Part shown: in pieces, positions 1 through 64,000 of the stretch
Numbering within the stretch: position 1 is the stretch's first letter
Layout of the letters: each line of letters opens with the position of its first letter
Assembly (NCBI RefSeq): GCF_001955655.1
Contig: NZ_MSPW01000009.1
Location: forward strand, 1 to 64,000
DNA: 64,000 nt
Reading direction: 5' to 3'
From: Viridibacillus arenosi
GTDB lineage: Bacteria > Bacillota > Bacilli > Bacillales_A > Planococcaceae
Translations under genes and position numbers: made by a program
Notes under the pieces: model-generated
What the model saw: only the letters and a program-made list of their open reading frames with translations
Database searches by the model: none
What the model was told of the DNA's origin: nothing

Positions 1-230
1 ACCCCCTTGTATAACGCACACAATTATCTGTTTACCTATAACAATTCAACAATACTCTTCAACTAACCTGCCCCGTTAGTTTAAGTACATTTCTTCACAA
101 TCTTTATAGTGATTGATAATGATGTCCAATATTTCCGCAAGTTCTTAATATTATTCCAAGCGATTGTATTCCTTGAGATGCAATAAATGCTTTCAGACTA
201 TACAAAAAAAATTCAATTAAAACTTCATAA

Positions 231-277
231 AAAAAAAGAGCCTAATTTTCTTAGAGTAGAAAATTAGGCTCTTTTTA
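231..277 (-). terminator. Hairpin terminator after a decayed gene
   Basis: Perfect 14-bp inverted repeat (237-250 and 259-272, 8-base loop) flanked by T runs on both strands, so it can end transcription either way. It lies just downstream of the minus-strand remnant ending at 291. Confidence 0.75.
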
Positions 278-290
278 TGTCGAAATTTAC

Positions 291-407
291 TTAGCGTATA
301 TTTTCGTTAAAATGTGTGTGGCACCCCATGCCCATCAACCTAAGGTTTTGTTGTCCCACACAACGATTAAAATACACTTGGTTACCATAAAAAACATCAC
401 GTTCTCA
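291..407 (-). pseudogene. Protein-like C-terminal remnant, family unknown
   Basis: On the minus strand about 37 codons read as protein-like sequence ending LRLMGMGCHTHFNENIR and a TAA at 291-293. The same frame has a TGA at 405-407 and no start codon or ribosome site. The hairpin at 231-277 sits where a terminator for this gene would be, so I read it as the 3' end of a lost gene. I cannot name the family. Confidence 0.3.
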
Positions 408-490
408 TTCTGAAAGCATTATAGAAGTTTAACCTAATGACTATATAGCAGGTACTGATTATTAAAGAAAAAATGCAATCGGATAAATCA

Positions 491-949
491 TTATAGTTCA
501 TCTTCTTCAACTTTTTTACTGTTATACTTAATATATCCATATATACATAAGCCGAAAAATACTCCGCCCATACTATTTACAGTAAGATCTCTCATGGTAA
601 TTGCTTCTCCAGAAGGTAAATATGTTAATAAAGTAAATAAAACAAAGAAAATAAATCCTGAAAATATCGAATTACGACCTAACATTTTATTATTTGATGT
701 ATAACGTATATATATTTTTTTGATCCGCATCATCATAACGATATAAAATGATGTTGTTAATAAAATAATTAAGGCTAGAATGCCAAGTGATGTAATTTCT
801 TTGTTTAAAATCAAATCATATAACATAGCTCCAAAACAGATGAAAAGAGCTATCACCCCAGCGTTTGCCATTATTTCGAAGGCTGTGTTTTGTTCTCGTT
901 CATCAACAGAAGTACCTCTACCAAATGGTATTACCAGGTTTCGTGGCAT
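491..949 (-). CDS. Small four-helix membrane protein, unknown function
   Basis: 152 residues with about four hydrophobic helices (roughly residues 28-48, 54-74, 92-112 and 126-142) and a charged C-terminus rich in E and K. The segment RGTSVDEREQ before the first helix resembles the SVDERE-type start seen in small Bacillus membrane proteins that are paired with HTH regulators (family knowledge, not checked). No AGGAGG-like site precedes the ATG, and the first ten residues lie in sequence shared with a truncated transporter read on the other strand. The native start was probably lost or replaced at a recombination junction near 935-950. Function unknown; expression doubtful. Confidence 0.5.
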   Translation of the reverse strand: MPRNLVIPFGRGTSVDEREQNTAFEIMANAGVIALFICFGAMLYDLILNKEITSLGILALIILLTTSFYIVMMMRIKKIYIRYTSNNKMLGRNSIFSGFIFFVLFTLLTYLPSGEAITMRDLTVNSMGGVFFGLCIYGYIKYNSKKVEEDEL

Positions 950-1191
950 TGCTTAGTTGGAACTATGGCGTGAAAATTTTATCATCCGTAAATGGAATTT
1001 TATTTATTAACTTCGTCCCAATCACTACATTAGTCATTATGATGATCCAAGGATATAAAATAACAATCTTTGATGTTGCAGGAACACTGCTAGTTATTAT
1101 AGCTCTCATACGAAATAACGTATGTCAACGTAAGGAAGAAAACGAGCATCAGAAGAATTTACTAAAGGAACAGATGAGTAAGGCTGTTTGA
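921..1191 (+). pseudogene. 3' remnant of an EamA/DMT-family transporter
   Basis: About 85 codons in one frame read as the last part of a ten-helix EamA (drug/metabolite transporter) protein. They include the family-typical WNYGVKILSS segment, then FINFVPITTLVIMM, a last helix and a charged tail. A complete member is about 300 residues, so some 70% of the gene is missing on the 5' side. The coding match begins around 935-940, exactly where the minus-strand gene 491-949 begins. An ATG at 921 exists but has no good ribosome site. This is a deletion or rearrangement scar rather than a functional gene. Confidence 0.6.
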
Positions 1192-1216
1192 TTTCAATAT
1201 GATTGGAGGTTTATAT

Positions 1217-1351
1217 ATGTTTGGAAGTTTATTGTTCTTCTTTACTGCAGCAATTGGATGCGAGCTTGCAGCAATTAATCGAAATGGTCGCAAGAAGATA
1301 TAACAACAAGCTGAAATGATACAACTGTTAAGAGAGTTACTTAAACAATAA
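1217..1351 (+). pseudogene. Small membrane peptide ORF interrupted by TAA
   Basis: A good ribosome site (TTGGAGG, 1203-1209) precedes an ATG at 1217. The frame gives a one-helix peptide of 28 residues (MFGSLLFFFTAAIGCELAAI then a basic tail) and stops at TAA 1301-1303. The same frame continues QQAEMIQLLRELLKQ to a second TAA at 1349-1351. That amphipathic Q/E/L tail is typical of 40-50 residue single-pass peptides in this group, so the TAA may be a nonsense mutation of CAA. The 28-residue form could still be made. Confidence 0.45.
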
Positions 1352-1636
1352 TTAAAATTAGAATAAAAAAGAATTATAAAAAAATTGGAGCTTCGAAATA
1401 TAATCCTCTTCTTTTTGAAGTTTGATACCCCAATCTCCTGAATAATCATCTAATTATTTTATGGCATATTAAATTATAGAAATAAAAAACTTTCAAATTA
1501 TTAATTTTAGTATGTGCTTGTATTTTACCAACGGTGATGAGGATTAATATTACGATTAACAACAACATTAAAGTTCATAAAAATAAACAGAATGAATAAT
1601 TGACAAAAAATGATAATAGTAGTAATCTAACTTAAA

Positions 1637-1654
1637 ACATACGCTACCGTATTT
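1637..1654. promoter_or_regulatory. Putative TetR operator in its own promoter
   Basis: ACATACGCTACCGTATTT, an imperfect 18-bp palindrome 15 bases before the TetR start codon. It matches 2367-2384 at the outer ACATACG and GTAT arms, so both genes are probably controlled by the same repressor. Inferred from sequence similarity. Confidence 0.6.
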
Positions 1655-1669
1655 TACTGGAGAGATGAT

Positions 1670-2203
1670 ATGCAATTAACGAGGGAAGATTGGATAAAAG
1701 CAGGATTACAACAATTATCTGATGAAGGGATACATAAAGTTCGCATTGAAGCACTTGCTCGATTGCTAAAAATAAGCAAAGGAAGCTTCTATCACTATTT
1801 TCGTGACCATCAAGAGCTTTTAGATTCTATGCTCGACTTTTGGGAAGTACATGCAACAAAGCTGATTGTTCAAAGTATGGAGCAACAGGATGCCTCTTTA
1901 GAACAGCTATTACAGATTAGTTTTAGTCGAGATAAAAAAATTGAGAATGGTATTTATACTTGGGCTAAATATGACCCTGTTGTGGCAGCACGTTTAGTAG
2001 ATATGGAAGAACAGAGAATTTCTTGTGTTGCAAAATTGTATCAAAAAATGGGCATAAACGAAACTGAATCAATTGATCTGGCGAGACTTGCCTATTTAAC
2101 GTATGTAGGATGGATGACAAGGTTTGAAGCAAATCCTAATTTTGATATTGATAAAATGGTTGAGCTTTTAACTTCTTTCAGCGCGTGTCCAAACATTCGC
2201 TAA
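1670..2203 (+). CDS. TetR/AcrR-family transcriptional repressor
   Basis: 177 residues, the usual length for TetR repressors. The N-terminal helix-turn-helix is clear at residues 25-44 (RIEALARLLKISKGSFYHYF), with the family's SKGSFYHYF recognition helix. The rest is a helical ligand/dimer domain that I cannot assign to a known effector. The ATG follows GGAGAG at a good distance. A palindrome in its own promoter is repeated before the DUF3995 gene 215 bp downstream, which suggests autorepression plus control of that gene. The GC-rich hairpin element at 2211-2302 lies between the two genes. The TetR family call is secure; the inducer is unknown. Confidence 0.9.
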   Translation: MQLTREDWIKAGLQQLSDEGIHKVRIEALARLLKISKGSFYHYFRDHQELLDSMLDFWEVHATKLIVQSMEQQDASLEQLLQISFSRDKKIENGIYTWAKYDPVVAARLVDMEEQRISCVAKLYQKMGINETESIDLARLAYLTYVGWMTRFEANPNFDIDKMVELLTSFSACPNIR

Positions 2204-2210
2204 AAGAAGT

Positions 2211-2302
2211 TAAAGCCTCCGGCGGATGTCACGGAATCGGAAAGGAGTTATTTGTGCAAGCATAAAGCCGATTCCGGACGCAATTATGCCGAGGCATAAT
2301 TG
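2211..2302. repeat. GC-rich hairpin element, probable dispersed intergenic repeat
   Basis: This stretch is clearly more GC-rich than its surroundings and folds into two hairpins: GGAATCGG (2233-2240) with CCGATTCC (2268-2275), then a near-perfect 10-bp palindrome CAATTATGCC/GGCATAATTG (2281-2302, 2-base loop). It contains an AAAGGAGTT motif between the first arms. It begins eight bases after the TetR stop. There is no second copy in this window. I infer from its composition and structure, and a recollection of similar elements in related genomes, that it is a mobile intergenic repeat. Confidence 0.45.
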
Positions 2303-2366
2303 ATTATTCGATAATAAATGTCCCTAATATGGTTATAAAACCTGAAGGGACAAAATTTTCACCACA

Positions 2367-2384
2367 ACATACGGTAGTGTATGT
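2367..2384. promoter_or_regulatory. Putative TetR operator before DUF3995 gene
   Basis: ACATACGGTAGTGTATGT, an 18-bp near-perfect palindrome 34 bases before the start of the DUF3995 gene, similar to the site at 1637-1654. Its position suits a repressor site overlapping the promoter. Confidence 0.6.
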
Positions 2385-2417
2385 TTTATTTGAAGTTAAG
2401 ACATTGGGGGCGAATTA

Positions 2418-2840
2418 ATGAAATCACTATTAATATTAGTAGCTGTAGGGCTTCTGTGGTTTATCAGTTTTTTGCATATTTATTGGGCTTTTGGAGGTCG
2501 ATGGGGTTCTGCCGCTGTTCTCCCAGTAAAAGAGGGAGAACATAACCCTGCTTTTACTCCGAGAATATGGGGAACATTATTCGTAGCCATTCTTATTCTA
2601 CTGGCTAGTGTCATTATTGTTGTTCAAGGAGGTTATTTGCAGGGGTTCCAAGCAAATAGTTTATCTAAAATCGGAAGTATTGTCTGTGCTTTAGTTTTTA
2701 TTATTAGGGCAATTGGTGATTTTAAGTTTGTTGGATTTTTTAAAAAAATTAAACATTCTCAGTTTGCTAGATACGACACTTGGTTCTATAGTCCATTATG
2801 TTTATTCTTTGGCTTTGTCCATATCTTGTTGTTGTTTTAA
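2418..2840 (+). CDS. DUF3995 family membrane protein
   Basis: 140 residues with four hydrophobic helices (about 3-23, 52-72, 83-101 and 122-140). It has DUF3995 signature stretches: IYWAFGGRWG after helix 1, FTPRIWGT before helix 2, and RAIGDFKFVGFFKK with YDTWFYSPLC near the C-terminus. Function of the family is unknown. The ATG is preceded by GGGGCGAATTA. A palindrome shared with the upstream TetR gene lies in its promoter, so it is probably the main target of that repressor. That pairing suggests a role in responding to a compound or stress sensed by the repressor (inference). Confidence 0.85.
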   Translation: MKSLLILVAVGLLWFISFLHIYWAFGGRWGSAAVLPVKEGEHNPAFTPRIWGTLFVAILILLASVIIVVQGGYLQGFQANSLSKIGSIVCALVFIIRAIGDFKFVGFFKKIKHSQFARYDTWFYSPLCLFFGFVHILLLF

Positions 2841-3269
2841 TAAGTATAATGAATTCCCTATAAAACATATTTTATACAGGAAGAAAACACCTCAAAATGG
2901 TGACTTTAAATTCTATATATGCTTTTTTTTATATGCACATCTAACCACAACTTTAAAACATTCATTTAATGATACTTCTATATTTGAAGTTATTTCAGGT
3001 TGATATATTTGCAAATTCCCCGATTATTTCTCTATGTTCATCTTTAACAGGTTTATCAGAGAAATAAGTAACAGAGACATAGTTTGCACGCTGATTTTCC
3101 CCTTAAAATATTACTAAATACAAAGCTAAATAAAGTCCACACTTATTCGCTATACTATGTCAATAAATAACCTCAATTTAGAATACAAAAAAGGAGCCAC
3201 ATGTATATCAGCTCCATTAATATTATATATTCTACATTTTTCATGATGCTAATTTAGCATTTCACCCCA
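2841..3269. other. Intergenic, with one protein-like remnant
   Basis: No intact gene. On the minus strand 2995-3102, 35 codons read GENQRANYVSVTYFSDKPVK and onward to a TGA, preceded directly by TAA and lacking a start. This is probably the end of a lost gene. The rest is AT-rich with no clear signal. Confidence 0.3.
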
Positions 3270-3806
3270 TCAGTTTTTATGCTGCTCAAACATTGTTTTA
3301 TTAAACTGATTGGACTTCCCTCTTGGTATACTTAATGATTGCCATTCGGAAGTTTTTAAAAGCTTTCCAATATACACAATTTGCCCAACATGATAGGAAT
3401 AATGCGAAACTTGGCGCTCAATCGCTGCCATCACAAAGTGATTTTCCCCACGTATCTTAACCTTTTTTAGTAAATCTTGCTCTGTTAAATCATCAAGTGT
3501 GTTAAATACAATTTGCCAGCCCTGTTCCCAAATCCGGATTAACTCTTTCCTAGGTAAGTACGAATCATCAAATTCTAAATCCCTATTTCTATTTGACTTT
3601 TCTCCATCTGTACTTAGAAAATCACTCCAACGGGAAACCATATTTCCTCCTACATGTTTTATAATAACTGCAATACTATTAGATTCCTCATGATTGGACC
3701 AATACAGTTGTTCATCATCCAGTTGATGGAAGGTTTGATCCCCCAGCTTTTTTATTTCCATAAACCTTTTCTTTACTATGTTTAAATAATTCACACCTAT
3801 ATCCAT
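3270..3806 (-). CDS. DinB-superfamily protein (DUF1572-like)
   Basis: 178 residues. The fold family is a four-helix bundle with a three-histidine metal site. Candidate ligands are H51 (in IIKHVGGN), H135 and H139 (in SHYSYHVGQIVYIGK), spaced as in DUF1572/DinB proteins. Members of the superfamily include bacillithiol- or mycothiol-dependent transferases and damage-inducible proteins, but no substrate can be assigned here. The start ATG at 3806 follows AAGGGGG. It is a single gene with intergenic DNA on both sides. Confidence 0.8.
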   Translation of the reverse strand: MDIGVNYLNIVKKRFMEIKKLGDQTFHQLDDEQLYWSNHEESNSIAVIIKHVGGNMVSRWSDFLSTDGEKSNRNRDLEFDDSYLPRKELIRIWEQGWQIVFNTLDDLTEQDLLKKVKIRGENHFVMAAIERQVSHYSYHVGQIVYIGKLLKTSEWQSLSIPRGKSNQFNKTMFEQHKN

Positions 3807-3853
3807 TTCATTACCCCCTTAAGCGAATTCTAACATATAGTAATAAATTCCAA

Positions 3854-5371
3854 CTACAAAATTGGCGAAAATAAACTACTTATAGATTCTTTTAATTTTT
3901 TCTTAAAACTCTTATTTTTCATATCTGCCATTGTCAACTCTCTGCTAGCTTGAAAATCTATTTTGAAATCATGCAATAAGTGATGAATTGCAGCACTAGC
4001 TTCATATAGAAAGACCATAAGCTCATGATTAAGGCGGAAACTACGAATGTCAAAGTTGGCAGTTCCAATAGCTGCACTCATACCATCTACAGTAATAATT
4101 TTGCAATGTAAAAACGATTCTTCATCATAGACAAATACACGTACTCCAGCTTCAAGTAAAGTTTTAATATTGGCATTACTACCATGATAAGAAATTCCCA
4201 TATCACCTTTTCCAGGAAGAATAATTCGTACATCTATGCCACTCATTGCTGCTCTCCTTACCACTGCCAAAGCTTCAGCGTCTGGTATAAAATAAGGGGT
4301 TGCAATCCATACATTTTCATGGGCTGATTCGATTAAATTAAGCATGGAATCACGAATGATATTTTCTTTATCATATGGCCCACCATATATCACCTGAGCC
4401 CAATCATCTCCTTTTTTTATCGGGGAAAAGTATTTTTGTATCCCATTTTCATTTGTAAAAGGAGTAGCAGCACCTTTTTCGTTTTTCATAAATATCCAAT
4501 CATTTAGAAATGATTCTTGTAATTCACTAACTGATAATCCTTCAATACGAAGATGCGTATCGCGCCAAATTTTAAAGGTATTCGTATTAGATAAATATTC
4601 ATCACCTACATTTAAACCTCCTGTGAATCCGATATGACTATCCACAACTATTACCTTCCTGTGATTTCGAAAATTAGCCTTATGCAAGAACCACAGGGAT
4701 AATATCGGTTCAAATGCTATGACCTCGGCTCCGGCATCGGACAATGGTTTAAGGAAATTCGAATTCAAACACTTTGCACCTATTGCATCATACATAAAGC
4801 GTACTTCTACACCTGCCTTTGCCTTTTGGACTAATAAATCTCGTATTTCAGTTCCAATATCATCTTTTTTATAAATATAGAATTGCATATGGATATGACA
4901 TTTAGCATTTTTTATAGCCTCCATAATAGCTGAAAAAGTTGCAGCACCATTAGTTAAGATATCAATCGTATTCCCTTTTAATGGTTTAATATTTGATAAA
5001 TTTGCAATACGTTTTGATAAACGGGGACGTTCGGTAGAATGATATTTTTTTTGTATTGCATGTGTTACTTTAATTAACTTAGTTGTTTCTTTTATTTGTG
5101 AAACAGTAAATTTTCGTGTTATTGGATCTCTTCCTAAGCATAAATAATACCCTGTTCCAATGACTGGGAGACCCAAAATAATTATAATCCATACGACTTT
5201 CGATGAAGTATTACGTATATCAAAGAAAATTAATTTAAAAACTATTGCAAGTCCAAATATCTCAATAAGTATGCCTACTACATAAGTAATTTTCATATTC
5301 CACATAGAAAATATATATCCGATGCCTATTATGACTGCCGAAATGGCTACAAATTGGATAACCTTCTGCAT
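3854..5371 (-). CDS. cls: Cardiolipin synthase
   Basis: 505 residues, the length of bacterial Cls. It joins two phosphatidylglycerols into cardiolipin and glycerol at the membrane. Two N-terminal helices (about 7-25 and 30-50) and a third near 60-78 form the PLDc_N anchor. Two phospholipase-D HKD motifs follow: H237-R-K-x4-D244 (HRKVIVVDSHIGFTGG) and H422-C-K-x4-D429 (HCKIITVDGM, then GTANFD). Both catalytic motifs are intact. The ATG follows GGAGGG. It stands alone on the minus strand with long AT-rich DNA upstream. B. subtilis has several paralogues, so which Cls this is cannot be told. Confidence 0.95.
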   Translation of the reverse strand: MQKVIQFVAISAVIIGIGYIFSMWNMKITYVVGILIEIFGLAIVFKLIFFDIRNTSSKVVWIIIILGLPVIGTGYYLCLGRDPITRKFTVSQIKETTKLIKVTHAIQKKYHSTERPRLSKRIANLSNIKPLKGNTIDILTNGAATFSAIMEAIKNAKCHIHMQFYIYKKDDIGTEIRDLLVQKAKAGVEVRFMYDAIGAKCLNSNFLKPLSDAGAEVIAFEPILSLWFLHKANFRNHRKVIVVDSHIGFTGGLNVGDEYLSNTNTFKIWRDTHLRIEGLSVSELQESFLNDWIFMKNEKGAATPFTNENGIQKYFSPIKKGDDWAQVIYGGPYDKENIIRDSMLNLIESAHENVWIATPYFIPDAEALAVVRRAAMSGIDVRIILPGKGDMGISYHGSNANIKTLLEAGVRVFVYDEESFLHCKIITVDGMSAAIGTANFDIRSFRLNHELMVFLYEASAAIHHLLHDFKIDFQASRELTMADMKNKSFKKKLKESISSLFSPIL

Positions 5372-6264
5372 AGTATCCCTCCACTTTTCTGCCCCTATTA
5401 CAAAATAACTCTACACTTACAACTTATGTGAATTCCGTTAAAAATAGCTCCTATTTTTTCGAGAATCAGAAGCTTTCAAAATAATTTCTCTACTTACATT
5501 TTTAGTGAATTCCAATATAATCTAACCTAACAAAATTCACAAATACAGGTAATACTTGAATCAGAATTTAAGTGTATATTATAGAATTTGCGATATTTTT
5601 TTATTATTTCAACTGTTTATTTAATGTATATTTATTTGTTCTTAAAATTTAACAGTAAAATATCACCATTCATTATCAAGCTATCATTTCCATATTTTTT
5701 GTTTCAATTCTTGAAATTACTCCTACTCACTTCCTTAAATAATAATTTCATAATTTCATATCTCTCTAGTCTTTTTCTCCCTTCAAGTGAGAAGAATGAC
5801 TTTTTTCATCTTTTTTACACATTTATTGTCGAATTGAACTTTTACCTACATTAGACAAAAATCCCCTTTTTATATTTTTGTATTTTTATTCAATATAACT
5901 AATTTAAAACCATAAAATTTGATATCTATTAATTATTCCAAAAGTTAAGCAAAGAACGGAAAAATGAATATAAATTTTATCTTTCTATAATTTGTCCTAT
6001 AAAAAAATTAGTTACACAAAAATTCACTAATATAAGATAAATATTTTAATTACAAAATTAGCTACTTTAAATCATTTATTTCTACAAAAACATACGTTTC
6101 TATATACATTGATTATAGGAAAATACAAACTTTCTGTAACACAGAAATTTTAAAAGCTTTACTATGTTCAAAGAATTAATGTAGAATTACAGCTTGTGAC
6201 CGAACGGACATTATTTAGACACAAAATAATATACGGTTTTTATGCACAGAAGGGAGGAGAAGGT
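5372..6264. other. Long AT-rich intergenic region
   Basis: About 890 bp between the divergent cls and GMC-cluster starts. It is very AT-rich, with short open frames made mostly of F, L, I, S and Y codons and no ribosome sites. It must hold both promoters. I see no hairpin, operator or RNA that I can support. Confidence 0.6.
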
Positions 6265-6519
6265 ATGTCGGAATATGGACAAGAGGAACTTTCTGCGCTT
6301 GTACAAAATGTAGCTGCAATCGTATTCATGTCAGCTTTTGTCATGGGAGCATATAAATATTTTACTATCGTGCCATGGCTAACAATTATTGGAGTAGCAG
6401 TAGGTCTAGGCATTATTATTATGAGTTGGGCAGGAAAGAAGAACGCATTTTTTGTTGGATCACTAATTTTGATGTCAATCGTGTTAGTCATCTACCACAA
6501 TTTTTCATCAATCTTTTAG
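6265..6519 (+). CDS. Small three-helix membrane protein, putative anchor of the GMC oxidoreductase
   Basis: 84 residues. I chose the ATG at 6265 because GGGAGGAGAAGG (6250-6261) lies right before it; an upstream ATG-free extension in frame has no such site. There are three hydrophobic helices, about residues 14-30, 36-52 and 60-78 (VAAIVFMSAFVMG, WLTIIGVAVGLGIIIMSW, FFVGSLILMSIVLVIY). There is no haem motif CxxCH and no cysteine at all. It is the first gene of a three-gene cluster with a Tat-exported subunit and a GMC flavoprotein, 24 bp from the next start. I infer a membrane anchor or electron-transfer partner. I do not recognise the family. Confidence 0.7.
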   Translation: MSEYGQEELSALVQNVAAIVFMSAFVMGAYKYFTIVPWLTIIGVAVGLGIIIMSWAGKKNAFFVGSLILMSIVLVIYHNFSSIF

Positions 6520-6543
6520 AAAAATAGATTTGGAGGTCTTATT

Positions 6544-7314
6544 ATGGCAGCAAAAGATAACAAACAATCACATGTTGAGTCGAATTCAAGACGGGATTTC
6601 ATAAAAAATTCCGGGTTAACACTTGGTGGCTTAGTACTTGGTGGAGCTTTCGGCGGTTTATTGAACGTCAACAGCAAATCAAAAGCGGATTCAGCCGACA
6701 ATAAATCAAACAAACCACAACTTACTGCAAACCCAAACGTTGCATTAATGTTTTTTACACAAGAAGAATACAACTTAACACAAGCAGCTGCAGATCGTAT
6801 TTACCCTGCTGACGACAATGGTCCAGGGGCTAAAGATTTAAACGCAGCTATATACATCGACCATCAATTAGCAGGATCATACGGCATTAACGCCAAGGAT
6901 TATCGTTTCGGACCTTACTATGAAGGACGTGAAACTGCTGGTACACAAACAAAAATGCTTCGTAAAGATATCTTCTTAACAGGATTGAAAGCATTAGATA
7001 CTTATAGTCAAAAACACTTCAAAGATAAATTCACTGCATTAGATACGGAAAAACAAGATAAAGTTTTAACAGCATTCAGCGAAGGAAAAGTGAAACTTTA
7101 TGGCAATGTCCCATCTACTGAATTCTTCGGATTACTTCGTTCGTTAACAATCGAAGGTGTCTATGCAGACCCAATGTATGGCGGTAACAAAGACATGTTA
7201 GGTTGGAAAATGAGAAAATATCCAGGCTCTCGCATGAATTATAACCAAGAAATTATGAGTGAAAAATTCGTCACACTTGAACCACAAGGCTTAAATAGCC
7301 ATATGAATCACTGA
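6544..7314 (+). CDS. Gluconate 2-dehydrogenase subunit 3 family protein, Tat-exported
   Basis: 256 residues. A twin-arginine signal is plain: SRRDFIK at residues 15-21, then a hydrophobic stretch GLTLGGLVLGGAFGGLL (about 24-40). The mature part contains FFTQEEYNLTQAAADRIYPADDNGPGAKDLNAAIYIDHQLAG, typical of the small (gamma) subunit of FAD-dependent gluconate, glucose and sorbitol dehydrogenases. In those enzymes this subunit carries the Tat signal and takes the signal-less catalytic subunit through the membrane with it. The start follows TTGGAGG. The GMC gene begins 21 bp after its stop, consistent with one complex. Confidence 0.9.
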   Translation: MAAKDNKQSHVESNSRRDFIKNSGLTLGGLVLGGAFGGLLNVNSKSKADSADNKSNKPQLTANPNVALMFFTQEEYNLTQAAADRIYPADDNGPGAKDLNAAIYIDHQLAGSYGINAKDYRFGPYYEGRETAGTQTKMLRKDIFLTGLKALDTYSQKHFKDKFTALDTEKQDKVLTAFSEGKVKLYGNVPSTEFFGLLRSLTIEGVYADPMYGGNKDMLGWKMRKYPGSRMNYNQEIMSEKFVTLEPQGLNSHMNH

Positions 7315-7335
7315 TAACAGAAAGGATTGAATTAC

Positions 7336-9060
7336 ATGGCAAAAAAATTATCAAAAGTACCAGTAGTCGTAGTAGGTATGGGCTGGGCAGGCGGCATTAT
7401 CTCTGCTGAACTAACAAAAGCAGGTATCAATGTTGTTGGACTTGAACGTGGTAAAGAGCGTTCTACTGCAGATTACTTTATGGGTCACGATGAACTTCGT
7501 TATCAACACCGCACTGAACTGATGCAAGATTTAGCAAAAGAGACAATTACACACCGTAATTCCCCTGATCAACGTGCACTTCCAATGCGTCGCTACGGTA
7601 CATTCATCATCGGTGATGGTGTTGGTGGCGCCGGCAGTCACTGGAACGGACAAACTTACCGCTTCTTGCCTTATGACTTTGAAATAAAAACAATGACAGA
7701 GAAAAAATATGGCAAAGGCAAAATCAAATCTGATATGCCAATTCAAGACTGGGGTATCACATATGATGAACTAGAGCCTTACTACGATACATTCGAGAAA
7801 ATGGCTGGTACCTCTGGAGAAACAGTAGAACTTTACGGTAAACGTAAAAATGATTACCCTACTGGCCCTATGAAAAAAACACCGACACTTGAAGTATTTG
7901 AAGCCGCTACTAAGAACTTAGGCTACAAGCCATACATGGTATCTTCAGGAAACTTATCTGAATCCTATACAAATCCAGATGGTATAGCTCGCGGTGCTTG
8001 TCAATATTGCGCTTATTGCGAAAACTTTGGTTGTGAATACGGCGCTAAGGCTGATCCTGTCGTAACTGTTCTCCCAGTAGCACAGAAAACAGGTAAACTT
8101 GATTTACGTACACATGCAAATGTATTAAAAGTTACAAAAAACAGCACTAAAGCAACTGGTGTAATTTACGTTGATACTATGACAGGCATCGAATATGAAC
8201 AACCAGCAGATGTTGTCGTAGTAGCAAGTTATGTATTTAATAATGCAAAACTTTTATTAACATCTGGTTTGGGTGAAGCCTACAATCCTAAAACTGGTAA
8301 AGGTACAGTTGGTAAAAACTATTGCTACCAAGTAAGTTCAGGTTGGTCTACAGCTTTGTTTGATAATCAAGAATTCAATACTTATGCTGGTGCTGGTGCG
8401 CTTGGTATGGAAATTCCTGAGTATACTGGCGATCACTTTGACCATAAAAACCTTGACTTTATTCACGGTGCTGGTATTCGCATGTTCCAATATGGTAATC
8501 GACCGATTGCAAACAATGTTGTTCCTGAAGGTACACCAAACTGGGGTCCAGAATTCAAAAAAGCGTCAATCAAATATGCGAATAGTTGGTTGAAAGTTGC
8601 TTCTCAAGGCGCTTCAATGCCTCATATTAATAACTATTTAGATCTTGATCCAACATACAAAGATGAATATGGCATGCCTATACTTCGTATGACTTATGAC
8701 TATACTGATCAAGATAAAGCCCTAGTAAAATATATGGCAAAAGTGACTAATAAAATTGCGAAAGAAATGGGTGCTGACCACATCATCACTGCTGGAGAGC
8801 AAGGACCGTTTAACGTAAACAAAGATACAAATACACATAACACTGGTGGGGTTATTATGGGTGCTGATCGTGAAACTTCAGTGCTTAATAGCTATCTACA
8901 AATGTGGGATGTTGACAATGTATTCGTTGTTGGAGCTTCAGCTTTCCCTCACAACAGTTGCTTCAACCCTACTGGAACTCTAGGAGCATTGTCATACCGT
9001 GCTGCGGAAGGTATCGAAAAATATCTAAAGGATGGCGGATCTTTAGTTAAAGTAAAATAA
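7336..9060 (+). CDS. GMC-family FAD-dependent oxidoreductase, catalytic subunit
   Basis: 574 residues from the ATG at 7336 (GAAAGGA upstream); an in-frame TTG at 7327 lies too close to that site. The FAD-binding GMGWAGG motif is at about 14-20 and E37 follows in the second strand. GVGGAGSHWNGQTYRF is the GMC signature region. Cysteines 222, 225, 228 and 233 (CQYCAYCENFGC) match the region that binds a [3Fe-4S] cluster in FAD-glucose dehydrogenase-type enzymes. The C-terminal NTHNTGGVIMG and FPHNSCFNPTGTLG segments carry the active-site His/Asn. There is no signal peptide, so export probably relies on the Tat subunit. It should oxidise a sugar, sugar acid or other alcohol outside the membrane; the substrate is unknown. 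Confidence 0.92.
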   Translation: MAKKLSKVPVVVVGMGWAGGIISAELTKAGINVVGLERGKERSTADYFMGHDELRYQHRTELMQDLAKETITHRNSPDQRALPMRRYGTFIIGDGVGGAGSHWNGQTYRFLPYDFEIKTMTEKKYGKGKIKSDMPIQDWGITYDELEPYYDTFEKMAGTSGETVELYGKRKNDYPTGPMKKTPTLEVFEAATKNLGYKPYMVSSGNLSESYTNPDGIARGACQYCAYCENFGCEYGAKADPVVTVLPVAQKTGKLDLRTHANVLKVTKNSTKATGVIYVDTMTGIEYEQPADVVVVASYVFNNAKLLLTSGLGEAYNPKTGKGTVGKNYCYQVSSGWSTALFDNQEFNTYAGAGALGMEIPEYTGDHFDHKNLDFIHGAGIRMFQYGNRPIANNVVPEGTPNWGPEFKKASIKYANSWLKVASQGASMPHINNYLDLDPTYKDEYGMPILRMTYDYTDQDKALVKYMAKVTNKIAKEMGADHIITAGEQGPFNVNKDTNTHNTGGVIMGADRETSVLNSYLQMWDVDNVFVVGASAFPHNSCFNPTGTLGALSYRAAEGIEKYLKDGGSLVKVK

Positions 9061-9070
9061 TAAATATAAA

Positions 9071-9108
9071 AGCAGGAGTTGATTAAGATATCAATTCCTG
9101 CTTTTTTT
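9071..9108 (+). terminator. Terminator of the GMC cluster
   Basis: Stem AGCAGGAGTTGA / TCAATTCCTGCT (9071-9082, 9091-9102, one mismatch) followed by seven T, just after the GMC stop codon. Confidence 0.9.
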
Positions 9109-9488
9109 ATTCATTTTAAGTTCTTAATAACTAAATGGTTATGAATATATGTCAATATTTCTATTTTTAATTTTGGAATAAGAGAATTATACTAAAATCA
9201 CCTTAAAAACTTCGGTATAGAACAATTATTCGCGAAAATTGTTCTAATCATGAACTACAAAGAAACAATTACACAATGAATAACAGGAAAAAATTATTAC
9301 TTTAGCAAGTTAGATACATCACACATGGAAAAATACATTTATAAAATTATTTAGGCCAATACTATTTTATTCCTGTGTAATTGATTTACAAAAACAAAAA
9401 AATTAAAACTCAAAATTATATATAGCTTTAAAGTATGCTAAACAAACAAATTTGCACATAATTGATTATACTAACTGTATTACAAAAT
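9109..9488. other. AT-rich gap before the LysR gene
   Basis: No coding signal on either strand. It should contain the LysR promoter. Nothing further is supportable. Confidence 0.5.
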
Positions 9489-9503
9489 AAGGTGGTGCTT
9501 TTC

Positions 9504-10394
9504 ATAGACATATTGCAATTGCGCTATTTTCAAGTAACTGCTAAGCATGAGCATTTGACTCGAGCAGCTGCCGAATTGAATATTTCACAGCCAGCCTTAA
9601 GCAAAATGATTGCAAAATTAGAAGAAAACATCGGTTATGAGTTATTTGATCGAATTGGTAGAAATATAAAATTAAATAAATTTGGGGACAGTTATTTAAG
9701 AACTGTTGAAAATATATTCCTTATGCTACAAGAAGGCGAATTAGAATTAGATCAGCTCGCTGGGAAACAAAGCAATATACTTTCTATTTCTGTCACAATA
9801 CCAACTATTCTTCCTGAACTTTTAGGTGAATTTATTGAATTACAACCAGAAGCTCGTTTCCGCCAACGACAAGTAATGCCATCACAAATCAAAAGACAAA
9901 TTGAAACTGGTGAAATCGATCTTTGCATATCAACACAACCTGTTTTTGGTAATGATATAGAATGGATGCCACTTATTGAAGAAGAAATTCAGCTTGCAGT
10001 TCCTCTATCTCATCCTCTTGCTAAATATAATGAGATTCAATTAAAAGAGTTAGTAAACGAACCCTTTATCGTCATGCCGAAAGGATATCAATTCCGTGAA
10101 ATGACAGAACTATATTGTATGAAAGCTGGTTTCTACCCAAAGATTGCCTTTGAGGGTGAAGAAACAGGCGTTACTTATCAATTGGTTGAGCATGGCTTGG
10201 GCATTGCTTTTTATCCAAATTCCCTATCCGCAAAACGCATTCGACATTTAAACATAGCGAAACTAAAAATCGTAGAACCATCTTGTACAAGAACAGTTGG
10301 ACTAGTATGGAACAAAAAAAGAATTCAGTCCCCTATGCTAGAACACTTCATTCAATTTACTGCACAATATTTAAAAAAGCATTATGAACAATAA
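9504..10394 (+). CDS. LysR-family transcriptional regulator with an apparent ATA start
   Basis: 296 residues counted from codon 9504. The N-terminal winged helix-turn-helix is clear (LTRAAAELNISQPALSKMIAKLE, about 18-40), followed by a substrate-binding domain to the end; length is normal. Family members normally begin MD-x-LQLRYF. Here IDILQLRYF is encoded with ATA at 9504, and AAGGTGG (9489-9495) is 8 bases before it, the ideal place. The nearest conventional in-frame starts are GTG 9492/9495 (overlapping the ribosome site), TTG 9513 (too far) or TTG 9462 (no site). The ATG may have mutated to ATA and expression may be low. Its target is unknown; the GMC cluster upstream is one candidate. 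Confidence 0.85.
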   Translation: MDILQLRYFQVTAKHEHLTRAAAELNISQPALSKMIAKLEENIGYELFDRIGRNIKLNKFGDSYLRTVENIFLMLQEGELELDQLAGKQSNILSISVTIPTILPELLGEFIELQPEARFRQRQVMPSQIKRQIETGEIDLCISTQPVFGNDIEWMPLIEEEIQLAVPLSHPLAKYNEIQLKELVNEPFIVMPKGYQFREMTELYCMKAGFYPKIAFEGEETGVTYQLVEHGLGIAFYPNSLSAKRIRHLNIAKLKIVEPSCTRTVGLVWNKKRIQSPMLEHFIQFTAQYLKKHYEQ

Positions 10395-10426
10395 AACCCC
10401 TTCCACACTTAGCAGGGGTTTTTTCT
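10393..10426 (+). terminator. Terminator of the LysR gene
   Basis: AAAACCCC (10393-10400) pairs with GGGGTTTT (10415-10422) and runs into six T. Confidence 0.85.
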
Positions 10427-10476
10427 ATGGTTTCAATGTATTGAAATTAAAATAAATAAAAATAACGACCGATTTA

Positions 10477-10692
10477 TTATTTCTTATTAGCTCGATATAA
10501 ATTCATGGTTTTGAATCCTTTTCCAAGAATCTCTACCATTTCTGACAAGCGTTTTTCCTGTGTTTCTTCACGTTTCGCACTAAAGATAAATCGAGCCCAA
10601 TCTCGCTGATACCCTGGTGTTAGTGCATTATAATAATCAAGTATTTCTTTTTGATTACTCAAATACTGTTGGATGTCTGGAATACGATTCAC
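10477..10692 (-). pseudogene. C-terminal remnant of a YdeI/OmpD-associated (OmdA) protein
   Basis: 71 codons from a GTG without a good ribosome site. The segment ALTPGYQRDWARFIFSAKRE followed by ETQEKRLSEMVEILGKG is the C-terminal OmdA-type motif of YdeI-family proteins (about 190 residues when complete). The frame continues upstream as LSQRVGDYV before meeting a stop, so it extends past any start. I read it as a 5'-truncated gene. A short stand-alone protein is the alternative. Confidence 0.5.
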
Positions 10693-10795
10693 ATAATCAC
10701 CGACACGTTGACTTAGGTTATTACTGTTTATACATTATTTGTATTATTAAATCACGTGTATCAACATATATTTGTAATCGACTTAATCTAATTCC

Positions 10796-11374
10796 TCATT
10801 GTATTAGCAATCCTTCTAAACGAAGTTTCACATCTGACCATTCTGAATCTATAATGCTATATACTACCGTATTACGGATTGTACCATTTGACCGGATCAT
10901 ATGATTGCGTAAAATTCCTTCCTTTTTTGCTCCCAATCTTTCAATTGCTGCCTGTGAGCGTTTATTCTCGTGATCCGTTTTTATTTGTACTCGATTGACA
11001 CTTAATTGCTCAAACGCATACTTCAACAATAAATACTTACATTCTGTATTAATAGGAGTTCGCCATTTTGTTGGGGTGATCCATGTAAAGCCAATTTCTA
11101 ATCGCTTTTGTTGATAATCAATGTCCAAAAATCTCGTAGATCCAATTATTTGATTTGTCTTTTTTTCTATAATAACGAATGGATTTTGGGTGCAATTGAT
11201 TTTTTCATGTAAAGCTTGTTGTATATATTGTTTCATATCCTCAATCGATCTTATTTTCGCCGATGTATATGCCCAAACCTCTTGAAACTGCCCCGCCAAA
11301 TAAAGCCCCTCTAGATGACTATCCTTTAAGGGTACTAACAATACATGTTCACCTATTAACTGAATATCTTCCAT
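10796..11374 (-). CDS. GNAT-family N-acetyltransferase (RimJ/RimL type)
   Basis: 192 residues. The acetyl-CoA fold runs from VLLVPLKDSHLEGL at the start, through FVIIEKKTNQIIGSTRF and the RLEIGFTWI strand, to the C-terminal NKRSQAAIERLGAKKEGILRNH. This is the usual layout of RimJ/RimL-like ribosomal-protein or small-molecule acetyltransferases. The typical QxxGxG/A loop is replaced by TKWRTPINTE, so the CoA-binding loop is atypical. AAAGGAG precedes the ATG. It is divergent from the MocR regulator, which suggests the regulator may control it. Substrate unknown. Confidence 0.85.
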   Translation of the reverse strand: MEDIQLIGEHVLLVPLKDSHLEGLYLAGQFQEVWAYTSAKIRSIEDMKQYIQQALHEKINCTQNPFVIIEKKTNQIIGSTRFLDIDYQQKRLEIGFTWITPTKWRTPINTECKYLLLKYAFEQLSVNRVQIKTDHENKRSQAAIERLGAKKEGILRNHMIRSNGTIRNTVVYSIIDSEWSDVKLRLEGLLIQ

Positions 11375-11468
11375 TATACTTCACTCCTTTGCTATTATTA
11401 AAACAGATTTTGATTTAATGAATAGCACCAAAAAGAAAGGTTTTAACCATACCAGATGAGGTGAAGCT

Positions 11469-12839
11469 ATGACATTGACTATTTATTTTGACCAATCTAC
11501 AACACCTTTATATATACAGATTTATGAACAAATAAAGGAATTAATCCAGTCGCAGCAGTTAATCGAAGGTTCAAAACTCCCTTCAAAACGCCAACTTGCA
11601 AATCAATTACAAGTAAGCATTCATACCGTACAAATTGCTTATGAACAGTTAACTTCTGAAGGTTTTATTTCAAGTCGTGAACGTTCTGGTTATTTCATAG
11701 CGCCCTTTCTTGAAGAGTGGCGAATGAAAATAATCCCCACACCAAAAGAAACTTTTAATAATGATGTTATTGAACCTATAGACATCGACTTTAATTCTGG
11801 CCAAATTGCACATGATCACTTTCCCTTTAAAACTTGGAAGAAAATAACAACAAATCTTATGCGCGCTGACCTGACTTATCATAGTCCTTGGCAAGGAGAA
11901 ATGTCTCTTCGCGAGCAAATATGTCAATACGTTTATTTATCCCGAGGTGTATCCTGTACAGTAGATCAAATATACATATGTAATGGTATACAAGCCCAGC
12001 TCTCCTTACTTTGTCATTATTTTGGCCCAACAGCATCGGTTGGATTTGAAGAACCTGGATTTTCTCGTGCTTACACCATTTTCAATCAGTATAGAATGAA
12101 AATTGTTTCAATTCCTGTAGATACAGAAGGAATGTCCATTCCAAAAGAACCTCTTAGACTGTTATACACGACGCCTGCACATCAATTTCCGCTCGGTATT
12201 ATTATGCCAATTCAAAGAAGATACGCACTTCTTCAATGGGCATTACAAACAGATGCGTATATTATTGAAGATGACTATGACAGTGAATTTCGTTACAGTG
12301 GAAAGCCAATCCCTTCACTTCACAGTTTAGATTACCAAGATCGTGTCATCTATTTTGGCACTTTCTCAAAGTCATTACTTCCTTCATTACGAATAAGTTA
12401 TATGATTTTACCTAACAAACTGGTAAAGGAATTTAACGACTTTTATACTGAACAAAAATCCACTGTATCGCGCATAGACCAACTAGCTATTGCTGAATTT
12501 ATGAAGCAAGGTCATTGGGATAAGCATCTGGGGAAAATGCGTACTCTATATCGAAAAAGGCGTGACATCCTCGTTACACAATTAAAGCTGAAACTCGGTG
12601 AAAATGTTCAAATTATAGGTGAGAATGCAGGCCTTCATTTAATTATTCACTTAAAGCTAAACATTTCTGAAGCCTCTGCTATTCAAAGAGGTATGGAATG
12701 TGGCGTGAAGATTTATTCTGTATCGAATTATTATCATACTTCACCAAAGGATAACCTCCTTTTAATAGGTTATGGTGGATTAAACGAAGAACAAATCACT
12801 GATGGCATTAATCGTTTATTAAATGCATGGATTGATTAA
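11469..12839 (+). CDS. MocR/PdxR-type regulator (GntR domain plus aminotransferase-like domain)
   Basis: 456 residues. An N-terminal GntR winged helix (about 10-75) contains IQIYEQIKELI, GSKLPSKRQLANQLQVS and AYEQLTSEGFI. A linker leads to a class-I aminotransferase-fold domain with IIEDDYDSEFRYSG and the PLP-lysine segment GTFSKSLLPSLRISY. Regulators of this family bind PLP as cofactor or effector and often control divergent genes. Here the divergent neighbour is an acetyltransferase, not pdxST or gabT, so pathway is open. The ATG is preceded by GAGGTGAAGCT. The domain call is secure; the effector is unknown. Confidence 0.9.
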   Translation: MTLTIYFDQSTTPLYIQIYEQIKELIQSQQLIEGSKLPSKRQLANQLQVSIHTVQIAYEQLTSEGFISSRERSGYFIAPFLEEWRMKIIPTPKETFNNDVIEPIDIDFNSGQIAHDHFPFKTWKKITTNLMRADLTYHSPWQGEMSLREQICQYVYLSRGVSCTVDQIYICNGIQAQLSLLCHYFGPTASVGFEEPGFSRAYTIFNQYRMKIVSIPVDTEGMSIPKEPLRLLYTTPAHQFPLGIIMPIQRRYALLQWALQTDAYIIEDDYDSEFRYSGKPIPSLHSLDYQDRVIYFGTFSKSLLPSLRISYMILPNKLVKEFNDFYTEQKSTVSRIDQLAIAEFMKQGHWDKHLGKMRTLYRKRRDILVTQLKLKLGENVQIIGENAGLHLIIHLKLNISEASAIQRGMECGVKIYSVSNYYHTSPKDNLLLIGYGGLNEEQITDGINRLLNAWID

Positions 12840-12848
12840 TATGAATTT

Positions 12849-12878
12849 AAAAAGGCTACTAAAATCAGTAGCCTTTTT
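12849..12878 (+). terminator. Terminator of the MocR gene
   Basis: AAAAAGGCTACT (12849-12860) pairs with AGTAGCCTTTTT (12867-12878). The symmetry allows it to serve the convergent peptidase gene as well. Confidence 0.85.
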
Positions 12879-12916
12879 ACACCTCAATACATAGACATAA
12901 TATATGTAATTTTTTA

Positions 12917-13888
12917 TTAGTGTTCAATAATTTTTATCGACTTTTTGTCTGTATCTATCTCTATAAGTCCTCCAATAGGAAAAGTAAACATAGGCTGAAT
13001 ATGACCAAAGCTTGCATTATACATCACAGGAATGTTCTTCAAAATAGGATGTTTATCAAAAATAAAATGCAAATGCTCTTCAGTCACTTGAGATTTATTC
13101 TGGAATTTACCAATCACTAGTCCCTTTAAGTTGACTAATTTCCCCTGCTGTAGCAAGGACGTAAAATCACGTGCAAATGTTAGTGGATCTGTCAATTCAT
13201 CATCTTCAATAAACAAAATGACATCCTTTAAATCTGGCATAAATTCCGTTCCTTGTAGTAAATTGAGAGTACATAGATTACCACCATATAACGTACCATT
13301 AGTTAATCCACCATTATAAATTTTCAAACCCTCATTTGGAATTAAGTTGCGATTATCTTGGTCTCTAAACCACGCATCGTCACTCCAAATAACCGACTGC
13401 TCAATCTCATAGGCTTCGTCTTGCATGAAGCATTTTTTGAAATAAGTCGTTTGATAATCCTGTGCCTTCCGCATTCCAAAACTTGAAAAGTGAGGTCCAG
13501 AATATGTGACTAAACCTGTTTTAGCTGTTATTGCCCATGCTAGCGCTGTAATATCACTATAGCCACATAAGATTTTCGGATTGGTCTTTATAAGTTCATA
13601 GTTGATATAGGGCAAGATCTCATTTGCATTAAATCCACCAATAACTGTCAAGACTCCTTTTACATTTGGGTCTATGAAAGCTGCATGTAAATCCTCCACT
13701 CTCGCATGAATTGAAGAAGAGTAATGTAGATCGCAATCATATACATGCTCACCAAAAGTCACTTTTAAGCCCATTTTCTCTAACTGCTCAATTGCTTCTT
13801 GAATACCATCCTTAGATAAAATTTGCATACTGCGACTAGGTGCAATAATACGTATTTCATCACCTTTTTTTAACTTTGGCGCAATCAT
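12917..13888 (-). CDS. S66-family serine peptidase (LD-carboxypeptidase / MccF-like)
   Basis: 323 residues. The Ser-Glu-His triad of family S66 is visible: S111 in the nucleophile elbow GYSDITAL, E228 in FIEDDE and H296 in SFGHIQP. IRIIAPS at residues 12-18 and GGFNANE are also family-typical. S66 enzymes either trim the D-residue of peptidoglycan tetrapeptides during cell-wall recycling (LdcA) or cleave microcin C-type peptide-nucleotides (MccF). Sequence alone does not separate these here. There is no signal peptide, so it is cytoplasmic. The ATG follows AAAAGGAG. Confidence 0.9.
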   Translation of the reverse strand: MIAPKLKKGDEIRIIAPSRSMQILSKDGIQEAIEQLEKMGLKVTFGEHVYDCDLHYSSSIHARVEDLHAAFIDPNVKGVLTVIGGFNANEILPYINYELIKTNPKILCGYSDITALAWAITAKTGLVTYSGPHFSSFGMRKAQDYQTTYFKKCFMQDEAYEIEQSVIWSDDAWFRDQDNRNLIPNEGLKIYNGGLTNGTLYGGNLCTLNLLQGTEFMPDLKDVILFIEDDELTDPLTFARDFTSLLQQGKLVNLKGLVIGKFQNKSQVTEEHLHFIFDKHPILKNIPVMYNASFGHIQPMFTFPIGGLIEIDTDKKSIKIIEH

Positions 13889-14065
13889 TCTAAAGCCAAC
13901 TCCTTTTCATAAATTTACAAGTACAATATTCTGAAACGTTCGTAACTTAAAGTAAAAATCAATCTTATAAATAATAGTTGTAATGATAAAGATTATTCTG
14001 ACTAATATCAAGTATTGATTTCTTTAACTACCCTTCTTTGTATTTTAAGAATTGTATTATTAAAT

Positions 14066-14212
14066 TTAGATTTGAACAATGTTAATCCACCGTGTCATAG
14101 CAAAATTATTTTTATCCCTCCCTTTTACTAAGTACTCAATCCAATAAGGATTACCTACATCTTGTTTTTTCCTAATATGAAAACGTGCTTTCTTTTTAAT
14201 ATTGAAAAACAA
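14066..14212 (-). CDS. Possible 48-residue ORF or gene remnant
   Basis: From a TTG at 14212 the frame reads basic, protein-like sequence including [20 protein letters not shown] and ends [14 protein letters not shown] at TAA 14066-14068. Amino-acid make-up is unlike random AT-rich translation (W, P, G and charged residues). There is no convincing ribosome site, and a stop lies just upstream. It could be a small gene or a decayed fragment. Family unknown. Confidence 0.3.
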
Positions 14213-14337
14213 CGATTTTCATAAAATTAATACCTATTAGGTTTAAATTAGTTCTAAAATATTTATTTTATAAAGTGATGCTTGCCCTTACCAATTATTT
14301 TGAAGTGAATAGCATGATAATAATAGGAGGTGAAATA

Positions 14338-15108
14338 ATGAATTATGAGATAAAAAGATGTAATAAGTGCAGTAAATATATCTGTACTTGTAACAATGAC
14401 CCTGCTCGAGGTCCAAGAGGGAATAAAGGTACTATTGGCCCTGTTGGACCTCCTGGCCCTCAAGGACTTAAAGGTGACCGAGGTCCTAGGGGATTCATGG
14501 GTCTTCCTGGAGCTGATGGTGAACGTGGGCATAGAGGCGCCGAGGGCGAACAAGGACCTATGGGTTTAAGAGGTCTCCCTGGAGTGGCTGGGCCTGGCTC
14601 AATAATTCCTTTCGCATCAGGTGTTCCTGTTAAACTTACAACTGTTGGTGGACACATTGGAACAACTAGTTTAATCGGCTTTGGGAACTCTGCATCAAAC
14701 GTTAAGTTAGATGGGACAAAAATAAATCTTACAGGTTCTGCTGGCGCACTTCTGAATTTTGCATTTTCTATTCCTCGTGATGGAAAAATCACTTCGATGG
14801 ATGCTTTCTTCAGTACTTCAGAGGCTCTATCTCTAGTTAATTCCACCATCACAATTACAGCTCAATTATATCAATCAACAACACCAAATAATCTATTCAC
14901 TCCTGTCCCAGGCGCTACTGTAACATTATTTCCTAAACTCTCTGGCAATCTTCCTCTAGGTTATGTCAGTCACGGAATCACTACAGGATTAAATATAATG
15001 GTAACAGCACAAACACGACTATTGATGGTATTTTCTGCTGCAGCCACTGGTCATTCACTCGATAATATGGTAGGTGGGTATGCTAGCGCAGGTCTTTCAA
15101 TTAGTTAA
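14338..15108 (+). CDS. Collagen-like exosporium protein with BclB-type C-terminal domain
   Basis: 256 residues from the ATG at 14338, which follows AGGAGGTGAAATA. A short N-terminus with [11 protein letters not shown] (about 8-18) precedes roughly 20 collagen-type G-X-Y triplets (about 25-87, with a few imperfect). The C-terminal domain starting [15 protein letters not shown] and continuing through [23 protein letters not shown] and [20 protein letters not shown] matches the BclB-related exosporium glycoprotein domain. Such proteins form hair-like filaments on the outermost spore layer. The collagen part is short compared with many Bcl proteins. It stands alone, presumably expressed in the mother cell late in sporulation (inference). 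Confidence 0.9.
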
Positions 15109-15507
15109 TTTCTTAAGGTTAACTATCTTAAAAACTACAATTCTTACCTAATAGTTGATGCAAAAAATATCCATAGAATACATCATTATTTGATAAATTA
15201 ATTTCGGTATTAATTGAAATTATTTAAAGTTTGCTTAATTAATACCATATAATATTACTAGACTAACAATGGCAACTTTTCGTATAAAATAAAACAAAAA
15301 GTTGCCTTAATTCGTATTTTCTCTATTTAACTTTCTCTAATATTACACTATTAACTATGCAACAACTGCTTCTAAAGGTGTAATTTTGGTGCGGCTATAT
15401 ACTATTCAGAGATTGTTGAATTTATTATTTTATAAAAATACATCTTTTTTATATGTAAATAATCTATTTGATAAATCATAATTTTCATAGAGACGAAAAT
15501 TAAATTA
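15109..15507. other. Intergenic with one terminator-like hairpin
   Basis: No gene seen. GGCAACTTTT (15271-15280) pairs with AAAAGTTGCC (15297-15306), probably ending the collagen-like gene; the following T run is weak. The rest is AT-rich. Confidence 0.5.
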
Positions 15508-15969
15508 TTAACCGTTATTATCTACAATAATTAAATTCAATGTATAATGTCCAAATTCCGTGTCGTGAACGAATCCATGCTTTTCATATAATTTTTTTGC
15601 ATTTATATTCGTGAGAGCAGTTTCTAATGTTAAATAACTCGCATTTGTTTGTCTACCTAGTTCCATTGCTGACTGTAATAATTGCTGTGCAACGCCAGAT
15701 TTCCGATTATTATTTGTCACGAACAAGTCATTTAATATCCACGCTTTTTTCATTGATATGGAGGAGTACGTTGGATAAAGTTGTGTAAATCCTACATACT
15801 CCTCCCCCTTTTTCGCTACAAATATGACTGAATCCTTATTAGTTAGTCTACTGTGGATGAATTTATAAGCCCCTTCTATATTTGTTTGTTGCTCATAAAA
15901 TTGACGATACATGTCGAATAACCCCGCTACGCCAACTGTATCAGATAGATCTGCTTGATTAACTTTCAC
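15508..15969 (-). CDS. GNAT-family N-acetyltransferase
   Basis: 153 residues. The GNAT core is recognisable: VIFVAKKGEEYVGFTQLYP (strands 2-3), the ILNDLFV strand, NNNRKSGVAQQLLQSAMELG carrying the acetyl-CoA loop (R-K-S-G-V-A in place of QxxGxG/A), and NINAKKLYEKHGFV near the end. The start at 15969 follows GGAGGGTAATGA. It is the last gene before the leuA terminator and is transcribed in the same direction. Substrate unknown. Confidence 0.88.
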   Translation of the reverse strand: MKVNQADLSDTVGVAGLFDMYRQFYEQQTNIEGAYKFIHSRLTNKDSVIFVAKKGEEYVGFTQLYPTYSSISMKKAWILNDLFVTNNNRKSGVAQQLLQSAMELGRQTNASYLTLETALTNINAKKLYEKHGFVHDTEFGHYTLNLIIVDNNG

Positions 15970-16009
15970 TTCATTACCCTCCTTTTAAAATTACAAGTCC
16001 CTCGAACAA

Positions 16010-16042
16010 CAAAAACAACTCCTCGTATGAAGCAGAAGTTGT
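16010..16042 (-). terminator. Terminator of leuA
   Basis: An imperfect stem (ACAACTTCT against GGAGTTGT with a 9-12 base loop) followed on the minus strand by TTTTTG, ten bases after the leuA stop codon. Confidence 0.6.
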
Positions 16043-16051
16043 CTTTGGTAT

Positions 16052-17647
16052 TTAAAGTGATTGTGCAATAGGTTCTTTGTTTATTTCAGGCATTAAATTA
16101 TCTACAATAATACTATTTACTGCATTAATATAAGCTAAAGCACTTGCCTTAATGACATCTGTATCAGTTGCTTTTGCAATATATTTTTCGCCTTTATATT
16201 CTACCTGTAATTTTACTTTCCCTAATGCTTCTTTTCCTCTAGACACACTGCTAATTTTGTACTCTAATAATTTGATATCGATATCAATGATTTCTTTAAT
16301 CGATGAGTAAAGTGCATCAATTGGACCCGATGCTACTGTAGTGCTGCTTTTGAAAATCTGATCTCCCTTTTTTATTTTGACGCTTGCTGATGGGAAAATT
16401 GTATTACTAATTACTTGCAAATCCAACAACTCATAAAAATTTTCACTATGATGGTGAATTTCTTCATTCATGTCATGACGCTCAAAATACTTTTCTACAA
16501 TAATATATAAATCATGGTTATATACTTCTTTTTTCGCATCAGCCAATACTAAGAAATCTGCAAAAATTTCTTCAAATTGATCATCTGTTAGCTGATTAAA
16601 AGCTAATTTTCCGAGTGCATTTTTCACCGCATGACGTCCAGAACGGGCTGTAAGAACAAGCTCCATATCATCTAATCCAACTTCTGTAGGACTAATAATT
16701 TCATAGGCATCACGTGATTTTAGTAAACCATCTTGGTGAATACCAGATGAATGTGCAAAGGCGTTATCTCCAGTAATAGCTTTATTCACCTGTACATCAA
16801 GTCCCATTAAGCTACTCACAAGCTTAGATGTGTTCATAATTTCCTTTGAATTAATATTTGTGTTTGCTTTGTAGAAAGATGAACGTGTATTTAATGCCAT
16901 AACAACCTCTTCTAATGCAGCATTACCTGCTCGCTCTCCAATACCGTTAACCGTACACTCCACTTTATCTGCACCATTTTTTATAGCAGCTAATGTATTT
17001 GCTGTAGCCATCCCTAAATCATTATGACAATGTACACTTAAAAGCACTTTTTCATTCAGATTTTTTAGGCGGTCATTTAATTTGAATATAAGTTCACCGA
17101 ATTCCTCTGGCACTGCATAACCAACTGTGTCTGGGACATTAATCATCGTAGCGCCAGCCTTGACGACGGCTTCAATTGTCGACCATAAGTATTCAAACTC
17201 AGAACGTGATGCATCTTCTGTAGAATACTGCACTTCTGGTAAAAGTGTCTTAGCATATTTAACAGCTTCAACTCCGATATCTAGAATTTGATTTTTTGAT
17301 TTACCAAATTTCTTTTCAACGTGAATGTCTGAAGTTCCAAGAACCATATGAATTAACGGCTTTTCAGCATACTTTACACTATTATAAACCGCATCGATAT
17401 CTGCTTTAACAGCACGTGCTAGGGCAGTAATCATGATATTATCAGTATCCCCAACCTTCATCGCAATTTCTTTTACCGCATTAAAATCTCCGGCTGATGA
17501 TGCTGGGAAACCAGCTTCAATAATATCAACTTGTAATTTCTTTAACTGATGAGCTACTTCTAGTTTTTCGTATAAATTCAGTTTCGCCCCCGGTACTTGT
17601 TCCCCATCACGTAAAGTCGTATCAAACACCCATATTTTTCTCGACAT
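16052..17647 (-). CDS. leuA: 2-isopropylmalate synthase
   Basis: 531 residues from the ATG at 17647 (GGAGTG upstream); the frame is open further back but that lies in the T-box leader. It condenses acetyl-CoA with 2-oxoisovalerate, the first step of leucine synthesis. DTTLRDGEQ (about 9-17) with its metal-binding Asp, the [13 protein letters not shown] segment and [14 protein letters not shown] identify the catalytic TIM barrel. The last ~140 residues form the LeuA dimer regulatory domain that binds leucine for feedback control. It stands alone rather than in an ilv-leu operon and is controlled by the Leu T-box upstream. Confidence 0.95.
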
Positions 17648-17680
17648 TTCACATACACTCCTTTTCTTTTTTAAATAATA

Positions 17681-17960
17681 AAAAGCCCCGCCTCTATAGA
17701 AACTATAGAGACGAGGCTGTGCTCGCGGTACCACTCTAATTGATCCATGCCTAACATGAACCCACTCACTTTGATGGCTATCACCACCTATTCTTTTAAC
17801 GGCAGAATCCCGACATCCGCTACTATTATTTCACGGAGTAGCTCTTGGACGAGTTCAAAGGCAAATAACTACCGATTCTCACCAACCACCGGCTCTCTGA
17901 ATAGCTTATTTTTCCTCTTACTATTTCCAATCATTGCTCACTCATTATTTGATTAGTTTT
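17681..17960 (-). ncRNA. T-box leader (leucine) of leuA
   Basis: On the minus strand the T-box sequence GGTACCGCG lies at 17726-17737 region, before a strong terminator (17684-17699 with 17703-17717, then T run). Upstream is a stem-I region with GAGAGCCGGTGG and GGTGAGAATCGG. The specifier is most likely CTC (Leu) in TTGAACTCGTCC, at 17851-17853. Uncharged tRNA-Leu binding would favour the antiterminator and leuA expression. The T-box call is firm; the specifier position is inferred from motif spacing and the downstream gene. Confidence 0.9.
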
Positions 17961-18109
17961 GATTCTAACCCCAGAATTCTTTTTAGTCAACATAATTATC
18001 AGAAAAATATAAATTTTCTTTCAGGAATATTTTAGGTGTTTGATACAACAATCTATTTTGATATAAAAAACATCTCTCCCCTATAATCGAAAGTATTAGA
18101 CAACAACGA

Positions 18110-18560
18110 AAGGAGTATACAGATACATTCCGATTTTACTACTCTTCTTCTCAATCACAAGACAAGCGAATTACAGGAAGCAAAAAAAATACATGAATGA
18201 GAAAAGAACATGAGTTAATTATTCATGTCCAACCAATTGACTATCTACAAGCTTGTCCATAATGTCAGATAAGGGCTATCCTCAGTAAAGGGAAGAAAAC
18301 ATACCCATTAATAAAAACTTAAAAGGTAAATCAAGTGTTTTTTGGGGGAATATTTGGCTGTCTCCAGGAAATCTATATACGAAAGAATTCAAAACTTTTT
18401 GCAAAGTCACGTGGATGGAACATCGATGACATATGCTGAGAAACAGACGCAAACTCCGAAACCTCTGTGGACCATGTTTTGCAACGTTGGATCGCACAAG
18501 GAGGAAAAATCGAACATCTGGCAGTATAGGATTGTTTGAATCATAAAAAACTGACAGGAA
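18110..18560 (+). pseudogene. Decayed coding region, family uncertain
   Basis: After AACGAAAGGAGTATA (18105 on) the plus strand shows protein-like pieces in changing frames, for example EHELIIHVQPIDYLQAC near 18210-18260 and, at 18385-18534, SKLFAKSRGWNIDDIC, stop, ETDANSETSVDHVLQRWIAQ. The last part resembles a small winged-helix domain. No frame stays open for more than about 60 codons. I read it as an old pseudogene with several stops and frameshifts. Confidence 0.35.
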
Positions 18561-18799
18561 GAAATCTGTAATTACCATCAATTACGATTCACGAATACAG
18601 TCTTTGTAGGCTGGAAAACAAGATACGTAGAGATAGAAGGTGCACTAACTTTAATTTCTGTTAATTAAAAAAGAATATTGAAATTAATGAATTGAAAATA
18701 ACTTAAAAAAGAAGACTCGAAAATACAGGAAGCGAATTTGGCCCCAATACTAAATCATATACATTTAACAACTAAGAAGTTCTTCGTTTTATTTTATGA

Positions 18800-18988
18800 A
18801 ATCTGTTGTTTGTCTCGTTTTTATTAACTTTTTCTCTAGGTTCTATCTTTATAACATCCATTTCTAAATTGGGAGTGTTGACATTTTACATATCAAAATT
18901 AGACGTTCCGTTTGATCGACACCTACACTTTTTTTCATTGCAGAGCTTTTCTTATAACAAAATGTCCAGTCCTACAAACATACACTAA
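18800..18988 (-). mobile_element. IS1182-type transposase remnant
   Basis: On the minus strand the translation includes CRTGHFVIRKALQ, then after a one-base frame change GVDQTERLILIC, then back to KCQHSQFRNGCYKDRT. This is the order and spacing of the zinc-ribbon-like part of IS1182-family transposases (CPxGH-x-AIRKA, KCxxCPxRxGCYKEG). Several stops and at least two frameshifts make it non-functional. No terminal repeats are visible, so the borders are approximate. Confidence 0.5.
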
Positions 18989-19120
18989 TAATATTTTCAA
19001 AAATGTAATGATAAAGAGTTCATTTCAATGTAAGAAAGACGAACTGGGGGAGCTTTAATCAGCAACTGAGTAGATGCCCAAATTGTTGAAACTTGCAGTG
19101 AGTTCTGGCATGTTTTCATT

Positions 19121-19606
19121 CTATAAACAAACAGCAGGCAGACATTGAATGCCTGTGAAGCTTGAAATATCAACTGTTATACATACACATGTTGAAATCA
19201 AATCTTCTACATCTTCACAATCAAGCTGACAACAAGGGGAGCATATATGATCTTTAGTATTAGCAACACATTTATTATGGTTTTTAAATTTTAATAATTC
19301 CAAAACTACACAGTCATCCTTTAATTCTACTATTTTGAAAATGAATGTTAAAAAACAAACAAATTTTTCTTTTTTTGAACAATCGTCAAAGCAAGTAGTC
19401 ACGCCTTCAACCTTAAACGCTTCACAATTACAATATAAAATAAAAGGTATTGTATTGTTCTTATTTGGTTTAAATAACTCTCCAAGTGGTGACTGGCATG
19501 AAAATTCGCAGTTATCATTCTTTTTCTTCCTAACATTTCTTTGTTCATGTAGTATTTTTTCCAATGTCTTTTTTACACATTTACTATCATTGTGACACTT
19601 CTCCAC
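19121..19606 (-). CDS. CotY/CotZ-family spore coat protein (orphan copy)
   Basis: 161 residues from a GTG at 19606 with AAAGGAG upstream. It is cysteine-rich (about 17 Cys) with the CotY/CotZ pattern: charged N-terminus, a middle part PFILYCNCEAFKVEG, a KIVELKDDCVVLELLKF strand, then CQLDCEDVEDLISTCVCITV and a C-terminal QCLPAVCL. Proteins of this family cross-link by disulfides into crystalline arrays in the crust or exosporium base layer. It is only distantly like the second copy at 40387 and is not next to other coat genes. It flanks the decayed IS region. Confidence 0.85.
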   Translation of the reverse strand: MEKCHNDSKCVKKTLEKILHEQRNVRKKKNDNCEFSCQSPLGELFKPNKNNTIPFILYCNCEAFKVEGVTTCFDDCSKKEKFVCFLTFIFKIVELKDDCVVLELLKFKNHNKCVANTKDHICSPCCQLDCEDVEDLISTCVCITVDISSFTGIQCLPAVCL

Positions 19607-19787
19607 AAAAATCGACTCCTTTTATGTTCAGTACATCCTTGCAATATCATATGGAACTGCATTCTAAATTAATAGGTTATTTACCTGTTGTCATTATAAA
19701 AATTTTTAGACGTTCTGAACAAGCTCAATCAACTAATTCAACTCAACAAACTAATCAAGTATATTAATTTCAGTAATCTTAGGGAAA

Positions 19788-19836
19788 ATAAAAAAGGTGA
19801 CTTTTTGTTCTACTTTGAACGAAAGGCCACCTTTCT
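19788..19836 (-). terminator. Terminator of the amidohydrolase gene
   Basis: AAAGGTGGC (minus strand, 19826-19834) pairs with GTCACCTTT (19793-19800), followed by TTATTTT. It lies about 170 bp after the M20 stop. The other bases of 19607-20007 show no gene. Confidence 0.6.
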
Positions 19837-20007
19837 CTCTTTTTTCTCAACATCGAAGTCTGTTCTTGACATATAAAGCTATACGAATACTTCTACACCC
19901 TTATCGTTTACAATTAAAAATAATGGCAAACAATCGTATTTACTGAAACTTAGCGAGGGACTTCTTAATTATTAAAAGTAGTCAAGTACATGCTTTGATG
20001 AAAAACA

Positions 20008-21186
20008 TTAGTTATTTCTCTTTAAAAAATTCACTGCGTATTGTACAAATAACTCTGAACCAACTTTCAATGTATCTTCATCTACATTGAAGCGTCCATG
20101 ATGGTGTGCCCATTGTGAATCTTTTTCAGCATTACCACAGCCAACTAAAGCAAAACAACCAGGTACTTTATCAAGATAGAAACTGAAATCTTCTCCGCCC
20201 ATTGTAGGATCATCAAGATAATATGATTCTTCTCCGAATGATTGTTCAATGACTTGACGTGCTAACTCTGCACTATCTTTATCATTGATGACAGCTTGTG
20301 TACCATAGTTATACTCAACTTCGGCAGTACCACCATAAATTGCGGCAATTTGCTCTGCATATTGATGAATTTGTGCTTCTATATGTTGACGAGTCTCTAC
20401 ATCAAAGCAACGAACCGTCCCTTCAAGAACTGCATTTTCTGCAATAACATTAAAACGAGTGCCTACCTCCATTTTACCTATTGTTAGTACGGCTGGACGT
20501 AACGGGTTAACTGTTCTCGATACAACTGTTTGTACATTTAATGCAAATGATGATGCAATCATTACTGCATCAACCGTATCATGCGGCATTGCAGCATGAC
20601 CACCGCGACCTTTAAATATCACTTTAAAGAGATCTGCTGATGCAAATGATGGGCCAGGTGCACATTGGATTTTATGTGAAGGAATTTGCGACCAAATGTG
20701 AATTCCAAACACATTATCAACACTCTCAACTGCTCCTTGACGAACCATCTCCTTAGCACCTGTTGCCACTTCTTCTGCTGGTTGGAAGATTAAGCGCACT
20801 TCTCCTTCTAGCTCATCTTTTATTTCATTTAGAGCTTTTGCAGCAATTAATAACATTGCTGTATGAGCATCATGTCCACATGCATGCATTTTGCCATCTT
20901 CTTGTGAGTGATATTCAAGCTCACGATTTAATTCATAAACAGATAAAGCATCCATATCTGCACGAAGAGCAACCGTTTTACCTTGCTTCCCACCTGTAAT
21001 ATCAGCAATTACACCAGTTGGTTCAGTTTTTCTATACGGAATGTTCAGTTGTTCTAAATAATCGCATACAAACTGAGTTGTTTTAAACTCCTGCCATGAT
21101 AACTCTGGCTCTTTATGTAGTTTACGACGAATGGCGACTAACTCATCATTATAACTTGCAATAATTTCTTTTATATTTTTCCCCAT
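20008..21186 (-). CDS. M20-family amidohydrolase (N-acyl-amino-acid/hippurate hydrolase type)
   Basis: 392 residues, typical for the family. Metal and catalytic motifs are intact: ALRADMDAL, HACGHDAHTAML, FQPAEEVATGA, the GRGGHAAMPH dimer-domain segment, and GGEDFSFY near the C-terminus. Such enzymes remove acyl groups from amino acids in the cytoplasm using two Mn or Zn ions. AAAGGGG precedes the ATG. It lies 16 bp after an ESS-like transporter gene in the same direction, so the pair may import and deacylate an N-acylated amino acid (inference). The exact substrate is unknown. An N-acetyl-diaminopimelate deacetylase role is possible in principle, given ddh next door. Confidence 0.92.
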   Translation of the reverse strand: MGKNIKEIIASYNDELVAIRRKLHKEPELSWQEFKTTQFVCDYLEQLNIPYRKTEPTGVIADITGGKQGKTVALRADMDALSVYELNRELEYHSQEDGKMHACGHDAHTAMLLIAAKALNEIKDELEGEVRLIFQPAEEVATGAKEMVRQGAVESVDNVFGIHIWSQIPSHKIQCAPGPSFASADLFKVIFKGRGGHAAMPHDTVDAVMIASSFALNVQTVVSRTVNPLRPAVLTIGKMEVGTRFNVIAENAVLEGTVRCFDVETRQHIEAQIHQYAEQIAAIYGGTAEVEYNYGTQAVINDKDSAELARQVIEQSFGEESYYLDDPTMGGEDFSFYLDKVPGCFALVGCGNAEKDSQWAHHHGRFNVDEDTLKVGSELFVQYAVNFLKRNN

Positions 21187-21202
21187 TTGAAGGACCCCTT
21201 TA

Positions 21203-22390
21203 TTATTTAATCCAGGTTACAAATAAGCCTGCTAATACAACAGAAACTATCGTAACTGTGATGAAACCACCAACAAGCATCGGTGGAAGCATATGACTTG
21301 TTAAAAATTCACGTTCTTTTTTATCTGATGTTACAGCGTTCACAACTTCATTTGTAATAATATAATCTGCTGGGAAGCCATATAAGGCTGTTAATGATAC
21401 AGCAAACGCCATATTTGGACTTACTTTTAAAATTTTTCCTGCGATAAATGAAAAGATATACATGCCAATTACTGCAAGAACGATACTAACTATTAAAGGT
21501 GTAATTATTCGTAGCATCATTTCTGGTGTAGCATTTTTTAAACCATCAAAAATAAATAACATTAATGCCATGATGGCAAAACCGAAACCATTTGCCTTTT
21601 GTAAAGGCTGCTTTTCTAAGAAACCTAGTGAAGTAGCAATTACACCAAATAGTAAACATAGTACTAATGCATTTACTGTAATAATTGGAGCTAATGCAGT
21701 TGATGTAAAATACGCTAAACAGCCAACAATGGCTAATCGGAAAAATTTGAAATAATCCGTATTGTAGCGATCAGGTAGTTTCTTAAATATTCTTGGTTTT
21801 TCTAGTTTTTCCTCTTCTTCAACTGTTATTTCCTGAGCTTTTATCTCACCAGAACGATATAGCTTTAATAACCGATTCCCTTCTTTTTTTAAGAAAATTG
21901 ACGTTAGTGGATAACCAGCAAAACCTTGAATAACATATATGACAATTGCGAAAACAGCTAGATCATCATACCCTGCATTCGCTGCTCCCTCAGACATAAT
22001 AAGAGCTGAAACTAATCCACCAACTAGTGGAGGAATCGCAACAATCATCGTTTGCAGATCGAAAATCAAAGCGCCTATCGTAAATAAGATAACGATGATA
22101 CCTAAAATTCCTGATAGTGCAATAACTATCGTTTTCCATTGATTTCTTAATTCTTTCAATGAAAGTAAAGTACCCATGTTAGTAATTAATAAGTACATCA
22201 TCATTGTTGCTACGATTGCTGGAATACCTGCAATCTCTACAATATTCTTCGGAAAAAACGTCCAATACCCCAATAAAAACAGTACAGCGCAAACAAATAC
22301 AGACGGAATCCATGCTTTCGTTTTAGTTGCCACAACATCGCCAATATATAAAATCCCTAATAATATAACAAGGGCAAGCATTTGAGCCAT
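21203..22390 (-). CDS. ESS-like (glutamate:sodium symporter-type) membrane transporter
   Basis: 395 residues with about 10-11 hydrophobic helices in two halves separated by a charged loop (about 175-210, rich in E and K). Paired glycine-rich regions, PPLVGGLVSALIMSEGAANAG in the first half and ALYGFPADYIITNEV in the second, resemble the re-entrant loops of GltS-type symporters. The family assignment is by fold pattern rather than clear motif. It is first in an operon with the M20 amidohydrolase, which suggests that it carries an amino-acid derivative. GGAGGTTATATT precedes the ATG. Confidence 0.7.
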   Translation of the reverse strand: MAQMLALVILLGILYIGDVVATKTKAWIPSVFVCAVLFLLGYWTFFPKNIVEIAGIPAIVATMMMYLLITNMGTLLSLKELRNQWKTIVIALSGILGIIVILFTIGALIFDLQTMIVAIPPLVGGLVSALIMSEGAANAGYDDLAVFAIVIYVIQGFAGYPLTSIFLKKEGNRLLKLYRSGEIKAQEITVEEEEKLEKPRIFKKLPDRYNTDYFKFFRLAIVGCLAYFTSTALAPIITVNALVLCLLFGVIATSLGFLEKQPLQKANGFGFAIMALMLFIFDGLKNATPEMMLRIITPLIVSIVLAVIGMYIFSFIAGKILKVSPNMAFAVSLTALYGFPADYIITNEVVNAVTSDKKEREFLTSHMLPPMLVGGFITVTIVSVVLAGLFVTWIK

Positions 22391-22788
22391 AATATAACCT
22401 CCAATTAATAAAATTTGTAATATTACAATAACATTAAATTTTCTGAATATGTATATAATTAATATATTTCGAGAAAATATTAACTTTAACTAGCTAATTT
22501 ATAACGTAAATCACATATAGATATTTTGATATAGATAAACACCTTTATTAAAATAGTAAATTTATTCCTTACCAGCGATAAAATTACTCACATAAGAATA
22601 GCTTTTTCTCTCAGTAACATTAATGCAATAATGAGGAGAAGCCATCTCCTCCGCGAAGTACTATCTACATGACTTACAAGCTCAAACAACCCCTTCCCTC
22701 TCACTATTAATCTCATGTATAGCATTGTGAATTTTCAAAATTAAAAGTACAATTGGAATTATATTTATTGATACTATACATATTTTTA
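22391..22788. other. Divergent promoter region
   Basis: About 400 bp between the divergent transporter and ddh genes. No ORF or riboswitch fold that I can support. A possible hairpin near 22630-22680 is weak. Confidence 0.4.
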
Positions 22789-22800
22789 GGAGGAAAGTCT

Positions 22801-23784
22801 TTGAGTAAAATTCGAATTGGTATTGTAGGTTATGGTAATTTAGGACGTGGCGTTGTAGGGGCAATTGCCCAAAACCCTGATATGGAATTAGTGGCAGTAT
22901 TTACTCGTCGTGACCCTTCTTCATTAAAAATCGAGAGCGCTAATGTCCCAGTATATGCGGTAAATGATGCAGAAGAATTTAAAGATGCCATTGATGTCAT
23001 GATCTTATGTGGGGGATCTGCTACGGACTTACCGGAGCAAGTACCTCATTTCGCTCAATGGTTTAACACTATCGACAGCTTTGATACACACGCCAAAATT
23101 CCAGCTTTCTTTGATGCAGTAAATGCAGTTGCAGAACCTGCAAATAAAGTAAGCATCATTTCAGTTGGTTGGGATCCAGGTCTATTTTCATTAAACCGTC
23201 TTTTAGGAGAAGCAGTGTTACCTATTGGCAATACTTATACTTTTTGGGGTGATGGCTTAAGTCAAGGCCACTCTGATGCAGTTCGTCGTATTGAAGGCGT
23301 TAAAAATGCAGTGCAATATACATTACCAATTGAAGTGGCAGTAAATCGCGTACGTAATGGTGAAAATCCAGAATTAACTACTCGTGAAAAACATGCTCGC
23401 GAATGTTTCGTTGTTTTAGAAGATGGCGCAGATGCTGTGAATATCGAAGAACAAATTAAAACAATGCCAAACTATTTCTCTGATTATAATACAACTGTAA
23501 ATTTCATCTCTGAAGATGAACTTGCTACAAATCATAGCGGTATGCCACATGGTGGGTTCGTTATTCGAAGTGGTGAATCTAACGCGGAGCATAAGCAAAT
23601 TATGGAGTTCTCTTTAAACTTAGAAAGCAATCCATACTTCACATCAAGTGTCCTAGTTGCCTTTGCACGTGCTGCTTACAAACTTAACAAAGCTGGCGAT
23701 AAAGGAGCTAAAACAGTTTTCGATGTACCTTTTGGCTTGTTGTCACCAAAATCAGCAGCAGAACTTCGTAAAGAATTATTATAA
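22801..23784 (+). CDS. ddh: meso-Diaminopimelate D-dehydrogenase
   Basis: 327 residues starting at TTG 22801 with TAGGAGGAAA seven bases upstream. It converts tetrahydrodipicolinate, ammonia and NADPH to meso-diaminopimelate in one step, bypassing the acylated lysine route. The Rossmann motif GIVGYGNLGRG (about 7-17) is followed by VFTRRDP, whose arginines bind the NADP phosphate. The DapDH segments SVGWDPGLFSLNR and YTFWGDGLSQGHSDAVRRI surround the substrate site. This enzyme is rare in Bacillota but classical in the 'Bacillus sphaericus' group. A hairpin follows the stop. Confidence 0.93.
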   Translation: MSKIRIGIVGYGNLGRGVVGAIAQNPDMELVAVFTRRDPSSLKIESANVPVYAVNDAEEFKDAIDVMILCGGSATDLPEQVPHFAQWFNTIDSFDTHAKIPAFFDAVNAVAEPANKVSIISVGWDPGLFSLNRLLGEAVLPIGNTYTFWGDGLSQGHSDAVRRIEGVKNAVQYTLPIEVAVNRVRNGENPELTTREKHARECFVVLEDGADAVNIEEQIKTMPNYFSDYNTTVNFISEDELATNHSGMPHGGFVIRSGESNAEHKQIMEFSLNLESNPYFTSSVLVAFARAAYKLNKAGDKGAKTVFDVPFGLLSPKSAAELRKELL

Positions 23785-23794
23785 GAGATTAAAA

Positions 23795-23836
23795 ATAAAA
23801 GGCTGGCTCTGTCTTCATGACAAGTTAGCCTTTATT
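23795..23836 (+). terminator. Terminator after ddh
   Basis: AAAGGCT (23798-23804) pairs with AGCCTTT (23827-23833) with an inner CTGTC/GACAAG helix. Only a short T run follows. Confidence 0.55.
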
Positions 23837-23948
23837 ACATTAGTTAAATTACCAAGATTCACTAAAAAGCTTCCGTCATATTGACTTTTATCCTCTCGAC
23901 AACTATGATGGATAGTGATTCTTACAAAAGACTCAATAATCTCAAACA

Positions 23949-23998
23949 AGAAACCTTATGCTGCCTTCTATCAATTGAAGGGTCCGTAAGGTTTTTTG
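23949..23998 (+). terminator. Second hairpin between ddh and ohr
   Basis: AAACCTTA (23951-23958) pairs with TAAGGTTT (23987-23994), with an inner CCTTC/GAAGG stem, followed by TTTTTTG. Confidence 0.65.
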
Positions 23999-24104
23999 TT
24001 ATTCTACCGAATTTTAACAACTGAATACTCAATCATTATTTTTGACTATGCAAATTATGTCATGTACAGTTGAAGGGTATCAAAATAATAAATGAGGTGA
24101 CGAA

Positions 24105-24521
24105 ATGGTCGTATACTTTACATCAGAAGCAACTGCAAAAAATGGTAGAGATGGTCATGTAAAATCGAATGATGGCATAATTGATTTAGATTTAAAAATG
24201 CCAAAGCGAAATGAAACTCCAACAGGCTCCAATCCAGAACAATTATTCGCTGCAGCCTATTCCGCATGTTATGATGGTGCCCTCAATTTAGTAGCTAAAA
24301 ATGAAAATGAAACTATTGATTCAACTGTTACGGCTAAAGTTAGCTTAGTGAAAGATGAAGCCGATAATGGCTTTAAAATCGCTGTCACTTTAGAAGTTGA
24401 AGTGAAAGGTGTATCACAAGATGTAGCCGAACAGTTAACAGCTAAAGCACATCAAACTTGCCCTTATTCAAAAGCAACTCGTGGTAATGTTGATGTAAAT
24501 ATCGTTACAAAAGCAATTTAA
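24105..24521 (+). CDS. ohr: Ohr-type organic hydroperoxide reductase (OsmC family)
   Basis: 138 residues, normal for Ohr. It reduces organic hydroperoxides using a reactive cysteine pair: one in AAYSACYDGAL (C55) and one in HQTCPYSKATRGN near the C-terminus. The conserved catalytic Arg would be near position 20 (GRDGHVKSND). GAGGTGACGAA precedes the ATG. No OhrR-type MarR regulator lies next to it in this window, though many Ohr genes have one. A terminator follows. Confidence 0.92.
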   Translation: MVVYFTSEATAKNGRDGHVKSNDGIIDLDLKMPKRNETPTGSNPEQLFAAAYSACYDGALNLVAKNENETIDSTVTAKVSLVKDEADNGFKIAVTLEVEVKGVSQDVAEQLTAKAHQTCPYSKATRGNVDVNIVTKAI

Positions 24522-24530
24522 AAATAATTA

Positions 24531-24571
24531 TATATCCCTATGCTTTTACTTTGCATGGGGGTATTTTTTTA
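24531..24571 (+). terminator. Terminator of ohr
   Basis: TATCCCTATGC pairs with GCATGGGGGTA (ends 24564), followed by seven T. Confidence 0.8.
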
Positions 24572-24783
24572 TTTATTAAAAAAGAGTTAAATTCATTATT
24601 ATAGAAACATTGATTTCTAAAAGTTACGAGAAGAAATGTTGTAAAAATAGAAGAAAAGGTTTAAACCTAACTCAAATTGAATTACTAAATAGAATAACCG
24701 ATGATGAACAAACTTTTACTAATGAAAACCACTTCTCTAAAATTAAAGCCGACTCAGCATTAATCAATCAGTAGAATCTATAT

Positions 24784-25629
24784 CTAATTACTTATTAGTA
24801 CATATGTAGACATCGGTTTTATAGCATTTCTTTGTATTGCATCTTTAAGTATTAATATTTCAGTTTGCAGTAATAGGACCAACTTTTTTGGAATATACTC
24901 TACAGCCAGAAGCTCTTTGGCATAATCTTGGATAGTAAAATCCACTTCCCATTCTCCATCCTGTAATTCCGGAGAGTAAATTATATTCTCTTTTTGGATC
25001 TCCCACCCGGCTTGTTGAATGATTTTCTTAATATCCTCCGCCGTAAATAATGACCGGATGTTCGAAATACTTGTTTCTTTAAATGTTTCAAATTGAGCTT
25101 GAATCAATACAGCCAGAAAATGAGGATACTGTTCAATACTTGTTACCCTTGCATCCCATTCTGCAAAGCATAATGTTTTCCCCCATTTCCTAGCTTTCTT
25201 TAATACGACTGCTAGCTGCTCGGCTGACTGGAAATACCAAGAACAGTGCGATAACACAACCACATCAAATGATTTTTCTGAAAAATCGATTTCATCCGCA
25301 ATCACATCTGTAGCTAAATCTATTTGTATTTGCGCACCTAACTTTGAGGCTTTTAAATGACAGGCTGCTTCTCCTAAAGTGATTGGACTACCATAATCTG
25401 CATCCGCGACATCAATACCATGGACAAAGCCTCCTTCACCTACTAGATGTGCTAATACTGCAGTAGTATCCCCTTGTCCACAACCTATTTCCAGTACACT
25501 CATCCCTTTTTTGATTGACCAAAACTGCGCTAACTTCAAACGATGCGCCGTTTGAATTTTTTGAATTGTACTATCGTCACCATATATGGCCATACAGTCT
25601 ATAATTTCTTCTATTATTCTTTCTTCCAT
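24784..25629 (-). CDS. SAM-dependent methyltransferase, class I
   Basis: 281 residues. Motif I is clear (VLEIGCGQGDTTAVLA, about 45-60), with the acidic loop HGIDVADADYG after strand 2 and VVVLSHCSWYF at motif IV. The C-terminal third is a helical cap. The fold gives methyl transfer from S-adenosylmethionine to an unknown acceptor. The ATG at 25629 follows GGAACTAG. It is divergent from an ABC exporter operon with only about 100 bp between them. No antibiotic-resistance rRNA methylase signature is apparent. Confidence 0.88.
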   Translation of the reverse strand: MEERIIEEIIDCMAIYGDDSTIQKIQTAHRLKLAQFWSIKKGMSVLEIGCGQGDTTAVLAHLVGEGGFVHGIDVADADYGSPITLGEAACHLKASKLGAQIQIDLATDVIADEIDFSEKSFDVVVLSHCSWYFQSAEQLAVVLKKARKWGKTLCFAEWDARVTSIEQYPHFLAVLIQAQFETFKETSISNIRSLFTAEDIKKIIQQAGWEIQKENIIYSPELQDGEWEVDFTIQDYAKELLAVEYIPKKLVLLLQTEILILKDAIQRNAIKPMSTYVLISN

Positions 25630-25735
25630 CTAGTTCCTCCATTACGCAAATTGATATTGTAATATCTTCCATACTAAATTAGACTATGTGAACAAGCAAC
25701 TCAATTTATTAATGTGTATAAAAGGAGTGAATTTT

Positions 25736-26458
25736 ATGTCCTCAATCCAATTAACAGATGTACAAAAGCACTTTCAAAAAAGATCCATTATTCAAAATGT
25801 CAGTCTGTCTATTGACTCAGGAAAAATTTTCGGTCTAATCGGTCCATCTGGTTGTGGTAAAACAACATTAATCAAACTAATAGTAGGTATGTTAAAAGCG
25901 GATGCAGGTCAAATAGAAGTTTTTCAGCAAACTGTACCAAATTACAATTTACTCAAAAGAATCGGCTATATGGCACAATCCGATGCATTATATAGCGATT
26001 TAACGGGAATGGAAAATATGCAATTTTTTGCGAAGTTATATTCATTAAATAAAAAAGAAAGAGACAAACGTATTGCTTATGCTGCGGATATTGTCCAACT
26101 TACAAATGCTCTTTCTCAAAAGGTTGAAAACTATTCTGGTGGTATGAAACGAAGACTCTCTTTAGCCATTGCACTACTTCAAAATCCAGATATTCTTATT
26201 TTAGATGAACCAACTGTAGGAATTGACCCTGCTCTAAAACTCACAATTTGGCAAGAGCTCGAACGTCTGAAAAAAGTAGAAAAGAAAACCATTCTTATCA
26301 CTACACATGTAATGGATGAAGCTGAAAAGTGCGATGAACTCGCCTTAATGAAAGAAGGTAAAATAATCGCTAATGGGACGCCTACTAAATTAAGAAAAAT
26401 TTATGACGCAGACACATTTGATGAGGTGTTTTTACGAGCTGGAGGTGCTAAAACATGA
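25736..26458 (+). CDS. ABC transporter ATP-binding protein
   Basis: 240 residues from the ATG at 25736, preceded by AAAAGGAGTG. All ATPase motifs are intact: Walker A GPSGCGKTT (about 38-46), the ABC signature YSGGMKRRLS, Walker B ILILDEPTVGID, and the switch histidine in ITTHVMDEAEKCD. The ATGAG at its end overlaps the permease start by four bases, so the two are translationally coupled. It energises an ABC-2-type exporter. Substrate unknown; drug, lipid or peptide export are the usual roles. Confidence 0.93.
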   Translation: MSSIQLTDVQKHFQKRSIIQNVSLSIDSGKIFGLIGPSGCGKTTLIKLIVGMLKADAGQIEVFQQTVPNYNLLKRIGYMAQSDALYSDLTGMENMQFFAKLYSLNKKERDKRIAYAADIVQLTNALSQKVENYSGGMKRRLSLAIALLQNPDILILDEPTVGIDPALKLTIWQELERLKKVEKKTILITTHVMDEAEKCDELALMKEGKIIANGTPTKLRKIYDADTFDEVFLRAGGAKT

Positions 26459-27492
26459 GGATTGTAGCTTTAGTAAATAGAATTATTCAGCAAATGCTAA
26501 GAGATAAACGGACACTTGCACTACTATTTCTTGCACCTCTCCTCATCTTAAGTCTGATGTACTTTATATTTCATACAGAAGATCATTCTCCGAAGCTTGG
26601 CATAGTTGGTGGAAATACTAAAATAATTAAAGCATTAGAAAATGCTAATATTGAAGTAGAAAAGTATAACCAGCTTTCTCAAGAAGAGGCACTTGCTAAA
26701 GACTTAGACGGTTGGTTAACACTTGAAAATAAGCAGCTTACTTTGACGTTACAAAACGATTCACCTAGTAAAGCAAAGACATTACAAATGCAGGTGAAAC
26801 AAGCACTTACAACCCTCCAAATGAATAGTATGTCTAGTAAAATACCGACGCTTGGAGTAACTACAAATTATGTATATGGAGATGAAGATACACAGTTATT
26901 TGACATCATTAGTCCTATCTTAGTCGGCTTCTTTGTATTCTTTTTCGTCTTCCTCATTGCAGGAATTGCATTATTAAAGGAACGTACAACAGGCACATTA
27001 GAAAGGTTATTAGCTACACCTATTCGCCGTCATGAAGTTGTACTTGGTTATTTAATCGGTTACGGAATTTTTGCTGTCATTCAGACATCAATTGTCGTAC
27101 TTTATGCTGTAAAAATACTTGATATTGTTCTAGTTGGATCTATTTGGTATGTGCTACTGATTAATTTATTGCTCGCATTAGTTGCCTTATCATTAGGCAT
27201 TCTATTATCTAGCTTTGCATCTTCAGAATTCCAAATGGTTCAATTTATACCACTAGTCATTGTTCCGCAAATTTTCTTTACAGGATTATTCCCACTGGAT
27301 GGCATGGCGGATTGGTTACTTTCAATCGGTAAAATTATGCCTCTTTACTACGCTGCGGATGCTCTTACGGGTGTTATGTATAAAGGGTTTGCATTTGCAG
27401 ATATCGTTATCGACCTCGGTGTATTACTATTATTTTCAGTACTATTTATTTTCTTGAATATCATAGCGCTAAAAAAATACCGAGCTATATAA
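26455..27492 (+). CDS. ABC-2-type exporter permease
   Basis: 345 residues. One helix near the N-terminus (about 18-37) is followed by a ~130-residue extracytoplasmic domain, then five helices from about 165 to the end. The segment KERTTGTLERLLATPIRRHEVVLGYLIGYG is the ABC-2 family signature. FTGLFPLDGMADWL near helix 5 also fits. It overlaps the ATPase gene by four bases. The layout resembles YhfP/YhhJ-type or NatB-like exporters. Cargo unknown. Confidence 0.92.
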   Translation: MRIVALVNRIIQQMLRDKRTLALLFLAPLLILSLMYFIFHTEDHSPKLGIVGGNTKIIKALENANIEVEKYNQLSQEEALAKDLDGWLTLENKQLTLTLQNDSPSKAKTLQMQVKQALTTLQMNSMSSKIPTLGVTTNYVYGDEDTQLFDIISPILVGFFVFFFVFLIAGIALLKERTTGTLERLLATPIRRHEVVLGYLIGYGIFAVIQTSIVVLYAVKILDIVLVGSIWYVLLINLLLALVALSLGILLSSFASSEFQMVQFIPLVIVPQIFFTGLFPLDGMADWLLSIGKIMPLYYAADALTGVMYKGFAFADIVIDLGVLLLFSVLFIFLNIIALKKYRAI

Positions 27493-27503
27493 TATCGTTT
27501 ACA

Positions 27504-27541
27504 AAAAACAACACGCTCTAAAAAACGAGCGTGTTGTTTTT
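27504..27541. terminator. Shared terminator between convergent genes
   Basis: AAAAACAACACGCTC (27504-27518) pairs perfectly with GAGCGTGTTGTTTTT (27527-27541). It works for the exporter on plus and the binding protein on minus. Confidence 0.9.
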
Positions 27542-27544
27542 ATT

Positions 27545-29146
27545 TTATTCTACAGAGACATTCTTTAAATCATCAGCTTCTGTAGGATGTGCTTTAAAGT
27601 TTTTCACTGATTTAGATGCTGCTAATAGTGGTGTGGAATGTACTAATGGCAATACCGGTGCTTCTTTATGCAAAATAAGTTGAATTTCTTTATATAACTC
27701 TTTCCGTTTTTCTACATCCTGTTCAGAACGACCAGCTTGCAGGAGTTTTTGAACTTTGTCAATTGAAAATTGAGAGTTATTTAACGACCCGTCACGATCA
27801 AAGAACAAAGATAATAAATTGTCAGGATCTCCATTATCACTTGTTCCACCAAGTAAAAATAAATCTGCTTCACCTGCTTTTGTTTTCTCTAAATATGTCG
27901 CCCATTCAAACGACACAATTTTCGTTTTAATCCCCACATCCTCTAAATTCTTCTGAATCGCTTCAGCAACCTTTTGGCCATCTGGCATATATGGACGTGG
28001 TACAGGCATTGCCCATAACTCTAATTCTTTACCATCATAACTAGACTCTTTCAATAATGCTTTCGCTTTTTCAGGATCATAATCATATAAAGGCGTATCT
28101 TCGTTATAGCCTAAAGCTGTGGGTTGCACTGGATTTTTTGCTACCAATGCTTTCCCTTCAAAGAATGTGTCCGCAATCACTTGACGATTGACTGAATGGC
28201 TAATAGCCTGACGTAACTTTATATCAGTAAATGGTGCTTTATTTGTTGTCATCCCTAAATATCCGACATTAAATGAAGGGCGTTCAATTAAAGTAATTTG
28301 GTCATTTTGTTCAACTGTGGAAATTGATGCAGGTGCTACACCATCTGCAATATCAATTTCTCCACTCATTAATGCATTTAACCTTGCTGCATTATCTGGC
28401 ATTGCTTTGAAAATGACACTATCCAGCTTTGGTAAACCATCTTGCCAGTAATCATTGTTTTTTGTCAAAACGACTGAATCATTTCTTTTCCATTCTGAAA
28501 ATTTAAATGGACCTGTCCCTACAGGATTTTCTCCAAATTTCCCCCCGTCTTTTTCAAATGCAGTTGGACTTGCAATTGAAAAAGCCACCATTGCTAAATT
28601 ATTTAAAAGTGGAATCATTGGTTTCTTTAATTGAATGATGAATGTATAATCTCCATCAGCTTTCACACTTTCAATAATATGATTTTCGTCGCCTTTAAAG
28701 CCACCGAACATGTCTGCATAATAAGGAAATTGATCTGCACTACCATTCATCCAACGTTCGAAGTTTTTAACAACAGCCTCCGCATTAAAGTCTGTACCAT
28801 CATGAAATTTAACATTTTCCTCTAGCATAAAAGTATACGTCTTACCATCATCAGAAATCTTCGTATCCTTAGCTAGTCCAGCTTGTGTAGAAGTATCTTG
28901 TTCTCCAAATACTAATAATGTCTCAAAAATATTGCGTGCTACTTTGAACGATTCACCGTCGGTTACTGTACTAGGGTCCAATGACACTGAATCCGCTCCG
29001 CGACCATAAACAACAGTCTGCTTGTCATTGTTATTTTCTTTTCCGTCTGATGACTTTTCACCTTTTGAGTCGTCAGTTGAACATGCTACCAATATGAAAA
29101 GCATAGCCATTACGACAACAATGATTCCTAATCTCTTATTCTTCAC
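27545..29146 (-). CDS. Peptide-type ABC substrate-binding lipoprotein (SBP_bac_5), orphan
   Basis: 533 residues from a GTG with GGGGGG upstream. The lipoprotein signal is clear, MKNKRLGIIVVVMAMLFILV, with a lipobox ending at C22. The mature protein follows the family-5 solute-binding pattern: GADSVSLDPSTVTDGES, YTFMLEENVKFHDGTDFNAEAVV, NPVGTGPFKFSEWKRND and IRQAISHSVNRQVIADT-like segments. It should capture peptides, glutathione or nickel complexes at the outer membrane face. No permease or ATPase gene of the Opp/Dpp type lies beside it; it may use another system. Confidence 0.92.
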   Translation of the reverse strand: MKNKRLGIIVVVMAMLFILVACSTDDSKGEKSSDGKENNNDKQTVVYGRGADSVSLDPSTVTDGESFKVARNIFETLLVFGEQDTSTQAGLAKDTKISDDGKTYTFMLEENVKFHDGTDFNAEAVVKNFERWMNGSADQFPYYADMFGGFKGDENHIIESVKADGDYTFIIQLKKPMIPLLNNLAMVAFSIASPTAFEKDGGKFGENPVGTGPFKFSEWKRNDSVVLTKNNDYWQDGLPKLDSVIFKAMPDNAARLNALMSGEIDIADGVAPASISTVEQNDQITLIERPSFNVGYLGMTTNKAPFTDIKLRQAISHSVNRQVIADTFFEGKALVAKNPVQPTALGYNEDTPLYDYDPEKAKALLKESSYDGKELELWAMPVPRPYMPDGQKVAEAIQKNLEDVGIKTKIVSFEWATYLEKTKAGEADLFLLGGTSDNGDPDNLLSLFFDRDGSLNNSQFSIDKVQKLLQAGRSEQDVEKRKELYKEIQLILHKEAPVLPLVHSTPLLAASKSVKNFKAHPTEADDLKNVSVE

Positions 29147-29224
29147 AATAATCCCCCCACATCCTATTTTCTTCCTTCTATCAATTATAAGTATATTTTC
29201 ATAATTTTCAAATAATAATGTAAA

Positions 29225-29265
29225 TAAAAAATGCCTGCAACCGATTTGTGATCAGTTGTCAGGCA
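29225..29265 (-). terminator. Terminator of the pit operon
   Basis: TGCCTGACAACTG pairs with CGGTTGCAGGCA on the minus strand (29232-29265), followed by TTTTTTATTT. It lies 16 bases after the pit stop. Confidence 0.85.
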
Positions 29266-29280
29266 GTTGTTAGCTAAGTT

Positions 29281-30279
29281 TTAGAAAAAGAAATCTAAAA
29301 TGTAGAATATCAATGCAGCCATTGCTGCTGATGATGGCATTGTAATAATCCAAGTCATAATAATTTTACGAGCTACTCCCCATTTAACACCTTTCACACG
29401 TTGTGCAGCTCCTACCCCCATAATAGCGGAAGAAATAACATGTGTAGTACTAACTGGTAAGTGAATTAACGTTGCACTAAAGATAACTGAAGCAGAAGCT
29501 AAGTCGGCTGCTGCACCGTTAACTGGGCGCAATTTCATAATTTTACCACCAACTGTTTTGATGATTTTATAACCACCGATTGAAGTACCAAGTCCCATTG
29601 CTAATGCTGCAGAAACTCGAACCCAACCTTGAATGTCATCGCCAGTTTGTAATCCTCCAGCGATTAAAGCCATTGTCATAATACCCATTGCTTTTTGCGC
29701 ATCATTCGTACCATGTGTAAACGATTGAAGTGCAGCAGTACAAATTTGTAAATATCGAATTCCTTTATTTGTACGATACAAATTTGCATTTTTGAAAATG
29801 ACTTTGAATAAAGACATCATCAAGAAACCAGCTGCTATAGCAATAAAAGGTGATAATAATAAAGCTTGTAATATTTTCACGAAACCTGTGTAGTTCAAGA
29901 TACCAAAACCGGCTGCTGCAATAGCAGCACCAGCGATAGCACCAATAATCGCATGAGATGAACTAGACGGAATTCCATAATACCAAGTAATTAAGTTCCA
30001 AATAATTGCTGCAAGTAATGCAGCTAATATAATCACAGAACCATTTGATAATGCGAAAGGATCTACGATGTCTTTCGTAATTGCCTTTGCAACACCTGTA
30101 AATGTGATTGCCCCTATAAAGTTCATAATCGCAGCCATAATTACTGCTACTTTAGGTGGCAAAGCTCGTGTCGATACTGATGTAGCAATGGCATTTGCTG
30201 TATCATGGAAACCATTGATAAAGTCAAATGTCAGTGCAAAAATAACAACTAAAACTGTTAATAAGAGTATTGTATCCAT
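29281..30279 (-). CDS. pit: Pit-family inorganic phosphate transporter
   Basis: 332 residues with about ten helices in two repeats. The PHO4-family signatures are present in both halves: FDFINGFHDTANAIATSVSTRAL near the N-terminus and SFTHGTNDAQKAMGIM in the second half, plus GIPSSSSHAIIGAIAGAA and PVSTTHVISSAIMGVGAAQ. It carries metal phosphate (or sulfate in relatives) with H+ or Na+ across the membrane. It follows the DUF47 gene by 15 bp in the same operon, a standard pairing. Confidence 0.93.
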   Translation of the reverse strand: MDTILLLTVLVVIFALTFDFINGFHDTANAIATSVSTRALPPKVAVIMAAIMNFIGAITFTGVAKAITKDIVDPFALSNGSVIILAALLAAIIWNLITWYYGIPSSSSHAIIGAIAGAAIAAAGFGILNYTGFVKILQALLLSPFIAIAAGFLMMSLFKVIFKNANLYRTNKGIRYLQICTAALQSFTHGTNDAQKAMGIMTMALIAGGLQTGDDIQGWVRVSAALAMGLGTSIGGYKIIKTVGGKIMKLRPVNGAAADLASASVIFSATLIHLPVSTTHVISSAIMGVGAAQRVKGVKWGVARKIIMTWIITMPSSAAMAALIFYILDFFF

Positions 30280-30294
30280 TCGTGACTCCTGCTC

Positions 30295-30915
30295 CTATGC
30301 ATTACGCATAATAATAGTTTCCATAGTATTCGCTACATTTTGGCAATCATCTGCAATATCCTCTAATTGTTCATAGATATCCTTGAACTTAATAAGTTGG
30401 ATCGGATCTTTTTCATGCAAGAATAGTTGCTTAATGGATGTACGAAGCACTTCATCACATTTGCTTTCATAATCTTTTATTAAAATGGCATGATCACGCA
30501 TACCAATTAGGTTTTTCGTTTTTAATAAGTCCATAGCTTTTACAATTTCATCAGCACTTTTCACAATATAACTGATAAATGTATTCATTGACTCATCGAT
30601 ATCGATTAACGCGAACATGTCAAAGTGTGCAATACATTCTTCCATACCATCAAGAACGTCATCCATACTGTTTGCAAGCGCTAAAATATCCTCTCTTTCA
30701 ATTGGGGTCATAAATGATTTATTCAGCATCACGATTAATTCATGAATGAGAGAATCCCCATCCGTTTCATATTTTTTCATTCGTTTGCTAATTTCTTCTA
30801 AGTCTTCCAAACTCTGAATACGGAAATCGTTGGCATAATGCATTGCCTCTTGCACATTAATGGCAATTTTTGCTAAAACTTCAAAGAATGGATCTGGCTT
30901 TTTTCGATTAAACAT
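30295..30915 (-). CDS. DUF47 / PhoU-like protein, Pit accessory
   Basis: 206 residues, all helical, first gene of the pit operon. Typical of the DUF47 (YkaA) family: a PhoU-like fold with repeated acidic motifs (EREDILALANSMDDVLDGMEE around 70-90, DYESKCDEVLRTSIKQLF, IYEQLEDIADDCQNVANTME) that probably bind metal. Family members work with Pit transporters, likely controlling phosphate uptake. The ATG follows AGGAGGAATTT. Co-transcription with pit is supported by a 15-bp gap. Confidence 0.92.
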   Translation of the reverse strand: MFNRKKPDPFFEVLAKIAINVQEAMHYANDFRIQSLEDLEEISKRMKKYETDGDSLIHELIVMLNKSFMTPIEREDILALANSMDDVLDGMEECIAHFDMFALIDIDESMNTFISYIVKSADEIVKAMDLLKTKNLIGMRDHAILIKDYESKCDEVLRTSIKQLFLHEKDPIQLIKFKDIYEQLEDIADDCQNVANTMETIIMRNA

Positions 30916-31278
30916 AAATTCCTCCTGAAAAAGTTAGTGTCAAAACATATATTTGTCCTGAACGCTAAATTAGCTTAACAATAATTTAATAGAATATCTG
31001 CTATTTTTACATATTCTATGACAACTTTTACAATTCTGTAACATTAGCGTTCACAAATTCGAAAAAAAATTGTTCCAATGTGGAATATTACATGATTTTT
31101 TTATCGAATTTTGTCGAAAAATATATATTTCGGTGCAAAAAAACCCTTGAATATCAGGGTCAATCCATTGATAAATATAACATTTCTTTGTCAATATCAA
31201 CTTTCTTTGTAAACGATTTATTTTTCGACAAAATACCTACCATTTTAATACAAAATGTAGGTTTTACAATTTACAAAG

Positions 31279-31452
31279 CTAACGATATTGGCTAAAGAAA
31301 AGTCTTTTTTCCGTTAATGAGACAACAAATATGAGTCCAACTTCAAAAACTACAGACTCGTTAAACATTTGTGGGAATCCTTGTATACCATCAAAGATAA
31401 ATCCAACAATAACAGATGCAATTATTCATACACCACAGACAACTTCTCTCAT
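31279..31452 (-). pseudogene. Small two-helix membrane protein remnant with in-frame TGA
   Basis: From an ATG at 31452 the frame reads MREVVCGV, a TGA at 31426-31428, then IIASVIVGFIFDGIQGFPQM and a second helix NESVVFEVGLIFVVSL, ending SQYR at TAG 31279-31281. The TGA could be a mutated TGG (Trp). Two clear membrane helices suggest a former small membrane protein. The family is not recognised. Confidence 0.35.
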
Positions 31453-31656
31453 CCATCAAAATCCACAGAAATACAAAAAAAGAAAATGGTAATAAAACTA
31501 ATGAAAGTAGGGAAAATTGAAAATGAATTATAACAAATTCATTTCACAGTAGTATGTCCAACATCAAAAAAAGCAATCATGTAAATATCAAATATTGATT
31601 TTTTAGACCATTCCCTATTTTTGTATTAATTAACAATTACACCTTCACTACTCTTA

Positions 31657-31800
31657 TTACTTTCCGATATCGAGTACTAGCTGTAACCTCATATCATACT
31701 GCTCCTTATTAATCATATCAATTTTTGATCCTTTCTTGACACAGCTGTTAAATATCCTACATTTTTAAAAGCTCCTTTTTCAAACGCATTTTCAAAGAAA
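31657..31800 (-). pseudogene. Short frameshifted remnant
   Basis: On the minus strand ENAFEKGAFKNVGYLTAVSR runs into a stop, while the neighbouring frame continues KIDMINKEQYDMRLQLVLDI to TAA 31657-31659. The two together look like one small protein broken by a frameshift. No start codon in place. Low certainty. Confidence 0.25.
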
Positions 31801-31801
31801 T

Positions 31802-31833
31802 AAAAAAGATGTGCATAATTTCATACACATCTT
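31802..31833 (-). terminator. Terminator of the histidine phosphatase gene
   Basis: AAGATGTG (31806-31813) pairs with CACATCTT (31826-31833), with TTTTTTA following on the minus strand. The stem overlaps the stop codon of the phosphatase gene. Confidence 0.75.
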
Positions 31834-32425
31834 AAATCTTTCCTGTTTCACTTACTTGCGACAAATGTGATGATTGATTAAATTCGCCAAGTAACCATCT
31901 ATCTTCTTGTATCGTAATATAACTGACGCCTGCATTAGCTAATCGTACTTCCTGTGGAAAAGAATCGCCATTCTCGAGTAGTGTAAAGAGCGCATGAATT
32001 ACCGCTCCGTGAGCTACTAGAATGACTCGGTCATTTGGATACTGCTCGAAAATTTCAACAAGTCCATTTCGTAACCTTGTAAGCACTGAGTCCAATGATT
32101 CTTGATTTGGATATTGTTTATCTGGAAACGCTTTTATACGTTCTTCCATATCCATACCTTCTGCTTCACCGAAAGAACGTTCTTTAAACTCCTCAATTTC
32201 AAATAAGGGTATGTGTAATTGTTCGTTTATTATTTCTGCTGTATGTTTTGCTCTTGTTAATGGACTTGTATAAATTGCAGCCCAGTTAGTATTTTTGAAA
32301 AATACACCACATTCTTTTGCTTGTTGGATTCCTCTGTCATTAAGAGGTACATCTGTTACACCTTGCAACCTCCCTAGTGCATTCCAATCCGTTTCTCCAT
32401 GTCTTACTACACAAATTTCTGTCAT
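31832..32425 (-). CDS. Histidine phosphatase family protein (phosphoglycerate-mutase-like)
   Basis: 197 residues. The catalytic VRHGETDWN motif is at 7-15 with nucleophile H9. YTSPLTRAKHTAEII carries the second Arg, the acidic pair is in ERSFGEAEGM, and VILVAHGAVIHAL has the second His. All active-site residues of the branch-1 fold are present. The family includes GpmB-like, PhoE-like and alpha-ribazole phosphatases, so the substrate is uncertain; a broad phosphatase is most likely. The start follows TAGGAGGTACTCAC. Confidence 0.9.
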   Translation of the reverse strand: MTEICVVRHGETDWNALGRLQGVTDVPLNDRGIQQAKECGVFFKNTNWAAIYTSPLTRAKHTAEIINEQLHIPLFEIEEFKERSFGEAEGMDMEERIKAFPDKQYPNQESLDSVLTRLRNGLVEIFEQYPNDRVILVAHGAVIHALFTLLENGDSFPQEVRLANAGVSYITIQEDRWLLGEFNQSSHLSQVSETGKI

Positions 32426-32465
32426 GTGAGTACCTCCTAAAGCATCTTTACATTAGAGTATCATA

Positions 32466-32876
32466 TTAAATTCCAGCTGTATGCATTAACACTACTCTCC
32501 AGCCATCAGGGTCTTCGATTGTCTTACCTTCCTTTTCCCAATAAGGGTTTTCTGGAGGAACTGCATTATAGCCTAATTCTCTTAATCTCTCGATAATCGT
32601 ATCAATTTGTTGTTGATTTGGTATATAAAATACAATTAAATTATCTTTAGTTGGTGCTGGACAAGGACTGCCATTTTTGTGCTGGGTAAATTCCAAATGA
32701 TATGTTGCCGTTGGGAGCCCAATCAATAAACCTTCATAATCTTGCCCTGTAAATGATCCAATTTTCGTCAATCCTATACCTTTACAATAAAAATGCTCAA
32801 CTTGTCGTAACTGATCTGTAGGTCTAGCAACCCTAACTTGTGTAACTAACATATTTTCTGACCAATCATTATTCAT
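32466..32876 (-). CDS. VOC/glyoxalase-superfamily protein
   Basis: 136 residues. I chose ATG 32876 because AAAGGGG lies nine bases upstream; an in-frame GTG nine bases earlier sits on that site. Two VOC modules are visible: VRVARPTDQLRQVEHFYCKGIGL with YHLEFTQH, then NLIVFYIPNQQQIDTIIERLRELGY with NPYWEKEGKTIEDPDGWRVVLM. The metal-ligand pattern (H/E in the second strands) fits the superfamily that contains glyoxalase I and fosfomycin-resistance enzymes. The activity cannot be told from sequence. It is read toward the histidine phosphatase with a 40-bp gap, perhaps as one operon. Confidence 0.85.
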   Translation of the reverse strand: MNNDWSENMLVTQVRVARPTDQLRQVEHFYCKGIGLTKIGSFTGQDYEGLLIGLPTATYHLEFTQHKNGSPCPAPTKDNLIVFYIPNQQQIDTIIERLRELGYNAVPPENPYWEKEGKTIEDPDGWRVVLMHTAGI

Positions 32877-33027
32877 ATTTACCACCCCTTTGAAAGGATA
32901 TTACCATTTAATTAAACTTATTAATTCCTTCATAAGATTGAGCAACATCTCACCCTTTTGATGTATACTATTTTATTTTTTCAGCAATACACTGCATAAT
33001 AAAATTAGATTGAAAGGGGATATACAT

Positions 33028-33573
33028 ATGAATTGGTTTGGAAAACTGAATGAATATTTTCCAGTTGAGGAAATGAAATCACGTCAACATATAGAACTTT
33101 TACTGAAAGATAAAATAGATATTTATAAAAAGGTAGAGGACGAAAAATACGTATTAATATATGTAGATCACACTGATTTTATATTTGTCGATTATTTATA
33201 TGTTTCCTTAACTGCACGTGGTGAAGGATTGGGTGGTAAAATTTTAGAACATTTAAAAGGTAATGGCAAACCAATTTTATTGGAGGTAGAGTCACTTGCT
33301 CAAGCTGAAGATGACACAGAAAAACGATTACGCTTCTATAAACGTCACCATTTCAATCTAGCTACACAGATTTGTTATTGCAGGCATCATGTAAAGACAG
33401 GCGAACCTCTGAAAATGGATATCCATTACTGGGCACCAACGGGTGTTGCTGAAGAAGAAATACTTGGACAAATGAAATGGGTATATGAAAATATTCATGC
33501 GTACAAAGATGAATTTCTTTATGGAGCAAAGTATGAACCGACGGATAATGTATTATTTATGACTAAAAAATAA
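33028..33573 (+). CDS. GNAT-like N-acetyltransferase
   Basis: 181 residues from ATG 33028 (GAAAGGGGA upstream). Central segment FVDYLYVSLTARGEGLGGKILEHLK contains a GNAT acetyl-CoA loop (R-G-E-G-L-G-G), and RLRFYKRHHFNLATQICYC is the C-terminal strand-helix. The last ~60 residues, with DIHYWAPTGV and EEILGQMKWVYENIHAYKDEFLYG, are an extension not in the simplest GNATs. Single gene ending in a shared terminator. Substrate unknown. Confidence 0.8.
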   Translation: MNWFGKLNEYFPVEEMKSRQHIELLLKDKIDIYKKVEDEKYVLIYVDHTDFIFVDYLYVSLTARGEGLGGKILEHLKGNGKPILLEVESLAQAEDDTEKRLRFYKRHHFNLATQICYCRHHVKTGEPLKMDIHYWAPTGVAEEEILGQMKWVYENIHAYKDEFLYGAKYEPTDNVLFMTKK

Positions 33574-33593
33574 TAAGTGGAAAAATAACTATT

Positions 33594-33630
33594 AAAAAAA
33601 GGACTTCTCACAATTCTGTGAAGTCCTTTT
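33594..33630. terminator. Bidirectional terminator
   Basis: AGGACTTCTCAC pairs with GTGAAGTCCT (33600-33611, 33618-33627), A run on the left, T run on the right. It separates the convergent GNAT and nuclease genes. Confidence 0.85.
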
Positions 33631-33638
33631 CCTAATAT

Positions 33639-34400
33639 TTAACTGGCTTTTTTAAAACCAGCTTGCTCCGCTTCTTTTTCAGTACAGAACATTTCTTCTT
33701 CTTTAACTGCATCATAATTGTTAGAGCCCGGCATATGATACAGCTTATTCCCTTTACTATTTATATTACCTTTAATAGAACAACTTCTATTGTTCGTTTT
33801 ATTTGAGCTATCGGATTTATTTGAGTTTTTTGATTGCCCTTCAGTAGGCACCCCACTTCTCACAACCGATTTATCAAAACCTCTATTTGTTACATAACCG
33901 TCATATTGCCAAATTCCTTTTCTCGATGCTTTTGCTTCATTTTGAATTTTCTCAAAAGCTTTCACATTTGTCGTATTCGGTTCATATATATAACCAACAC
34001 GTACAAGACCTTCACGGATTAGTTGCTCTTGAACACTTTTCCCATCCGCATATGTATAGGCAAGAAGGCGACCATATTTATCTTCATGTTCACCAACATC
34101 AAATTGAATTGAAACTTGCTTTGCGTTGTTCAATATTTCACGATTACGAGCCTGCGCTTCTCGTCCAAAAGGTTGTTCACCTAATTGTTTATGGTACATT
34201 TCAGGTGCATCTACTAATAAATAGCGTACTTTCTTTGTTTCGCCATCGTATTTTACTTTAATCGTATCACCGTCCATGATACTTACTACTTCGACATCTA
34301 TTCGCTTTTCTGATTCTTCTTTTTTTGTCACTGTAGCTTCTGTACATGCTTGTAGTATAAATACTAGACAGCCGATAAGAAGGAGTCCCCATTTTTTCAT
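33639..34400 (-). CDS. Thermonuclease-family lipoprotein with C-terminal metal-binding-like domain
   Basis: 253 residues from the ATG at 34400; two earlier ATG/GTG codons in frame lie very close and cannot be excluded. Lipoprotein signal MKKWGLLLIGCLVFILQAC with lipobox Cys 19. The staphylococcal-nuclease fold follows: VVSIMDGDTIKVKYDGE, VRYLLVDAPEM, FGREAQARN, EDKYGRLLAYTYADGKSV and EGLVRVGYIYEP, with the expected Asp, Arg and Glu positions. A Ser/Asn/Lys-rich linker (about 190-205) leads to a C-terminal module with two Cys and GNKLYHMPGSNNYDAVKEEE, as in Ada-like or excalibur-type tails of secreted nucleases. It should degrade DNA or RNA outside the cell, anchored in the membrane. Confidence 0.9.
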   Translation of the reverse strand: MKKWGLLLIGCLVFILQACTEATVTKKEESEKRIDVEVVSIMDGDTIKVKYDGETKKVRYLLVDAPEMYHKQLGEQPFGREAQARNREILNNAKQVSIQFDVGEHEDKYGRLLAYTYADGKSVQEQLIREGLVRVGYIYEPNTTNVKAFEKIQNEAKASRKGIWQYDGYVTNRGFDKSVVRSGVPTEGQSKNSNKSDSSNKTNNRSCSIKGNINSKGNKLYHMPGSNNYDAVKEEEMFCTEKEAEQAGFKKAS

Positions 34401-34463
34401 TGTCATCACCATCGTAATCTTAACATAAACTATTAGTTATCGGCTTACTTTCAGGATTTAAAG

Positions 34464-34497
34464 CAAAAAAATACCCAGTCTTCGTCAGAAGGCTGGG
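34464..34497 (-). terminator. Terminator of pgpA
   Basis: CCCAGCCTTC pairs with GAAGACTGGG on the minus strand (34474-34497), followed by a T run (34464-34470). Confidence 0.85.
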
Positions 34498-34514
34498 CAA
34501 TGACTAGATTTGTA

Positions 34515-35075
34515 TTAATCTGTTGTAGTACCGTATGGTTCAATATCTTTGATCGATTTTCCTTGCTCTTCTAAATCACGAATGCGGTGTGCAAGACGTG
34601 ATGCAGCAGAGGCAGCAATGCTTCCTACTAAATCATCTAGGAATGTATGAACACCTTCACCCGCTTTTGTATCAAGTTGCTGTATTATTCCGATTTTCTG
34701 TTTATCTAAATGTCCAAAAGTTGTTACAGCAATACTACCGTAAGTAAATACTGCTCCTAAAGCAATTGTCTCATCAACTCCAAATAATCCTTCATCGGAT
34801 TCAACTAATTGTTGTAGTGGCGCTGACAGTAACTTTTTCTCTGCTAATTCATCTAGCTCAATCCCTACTAAAATTGCATGTTGAATTTCACGTTTATAAA
34901 GTACTTTATCAACCGATTCAATACAATGATCTAGAGATAGTCCTTCATTATATGCAAATTGCATTTCATACACAATTTCCGCGATATCCTTTAATGTTAC
35001 ACCGCGACGTTCTAAAGCATCGCGTGCCGCTTTAGCGACTACTTCAGATGAAACTTGAAGTTTTTTGTTATACAT
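34515..35075 (-). CDS. Phosphatidylglycerophosphatase A family protein (YutG-like)
   Basis: 186 residues. The PgpA-family pattern of Bacillus YutG is clear: an N-terminal helical part with ARDALERRGVTLKDIAEIVYEMQ, then ESDEGLFGVDETIALGAVFTYGSIAVTTFGHLDKQKIGII and AGEGVHTFLDDLVGSIAASAASRLAHR, containing conserved Asp and His. PgpA enzymes dephosphorylate phosphatidylglycerophosphate, though the Bacillus YutG branch lacks membrane helices and its role is less certain. The ATG at 35075 follows GGATGAGTC. Single gene with its own terminator. Confidence 0.88.
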   Translation of the reverse strand: MYNKKLQVSSEVVAKAARDALERRGVTLKDIAEIVYEMQFAYNEGLSLDHCIESVDKVLYKREIQHAILVGIELDELAEKKLLSAPLQQLVESDEGLFGVDETIALGAVFTYGSIAVTTFGHLDKQKIGIIQQLDTKAGEGVHTFLDDLVGSIAASAASRLAHRIRDLEEQGKSIKDIEPYGTTTD

Positions 35076-35179
35076 GACTCATCCTCATTTCCAAATTAAT
35101 AGTCCTTTATTATTACTATTATACCTTTACTTTCTTATATGTTACAATTTCCGTACAGAAAACTGAAGGAGTGACGGCT

Positions 35180-35902
35180 TTGAATCGTGGCACAATCACA
35201 GATATAGATTTTTTCAGTGAATCCTTACAAGAGGACATTCATCTATTAATTTACTTACCTGCAAGCTATTCACCACTTTATAAATACTCAGTGTTAATCG
35301 CATCTGATGGCAAAGATTATTTCCAACTCGGTCGAATCTCACGAGTAGTAGATGACTATTTGGAGCAAGGCGATATCGAAAATTTAATAATTGTAGGTGT
35401 ACCTTATAAAAATGTTGAGGATCGACGACAAAAATATTTGCCAAATGGAGAGAAGCATCAAGCTTACTTACGCTTTTTAGCACATGAACTTGTTCCTTAT
35501 ATAGACGAGCATTACTCTACATATCAAATGGGGATGGGTCGAGCGTTGATTGGAGATTCGCAGGCTGCGACAGTATCTTTACTAGCAGCCATCCAATATC
35601 CGAATATATTTGGTAAAGTATTAATGCAGTCACCTCTAGTAAATGATAATGTTTTAGAAAAAGTGCAACAGGTACAAGATGTTCATGCTTTTTCAATCTA
35701 TCACGTTATTGGTACAAAAGAACATGAAGTAGTAACTATGGATAAGAGTATAAAAGATTTCCTTACTCCTAATCGTGCATTACATGAGTTGATAGTCAAC
35801 AAAGGCTTTTCTACTTTCTACGATGAATTCGAAGGAAATCACTCGTGGAAGTTTTGGCAACCTGACTTAAAACGTGTCATAAAACAAAACTTTAGTATTT
35901 AA
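35180..35902 (+). CDS. yjcH: Esterase-like alpha/beta hydrolase (YjcH-like)
   Basis: 240 residues from TTG 35180, eight bases after GAAGGAG; a GTG at 35171 overlaps that site. The D-type esterase fold is apparent: LIYLPASYSPLYKYSVLIASDGKDYF, then the nucleophile region ALIGDSQAATVSLLAAIQYPNIFG with Ser in GDSQAA (family usually GxSxGG), and H in FEGNHSWKFWQPDL near the C-terminus. It is followed in the same direction by yjcG and yjcF homologues, an order I recall from B. subtilis (yjcF-G-H). Substrate unknown. Confidence 0.88.
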   Translation: MNRGTITDIDFFSESLQEDIHLLIYLPASYSPLYKYSVLIASDGKDYFQLGRISRVVDDYLEQGDIENLIIVGVPYKNVEDRRQKYLPNGEKHQAYLRFLAHELVPYIDEHYSTYQMGMGRALIGDSQAATVSLLAAIQYPNIFGKVLMQSPLVNDNVLEKVQQVQDVHAFSIYHVIGTKEHEVVTMDKSIKDFLTPNRALHELIVNKGFSTFYDEFEGNHSWKFWQPDLKRVIKQNFSI

Positions 35903-35989
35903 CATGTATTTCACAATGAATATTAACTTTTTTCTGTTATACTGAAAATTAAGAAAAGCTATATAAAACTACTTAGGGGGTACGGAATT

Positions 35990-36505
35990 ATGAAATACGG
36001 TATTGTTGCATTTCCATCTAAGAAATTACAAGATTTTGCGAATTCATATAGAAAAAGATATGACACGCATTTCTCTAAAATCACACCTCATATTACTTTA
36101 AAAAGTGCTTTTGAAGTAGATGACTCAAAAGTGAACGAAGTTACTAATATGCTCCAAGAAATTAGTAAACAATTTAAACCGCTTTCAATTCACGTATCAA
36201 AAGTAAGTTCATTTGCGCCAGTGAACAATGCTATCTATCTAAAAGTAGAAGCAACAGAACAGCTTCAAAAATTACATGATACATTGCATGCTACTTCATT
36301 CGGACAAGAACCAGAATATAAATTTGTTCCGCATATTACTATTGCACAAGATATGTCCTCAGGTGAGCATGATGATATTTATGGTCAGCTACGCATGACA
36401 GATGTTCATTCCGAAGAAGTTATTGATCGTATTCATTTACTTTATCAATTAGAAGACGGTTCTTGGACGGTACACGAAACGTTCCGACTGTCTGGAGCTG
36501 AGTAA
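35990..36505 (+). CDS. yjcG: 2H phosphoesterase-family protein (2'-5' RNA ligase-like, YjcG)
   Basis: 171 residues. Two histidine motifs of the 2H family are visible: HITLKS (about 36-41, TPHITLKSA) and HITIAQDM (about 116-123, VPHITIAQD). KYGIVAFPSKKLQDFANSYRKRYD is the family N-terminus. It would hydrolyse or transfer 2'-5' or cyclic phosphodiesters; B. subtilis YjcG is structurally known but its substrate is not settled. AGGGGG precedes the ATG. The next gene starts three bases after its stop. Confidence 0.92.
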   Translation: MKYGIVAFPSKKLQDFANSYRKRYDTHFSKITPHITLKSAFEVDDSKVNEVTNMLQEISKQFKPLSIHVSKVSSFAPVNNAIYLKVEATEQLQKLHDTLHATSFGQEPEYKFVPHITIAQDMSSGEHDDIYGQLRMTDVHSEEVIDRIHLLYQLEDGSWTVHETFRLSGAE

Positions 36506-36508
36506 TTA

Positions 36509-36937
36509 TTGGTTTTTGCTAAAATTGCTGAGACAGAGAAAGAGTTACGAGATGCTTTCTTTGTTCGGGAGGAAGTCTTTGTTAAAGAGCAAGGTGTTCC
36601 TCTTCCTTTAGAAAAAGATGAATACGACAAAGAAGCAACACATTTCGTAGCATACAATGGCGAAGAACCGATTGCAGCAGGCAGAGTAAGAATTGTTGAC
36701 GGTAATATCGCTAAAGTTGACCGTGTTTGTGTATTACCTGATTTTCGAAGAAAGCAAATCGGTGTTTTAATGATGACACACTTAGAGAAATACGCTAAGA
36801 GTCATCAATTAGCAAAAGTGAAATTAAATGCCCAAACTCACGCTATTCCTTTCTACGAAAAACAAAATTATATTATTACATCACCTGAATTTTTGGATTC
36901 TGGTATTCCATATCGCGCAATGGAAAAGGAATTCTAA
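36509..36937 (+). CDS. yjcF: GNAT-family acetyltransferase (YjcF-like)
   Basis: 142 residues from a TTG three bases after the yjcG stop; GGAG at 36494-36497 inside yjcG serves as ribosome site. ElaA/YjcF-type GNAT: ELRDAFFVREEVFVKEQGVPL, THFVAYNGEEPIAAGRVRI, KVDRVCVLPDFRRKQIGVLMM (acetyl-CoA loop R-R-K-Q-I-G), then KLNAQTHAIPFYEKQNY. Operon with yjcG. Substrate unknown. Confidence 0.92.
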   Translation: MVFAKIAETEKELRDAFFVREEVFVKEQGVPLPLEKDEYDKEATHFVAYNGEEPIAAGRVRIVDGNIAKVDRVCVLPDFRRKQIGVLMMTHLEKYAKSHQLAKVKLNAQTHAIPFYEKQNYIITSPEFLDSGIPYRAMEKEF

Positions 36938-36941
36938 TAAT

Positions 36942-36990
36942 AAGTTGCTAAAATGCTGACCAATCGGCGTTTTAGCAGCTTTTTTATTTT
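36942..36990 (+). terminator. Terminator of yjcHGF
   Basis: AAG-TT-GCTAAAATGC pairs with GCGTTTTAGC-AG-CTT, followed by TTTTTTATTTT. It is five bases after the yjcF stop. Confidence 0.85.
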
Positions 36991-37031
36991 ATCAATAAAT
37001 ATTTTTAGCTTTTTTTCATTTATTCTACAGC

Positions 37032-37086
37032 AAAAAAAGCCAACCACGGTTGATTGTAAACTCAACCATGGATTGGCTCCTTTTTA
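37032..37086. terminator. Second strong hairpin, 5' to the convergent gene end
   Basis: AGCCAA/TTGGCT outer (37038-37043, 37073-37078) and GGTTGA/TCAACC inner stems, A run left and TTTTTATT right. It can act both ways between yjcF and the minus-strand gene ending at 37126. Confidence 0.75.
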
Positions 37087-37125
37087 TTATTCGAAGTACC
37101 GTATGATAATCGTCTATAGTATTTT

Positions 37126-37428
37126 TCAAACATATTTACTATAATATTTACCTCTATCAGTAACCTTTAGTTCAAATTTTGATAACTCTGCTGGGTTAGG
37201 ATGGATGAATTGTTGATGAACTTGAAGGGAGTTCCCACGATTTTTGTTTTTTTCATGGTTCAATTGCATTTCAGTAAGTTCAGCACGCATATCAAGCTCT
37301 CGTTCAAAATGAGATTGCTTTTTTACTTTTGCAACTGCATTAACATGAGCATAATTATATGCTTTCATGTTAATACGTTCTGCATATTGCATTGCTTGAA
37401 ATGGCTGAACTGGTAGAATGTAGCCCAT
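37126..37428 (-). CDS. Conserved hypothetical protein, possibly sporulation-associated
   Basis: 100 residues from ATG 37428, eight bases after AGGAGG. It starts MGYILPVQPFQAMQYAERI and is rich in N, H, K and Q; no membrane helix, no known domain that I can name. Central helix has KKQSHFERELDMRAELTEMQLNHEKNKNRG. It sits just downstream of spoVIF on the same strand, among sporulation genes, so a role in spore formation is a guess from context only. Confidence 0.7.
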   Translation of the reverse strand: MGYILPVQPFQAMQYAERINMKAYNYAHVNAVAKVKKQSHFERELDMRAELTEMQLNHEKNKNRGNSLQVHQQFIHPNPAELSKFELKVTDRGKYYSKYV

Positions 37429-37513
37429 CACAATTTCCTCCTATACTATCACTTTTCCTGCAAAGACATATTTTCGATTAAAGTTAGTATATTACTGAGA
37501 ATATTATTTTATG

Positions 37514-37759
37514 CTATAACATTTTTTGGATTTTATTTAAATCTAAAGATTTACCATCTTTTAAGATAGATGCGACGATTTTTTCTTCTAGCTCTTTTGT
37601 TACTGGTTTATTTGCTAGTTGAGATACTTTACGAATAATTTGTCGAATCTGGCGTTCGTCTTGAAAATCTGCATATTGAATAGCATTTGCTAATGCAAGT
37701 ACATCTTCCATTGGTACGCCCGTTTTTCCTTCTATTTTTCGAAAGAATGAGCTTTGCAT
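37514..37759 (-). CDS. spoVIF: Stage VI sporulation protein F
   Basis: 81 residues, close to B. subtilis SpoVIF (YjcC). The segment FRKIEGKTGVPMEDVLALANAIQYADFQDERQIRQIIRKVSQLANKPV is highly typical. SpoVIF is a mother-cell protein needed late for proper coat assembly and spore resistance, helping GerE-dependent steps. AAAGGGGGG precedes the ATG. A YjcZ-type peptide gene is 15 bp upstream on the same strand, probably one operon. Confidence 0.92.
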   Translation of the reverse strand: MQSSFFRKIEGKTGVPMEDVLALANAIQYADFQDERQIRQIIRKVSQLANKPVTKELEEKIVASILKDGKSLDLNKIQKML

Positions 37760-37774
37760 TTAAGTCCCCCCTTT

Positions 37775-37933
37775 TTAACCCATAAAGCTTGCGCCAACAA
37801 TAATCAACAAGATGAATAGAACAACGATTAGAATAAATGTTGAACCATTGCCGCTATTGCCGCCATAGTAGCATTCGTTTCCGCCGCCGTAGCCACCGCC
37901 GTAGCCGTAACCATAACCTGAGAATCCAGACAT
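37775..37933 (-). CDS. YjcZ-family small sporulation peptide
   Basis: 52 residues: a Gly/Tyr-rich N-terminus (repeats of GYG, then [14 protein letters not shown]), followed by one hydrophobic helix [20 protein letters not shown]. This is the YjcZ/YjcM-type tail of small spore-associated membrane peptides. A very strong ribosome site (AGAGGAGGG) precedes the ATG. Upstream at 37959-37967 is CATACAATA, which fits the sigma-K -10 consensus CATAnnnTA, though no good -35 is evident. It is too short for many gene callers. Confidence 0.85.
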
Positions 37934-37999
37934 AAGAAATCCCTCCTCTCTCTCACCGTATTGTATGCAACGGTTTACAGAAAGAAGAGGGCGTTTGAA

Positions 38000-38365
38000 C
38001 TAGTCGATATTTCCTTTTGATCGAAAAATTAAAGCTCCTATAAATCCAAATATGATGGCCGCACTAATACCCGAACTTGTCACTTCAAACATACCCGTTA
38101 AAACTCCTATCCAACCATGCCTTTCAACTTCTGCTAAAGCACCGTGTGTTAGAGAGTTACCAAAAGACGTAATAGGGATTGTTGCGCCTGCACCAGCAAA
38201 ATCAATAAGTGGCTCATATAAGCCAAAGCCATCTAAGATTGCACCTGTGACAACAAGTATGGACAATGTATGTGCAGGTGTTAATTTACCGACATCCATC
38301 AGCAGTTGACCAATTACACAAATCAATCCGCCAACAATAAATGCGATTATAAAAGAAGTAAACAT
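38000..38365 (-). CDS. spoVAE: Stage V sporulation protein AE
   Basis: 121 residues with about three or four helices and glycine-rich segments FIVGGLICVIGQLLMD, GAGATIPITSFGNSLTHGA and EVERHGWIGVLTGMFEVTSSG. This matches SpoVAE(b), a membrane part of the SpoVA channel that brings calcium dipicolinate into the forespore and releases it in germination. It is the last gene of the yhcN-like/spoVAC/spoVAD/spoVAE operon, ten bases after spoVAD. Confidence 0.93.
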   Translation of the reverse strand: MFTSFIIAFIVGGLICVIGQLLMDVGKLTPAHTLSILVVTGAILDGFGLYEPLIDFAGAGATIPITSFGNSLTHGALAEVERHGWIGVLTGMFEVTSSGISAAIIFGFIGALIFRSKGNID

Positions 38366-38374
38366 TTTATTCCC

Positions 38375-39385
38375 TCATTTCATCGTTACTTCGATTGCAT
38401 GTGCAACGGTTGGAATCGATTGATTTTGTTGCACAGATAACGGAGACAAGAGAGCGCCTGTTGCTACTAACAGTACTCGCTTCATCCGTCCGCTTTTTAG
38501 TTCTGCTAGTATTTCGCTAAAAAAAACAGACGCGGAGCACCCTGCTCCACTTGCACCAGCTAAAAACAATGGATTATCTCCGTAATACTCAGCTCCGCCA
38601 TCGCGAACTGTTTCTAACTGTTTTGTCGTAAATCCAGCTTGCCTTAACATTTCTTTTAAAATAGGCAAGCCCACTTTTCCAAGATCACCTGTCATAATAA
38701 CATCGTAATCTTGTACAGTTTGACCTCTACCTTTTAAATGTTGTTTAATCGTTGAAAAAGCTGCTGGTGCCATTGCTGCCCCCATATGAAATGGATCTGA
38801 TTGTTGAAAATCCGCTACTTTTCCGAAAGTCGCAGCCTCAATGCATGGTTCTCCTTCTTGATGTTTACCAATAAGAACATAACCTGCAGCAGTTACAGTC
38901 CATTGTGCAGTTGCTGGTTTTTGACCTCCATAATCGACAGGATATCTGAATTGCCTTTCAATCGCATTATGCTGACTTGCAGCCCCAGCGATTGCATAAT
39001 GGCTACCACCTAGCTCCGTTAGTAAGCTAGCGATAATAACGGCTGAGGTTGATGTAGCACACGCTGAGTACATACCGATAAAAGGGCTTCCAATAGTAGC
39101 AGCAGCAAAATTCGTCGGCGTCATTTGATTGACTAAATCTCCACCTATAAAGAAATCTACTGCATCCTTAGTCAACTTCTTTTTTTGTAATGCGATTTGT
39201 GCAGCTTCTTCAATCAAATGTTGATGTCCTTGCTCATTTGTTTTTTGATCTGCCCTTTCATCATCTAGTACTAAATCGAAATTCCGAGCAAAAACACTTC
39301 TCTTCTCCAATGGCCCAACTACTACTCCGGCTGCTAAAATGGACGGCTTAGATGGAAAATAAATTACACCTTTATCCATCACCAT
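38375..39385 (-). CDS. spoVAD: Stage V sporulation protein AD
   Basis: 336 residues with the thiolase-like fold of SpoVAD, a cytosolic-face protein that binds dipicolinic acid within the SpoVA complex. Distinctive segments: GVIYFPSKPSILAAGVVVGPLE, GMYSACATSTSAVIIASLL around the position of a thiolase Cys, YPVDYGGQKPATAQWTVTAAG, and DVIMTGDLGKVG. Its start (39385, or ATG 39379) overlaps the end of spoVAC, so translation is coupled. Confidence 0.95.
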   Translation of the reverse strand: MVMDKGVIYFPSKPSILAAGVVVGPLEKRSVFARNFDLVLDDERADQKTNEQGHQHLIEEAAQIALQKKKLTKDAVDFFIGGDLVNQMTPTNFAAATIGSPFIGMYSACATSTSAVIIASLLTELGGSHYAIAGAASQHNAIERQFRYPVDYGGQKPATAQWTVTAAGYVLIGKHQEGEPCIEAATFGKVADFQQSDPFHMGAAMAPAAFSTIKQHLKGRGQTVQDYDVIMTGDLGKVGLPILKEMLRQAGFTTKQLETVRDGGAEYYGDNPLFLAGASGAGCSASVFFSEILAELKSGRMKRVLLVATGALLSPLSVQQNQSIPTVAHAIEVTMK

Positions 39386-39834
39386 TGAGTCACCCCAATC
39401 GTTACTAAAATTAATTTAACAAGTGCTACAAAAAAGGCAGATACAACTCCGAACACAATAACCGAACCTGCTAATTTGAAAATATTTCCACCTACTCCGA
39501 GCACTAAACCTTCTGTCTTATGTTCAATAGCTGCTGAAATAACTGCATTACCAAAGCCGGTAACTGGTACTGCTGACCCTGCTCCTCCAAATTGACCTAG
39601 CTTTTTATAAAGTCCAAATCCAGTCAGTAATAATGAAATGAATATCATTGTTGCTACCGTTGGATTACCTGCTGTACGCTCTGTAAAATCAAAATTCATA
39701 ATATAGAAAAAAGAAATGGCTTGTCCGATTACACAAATAATACCTCCAACTAAAAAAGCTTTTAGTAAATTTAATCCAATTGGCGTTTTAGGTGACAGTT
39801 TTGTTTGTAATTGCTCGTAATCTTTTTGATTCAT
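39379..39834 (-). CDS. spoVAC: Stage V sporulation protein AC
   Basis: 151 residues with four helices: LNLLKAFLVGGIICVIGQAIS, TVATMIFISLLLTGFGLY, GSAVPVTGFGNAVISAAIE and a last helix. It is the mechanosensitive-like membrane subunit of SpoVA. The ATG overlaps the stop of the upstream lipoprotein gene (TGATG). Only spoVAC, AD and AE are here; spoVAA, AB and AF are not adjacent, a common minimal arrangement. Confidence 0.95.
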   Translation of the reverse strand: MNQKDYEQLQTKLSPKTPIGLNLLKAFLVGGIICVIGQAISFFYIMNFDFTERTAGNPTVATMIFISLLLTGFGLYKKLGQFGGAGSAVPVTGFGNAVISAAIEHKTEGLVLGVGGNIFKLAGSVIVFGVVSAFFVALVKLILVTIGVTQW

Positions 39835-40256
39835 CAGGTTTCTTCCTTTGCAAGATCTTGTAATTTCTTAATTTTCTTTTTTAGTTCTTTTTCAGTTAAC
39901 TCTTTTTTCATAAGCTTTTGTGTTTCCCAAGATATTTTAAAGTCAGTACTAACAAGTACTTCTTTATCAGGAAATTCTTTTTCAAATTTCTTCTGTAAAC
40001 CTTCTTCGATTTTGGTTCGTTTTAATTTTGAAAAAGGTTTTATCTGCACACCCACTAAAATAACATCATCCACGAAGACCGCAGTACCTTTTTCAATCGA
40101 TTTTTCATCATTCAGAAGCTTTTCAATAGTCGATTGCGATCCATTATCCCCTGCTGCATGGTACGTGGCAAATTTCTCCTTCTGTTCTCCACTACAAGCG
40201 ACCATTAACTGAATACAACATATTAATAACAAAAACCTTAAAACGTTTCTCTTCAT
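39834..40256 (-). CDS. YhcN/YlaJ-family sporulation lipoprotein
   Basis: 140 residues from ATG 40256 (AAAGGTG upstream). Signal MKRNVLRFLLLICCIQLMVAC with lipobox Cys 21. The mature part contains a YhcN/YlaJ domain: KGTAVFVDDVILVGVQIKPF and LQKKFEKEFPDKEVLVSTDFK, then a Lys/Glu-rich tail. Such lipoproteins sit in the inner membrane of spores. First gene of the spoVA operon here, behind a sigma-G-like promoter. Confidence 0.9.
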   Translation of the reverse strand: MKRNVLRFLLLICCIQLMVACSGEQKEKFATYHAAGDNGSQSTIEKLLNDEKSIEKGTAVFVDDVILVGVQIKPFSKLKRTKIEEGLQKKFEKEFPDKEVLVSTDFKISWETQKLMKKELTEKELKKKIKKLQDLAKEET

Positions 40257-40279
40257 ATACTTCACCTTTTTTTAAAAAC

Positions 40280-40308
40280 AGTATGCGTTTATTTCGAAAA
40301 ATTATGCA
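40280..40308 (-). promoter_or_regulatory. Putative sigma-G/F promoter of the spoVA operon
   Basis: On the minus strand TGCATA (40303-40308) and CATACTG (40280-40286) are 16-17 bases apart, close to the forespore consensus (-35 GnATA, -10 CATnnTA). It lies about 25 bases before the lipoprotein start. Confidence 0.45.
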
Positions 40309-40386
40309 TAACTGAGGCAGTTGCCCTAGTTCATTTTCTAAAAAGACATATTGTATAAGGAGATTGAAAAGGGGGTGAAATTAAAA

Positions 40387-40905
40387 ATGGGATGCGGAAG
40401 AAATGATAATGCAGTAGGTCACAAAGTTTCAAAAGGATGTGTTTGCGACGTAGTACGCGCAATTAAAGACATTCAAGACCAAAACGTTGATGACGGTTGT
40501 GGCCCTTGCCCAACTAACTGTTTCCTAGAACCTCTTGGCGGATTAGTAAGCCCTGCACGAACACAAGCTAATACACGTGTATTTATGCTATTAAACAAAG
40601 ACGGTACTCCTTTTAAAGCGTTTTTCAGAACTAATGCTTCTGGCGATCATCACTGTTTCTCGGTCTTTTTCCGAGTAGAGGATATTTTCGACGGTTGCTG
40701 TGCTACTTTACGTGTATTAATTCCTTTAAAACACGGTAATCATGTAGCTGATTTGTTAACAGATTGCGGCAATGAAGTAGATTTATCAATGATTTGTAAA
40801 GTTGTAAATTGGGAAGCATCTACTAGCTGTGTTACTGTTGACTTAAATTGCTTCTGTGCAGTTCAATGTATAAAAGACGTCTTTTTAGAAGATGTATGCG
40901 ACTAA
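40387..40905 (+). CDS. CotZ/CotY-type spore coat (exosporium base) protein
   Basis: 172 residues from ATG 40387 (AAGGGGG upstream). It is cysteine-rich with the CotZ/ExsY pattern: VCDVVRAIKDIQDQNVDDGCGPCPTNCFLEPLG at the start, FSVFFRVEDIFDGCCATLRVLIPL in the middle and CVTVDLNCFCAVQCIKDVF at the end. Proteins of this family self-assemble into disulfide-linked two-dimensional lattices. CATATTGTA (40346-40354) just upstream fits a sigma-K -10 element. It is divergent from the spoVA operon. Confidence 0.93.
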   Translation: MGCGRNDNAVGHKVSKGCVCDVVRAIKDIQDQNVDDGCGPCPTNCFLEPLGGLVSPARTQANTRVFMLLNKDGTPFKAFFRTNASGDHHCFSVFFRVEDIFDGCCATLRVLIPLKHGNHVADLLTDCGNEVDLSMICKVVNWEASTSCVTVDLNCFCAVQCIKDVFLEDVCD

Positions 40906-40971
40906 TATCAAGTCAAAGGACTTTGCAGTAGTGTCTTTGTTTTAAAATGGATGATAGCAGTGTCAGGCAAT

Positions 40972-41010
40972 GAGCTCCAAAGTTAGGTAATCTAACTTTC
41001 GGGGCTTTTT
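40972..41010 (+). terminator. Terminator of the cotZ-like gene
   Basis: GAGC-CC-AAAGTTAG pairs with CTAACTTT-GG-GCTT, followed by T run. Confidence 0.85.
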
Positions 41011-41053
41011 GTGATATGTATCTTTATCTTATGCAGTTATGATTTATTTTTGC

Positions 41054-41084
41054 AAAAAAAAGCTATCCCTTTAAAGGGACAGCT
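41054..41084 (-). terminator. Terminator of the cotO-like gene
   Basis: AGCTGTCCCTTT pairs with AAAGGGATAGCT on the minus strand (41061-41084), then eight T. Confidence 0.85.
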
Positions 41085-41085
41085 G

Positions 41086-41496
41086 TTAAAATACTTTTCC
41101 TCGCCACTTAATTTCGACGAGTTCATTAATTTTCGTTGGATATACGACACCTGTGTAACTTTTCAAAATTACTTCATCTTGCATCACACGATCGACGACA
41201 CCTTCTATAATACGGCCATCTGATAAACTAAATTGCAATGGTTGATAAGCTTTCTGTTGAAACGGTGCAGATAAAAATATTAAACGCTCTGTTTTACGAC
41301 GAATTTCAGCATCTTCTATAACTGGTTCTATGGATTCTACTTGTTCCGTTGACTCTTCTACAACATCATCTACATCTACATCTACATCTACATCTACATC
41401 TTCAATAGCATCTTCCACAACAGAAGTACTATCACTATTAATATCAATAAAAAAAGCCGGGGGAGCTTTGATAAAAAGGAGTGGGCGATTCCCCAA
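41086..41496 (-). CDS. CotO-like spore coat protein
   Basis: 136 residues from TTG 41496 with AAAAAGGAT upstream. The N-terminal half is acidic and low-complexity with a run of Asp-Val repeats (five DV units, about 34-43). The C-terminal half contains LIFLSAPFQQKAYQPLQFSLSDGRIIEGVVDRVMQDEVILKSYTGVVYPTKINELVEIKW, which resembles the short C-terminal beta domain of CotO. It is shorter than B. subtilis CotO (about 227 residues, from memory). Its place beside a cotZ-type gene also matches B. subtilis order. CotO helps assemble the outer coat or exosporium. Confidence 0.7.
   Translation of the reverse strand: MGNRPLLFIKAPPAFFIDINSDSTSVVEDAIEDVDVDVDVDVDDVVEESTEQVESIEPVIEDAEIRRKTERLIFLSAPFQQKAYQPLQFSLSDGRIIEGVVDRVMQDEVILKSYTGVVYPTKINELVEIKWRGKVF
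41368..41401. repeat. Hexanucleotide tandem repeat inside the cotO-like gene
   Basis: The unit ATCTAC is repeated about five times on the plus strand, encoding Asp-Val repeats on the minus strand. A six-base unit keeps the reading frame when the copy number changes. Confidence 0.85.
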
Positions 41497-41544
41497 GGTA
41501 ACACATCCTTTTTTTCATATTGTATGCTCCTCCGGAAAATAAGT

Positions 41545-42921
41545 TCACATTAATTTACTAATGAACATTGTTGCAATCCCAAGATAAATTAAAATACTTG
41601 TTATATCATTTAATGTTGTAATAAAAGGACCAGATGCAACTGCAGGGTCAATTTTCAGTCGGTGCATTAATAACGGTATAAAAGATCCTGCAATTGTTGC
41701 AACAACAATTGAACAACAAATAGCGGTCCCTACCAATACTCCTAAAAGCCACATGTGTTTCCAAAAGAACACAATACCAAATGCAATAGCACCACAAACA
41801 ACACCTGTAATTATGCCTGTGATTGCTTCTCGTAATAATAACTTCATCTTACTCTCTTCTTCAACATCACCAGTAGCAATCCCTCGAACAGCAACGGCTA
41901 ATGCTTGCGTTCCACTATTTCCTGACGTACCACCTATTAAAGGAATAAAAGCAGCAAGAATTGCCACTTTTTCTAATGTTCCAGTAAATAAATCTACCAA
42001 ATTAGCGGTTAACATGCCTAAAAATAATAATACAACAAGCCATGGCAAGCGTTTCTTCGCTGCAGCAAACGGGCTTTTGTCGAATGTCACCATATCTGAA
42101 ACCCCGGCTAATTTAGAGTAGTCATCTGACGCCTCTTCATCAATGACATCAATAATATCATCAACTGTAATGATACCCAGCATTTCGTTTTTTGAATTAA
42201 TAACAGGTACAGCTAAAAAGTTATAGTCCTTCATAATTTGCGCGACTGCCTCTTGATCGTCAGTTACATTAATACTTACAACACGATCATTCATTATTTG
42301 TCGTATTAATGTGTCTTCTTCTGCAATGATTAAGTCACGCAAAGAAATGACACCCGTTAAATGATTTGTATCATCGACAACAAATATATAATAAATCGTT
42401 TCTGCATCTGGCGCTGCGTTGCGTAAAATTGTCATCGCTGAACGAACGGTTGAGTTTTCAGGAATAGCGACATATTCTGTCGTCATTATAGAACCAGCTG
42501 TATATTCTGCATAGTACAGAAGTTCTTTAATATCCTGTGCCGAATCTTTATCCATAATTTTAAGGAAATGAGTGATTTGATCTTTATCTAATTCATTTAA
42601 AACGTCAACCGCATCATCGGTATACATGGCTGCTATCATTTGCGCTGCATACGTCGTATCCATTTCCTCTAAAATGCCTTTATATTCGTCATCATCGAGT
42701 TCAATAGCTTCAAAAATGTCAGCCATCTCTTTAGGGGAGAGATACTGATAGATAATCTGTCGTATGTCTGGTCCCACCTTCTCATAAAACTGTGCCTGAT
42801 CATACGGATGAAGTGCTAGAAACTCCTCGCGAAAATTATCTGTCTCTGAATTCTCCAGTAATTGACGTAGATGCTGCTCATCGAATTGTACTTCATCTTT
42901 TTCCTTTGTTTCTTCTATCAT
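41545..42921 (-). CDS. mgtE: Magnesium transporter MgtE
   Basis: 458 residues from ATG 42921, which follows GAGAGGAGGGG; an ATG 24 bases earlier lies before that site. Domain order is the normal MgtE one: N-domain helical superhelix (about 10-130), paired CBS domains (about 135-265, with TVRSAMTILRNAAPDAETIYYIFVVDD and FLAVPVINSKNEMLGIITVDDII), then five membrane helices including PLIGGTSGNSGTQALAVAVRG, the pore motif. Mg2+ binding to the N and CBS domains closes the pore. There is no M-box leader in the ~200 bp upstream. Confidence 0.95.
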   Translation of the reverse strand: MIEETKEKDEVQFDEQHLRQLLENSETDNFREEFLALHPYDQAQFYEKVGPDIRQIIYQYLSPKEMADIFEAIELDDDEYKGILEEMDTTYAAQMIAAMYTDDAVDVLNELDKDQITHFLKIMDKDSAQDIKELLYYAEYTAGSIMTTEYVAIPENSTVRSAMTILRNAAPDAETIYYIFVVDDTNHLTGVISLRDLIIAEEDTLIRQIMNDRVVSINVTDDQEAVAQIMKDYNFLAVPVINSKNEMLGIITVDDIIDVIDEEASDDYSKLAGVSDMVTFDKSPFAAAKKRLPWLVVLLFLGMLTANLVDLFTGTLEKVAILAAFIPLIGGTSGNSGTQALAVAVRGIATGDVEEESKMKLLLREAITGIITGVVCGAIAFGIVFFWKHMWLLGVLVGTAICCSIVVATIAGSFIPLLMHRLKIDPAVASGPFITTLNDITSILIYLGIATMFISKLM

Positions 42922-43104
42922 GCATGTCCCCTCCTCTCGACTCATTAAGTCAGTTAAAATAACACCTTACTATAATAGAGTGTAGACCTTCAAAAGAGCA
43001 ATTATTTTTTTAAAAAACTTTTTAATTTCAGTCTTTTGAACACCCCTAATACTAACATTCGGTAGTGCATTTTTACAAATAGCATATTTAAATTTCCCAG
43101 GAAA

Positions 43105-43140
43105 TCAAAAATAAGGTGCTTCTTTTAATAAAAGCACCTT
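43105..43140 (-). terminator. Terminator of the yjbL-relQ-nadK-rluA operon
   Basis: AAGGTGCTT pairs with AAGCACCTT (43113-43121, 43132-43140), followed by ATTTTTGA on the minus strand. Confidence 0.8.
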
Positions 43141-43147
43141 ACATTAA

Positions 43148-44047
43148 TTATTCTATTAGTAGTGATTGCATATCTTTTGGTAAACCTATTTGCCAGCTGT
43201 AAAATTGTTTCGTCACTGGATGATGTAACTGAAGCTCAACACAATGTAATGCTTGGCGATCGATTAAATTTCTATGGCCTCCATACAACGTATCTCCAAC
43301 AAGTGGATGTCCAATAAATGCCATATGTACACGAATTTGATGCGTACGTCCTGTGTGTAACTTTAAACGAATATGAGTAATTGCTTCTCCATCTAACCTT
43401 GTTCGTTTTAATACGACAACATCTGTGTGAGCAAACTGTCCATCACTTCGTACTTCACGTTCAATAATACTACCATCTTTACGCCCAATTGGAGCAATAA
43501 TTTCTTGCTGTTCTAACTCCAAATGGCCATGTACGATTGCTTCATAAGTCCGATGTATAGCATGTTTCTTTTGAGCTTCACTCATAAGATGGTGAACGTG
43601 GCGATGCTTAGCAATACACATAATTCCAGATGTATCTCTATCTAGACGCGTTACAATATGTACCGTTGAAGCTAAATCTTGCTGTTGTAAATGGGCAGCT
43701 ACAAAATTAGCAACACTACCTTTGGGATGATCGTGGGAAGGAATCGTATTTTGATAAGGTTGTTTAGCAATAACTAGCAGTTCATGATCCTCGAAAATGA
43801 CCTCGAGCTTCCCATCTTCAGGAACTAATCCCTTACTAATTTCTTCAGGAGGGAAGATGATTGTGACTAAATCATTCTTCTTTAGACTATGACGGACATT
43901 TTGCTCAATATCATTTACTAAAAGTTGTCCACCTTGAAATTTTATTGCTGTTAAAGCTCTCTTAGAAATCCCCCACATGGCAAGTGCATCTCTAAAAAGT
44001 TGGTCGTGCTCTACTTTAAAGGTTAAGCGATATCGTAAATCTTTCAT
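43148..44047 (-). CDS. RluA-family pseudouridine synthase (YjbO-like)
   Basis: 299 residues. An S4-like RNA-binding N-terminus (ISKRALTAIKFQGGQLLVND, about 27-46) is followed by the catalytic domain with HIVTRLDRDTSGIMCIAKHRH (catalytic Asp in RLDRDTSG), and GRTHQIRVHMAFIGHPLVGDTLYGG. Such enzymes isomerise uridines in rRNA or tRNA. It is last in an operon with nadK, one base from its stop. B. subtilis YjbO is the positional homologue. RNA target unknown. Confidence 0.92.
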   Translation of the reverse strand: MKDLRYRLTFKVEHDQLFRDALAMWGISKRALTAIKFQGGQLLVNDIEQNVRHSLKKNDLVTIIFPPEEISKGLVPEDGKLEVIFEDHELLVIAKQPYQNTIPSHDHPKGSVANFVAAHLQQQDLASTVHIVTRLDRDTSGIMCIAKHRHVHHLMSEAQKKHAIHRTYEAIVHGHLELEQQEIIAPIGRKDGSIIEREVRSDGQFAHTDVVVLKRTRLDGEAITHIRLKLHTGRTHQIRVHMAFIGHPLVGDTLYGGHRNLIDRQALHCVELQLHHPVTKQFYSWQIGLPKDMQSLLIE

Positions 44048-44048
44048 A

Positions 44049-44852
44049 TTATTTCAAATCACTATCGATAAAAGAATCATGTACACGTTGCCAAAATGGG
44101 AATGCTCTAAAGCGAGCAAATCTCACCTTTTCCTTCGCAACTTTGTACTGAATTGATTTTACATTTTTATGCAATAACTGTACATGATCGACTGTAACCA
44201 TAAAGTCTTTAGCCTTCACTGGTTTTAGCACGCAACTATGATGTGCCGGTAACACTAATGAAGATCCGACTGTACGAAAAACGCGATTATTAATAGATGC
44301 CATTTCAGTCACTTGAATAGCTTCTATTGATGGATGTAAAATGGCACCACCAAGTGCCTTATTGTAAGCTGTACTTCCTGAAGGTGTAGAAACACAAAGT
44401 CCATCTCCACGGAAGCGTTCAAATGGTTTCCCATTTAATTCAACGTCCATTACTAATGTTACTTCTGGGGATTTAACTGTAGATTCATTCAAAGCTAAAT
44501 AAGTGTAATTTTCATCTGAATTTTGATAATTAATCACAACTTCTAATAGGGGATAATCGATTACATTATAGTCATTCTTTGCTATAGAGATAACCAATTT
44601 CTCGATTTCAATTGGCTTCCAGTCAGCATAAAAACCTAGATGCCCCGTATGGATACCTACAAATGCAACATCTGATAATATATGGCTATATCGATGAAAT
44701 GCATGTAACAGTGTACCATCTCCACCAATCGACAACACGATATCTGGCTTTTCTTCATCTATTTCTAATCCAAAATCAGTTAAGTACGAGATAGCTCTTT
44801 CCATTAATTCATTTGATTGTGGATCATTACGTGATTGAACGGCAAATTTCAT
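44049..44852 (-). CDS. nadK: NAD kinase
   Basis: 267 residues. The nucleotide motif [15 protein letters not shown] (about 42-56), LNEST and [23 protein letters not shown] segments define ATP-NAD kinases, which make NADP. Catalytic Asp is in GGDGT. Its ATG overlaps the relQ stop by four bases. Operon with relQ and the RluA gene, as in B. subtilis yjbM-N-O. Confidence 0.95.
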
Positions 44853-45529
44853 AGGTTTTCATGAGCTCCCTTCGAATTATCCTCTCTAACTTTTGGATTT
44901 GAAGCCTCTTTGTATTCGGTAAAATACTTTTGAGCTTCCTGTATCTCCTCGCGAATTAAAGACATTTCCTCATCTAATCGGAACGCTGCCTCTGCTGCGC
45001 TTTGTAGGCGATTTTTTATTTCCTCAGGAAAAATCCCTTTATACTTATAGTTCAATGAATGCTCAATAGATGCCCAGAAGTTCATTGCAAGTGTTCTAAT
45101 TTGAATTTCAGCTAAAATCTTTTTCTCACCTTGAATTGTTCCGACAGGATATTCAATTATCATATGATAAGAACGATATCCGCTAACTTTTACATTGGTG
45201 ATATAATCTCTTTCTTCTACAACTGTTAAATCATTGCGCTGTCTTAATAATTCAATAACAGTAGGAATTTCATCCACGAATTGACACATGATACGTACCC
45301 CTGCAATATCTTGTAACTCATGCGCTAGCATATCTGACGGTTCAAAGACTAGACCTTTTTCTAACGTCTTGTCATAAATACTTGCAAGTGGTTTCACCCT
45401 ACCTGTTACAAATTCTATTGGTGACGTTTCATTTGATTTTTCGAACTGTGCGCGCATTCCTTTTAGCTTAATTTTCAATTCATCCACTGCTTGCTTATAG
45501 GGCTGTAAAAAGCGGTCCCATTGTCCCAT
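44849..45529 (-). CDS. relQ: Small alarmone (p)ppGpp synthetase RelQ (YjbM)
   Basis: 226 residues, the length of single-domain synthetases. It transfers pyrophosphate from ATP to GDP or GTP. RelA/SpoT synthetase motifs: [49 protein letters not shown] and [25 protein letters not shown]. There is no hydrolase or TGS domain. AGGGGGA precedes the ATG; next gene nadK overlaps its end by four bases. Confidence 0.95.
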
Positions 45530-45540
45530 GATAAGTCCCC

Positions 45541-45936
45541 CTAATCTTCTCGGGATTCGTTCAATATTTCTGCAAAGGCTTCTTCAACAGCTGTTGAAAA
45601 GTCTTCTCCATAATTATGATTTCCTTCAATATTAAATATAAGTGCGTTTAATTCATCCTGGAAGTTCACTAATTCAGTTTGTCCATTCCCCCAAGTTAAT
45701 ATTGGCTCAAAATCAGACTGTAATGTTTTGACTAAAAGTGGCCAAATAGCTTGTGGGAATTTTATGTAATGGTAGTCTTCCCCTGCATCCATTAAATAGA
45801 TAAAAGCCATGGCGTCTGAATCAGTAATAACCTGACCTGCAGCTCGCCATTCCAAATCAGGTGTTTCTCCGCATATTTGTAAATGAATTTGTTTTTCTAA
45901 TTGTGATCCATTTTCTACTGTATATGTTTTACGCAA
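45541..45936 (-). CDS. yjbL: UPF0738 family protein (YjbL-like)
   Basis: 131 residues from TTG 45936 with GAAAGGAAG upstream. Segments DSDAMAFIYLMDAGEDYHYIKFPQAIWPLLVKTL and FQDELNALIFNIEGNHNYGEDFSTAVEEAF match UPF0738/YjbL, a small soluble Bacillus protein of unknown function. First gene of the relQ operon, 11 bases before relQ, so its function may relate to that operon (inference). Confidence 0.85.
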   Translation of the reverse strand: MRKTYTVENGSQLEKQIHLQICGETPDLEWRAAGQVITDSDAMAFIYLMDAGEDYHYIKFPQAIWPLLVKTLQSDFEPILTWGNGQTELVNFQDELNALIFNIEGNHNYGEDFSTAVEEAFAEILNESRED

Positions 45937-46109
45937 AGCCTATCTTCCTTTCCGTGAATCTTCTATCATTTTATCATAGTAAGCCTCATTACTACCCACT
46001 TTTTCGGAGAATTGTTGTGCTTTTCCCCATTTCGACAATCATTGCAATGCAGTCTATACTTCACCTATAATTAATTTATAAGAATTTATAAAAAGAGAGG
46101 GTGATTGGT

Positions 46110-46697
46110 ATGGCACAACAACTAGAAATTGAGTTTAAAAACCTACTTTCGAAAGAGGAATATGAAGCCCTTTGTAATACTTTTGCTATTCCAAATGAAG
46201 ATTTTCACGAACAAGCAAATCATTATTTTGATACACCAGATTTTCGATTAAAGAAAGCACGTTCAGGTTTACGAATACGCGAAGTTCAAAACCGCTTTGA
46301 ATGCACACTAAAAGAACCAGCATCTGGTATTGGGTTATTGGAAACAACGGATTTATTAACTGAGGAGCACGTGAATGAAGTGCTAAATGGGGCTACTCTA
46401 AAAGCAGATGAAGTAGATACCCGATTAAAAAAACTTCAGATTAACCCCACAGATTTACAACTATTAGGTACACTTTTTACAAAGCGTGCCGAAATAAAAT
46501 ATAATGGCGGACTTCTCGTTTTCGACCATTCTCGCTATTTAGACACTGATGATTATGAACTAGAATTTGAAGTGACAAATGAGAAGTTAGGTAGAACATT
46601 ATTCGAGGAATTTTTAGCAAAACATACTATTCCTGTTAGAATAGCTGATAAAAAAATTGCTCGCTTCATGGCCGCCGTCAATAAGAAAAGAGGTTAA
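46110..46697 (+). CDS. yjbK: CYTH-domain protein (YjbK-like)
   Basis: 195 residues from ATG 46110, nine bases after GAGAGGG. The CYTH signature ExExK appears as LEIEFKNLL (E5, E7, K9 region), followed by alternating charged strands: NHYFDTPDFRLKKARSGLRIRE, FECTLKEPASG and EVTNEKLGRTLFEEF. Members hydrolyse triphosphates (thiamine- or inorganic-triphosphate) within a beta tunnel. Divergent from yjbL-relQ and followed by the lytic transglycosylase gene. Confidence 0.93.
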   Translation: MAQQLEIEFKNLLSKEEYEALCNTFAIPNEDFHEQANHYFDTPDFRLKKARSGLRIREVQNRFECTLKEPASGIGLLETTDLLTEEHVNEVLNGATLKADEVDTRLKKLQINPTDLQLLGTLFTKRAEIKYNGGLLVFDHSRYLDTDDYELEFEVTNEKLGRTLFEEFLAKHTIPVRIADKKIARFMAAVNKKRG

Positions 46698-46700
46698 TAG

Positions 46701-47477
46701 ATGGATATCTCAGCTTTAAAAACGCTCTTAGAAATTCAAGGTCTTCAATCCATGGGATCGACTAGCTTATCAGCCACTGATTCATCATCTTCTTCATCTA
46801 ATATGTTTACTCAATTAATGAATGAAATGATGACTTCATCAACATCTCAAAACGCCCCTTCACAATTACTAGGCTTAACAAATTCAGTATCGGGCTCAAG
46901 CAATTCTTATGCTGCATTATTAGGTAGTGGATTAATGGGTTCTTCAACAACGAGCTCGGATAATGCACTTTCGAGCTTGTACTATAACGGTACTTCTCCT
47001 ATATATAGACCAACTTCGGTGTCTAATAATACATATAGTACAACACCTTTAAATCCAGTATTAACAGGTTACACCGCGGGACCTACTAATGTCACTTCAA
47101 ATACGCAATATGATGCCATTATAAAAAAAGCATCTGAAACTTATGGTATTCCTGAAAAAATGATTAAATCTGTGATTAAACAAGAATCTAATTTTAATAA
47201 CTCTGTCGTTAGCCATGCAGGGGCTGCTGGCCTTATGCAATTAATGCCTGGTACAGCCAAATTCCTTGGTGTCTCAAATGTCTTTGACCCAGAACAAAAC
47301 ATTATGGGCGGTACGAAATATTTGAAACAAATGTATGATAAATTCGGTGGTGATATGAATCTAATGTTAGCTGCATATAATGCTGGGCCTGGTAATGTTT
47401 CTAAATATAATGGTATTCCACCATTTAAAGAGACGACGAATTATGTTACTAAAATCATGAATAGCTATCAAGCTTAA
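46701..47477 (+). CDS. yjbJ: SLT-type lytic transglycosylase (YjbJ-like)
   Basis: 258 residues. A low-complexity Ser/Thr/Asn-rich N-terminus (about 15-125) is followed by a soluble lytic transglycosylase domain: MIKSVIKQESNFNNSVVSHAGAAGLMQLMPGTAKFLG (catalytic Glu in KQESNF), then NIMGGTKYLKQMYDKFGGDMNLMLAAYNAGPGNV. It cleaves glycan strands of peptidoglycan. There is no standard signal peptide, so export would need another route. The start is three bases after the yjbK stop. A terminator follows. Confidence 0.92.
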   Translation: MDISALKTLLEIQGLQSMGSTSLSATDSSSSSSNMFTQLMNEMMTSSTSQNAPSQLLGLTNSVSGSSNSYAALLGSGLMGSSTTSSDNALSSLYYNGTSPIYRPTSVSNNTYSTTPLNPVLTGYTAGPTNVTSNTQYDAIIKKASETYGIPEKMIKSVIKQESNFNNSVVSHAGAAGLMQLMPGTAKFLGVSNVFDPEQNIMGGTKYLKQMYDKFGGDMNLMLAAYNAGPGNVSKYNGIPPFKETTNYVTKIMNSYQA

Positions 47478-47526
47478 TAAGACAGCAGCCGTTGTTGTCT
47501 TATAATTTCATATCAAGTCACTCTTA

Positions 47527-47565
47527 GAATCGACATATAACTTAGAATTATGTCGATTTTTTTTT
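47527..47565 (+). terminator. Terminator of yjbK-yjbJ
   Basis: AATCGACATA (47528-47537) pairs with TATGTCGATT (47549-47558), then T run. Confidence 0.85.
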
Positions 47566-47729
47566 GATTAAATTTCCTTGAAGGCACGATTTTTCATAGT
47601 AGCCATACACTTTTTCTGACTTTTTTATTAAACTATATGAAAAAAGTAATGTAATTTAATCGATTTGTTTGAGAAAAAACGTTTAGGTTGATAGAATAGA
47701 ATTACAGCTAAAGCAAAGGAGCATCATCA

Positions 47730-48131
47730 ATGACGCAAAAACCTATTATTCCTTATGAGGAAATTGGCGAAGAAACACTATCAAAAATGATTAAGATTTT
47801 CTACTCCAAAGTCGCTAAAAATCCGAAGCTAAAGCCGATATTTCCTGATGATTTAACTGAAACTGCCCGCAAGCAAATTCAATTTCAAACTCAATATTTA
47901 GGTGGTCCAAATCTTTTTACTGAAGAGCATGGGCATCCAATGATGAGAGCCCGCCATATGCCCTTCAAAATTACACCTGAACGTGCACAAGCATGGTTAG
48001 AATGTATGGCTGAAGCTATGGATGAAGTTGGATTGGATGGAAAGATTCGAGAAATATACTATAAACGACTCGTCCTTACAGCGCACCACATGATTAATTC
48101 ACCTGATAACGACGAGGAGGTATTAGAGTGA
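47730..48131 (+). CDS. yjbI: Truncated haemoglobin, group II (YjbI-like)
   Basis: 133 residues, normal for trHbO. Key segments: IKIFYSKVAKNPKLKPIFPDD, QIQFQTQYLGGPNLFTEEHGHPMMRARHMPFKITPERAQAWLECM with the proximal haem His in RARHMPF, and VLTAHHMINS. It binds O2 or peroxide, and in B. subtilis works with YjbH under oxidative or nitrosative stress. AAAGGAGCATC precedes the ATG; the yjbH GTG overlaps its stop by four bases. Confidence 0.93.
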   Translation: MTQKPIIPYEEIGEETLSKMIKIFYSKVAKNPKLKPIFPDDLTETARKQIQFQTQYLGGPNLFTEEHGHPMMRARHMPFKITPERAQAWLECMAEAMDEVGLDGKIREIYYKRLVLTAHHMINSPDNDEEVLE

Positions 48132-48937
48132 ATAATATTCAGATAATGCCGGCACCGCCTTCGCATACTACTCTGAGTAGACCGATTGAGCTTTATGTAT
48201 TCATTGATCCGCTTGCTCCAGACAGTTGGGATTTACAAGCAATTATCCGTAAGCTTCAAGTAAATTATAATCAGTACTTTACTTTACGATTTGTTCTTAG
48301 TACAGAATTAGCTTCACTTAACGTCGCTTGCCAACGTGTAAATAGCTGTAATAGTGAATATGAAGAAATTGATGTCTCTCATCCTGTTCTTCCTTCAATC
48401 GCAGTAAAGGCTGCTGAATTACAAGGGAAAAAAGCTGGCTATCGCTACCTGATGAAATTGCAAGAATATGTCTTGTTGAATACAAAAAACGTCCGTTCAC
48501 GCTCGACTTTAGTCGAAATTGCCAAAGAAGCCAAACTAGATATTCAAGAGTTCCAAACAGACTTCCAGTCGTTGGAAGCGTCTCGTGCATTTCAAAGTGA
48601 CTTATGCATTACGCGCGAAATGGATGTAGAAGAAGTACCAAGCTTCGTTTTCTTTAATGAAAATATTGAAGATGAAGGTTTAAAAGTTAGTGGAAATTAT
48701 TCATATGAAGTTTATGAACAAATATTAGAAGAATTATTAGACGGTGAACTTATTTGTCAACAACCTCCATCAGTAGAAGAATTATTTAAACGGTATCATA
48801 CATTAACAACTAAAGAAGTAGCATCAATTTATAATATTACTGAACAAACTGCTGACCGAGAGTTAAAAAAGAAAATGCTACAACAAAAAGTCGACCGCAT
48901 CAATTATGAAGAATCATCGCTGTGGCGTTTAAAATAA
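48128..48937 (+). CDS. yjbH: YjbH/SpxH-type Spx adaptor, without the CxxC motif
   Basis: 269 residues from GTG 48128, overlapping yjbI. DsbA-like fold; in B. subtilis this protein binds Spx and hands it to ClpXP. Conserved parts: IELYVFIDPLAPDSWDL (about 21-37), AVKAAELQGKKAGYRYLMKLQE, and DEGLKVSGNYSYEVYEQILEELL. In family members the DPLCPxCW-type motif carries the redox cysteines; here it is DPLAPDSW, with both Cys replaced, and the N-terminal Cys/His segment is missing too. So zinc or thiol sensing at this site is not possible here. A terminator follows. Confidence 0.92.
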   Translation: MNNIQIMPAPPSHTTLSRPIELYVFIDPLAPDSWDLQAIIRKLQVNYNQYFTLRFVLSTELASLNVACQRVNSCNSEYEEIDVSHPVLPSIAVKAAELQGKKAGYRYLMKLQEYVLLNTKNVRSRSTLVEIAKEAKLDIQEFQTDFQSLEASRAFQSDLCITREMDVEEVPSFVFFNENIEDEGLKVSGNYSYEVYEQILEELLDGELICQQPPSVEELFKRYHTLTTKEVASIYNITEQTADRELKKKMLQQKVDRINYEESSLWRLK

Positions 48938-48947
48938 ATTATATATA

Positions 48948-48987
48948 GGCTAGTAACGATCTATTTTATCGTTGCTAGTCTTTTTTA
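48948..48987 (+). terminator. Terminator of yjbI-yjbH
   Basis: CTAGTAACGAT pairs with ATCGTTGCTAG, followed by TCTTTTTT. Confidence 0.85.
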
Positions 48988-49072
48988 ATTTCTATTAGAA
49001 ATCTTGCTAATTGTATGTAAGAACTAGTTAACATGTTGATGATAGTTACCGGTTAATAGAAAATAACAAAAT

Positions 49073-49106
49073 AAAAGAGGCGCCTCTACGAGAGACGCCT
49101 TCTTTT
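49073..49106. terminator. GC-rich hairpin between convergent yjbH and pepF
   Basis: AAAGAGGCGCCTCT pairs with AGAGACGCCTTCTTT (49074-49104). It probably acts as an extra terminator. The remaining bases 49107-49382 contain no gene. Confidence 0.6.
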
Positions 49107-49382
49107 CACAAAGGGGATGGGAGAAATGTTCACGTTCAAACAAAGGGGTGTATGTTTGTTTGTGATTTATTTCACATCTAACACTTTAGCATGGAAAAAA
49201 TGATATAGCAATGCTTCAGAATTGAATTCACAAAGTTGTCATAAGGAAAGCGTTTGCAAGTGGTAATAAGTCTTTTAAACTTCAAATTGACATGGTTTTG
49301 TCGAGTCTTGTTAATATTTTTTATAGTTTTCCACCCGAAAATTACTTATCTTTTCATATCACTATATAGAATGATTCCAAAT

Positions 49383-49420
49383 TAAAAAACCGAGGGGAAT
49401 TATTTCCACCTCGGCCTTTT
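49383..49420 (-). terminator. Terminator of pepF
   Basis: CCGAGG / CCTCGG (49390-49395, 49409-49414) with TTTTTTAATT following on the minus strand. Confidence 0.8.
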
Positions 49421-49432
49421 AAACATTAATTA

Positions 49433-51250
49433 TTAAACGTCTAGAAGTTTTTCTAGTTCCTCTAAGTTTTTCTCGAATACTTTGCAAGCTTCTTCGATAG
49501 GCTCAGCAGATTCCATATTAACACCCGCCGCTTTTAATACTTCAATTGGGAAGTCTGAACATCCCGCTTTTAAGAAATTGTTAATATAACGATCTACTGC
49601 AGGTTGTCCTTCTTCAAGGATTTGAGCACTTAAAGCAGTAGCAGCACTCTTACCTGTTGCATATTGGTAGACATAATAGTTGTAGTAGAAGTGAGGGATA
49701 CGTGCCCATTCTAGACCAATCTCTTCGTCCACAACAATGTCGTCACCATAATATTGTTTATTTAGATTATAGTAGACTTCCGTCATTTTTTCTGCTGTTA
49801 GCGCTTCCCCATTTTGATCAAGTTGATGAATAATATGTTCAAATTCAGCAAACATTGTTTGGCGGAAAATTGTACCACGGAATCCTTCTAACCAGTGATT
49901 TAATATATAAATACGTTGTTGTGGATCTTCAATCGTATTTAATAAATGATGGTTTAATAACTCTTCGTTACATGTTGATGCAACTTCTGCTACGAAAATA
50001 GAATAGTTACCGTATACGAACGGTTGGTTGTTACGAGTGAAATAACTATGGACACTATGTCCAAATTCATGAACAAGAGTAAATAGATTATCTAAATTAT
50101 TTTGCCAGTTCATCAGAATATAAGGATTCGTACCATATGCACCTGAAGAATATGCGCCACTTCTCTTCCCTTTGTTTTCAAGTACATCTACCCAGCGATC
50201 CTCTAAACCTTGTTTCACAATACTTACATACTCATCACCAAGTACTTCAAAGCTTTTTAACATATGATTTTTTGCTTCTTCATATGGCATATCCACTTTT
50301 GATTCTTGTACAAGTGGTGTATATATATCCCACATATGAAGTTCATCGACACCCAATACCTTTTTGCGCAGCGCAATATAACGATGCATTAAAGGTAAAT
50401 ACTTATGAATTGTCGAGATAAGTTGATCATACACTTTTTCCGGGATATGATTTGCAGCCATTGCTGACTGACGAGCTGATTCATATTTGCGAATACGCGC
50501 ATTGACATTATCACCTTTAACATTACCAGCAAGGGTCGTTGCAAATGTGTTACGGAATTCTCCGTACGTTTTATACATTGCTCGGAATGCCGCTTCACGT
50601 ACTTTGCGATCGCCACTTTCTAAGAAATGTGTATAATTCCCATGTGTTAGTTGAACTTGATGACCATTTTCATCTTCAATCGTAGGGAACTGTAAATCAG
50701 CGTTATTTAATGTACTAAATGTTTCAGATGATGCACCTGTTACTTCTGACAACTGTGCAAGGATTGCCTCTTGCTCCGCTGGCAAAATATGTGGACGTCC
50801 AATGTTAATTTCAACCAATTCTTGTCTGTATAATTGAAGTTCCTCATTTTCAGCTAAAAATTGTTCAATTATTTTTTCATCTAACGCTAGAATTTCAGGT
50901 GTTAAAAATGACAGACCAGTTGAAACTTTCGCATAAAGTGATTTGCAACGACTGTCCATTGCTTGATAGAAACTGTTCGCTGTGTCTTGATCCAATCGCA
51001 TATGTGAATATGTGTAAAGACGCATTAATTTTGAATACAATTTATCTCGGTATTGTAAAACCGCTAAAAGTGCCTGTGCACCGTTTTCAATTGTACCTTG
51101 ATAAGATGCAGCATTTTCACTCAAAGCACTAATATCCTTAAACTCTGCTTCCCAAGCTTCGTCTGTCTCAAAAATATCTTCAAGACGCCAAGTTAGTTCA
51201 ACAGGTACCTCTTGTCTTGTTAATACTTTTTGTTCTGATTTCGTTGTCAT
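49433..51250 (-). CDS. pepF: Oligoendopeptidase F (M3 family)
   Basis: 605 residues. The zinc motif HEFGHSVHSYF (HExxH) lies near 390, followed 25 residues later by the Glu in AEVASTCNE, as in M3 peptidases. The N-terminal ~190 residues form the regulatory helical domain (ENAASYQGTIENGAQALLAVLQY). It cleaves short peptides inside the cell, so it would process peptides taken up by the Opp system encoded nearby. ATAGGAGGTCATAAA precedes the ATG. It is in the same order as B. subtilis pepF-coiA-mecA. Confidence 0.95.
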   Translation of the reverse strand: MTTKSEQKVLTRQEVPVELTWRLEDIFETDEAWEAEFKDISALSENAASYQGTIENGAQALLAVLQYRDKLYSKLMRLYTYSHMRLDQDTANSFYQAMDSRCKSLYAKVSTGLSFLTPEILALDEKIIEQFLAENEELQLYRQELVEINIGRPHILPAEQEAILAQLSEVTGASSETFSTLNNADLQFPTIEDENGHQVQLTHGNYTHFLESGDRKVREAAFRAMYKTYGEFRNTFATTLAGNVKGDNVNARIRKYESARQSAMAANHIPEKVYDQLISTIHKYLPLMHRYIALRKKVLGVDELHMWDIYTPLVQESKVDMPYEEAKNHMLKSFEVLGDEYVSIVKQGLEDRWVDVLENKGKRSGAYSSGAYGTNPYILMNWQNNLDNLFTLVHEFGHSVHSYFTRNNQPFVYGNYSIFVAEVASTCNEELLNHHLLNTIEDPQQRIYILNHWLEGFRGTIFRQTMFAEFEHIIHQLDQNGEALTAEKMTEVYYNLNKQYYGDDIVVDEEIGLEWARIPHFYYNYYVYQYATGKSAATALSAQILEEGQPAVDRYINNFLKAGCSDFPIEVLKAAGVNMESAEPIEEACKVFEKNLEELEKLLDV

Positions 51251-51305
51251 ATTTTATGACCTCCTATTGTAAATACGTTGAGAAACAAATACCTTTATTA
51301 TTTTC

Positions 51306-52439
51306 TCAATTTTCATAACACTTTGCAAGGAATTCACTATGCAATAATTGTAAGATAATAGCTTCTTTTGTTGAAGAATGAATGGAACGGACACCCAATT
51401 TTTTCAATAACAAAATATAGTGAAGAATCGCATCTTTCCCTCGCTCATCTTGAAAATAATCCGGATTATTTAAGATAAATATCGCAATAACCTCATCATC
51501 CACTTGTAATATACTAATTTGACAATCTTGTAGAAAGAATAATAATGTTGCTTGCCATTCTGCAATGTAGACATCAATATATTGAGCGTTTCGAACAGGC
51601 AAGCCAATGAATAAAGGTAATTGGTCAAGTCTCATACGCGCACCGTAACAGCCTTTTAAGAGCAGATCCTGAACCCCTTTCCTACTTAAGTAGAAACGTT
51701 GACGTAAAAAACGCTGGCGGATATGCAAATGGAATCTCCAATAATGAGTGAATTCCTCCTTTGTAGGCTCTTTTAAATGCAAAAATGGAAAATATTGATG
51801 TGCAATCGGTAACTGTTGGACCTTGGCGATAAAGCGATACCCATGTATGAACAATAGATGAGAAAAATAAATAAACTTCGCTGTAGTAGGATTGTAAGTA
51901 AGAAGGGTTGATCCGTGTTGGGGATGACGTGTGATAAATTGCTGACGAAATGGAGAGATTTGAACAAGTTGAATACGTGTAGGTTTTTGCTGCTTAAAAT
52001 TAGGGGTTTTAAGAAGCCATATAGGAACTATACTTGCATTTAAATATCCTTTAGTACGTGCTTGTACAACTTCAATAGGTATATTGCTACACTGAAATTC
52101 AATCGCATATTGCTCATTTTTAGTTGTTACTAGTAAATCCGGCCGCTGCGACAAGTTCTTTATAAAAGGCTCCAGTTGAACAGTTAATCCTTTGTTTTCA
52201 AAAAAACAATAAAGTTGTTGTTTACCTATTAAATGTTCTTTTGACTCACCATCCGAAAATAACTGTGGACAATTTGAATCCTTTTTGTGTGCAAAATGAG
52301 GAACAACAATTTCACCTATTCGAAGCTGTAACTCTTCTTTACATTGCGGACAAAAAAACTGATGGGTTCTCCTTAACTGTTTTAGCTTTTCTCTAGTATG
52401 TGATGCAGACAATATAAATAGTTCATTATTTGCTGTCAT
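51306..52439 (-). CDS. coiA: Competence protein CoiA
   Basis: 377 residues from ATG 52439, or 381 if ATT at 52451 is used. The ATT is favoured by spacing: AGGAGGTG (52457-52464) ends six to seven bases before it, and CoiA proteins begin ML(T/S)A, which here reads ATT TTA TCT GCA. The ATG is about 20 bases from the ribosome site. The N-terminal zinc-ribbon FFCPQCKEELQLR...HFAHKK...CPQ is intact. A restriction-like nuclease core follows (LEPFIKNLSQRPDLLV, YAIEFQCSNIPIEV). CoiA helps process recombination intermediates during natural transformation. Confidence 0.9.
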   Translation of the reverse strand: MTANNELFILSASHTREKLKQLRRTHQFFCPQCKEELQLRIGEIVVPHFAHKKDSNCPQLFSDGESKEHLIGKQQLYCFFENKGLTVQLEPFIKNLSQRPDLLVTTKNEQYAIEFQCSNIPIEVVQARTKGYLNASIVPIWLLKTPNFKQQKPTRIQLVQISPFRQQFITRHPQHGSTLLTYNPTTAKFIYFSHLLFIHGYRFIAKVQQLPIAHQYFPFLHLKEPTKEEFTHYWRFHLHIRQRFLRQRFYLSRKGVQDLLLKGCYGARMRLDQLPLFIGLPVRNAQYIDVYIAEWQATLLFFLQDCQISILQVDDEVIAIFILNNPDYFQDERGKDAILHYILLLKKLGVRSIHSSTKEAIILQLLHSEFLAKCYEN

Positions 52440-52539
52440 TGCAGATAAAATACAAACACCTCCTATTTTTATCCATTCTATTAATATATGGTATAAATTG
52501 CAAGAAAAAAATCCCCCGGGATTCGGAGGATTTTCACTG

Positions 52540-53211
52540 TCATTTAACAAAATACTTTATAACTGTATCAAAGCAGTCTTTTTCCATTAATGCTTTACCG
52601 TATTCTTGAAGAATGTGGATTGTTACCTCAGCATCCGTGGAAAATTCAGTAATAACACTGAAAATGTCCTCAGCTTCATCATGTAAAACCTCTTCATTAA
52701 AACGGATGTGTAAATAGTAGTTACCTTCCCATTGATACAACGCATTATGGAATAGTGACGTCTCTTGTATTTTTTGCGCAAGAGGAATAATATCATCAAA
52801 TTCCTGTAATTTAAAGATAAAATCGGAGTCTTCATCGATTGTACTGTTTACAAGATCTTCAAAATCGTCAAATTCATGCGCTTTTGGCTCATCGCCACCA
52901 AATGCGGATGACATCATTCTTTGTTTATCTTCTATATCGAAGGGCGGTTCGATATGCTGACCGTCCTTATAAATTTTAGCATGTGTGATAGTCAGTTCAA
53001 GGCCATTCTCTTGAACTATCACTTGGATCCATAATGGTCCTTCAACTTCAAAATATTCTTCGTCATTTATTTCATCCATCATAGACCAGAAGAGTTCTTC
53101 GCTTTTTTCCCGGTTATACCATACTTCATCTTTCGTGAATCCACGTTCTTCAATGTCATGATAAGAAATGAAGAGTTTAAGTGTATTCTCATTTATGCGT
53201 TCGATGTCCAT
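52540..53211 (-). CDS. mecA: Adaptor protein MecA
   Basis: 223 residues from ATG 53211 (GAAGGGAG upstream). It starts MDIERINENTLKLFISYHDIEERGF, the highly conserved substrate-binding N-domain. An acidic linker (about 100-130, DEPKAHEFDDFEDLVNSTIDEDSD) leads to the C-domain that activates ClpC (DIIPLAQKIQETSLFHNALYQWEGNYYLHIRF). In B. subtilis it targets ComK for ClpCP degradation and also controls sporulation genes. coiA lies downstream on the same strand, after a 90-bp gap. Confidence 0.95.
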   Translation of the reverse strand: MDIERINENTLKLFISYHDIEERGFTKDEVWYNREKSEELFWSMMDEINDEEYFEVEGPLWIQVIVQENGLELTITHAKIYKDGQHIEPPFDIEDKQRMMSSAFGGDEPKAHEFDDFEDLVNSTIDEDSDFIFKLQEFDDIIPLAQKIQETSLFHNALYQWEGNYYLHIRFNEEVLHDEAEDIFSVITEFSTDAEVTIHILQEYGKALMEKDCFDTVIKYFVK

Positions 53212-53628
53212 ATTACACAACTCCCTTCGGTCAATACTAACAGATGCATCGAGTCCACTTATGAACAAGTCTTTAAAATTTCTTGATAATACAGTGTCTA
53301 ATACTATTGTATGATGAGTTTGTTGAAAATGGAAAGGAAATAACTCGGAAAATTACAACAGTATATGAATTGTAGTAGACAAGGTATAGTAAATCAAGTC
53401 ATAACGCTTCTATGTATAGATGTACTATCCTCTTTTATATAGTAAATAATGAAAAAAATTTTTATGCATAAAAAAAAGCCAGTTGTGTAACACTTAACAA
53501 CAACTGGCTCTGAAGACATAATAGATAGATCGTTACGCATGAATCCTAACTAATCAATATACTTATTATACACATGTATACTGCTGACCAATTTGAGCGA
53601 GCATGCTACATGAAAATTGCTCTTATTA
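53212..53628. other. Intergenic, mecA promoter and spx terminator
   Basis: No gene seen; B. subtilis has yjbE here but nothing equivalent is recognisable. The spx terminator is at 53470-53509 and the mecA promoter should lie in 53212-53460. Confidence 0.5.
53470..53509 (-). terminator. Terminator of spx
   Basis: AGCCAGTTGT pairs with ACAACTGGCT (53477-53486, 53500-53509) and is followed by eight T on the minus strand. Confidence 0.9.
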
Positions 53629-54027
53629 TTAGTTAACCATCTTCTGTGCTTCTTGTAATTGATAAGCACGAACTTTACGAGGTAAGAAACGACGAATTTC
53701 ATCTTCGTTATACCCAACTTGTAAACGTTTTTCGTCTAAAATAATCGGACGTCGTAAAAGCCCTGGATGTTCTTGGATTAACTCATAAAGACGTTGTAAC
53801 GGTAAAGTTTCTACATCTACTTTTAATTTTTGGAAAATTTTAGAACGAGTTGAGATGATTTCGTCTGTACCATCCTCAGTCATGCGTAAAATTTCTTTTA
53901 TTTCACTTATGCTTAAAGGCTCCGCGAAAATATTTCTTTCTGTATATGGAATATCATGTTCTTCTAACCATGCTTTTGCTTTTCTACAAGATGTACAACT
54001 GGGTGAAGTAAATAATGTCACCATCAT
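53629..54027 (-). CDS. spx: Transcriptional regulator Spx
   Basis: 132 residues from ATG 54027 (or 131 from the next ATG); AAAGGAT lies ten bases upstream. Nearly every Spx landmark is present: redox pair C10/C13 in PSCTSCRKA (counted from the second Met), the [20 protein letters not shown] segment, and [20 protein letters not shown] with the RNA-polymerase-contact region. It binds the alpha C-terminal domain of RNA polymerase to turn on thiol-stress genes, and is destroyed by ClpXP with YjbH, encoded 5 kb away. The ~450 bp upstream suggests several promoters, as in B. subtilis. Confidence 0.95.
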
Positions 54028-54473
54028 ATAAAACACATCCTTTCAAAATGTGTAGCGAATATAATAACATTCCTAAATTAGAATGACTTTAAAAAAAGAA
54101 CTGTAAGCATATTATACAACATTTTGTCCAATTTGAATATATGCTATTAAGAAAAATTTCCATTGTAAGTTATGACCGTTTTTTCTATCAATTCATGTTT
54201 TTCCATAAAGGTTAGACCACTTTATTACGCGTATATATGTAGTATCCCCAAAAATGCCGTGCGATAAACTTATTAATTCAAATAAATATTCTCATTTAGA
54301 ATCTCTATATTGAAAAAATATATATTATATTTATACTAATTATACGTTCAATCTGTAAAAAAAGTTTCAATTTTAGATAAATTTCATTATGTAAATTTGA
54401 CAAAATACAAAACTGCCCCTTTAATCAACTAATTTCATTGACTAAAGAGGCAGCCTTTAATTAAACATAATGA
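54028..54473. other. Intergenic region upstream of spx with the opp terminator
   Basis: About 445 bp without an ORF; AT-rich. Contains the opp terminator (54408-54455) and the spx promoter region. Confidence 0.5.
54408..54455 (-). terminator. Terminator of the opp operon
   Basis: CTGCCTCTTTAGTCAA pairs with TTGATTAAAGGGGCAG on the minus strand, followed by TTTTGTATTTTG. Confidence 0.8.
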
Positions 54474-55418
54474 TTAGTTATTTGCATGTTGTGATTGTAA
54501 TACTTCAAATTCTGCTTTAGAGCAATAGACGAAATGTCCGGGACGTACTTCTCGCATTGTTACATCCTCGCCCTCTTTATAATTATGCGATTTTGGATCG
54601 TATGTTATACGCACACGATTACGCTCGTAATCAGGGTCTGGAAGTGGAATAGCTGATAGTAGTGATTGTGTATAGGGATGCATAGGATATTTGTAAAGAT
54701 CCTCTGCGGGTGCAAGTTCTACTAATTTACCAAAATACATTACACCGATTCGATCAGAAATATATTTAACCATTGATAGATCATGAGCGATAAATAAGTA
54801 GGTTAAGCCTTTTTCTTCTTGTAACTCCTTTAATAGGTTAACCACTTGCGCTTGAATTGACACATCTAATGCAGAAATTGGTTCATCTGCAATGATGAAT
54901 TCTGGTTCTACTGCTAGAGCACGAGCAATTCCTAATCGCTGACGTTGACCACCCGAGAATTCATGTGGATAGCGGTTAGCATGTTCTTTGTTTAAGCCTA
55001 CTGTTTCTAATAATTGATAAACTCGTTCTTGACGTTCTTTTGCGTTTTTTACAAGACCGTGAATATCTAAACCTTCTGCGATGATGTCCATTACTTTCAT
55101 ACGTGGATTTAATGATGCATACGGATCTTGGAAAATCATTTGCATTTTGCGGTTAAATGACTTTAGTTCCGTTTTAGATTTACGACCATGGACATTTACA
55201 CCATCATAAAGAACTTCTCCGTCAGTGGCATCATATAGGCGGATAATCGTACGACCTGTCGTAGATTTCCCACAACCTGACTCCCCTACTAATCCTAAAG
55301 TTTCTCCTTTATAAATATCAAATGTAATATCATCGATGGCTTTAACTTCATTTGATTTTCCAGGATTGAAGTATTGTTTTAAATTTTTGATTTCTAAAAG
55401 TTTCTTTTGTATTTTCAT
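54474..55418 (-). CDS. oppF: Oligopeptide ABC transporter ATP-binding protein OppF
   Basis: 314 residues. Walker [14 protein letters not shown] (about 45-57), ABC signature [15 protein letters not shown], Walker [13 protein letters not shown] and switch His in LFIAHDLSM. The C-terminal oligopeptide-transporter extension contains [18 protein letters not shown]. It forms the ATPase heterodimer with OppD. Its start overlaps the oppD stop by four bases. Confidence 0.95.
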
Positions 55419-56482
55419 TTTAAAATACCTCCATTAGCACTTTCGTAATAGCGGCTATTAGTGAATCGTTTCATTCTTTCAATAATTGTAGCAGGTGGTG
55501 TCACTTCTGGAGCATCTGGGTGTAATAACCAAGTAGCCGCATAATGAGTATCACTTACTTTAAAGAATGGTGGCGTTTCTTCCAAATCGATTTGCATAGC
55601 ATATTCACTACGAAGCGCAAAGGCATCCCCTTTTGGTGGATTCAATAAATCTGGTGGCGTGCCTGGAATTGCATACAGTTTCTCTTCCTGCACATCTAAT
55701 GAAGGCATAGAACTTAGAAGCCCCCAAGTATATGGATGCTGTGGATTGTAGAATATTTCATCTACTGTACCAATTTCAACAATTTTACCACTGTACATAA
55801 CAGCTACACGATCAGCCACATTTGCTACAACACCAAGGTCATGCGTGATGAAAATAATAGATGTATCGATTTTCTTTTGTAGATCTTTCATCAGTTCAAG
55901 AATTTGAGCTTGAATTGTAACGTCTAGTGCAGTTGTCGGTTCATCAGCAATTAAAACTTTTGGGTTACATGCTAATGCAATTGCAATTACGATTCGTTGA
56001 CGTTGACCACCTGAAAATTGATGTGGATATTGTTTCATACGTTGCTCTGGTTGCGGCATACCTACTAGTTTTAATAGATCAATGGCAATTTTTCGAGCTT
56101 CTGATTTTGCTACATTTTGATGTTTTAAAATCGGCTCCATTATTTGTTTACCAATTGTCATCGTTGGATTCAAAGATGTCATCGGATCTTGGAAAATCAT
56201 CGAGATATCTTTCCCGCGAATTTTCTGCATTTCTTTATCAGTTAACTTCGTTAAATCTTTTCCATTAAATAAAATCTGACCATTTTTGAATTCCGAACTA
56301 GATTCAGGGAGTAGACGCATAATAGCTTTAGTCGTAACCGATTTACCTGAACCTGATTCCCCAACGATTGCTAGTGTTTCTCCTTTTTTCAAATCGAAGT
56401 TCACACCACGAATCGCTTTCACTTCACCAGCAAATGTGTGGAAAGAAAGCTCAAGATTTTTTACTTCAAGTATTTTCTCCAT
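55415..56482 (-). CDS. oppD: Oligopeptide ABC transporter ATP-binding protein OppD
   Basis: 355 residues. Walker [14 protein letters not shown] (about 40-52), signature [15 protein letters not shown], Walker [13 protein letters not shown], and switch His in IFITHDLGV. The C-terminal part has the [36 protein letters not shown] region, where Cys residues that bind an Fe-S cluster in some Opp/Dpp ATPases would lie; none is visible here. Translationally coupled to oppF. Confidence 0.95.
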
Positions 56483-56498
56483 AACTGCTTTCCCCCTA

Positions 56499-57518
56499 TT
56501 AATCTTTCATTTTTGGATCAAGTGCATCACGTAGACCATCACCAATTAAGTTAAAAGCAATCATTAATAGACTTATAATTGCTGCTGGAATAGCTAAAAT
56601 ATGAGGTTGGAACTGTATTAGCTTGTAACCATCATTAATTAAAGTACCCAAAGATGCGTCTGGTGATTGTAACCCTAATCCGATAAAACTTAAAAATGCT
56701 TCAAAGAATATCGCACTAGGAATTGTAAACATTGTGTTAATAATGATAACCGCCATAACATTTGGCAATAAATGTTTTTTAATTATACGCCCATTACTTG
56801 CTCCTAAAGTTCTAGCCGCAAGTACGAACTCTTGGTTTTTAAATTTCAATACTTGTCCTCGAACAATACGAGACATACCAATCCATCCAGTAATTGAAAT
56901 GGCAATAATAATGGCCACAATACCCGGATCCATTACAAGAATCATTAAAATAACAACAATCAGTGTCGGTATTCCATATAAAATTTCAACAATACGTTGC
57001 ATCGCATCGTCAACACGACCACCATAAAATGCCGAAATACCACCGTAAGCTACACCAATAACCATATCAATTACAGCTGCAACAAGTGCAATTAGTAATG
57101 AAATTTGAGTACCTTTCCAGACACGTGAGAACATATCACGCCCAAGTCCGTCTGTACCAAACCAATAGTAAGTATCAACGTTTTTCATTTCATACAAATT
57201 GACTTCTTGACCACCCATATTACCCGTACCATCAAAGATTCCCAACTTTTCTAAACCAGGTACTTTTGGAGGTAAATTTGCATGAGTTATTTCTTGCGTT
57301 TCAAAGTCATGCGGGCTAATCATCGGTCCGATAAATGACATCAGAATGATGAATAATAGTACAAATATACTCACTACAGCTGCTTTATTTTTTCGTATAC
57401 GTAACCAAGCATCCTGCCAGAAACTTAAAGATGGTTTAGAAATTTTCTCAGAGTGACTGCCATCCATGTGCACGTGTTTAAAAGCTTCAGGTGGTAATTT
57501 ACGATATTCATTTGTCAT
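56499..57518 (-). CDS. oppC: Oligopeptide ABC transporter permease OppC
   Basis: 339 residues. A long cytoplasmic N-terminus, one helix at about 42-62, an extracytoplasmic loop (QEITHANLPPKVPGLEKLGIFDGTGN), then five helices. The EAA motif that contacts the ATPases is AARTLGASNGRIIKKHLLPN. N-terminal WLRIRKNKAAVVS is typical of OppC/DppC. The ATG overlaps the oppB stop by one base. Confidence 0.95.
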   Translation of the reverse strand: MTNEYRKLPPEAFKHVHMDGSHSEKISKPSLSFWQDAWLRIRKNKAAVVSIFVLLFIILMSFIGPMISPHDFETQEITHANLPPKVPGLEKLGIFDGTGNMGGQEVNLYEMKNVDTYYWFGTDGLGRDMFSRVWKGTQISLLIALVAAVIDMVIGVAYGGISAFYGGRVDDAMQRIVEILYGIPTLIVVILMILVMDPGIVAIIIAISITGWIGMSRIVRGQVLKFKNQEFVLAARTLGASNGRIIKKHLLPNVMAVIIINTMFTIPSAIFFEAFLSFIGLGLQSPDASLGTLINDGYKLIQFQPHILAIPAAIISLLMIAFNLIGDGLRDALDPKMKD

Positions 57519-58450
57519 TATTTATTACCTCCTGTTAAACGGATACGTGGATCTACAATGCCATATAAAATATCAACAATGAAAATAACTAAAATCAATA
57601 GTACAGAAAAGAACATTGTTGTTCCCATTATTAAGGAATAATCACTAGAATTAATCGCTTTAACGAATTGTTCACCAATACCAGGAATAGCAAAGATTTG
57701 TTCAACTACAAGAGAACCTGTTACTAAACCTGCTGCTAAAGGACCCATTACTGTTATTAATGGAATTAATGCATTACGAAATGCATGCTTAAATGCAATT
57801 TCAAGGCCGCTAGCACCTTTAGCTTTTGCTAGAGTAATATAGTCAGTTCCCAATACTTCTATCATTTCTGTTCGAATGAAACGAGCTGATGTCGCTAGAG
57901 GACCCATGGCTAATGCAATTGTCGGCAAAATACTAGATTGCCAGCCATTCTCCCATAATCCAACGGGAAGGAATCCTCCCTTAACACCAATCCAATATTG
58001 TAGTAATGAAGCAAATACGAATGAAGGGATGGAGATACCAAATATCGCGATTAACGTACTGCCGTAATCCCATACAGTATTTTGCCTTAAAGCTGCAATC
58101 ATCCCTAAAATAATACCGCCTATAGTACCGAGTATAAGCGCTTGAATACCTAAAAGGAATGAAGGACCAGCACGGTTAATAATTAATTCTGTAACGTTTG
58201 CACCTTTAAATTGATAAGAAACGCCAAAATCAAGTTGTACCATCTTTTTCATATATATTCCATACTGAACTGGAAGCGGTTTATCTAATCCATATTTTGC
58301 TTCCACCGCAGCTAACTGTTCGTGGGTTAGTTTAGGTGAGCTAGCTATAGGGGAACCCGGCAACATCTTCATCAAGAAGAACGTAAATGTTGCAATCAGG
58401 AATAATGTTAGTATCATATACAATACTCGTTTTAAAATGTACTTTGCCAT
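57518..58450 (-). CDS. oppB: Oligopeptide ABC transporter permease OppB
   Basis: 310 residues from ATG 58450, preceded by AGGAGGTGCAAG; the frame is open 42 bases further upstream but without a ribosome site. MAKYILKRVLYMILTLFLIATFTFFLMKMLPGSP is the classical OppB start. Six helices in total and EAA loop TLAKAKGASGLEIAFKHAFRNALIP. First permease gene after oppA, with a hairpin in between that may reduce read-through. Confidence 0.95.
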   Translation of the reverse strand: MAKYILKRVLYMILTLFLIATFTFFLMKMLPGSPIASSPKLTHEQLAAVEAKYGLDKPLPVQYGIYMKKMVQLDFGVSYQFKGANVTELIINRAGPSFLLGIQALILGTIGGIILGMIAALRQNTVWDYGSTLIAIFGISIPSFVFASLLQYWIGVKGGFLPVGLWENGWQSSILPTIALAMGPLATSARFIRTEMIEVLGTDYITLAKAKGASGLEIAFKHAFRNALIPLITVMGPLAAGLVTGSLVVEQIFAIPGIGEQFVKAINSSDYSLIMGTTMFFSVLLILVIFIVDILYGIVDPRIRLTGGNK

Positions 58451-58584
58451 TCTTGCACCTCCTAAAATAGTGGTCGTAACTATGGAACTCATAGAAATAT
58501 CTCAATTAGAAAATTCTTTCCTTTGTAAATGTTGTTATTAACAAAACCCTTAGTAGCATGATTTTCCAATTAGTTAATATCTGA

Positions 58585-58627
58585 TTAAAAAGAGAGTATA
58601 TGGCTTAAAATCAACCACATACTCTCC
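58585..58627 (-). terminator. Attenuating hairpin between oppA and oppB
   Basis: GAGAGTAT pairs with ATACTCTC (minus strand, 58591-58626) and is followed by TTTTTAAT. Such a leaky terminator is the usual way to make more binding protein than permease. Confidence 0.75.
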
Positions 58628-58668
58628 CTATTCAGGGTTTTAGCATAATCTCATAAAATTGAATACTA

Positions 58669-60366
58669 TTATTTACCTGAGATATATGTCCATTTATAAC
58701 TATATTGAGCACCAAAGTTATGTTTCACTAAACCTTTAACATAAGGTTTTTGAAGTGCCATAGTACCACGTTGATAAATAGGTGCAAGCGCTGCATCTTC
58801 TTCAATCAATGTTTTTTCTGCATCTGCCATTGCTTTCCAACGTTTTGCTGGCTCAGTTGCATAAATTGTTTGAGCATCTGTTACTAATTTATCGTACTTT
58901 TCAGATGCATAGCTCATATTGTTTTGTTGACTATCTGATAACCATAAATTTAAGAATGTGTATGGATCTTGGAAGTCTGGAGCCCAACCTGCAACTTGGA
59001 TATCGTAATCTTGTTTAGAATTCAAATCAACACGTACTAAGAAAGGAACTTCTTTTAGTTTAATACTTAAACCAGGTAGATTTTTTTCTAATTGGTTTTT
59101 CAAGTACTCGTCCATTTTTTTAGCTAAGTCACTATCATCGCCTAAGAAGTCTAATTCAAGTTTGTCGGTTCCAAGTTCTTTAAGACCTTTTTCCCAATAT
59201 GATTTAGCTTCTTCAAGGTTGTATTTGTTCATATCTCCGTTTACTTCACGGAAGTCTTTACCCTCTTCATCAAATGTGAATTCAGCTGGAATTAGGTAGT
59301 TAGCTTCGAATGAACCATTAGCTAATACTGCTTTAGTTAAATCTTCTTTGTTGAAAGCCATAGAAATTGCTTTACGAATGTTTACATTTGCAAGAGCTGT
59401 ATCTGTTTTACCATCACGTTTTTGGTTTAATTTCAAGTAGAAAGGTGAAGATTCAACGTCTTTCACTACATCTGGATTGTCAGCATATTGCATTGCAAAT
59501 TCACCTGATAGTCCTGCACGGTCTTTTTTACCAGAAGTGTAAAGATTTAATTGAGTCTGAACTTCCTTCACTACGTCAACATTGATTGTGTCTAGTTTTA
59601 CATTATCTTTGTCCCAGTAGTTATCATTTTTAGTATATTTCCAAGTTAATCCTGTTCCATCCCAGCCTTCAAGAACGAATGGACCATTGTATAAAGTTGT
59701 ATCTGAGTTTGAAGCGTATTTTTTACCTTGCGCTACTACGAATTCTTCTTTTTGTGGTAAGAATGTACTTAGTGAAATTAAAGACAAGAAATAAGGAACT
59801 GGTTTTTCAAGTGTAACTTCTAGTGTTTTTTCATCTAGAGCTTTTACACCAAGGTCAGCAGCTTTTGCTTTACCTTTACCAATTGCATTTGCGTTTTTAA
59901 CTACTCCATCCATCATATATGGACCATACTCAGATCCAGTTTTAGGATCAATTGCACGTTTCCATGCATATTCGAAGTCATTAGCAGTTACTGCAGAGCC
60001 ATCTGACCATTTAGCATCACGAATCTTAAATGTGTAAACTGTACCTTCTTTGTTTACTTTTGGTTCTTCAGCAGCCATCGCTGGAATTGGTAAGTTTTCT
60101 TGATTTAAACGATATAATCCTTCATTAACGTTGTTTAAAACGTTAGATCCTACTACATCTGTTACTAATACTGAGTCCATTGTTGGAATTTCAGCAGTTT
60201 CCATAACATTTAGTTCTTGAGTTGCATCAACACTACCTGAATTTTCTTTGCTACCACTACCAGATTCTTTGCTTGTATCTTTGTCATTTCCTGTGCCACA
60301 AGCAGCTAAGAAAACACTAAGAACAAGGATAAGACTTGATAGCCATACTAGTTTACTTTTCTTCAT
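58669..60366 (-). CDS. oppA: Oligopeptide-binding lipoprotein OppA
   Basis: 565 residues. Lipoprotein signal MKKSKLVWLSSLILVLSVFL with lipobox Cys 23 (LAACG), then a Ser/Gly/Lys-rich linker. Family-5 binding-protein features: ELNVMETAEIPTMDSVLVTDVVG, YTFKIRDAKWSDGSAVTANDFEYAWKRAIDPKTGSEY and VNIRKAISMAFNKEDLTKAV. It captures peptides for the OppBCDF importer, which in B. subtilis also takes up Phr signalling peptides. First gene of the operon; AAGGGGGATTAG precedes the ATG. Confidence 0.95.
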   Translation of the reverse strand: MKKSKLVWLSSLILVLSVFLAACGTGNDKDTSKESGSGSKENSGSVDATQELNVMETAEIPTMDSVLVTDVVGSNVLNNVNEGLYRLNQENLPIPAMAAEEPKVNKEGTVYTFKIRDAKWSDGSAVTANDFEYAWKRAIDPKTGSEYGPYMMDGVVKNANAIGKGKAKAADLGVKALDEKTLEVTLEKPVPYFLSLISLSTFLPQKEEFVVAQGKKYASNSDTTLYNGPFVLEGWDGTGLTWKYTKNDNYWDKDNVKLDTINVDVVKEVQTQLNLYTSGKKDRAGLSGEFAMQYADNPDVVKDVESSPFYLKLNQKRDGKTDTALANVNIRKAISMAFNKEDLTKAVLANGSFEANYLIPAEFTFDEEGKDFREVNGDMNKYNLEEAKSYWEKGLKELGTDKLELDFLGDDSDLAKKMDEYLKNQLEKNLPGLSIKLKEVPFLVRVDLNSKQDYDIQVAGWAPDFQDPYTFLNLWLSDSQQNNMSYASEKYDKLVTDAQTIYATEPAKRWKAMADAEKTLIEEDAALAPIYQRGTMALQKPYVKGLVKHNFGAQYSYKWTYISGK

Positions 60367-60613
60367 GTATAACTAATCCCCCTTGAATTTTCTGAAAAAT
60401 CATTACATTGCTAATTATACATATTCAAAAAAAGTTGTACAGTAACCTTTTGATAAAAATGTCTTTTTTTGACGTATACTTGATATTCAAATGTGATAAC
60501 ATCAGTATTTATCAGCACAAAGTTCTAATATTCTGAATATATAATGATGTGAAATTTCTTTGATTTTTCAACTTATTTCAACTAAAATGAATACAGAATT
60601 GGAGGTTATTAGC

Positions 60614-60955
60614 TTGAAAAAGAAAGGTATTCTCTTCTTAGCACTGCAATTTTTAATCGTGATCATCATGTTCTTCCAATATAAAATGCTAAGATTAATC
60701 GATTACATTAATATTTCATTTATCATAGGAGCTATTGTACTTTTTGTAGGACTCACCTCATATATTCTATCATCTGGATTTTTTGACATTTTCACGGTTA
60801 GTATGCGTAAGGTTTTTGTGAAGTCATCTAGATTAGAGGATGTTAAAAGTATGAGAGCCCCATCTGAAATTGTTTCAATGCCCTATTTGGGTATTTTACA
60901 AATCGGTGGAGCTACCATTATGATGATGTTCATTGCCCTTATTTTTTATTATTTG
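60614..60955 (+). CDS. DUF3899-like small membrane protein
   Basis: About 114 residues from TTG 60614, which follows TTGGAGG; the frame is open upstream but without a start signal. Three hydrophobic helices: FLALQFLIVIIMFF (about 6-22), ISFIIGAIVLFVGLTSYIL (about 30-52) and a C-terminal one (about 94-114). A polar stretch between helices 2 and 3 has MRKVFVKSSRLEDVKSMRAPSEI. It is like the DUF3899 family of Bacillales, of unknown function. It is divergent from oppA and upstream of the trpS leader. Confidence 0.75.
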
Positions 60956-61023
60956 TAATCTGTAAACGATTGCTTGATTTTTGGCTTGGTACTATATTAT
61001 AATCACACAAAGTAATATAGAAA

Positions 61024-62446
<1,423 letters not shown>

Positions 62447-62476
62447 ATTTCCTTTTCTAGTTTTTATTACTATATG

Positions 62477-62516
62477 AAAAAATGACTTCGTTATAACTAA
62501 CGAGGTCATTTTTTAT
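62477..62516 (+). terminator. Terminator downstream of trpS
   Basis: AATGACTTCGTTA (62481-62493) pairs with TAACGAGGTCATT (62498-62510), then TTTTTA. It lies in the promoter side of the small minus-strand gene. Confidence 0.75.
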
Positions 62517-62620
62517 ATAAAAATATGATGTTCTTACTAATTAATAATCTTTCACTTACTATAATGAAATACATCACTATTCCAGTAATCATTTAATTTA
62601 AACAACAAAATTGTATAGAT

Positions 62621-62649
62621 AAAAAACCACAGGGTATTCACCCTGTGGT
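62621..62649 (-). terminator. Terminator of the fabH-fabF operon
   Basis: ACCACAGGGT pairs with ACCCTGTGGT (62625-62648), followed by TTTTTTATC on the minus strand. Confidence 0.9.
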
Positions 62650-62662
62650 CATTTATAACTTA

Positions 62663-63898
62663 TTAAAACTTTTTAAATAGTAGTGAGGCATTATGACCAC
62701 CAAAACCTAGTGAATTACTTAAAGCATAAGTAATTTCTTTTTCTCTAGCACCGTTAGCAACATAGTCTAAGTCACATTCAGGATCTGCTGTTTCCAGATT
62801 CATCGTTGGAGGGAGAATACCTTCTTTTAATGCAAGTACTGAAAAAATTGCTTCAATCCCACCTGCTGCTCCAAGTAGATGACCTGTCATCGATTTCGTT
62901 GAACTCATCGCTAATTTATACGCATGCTCACCGAATACAGTTTTCACAGCTTTTGTTTCAAATAAATCATTATACGGTGTACTTGTACCATGAGCATTAA
63001 TATAACCAATTTCTGTTGCATCAATTCCAGCATCATCAATCGCTTGCTTCATTGCACGTGCTGCACCTTCACCCTCTGGAGCAGGAGCTGTAATATGGTG
63101 CGCATCTCCAGTTGAACCGTACCCTACAACTTCACCATAGATTTTTGCGCCACGTTTTACTGCATGTTCGTATTCTTCTAAAATAACAATACCCGATCCT
63201 TCGCCGATAACAAAACCATCGCGATTAGCATCGAATGGACGAGATGCAGTTTGCGGATCTTGGTTTAATGTAAGTGCTGTATTTGAGCAAAATCCTGCAA
63301 CCGCCATATTCGTAATTGGTGCTTCTGCTCCTCCAGTAATCATAACATCAGCATCGCCACGTTCAATAACTTTGAACGCATCACCAATTGAGTTTGTACC
63401 AGATGCACAAGCTGTTACTGAACATGAGTTAATAGCTTTTGCACCAAAGTGGATAGATACTTGCCCTGCAGCCATATCTGGAATCATCATTGGTACGAAA
63501 AATGGACTAACACGTCGTTGTCCCTTTTCAAGGAAATTGCGGAATTGTTGCTCATACGTCTCCATTCCACCAATACCAGAACCGATCCAAACACCTGTAC
63601 GAAGACCAACTTCAGGAGTTATTTCTAACCCTGCATCTTTTACAGCCATAATAGACGCCGCTAATGCGTAATGTGTAAAACGATCCATCTTACGTGCTTC
63701 TTTACGAGGAATGTATGCTTCAATATCAAAATCCTTTACTTCTGCAGCAACTTTTGCAGGAAATTGCTCAGCATCTATACGTGTTAATGGACCGACACCA
63801 CTTTTTCCTTCTTTAACCGCTTTCCATGTTGTTTCTACATCATTTCCTAAAGGTGTTACAGCACCCATTCCTGTAACAACTACTCGACGTTTTGTCAT
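62663..63898 (-). CDS. fabF: Beta-ketoacyl-ACP synthase II
   Basis: 411 residues. It condenses malonyl-ACP with acyl-ACP in fatty-acid elongation and sets temperature-responsive chain composition. The Cys-His-His triad is complete: C164 in [15 protein letters not shown] in [13 protein letters not shown] (about 304) and H in [13 protein letters not shown] (about 341). N-terminal [22 protein letters not shown] is typical. It starts 31 bases after the fabH stop; AGAGGGAGTTAAAATAAC precedes the ATG. The promoter lies beyond the window. Confidence 0.97.
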
Positions 63899-63929
63899 GT
63901 TATTTTAACTCCCTCTTTTCTTTGTATTG

Positions 63930-64000
63930 TTATTTTCCCCAGCGCATTGCAACGGCGCCCCATGTAAGGCCGCCACCAAATCCAACGAGTACGAGTAAAT
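63930..64000 (-). CDS. fabH: Beta-ketoacyl-ACP synthase III, 3' end only
   Basis: Partial: the last 23 codons, reading LLVLVGFGGGLTWGAVAMRW and GK before TAA 63930-63932. FGGGLTWG is the conserved FabH C-terminus (oxyanion-side strand). FabH starts fatty-acid synthesis by joining acetyl- or branched acyl-CoA to malonyl-ACP. The gene runs off the window; fabH-fabF order is as in B. subtilis. Confidence 0.93.
   Translation of the reverse strand, partial: LLVLVGFGGGLTWGAVAMRWGK

Follow-up and report, generated by a model that had tools for sequence, protein, structure and literature searches.

A small membrane protein family that accompanies many, though not all, g3-GMC dehydrogenase modules in Planococcaceae

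Introduction

Why should a gene cluster for an FAD-dependent dehydrogenase begin with a gene for an 84-residue hydrophobic protein, and does that protein take the place of a cytochrome? Bacterial FAD-dependent glucose dehydrogenases have an alpha, beta, gamma make-up (PMC8348568, in the part available), and three-subunit FAD dehydrogenases as well as cofactor-free, membrane-binding subunits have been described (PMC9171043, in the part available). The locus that raises the question comes from a Gram-positive bacterium and lies in what we call the window, the whole 64-kb stretch of DNA analysed here, and the original prediction had read its small protein as a stand-in for the cytochrome subunit. 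We examined the locus, the family to which the small protein belongs and the modules with and without it.

Results

The unit proposed at 6265-9060 is real, as judged from its ORFs and from the domain matches of its second and third products, and its three genes lie on the + strand with intergenic gaps of 24 and 21 bases. The first gene (small; 6265..6519, with ATG at 6265 and stop at 6517-6519), delimited by its ORF and by family alignments, encodes the 84-aa hydrophobic membrane protein, Small, and follows a purine-rich stretch (6253..6264, same strand) that is a probable ribosome-binding site. The second (g3; 6544..7314) encodes a 256-aa member of the Gluconate_2-dh3 (Gluconate 2-dehydrogenase subunit 3) family, which matches PF13618 with E 1.2e-31 and scored over the cut-off of a Tat-signal model, and the third (gmc; 7336..9060) a GMC-family FAD dehydrogenase, 574 aa long from that ATG, with matches to GMC_oxred_N and GMC_oxred_C. 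A 16-pair stem and T run straight after the gmc stop (9068..9105, +) may be an intrinsic terminator closing the unit; because terminator-like sites were no more numerous than in shuffles (one observed, mean 1.7), it is position alone that argues for it. Outside the unit, the + strand ORF at 9462..10394 presumably encodes a LysR-type regulator. No CxxCH ORF of at least 60 aa was found in the whole window, in keeping with the expectation that the pair has no cytochrome gene beside it.

The enzyme is probably a sugar or alcohol dehydrogenase. The solved sequences nearest to its GMC protein are 6a2u (Burkholderia cepacia FAD-glucose dehydrogenase) and 7w2j (fructose dehydrogenase), and a fold search with a fused model of the predicted complex (pTM 0.73) agreed with this result, returning 8k6k, 8jej and 6a2u at target-normalised TM 0.77-0.79. 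Cysteines 222, 225, 228 and 233, already singled out in the original prediction, were invariant in all 84 distinct GMC homologues collected. Three of them (222, 228 and 233) align with cysteines of 6a2u that we take to be [3Fe-4S] ligands, Cys 225 being extra, and the cluster in the GMC protein could be [4Fe-4S].

A genome of the same genus, G005, has syntenic flanks and, between sequences matching window positions 5498 and 10193, a remnant that resembles window 6511-6634 with changes and includes a scar of the g3 start. G005 has thus lost the module together with most of the neighbouring regulator gene, and given this scar between the same flanks a recent gain of the module in the window's genome is unlikely. 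Genome G024 has neither small nor PF13618.

Small represents a real, so far undescribed protein family, present as a single copy in the window's genome. Among 200 genomes searched within the same bacterial family, 38 gave a match; the profile failed to confirm G060 and G125, leaving 36; one of these, G187, is 76 % complete and has its small gene at a contig end. Scanning named genomes with 18 close members as queries gave 37 loci, many overlapping the 200-genome set, in Lysinibacillus, Ureibacillus, Planococcus, Psychrobacillus, one 'Bacillus sp.' and one Peribacillus simplex. An order-wide search of 261 genomes found 46 with a match, and among the matches listed all fell in one family. A class-wide sample of 398 genomes, in which at most 13 candidates per genome were scored so that copies can be missed, yielded three matches, all within the own bacterial family; one of the three, a partial match to G003 (E 5e-4), was dismissed as chance. 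That small is itself a chance ORF can be ruled out, since its relatives (27-44 % identity) mostly occupy the same place and have dN/dS values of 0.03-0.22 in 11 pairs of relatives, detached copies included and the window copy not among them, with synonymous change saturated in some pairs.

The window copy has every element of the family pattern (about 84 aa, with Y4, E8, L9, G47, L48, W55 and F63), W55 being missing from the solo copies in G116 and G140. The absence of cysteine noted at the outset holds for the window copy and three others but is no family trait, 25 of the 29 aligned members having one or two. The three helices originally proposed rest on hydropathy, whose maxima around residues 19, 44 and 69 suggest three crossings; the AlphaFold2 model, of moderate confidence (mean pLDDT 75.6), has two long helices (3-33 and 38-83). 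No histidine is invariant across the 29 members, which speaks against haem b. On an assumed topology, mean conservation peaks at the cytoplasmic N-terminus (0.77) and the inner half of helix 2 (0.81), the contrast between inner and outer parts being not significant (p 0.14).

Comparisons with known proteins gave no family for the window copy in Pfam or PHROGs and one NCBIfam match that we took as chance (E 0.0054, far below its cut-off); the best of the weak Pfam matches among its relatives was to DUF6358 (E 0.0011, 4/29 members). The best sequence match to a solved structure (E 0.73) was likewise taken as chance, Foldseek returned nothing below E 3.7, and the best VIA-align score (Z 7.4) lies within that tool's common range for helical bundles, so that we claim no relative. 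A kinship with TatC, with which Small shares an N-terminal E-L, was rejected after hhalign gave a probability of 0.2 % over two aligned columns. A search of PubMed Central by titles and starts of abstracts found no paper on the small/g3/GMC arrangement.

The predicted co-occurrence of small with g3 and GMC was borne out. PF13618 occurs in 136 of the 200 genomes, including all 35 near-complete ones that bear small, so that small is found in 35/136 g3-bearing genomes versus 1/64 others, the one being the 76 % complete G187 (p = 6e-6, 2x2 table). Across those 35 genomes 70 small copies stand against 93 g3 copies, and small never exceeds g3. Inspecting the neighbourhoods of all 71 copies in the 36 genomes placed 61 of them in one cluster with a g3-gmc pair. 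Most of these immediately precede the pair; in G159 tat genes intervene, and on contig C27 of G172 small comes after g3-gmc-tatC-tatA. Among the 37 named loci, 32 have the pair (18 with and 14 without tat genes in range) and five have tat genes only, one of these loci being cut.

The remaining 10 of the 71 copies lack a pair that belongs to them. Seven of these adjoin tat genes (in G041, G112, G118, G142, G168, G128, where the copy is disrupted, and G187, at the contig end), one is an additional copy preceding a complete module in G172, and those in G116 and G140 lie in a shared neighbourhood that for several kb contains no pair and no tat genes. Intact unpaired copies occur in eight genomes, six of which (G041, G112, G116, G118, G142 and G168) own a lone small-type pair, typed in G116 by g3 similarity, and so look like cases of one module split in two. 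In G140 and G172 small copies outnumber small-type pairs by one, which led us to reject a strict one-to-one link. Split modules therefore account for most, not all, detached copies, and the ten unpaired copies, two of them also far from tat genes, argue against a strict tie.

The distribution of small follows the GMC tree. This tree holds 84 distinct GMC proteins from loci that were chosen rather than drawn at random, some later loci not having been added, and some of its deep branches are weak. In a clade of Tat-operon GMC proteins small is adjacent in 0/26 and tat genes lie downstream in 22/26, and in a third clade small is adjacent in 0/7. Among the remaining proteins, which do not form one clade, it is adjacent in 44/51. 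Six of the seven exceptions (G041, G112 twice, G118, G142 and G168) belong to genomes that have small at another place, and the seventh, L102 in G045, is a small-type pair whose genome yielded no small gene. The window's genome holds g3-gmc-tatA-tatC modules without small on two further contigs, C39 and C40.

Unexpectedly, two TatC lineages accompany the modules and separate as the modules do: the 22 TatCs encoded downstream of gmc group in one clade and the 15 encoded next to small in another, which also takes in the TatCs of L054 and L102. The window's genome has a third TatC, on contig C6, which sits on a long branch as sister to the small-linked clade and not inside it, so that here small goes with the enzyme and not with that Tat lineage.

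The signal helices of g3 differ between the two module types, with consensus RRTFIKNSGLTVGGVVLGGALGSLL in the small type and RRDFLKTTGIATGTLVGGGIIGGLIG in 23 pairs with downstream tat genes. In the small type (n=44) conservation reaches 0.86 in the helix, against 0.66 in the mature part and 0.41 in the linker. The helix is equally conserved in the small-less type, and hence this feature is not specific to small. No A-x-A was found after the signal of the window's g3, and in the stretch scanned it is missing from 32/44 small-type and 37/40 other g3 proteins, which suggests that g3 is retained as a membrane anchor. Because both features are shared, small-less g3 is probably anchored without Small. 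A g3 query against viral contigs found no relative.

The idea that Small stands in for the cytochrome subunit was not supported by these comparisons. About 101 of the 136 g3-bearing genomes have g3 without small, and around the 38 small-less pairs read, too, the first 3.7 kb are free of CxxCH ORFs (only 0.2 kb being present on one side of L099), five of the 38 loci having one at 3.8-5.1 kb from the pair. A CxxCH ORF occurs at one of the 37 named small-bearing loci, L098 of Peribacillus simplex, where the order is small, c551, tatA, g3, gmc. The c551-like gene is on the opposite strand, and its 148-aa product closely resembles cytochrome c551 (110 bits in NCBIfam, short of the cut-off of 118). 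With both in one cluster, Small and a cytochrome are not strict alternatives. Moreover, a two-component gluconate dehydrogenase, Cj0414/Cj0415, has already been described in Campylobacter jejuni, its predicted electron acceptor being a periplasmic cytochrome c (PMC4178425, in the part available). In the window's genome five PF13442 proteins, which from their sequences we name QcrC-like, two-haem, c550-like, c551-like and CtaC-like, are all encoded on other contigs.

Discussion

Small is more aptly described as a membrane partner dedicated to g3-GMC modules, many of which have it and some of which do not. The reading that we prefer, at roughly even odds (about 0.5), is that the module comprises a Tat-exported FAD/Fe-S dehydrogenase of the gluconate/fructose/glucose kind with a dedicated small integral-membrane partner. 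For it we observed the gene content, the conservation, the co-occurrence, the distribution on the GMC tree, the cysteine set and the lack of a linked cytochrome in the window; export, anchoring, contact and electron flow are, at every step, what we infer from them. In this scheme g3 would bind the cofactor-loaded GMC protein while both are still in the cytoplasm, and the signal of g3 would carry the GMC protein through the Tat translocase. The conserved, probably uncleaved signal helix would remain in the membrane and hold the dimer on its outer face, where Small would adjoin the g3 anchor and might aid assembly, holding or stabilising of the complex. Electrons would pass from substrate to FAD, to the Fe-S cluster and on to the respiratory chain by way of a small cytochrome c550/c551 or menaquinone, direct menaquinone reduction by the complex being possible.

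A bolder form, which we put forward tentatively, makes Small a genuine third subunit in some of the g3-GMC dehydrogenases, where it would provide a quinone site free of haem, or an anchor site, at a Tat signal helix that stays in place permanently, in modules that in many species package their own Tat lineage. Just as doubtful is the claim that Small replaces the cytochrome subunit by forming a quinone site, the Fe-S electrons going straight to menaquinone. Haem-free quinone subunits of the NrfD/PsrC type occur in other enzymes, the family is membrane-embedded with conserved Y4, E8, Q14 and W55 that could line such a site, and the want of CxxCH ORFs, in the window and within 3.7 kb of the 38 small-less pairs, would fit. 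Yet small is absent from most g3-bearing genomes, Peribacillus simplex combines it with a c551-like gene, and no relative emerged by sequence or fold; the best-conserved zones are, on the assumed topology, cytoplasmic or inner rather than facing the Fe-S protein outside, although the inner-outer contrast is not significant (p 0.14).

That Small is instead a Tat-side accessory, helping the module's own TatA/TatC to insert or release the g3 signal anchor, we consider unlikely, for all that 23 of the 37 named small genes, including all five without an adjacent pair, have tat genes nearby (up to 3 kb upstream or 4 kb downstream). The split of small-linked and gmc-downstream TatCs into two clades (15 and 22), the different g3 signals of the two module types and the resemblance of E8-L9 to the N-terminal E-L of TatC would suit such a role. 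Against it, 14 of the 37 have a pair but no tat gene in range, two solo copies have no tat genes, and L102 combines a small-linked-type TatC and a small-type GMC protein with no small gene; the TatC of the window's genome that comes closest is only a long-branch sister of the small-linked clade, and the profile comparison with TatC was negative. Least probable of all is that electrons go to a separate c550/c551-type cytochrome while Small has an unrelated minor role, for although unlinked c550-like and c551-like genes (besides QcrC-like, CtaC-like and two-haem ones) are present in the genome, a c551-like gene sits within the Peribacillus module, the two-part C. jejuni enzyme is predicted to use a periplasmic cytochrome c (PMC4178425, in the part available) and two solo small genes exist, a CxxCH ORF at just 1/37 named small-bearing loci and the clustering and copy-number link call for a tighter tie.

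With Small, a widespread class of exported dehydrogenases gains a membrane protein family that had no annotation, and the tempting reading of a small protein instead of a cytochrome is put right. In this bacterial family, Planococcaceae by its named relatives, such enzymes also prove to come in two module types with separate Tat lineages.

In its GMC fold and Fe-S cysteine motif, the window's enzyme resembles fructose dehydrogenase (7w2j, 8jej), FAD-glucose dehydrogenase (6a2u) and gluconate 2-dehydrogenase, and it shares a Tat-exported small subunit (PF13618) with the flavoprotein-cytochrome c dehydrogenases (GADH/FDH/GDH). Unlike these, it has no multihaem cytochrome gene nearby, and it has one cysteine more in the motif and an extra hydrophobic 84-aa protein. 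Cj0414/Cj0415 of C. jejuni, likened here by description and not by sequence, is similarly a g3 and GMC pair with no linked cytochrome gene; its electrons are predicted to go to a periplasmic cytochrome c and not to a subunit of its own, and, unlike in the window's unit, a small membrane protein goes unmentioned in the available part of the source (PMC4178425). Subunit III of the alcohol dehydrogenase of acetic acid bacteria, also likened by description and not by sequence, is cofactor-free and may serve membrane binding (PMC9171043, in the part available), but belongs to a PQQ enzyme. Operons with the order g3-gmc-tatA-tatC also occur in this bacterial family, and the genome of the window itself has two. 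Their products have a Tat signal and 45-46 % (g3) and 59-61 % (GMC) identity; they differ in having no small, in their separate GMC and TatC clades and in their signal helix. With two such small-less modules in one genome, the role of Small is open to comparison within it.

Two dehydrogenase module types and their Tat partners

The V. arenosi genome carries two operons of the order g3-gmc-tatA-tatC, encoding a Tat-signal Gluconate_2-dh3 protein (g3), an FAD dehydrogenase (gmc) and Tat components, at loci L041 (6809-10397) and L042 (5061-8668), and operons of this kind were also seen at loci L101-L138. The TatC lineage of these operons (L041, L042 and L101-L138) is distinct from that of the TatCs adjoining small, the gene for the 84-residue membrane protein, and there are two types of dehydrogenase module, each with its own Tat type. 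In Peribacillus simplex (L098:5980-10049), small clusters with tatA, g3, gmc and, on the opposite strand, a c551-like cytochrome gene. Downstream of gmc, L089 (8909-10938) contains additional tatA ORFs together with a short fragment resembling g3, a hint of a decayed second module.

Loss of the module and detachment of small

Comparison with window positions 5498-10193 revealed a retained g3-start scar at L171 in the same-genus genome G005, marking the site of module loss. Solo small genes occur in G140 (L193:6017-6286) and G116 (L194:6161-6430), sharing as neighbours an esterase-like ORF, an 86-88-aa ORF and a transporter-like ORF, with no g3, gmc or tat genes near either. A disrupted copy (L196:5822-6007; G128:C1:3270336-3270548) adjoins tatA and tatC without the g3-gmc pair, and at L006 (243-1355) and L010 (1956-3092) a peptidase gene, of a peptidase T-like kind, adjoins a detached small gene and tatA.

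Other genes in the window

Elsewhere, the window encodes a collagen-like Gly-X-Y protein (14275-15108), reminiscent of spore-surface proteins, and two Cys-rich proteins (19121-19606 and 40351-40905), both of which are similar to CotY/CotZ-type spore coat/exosporium proteins.
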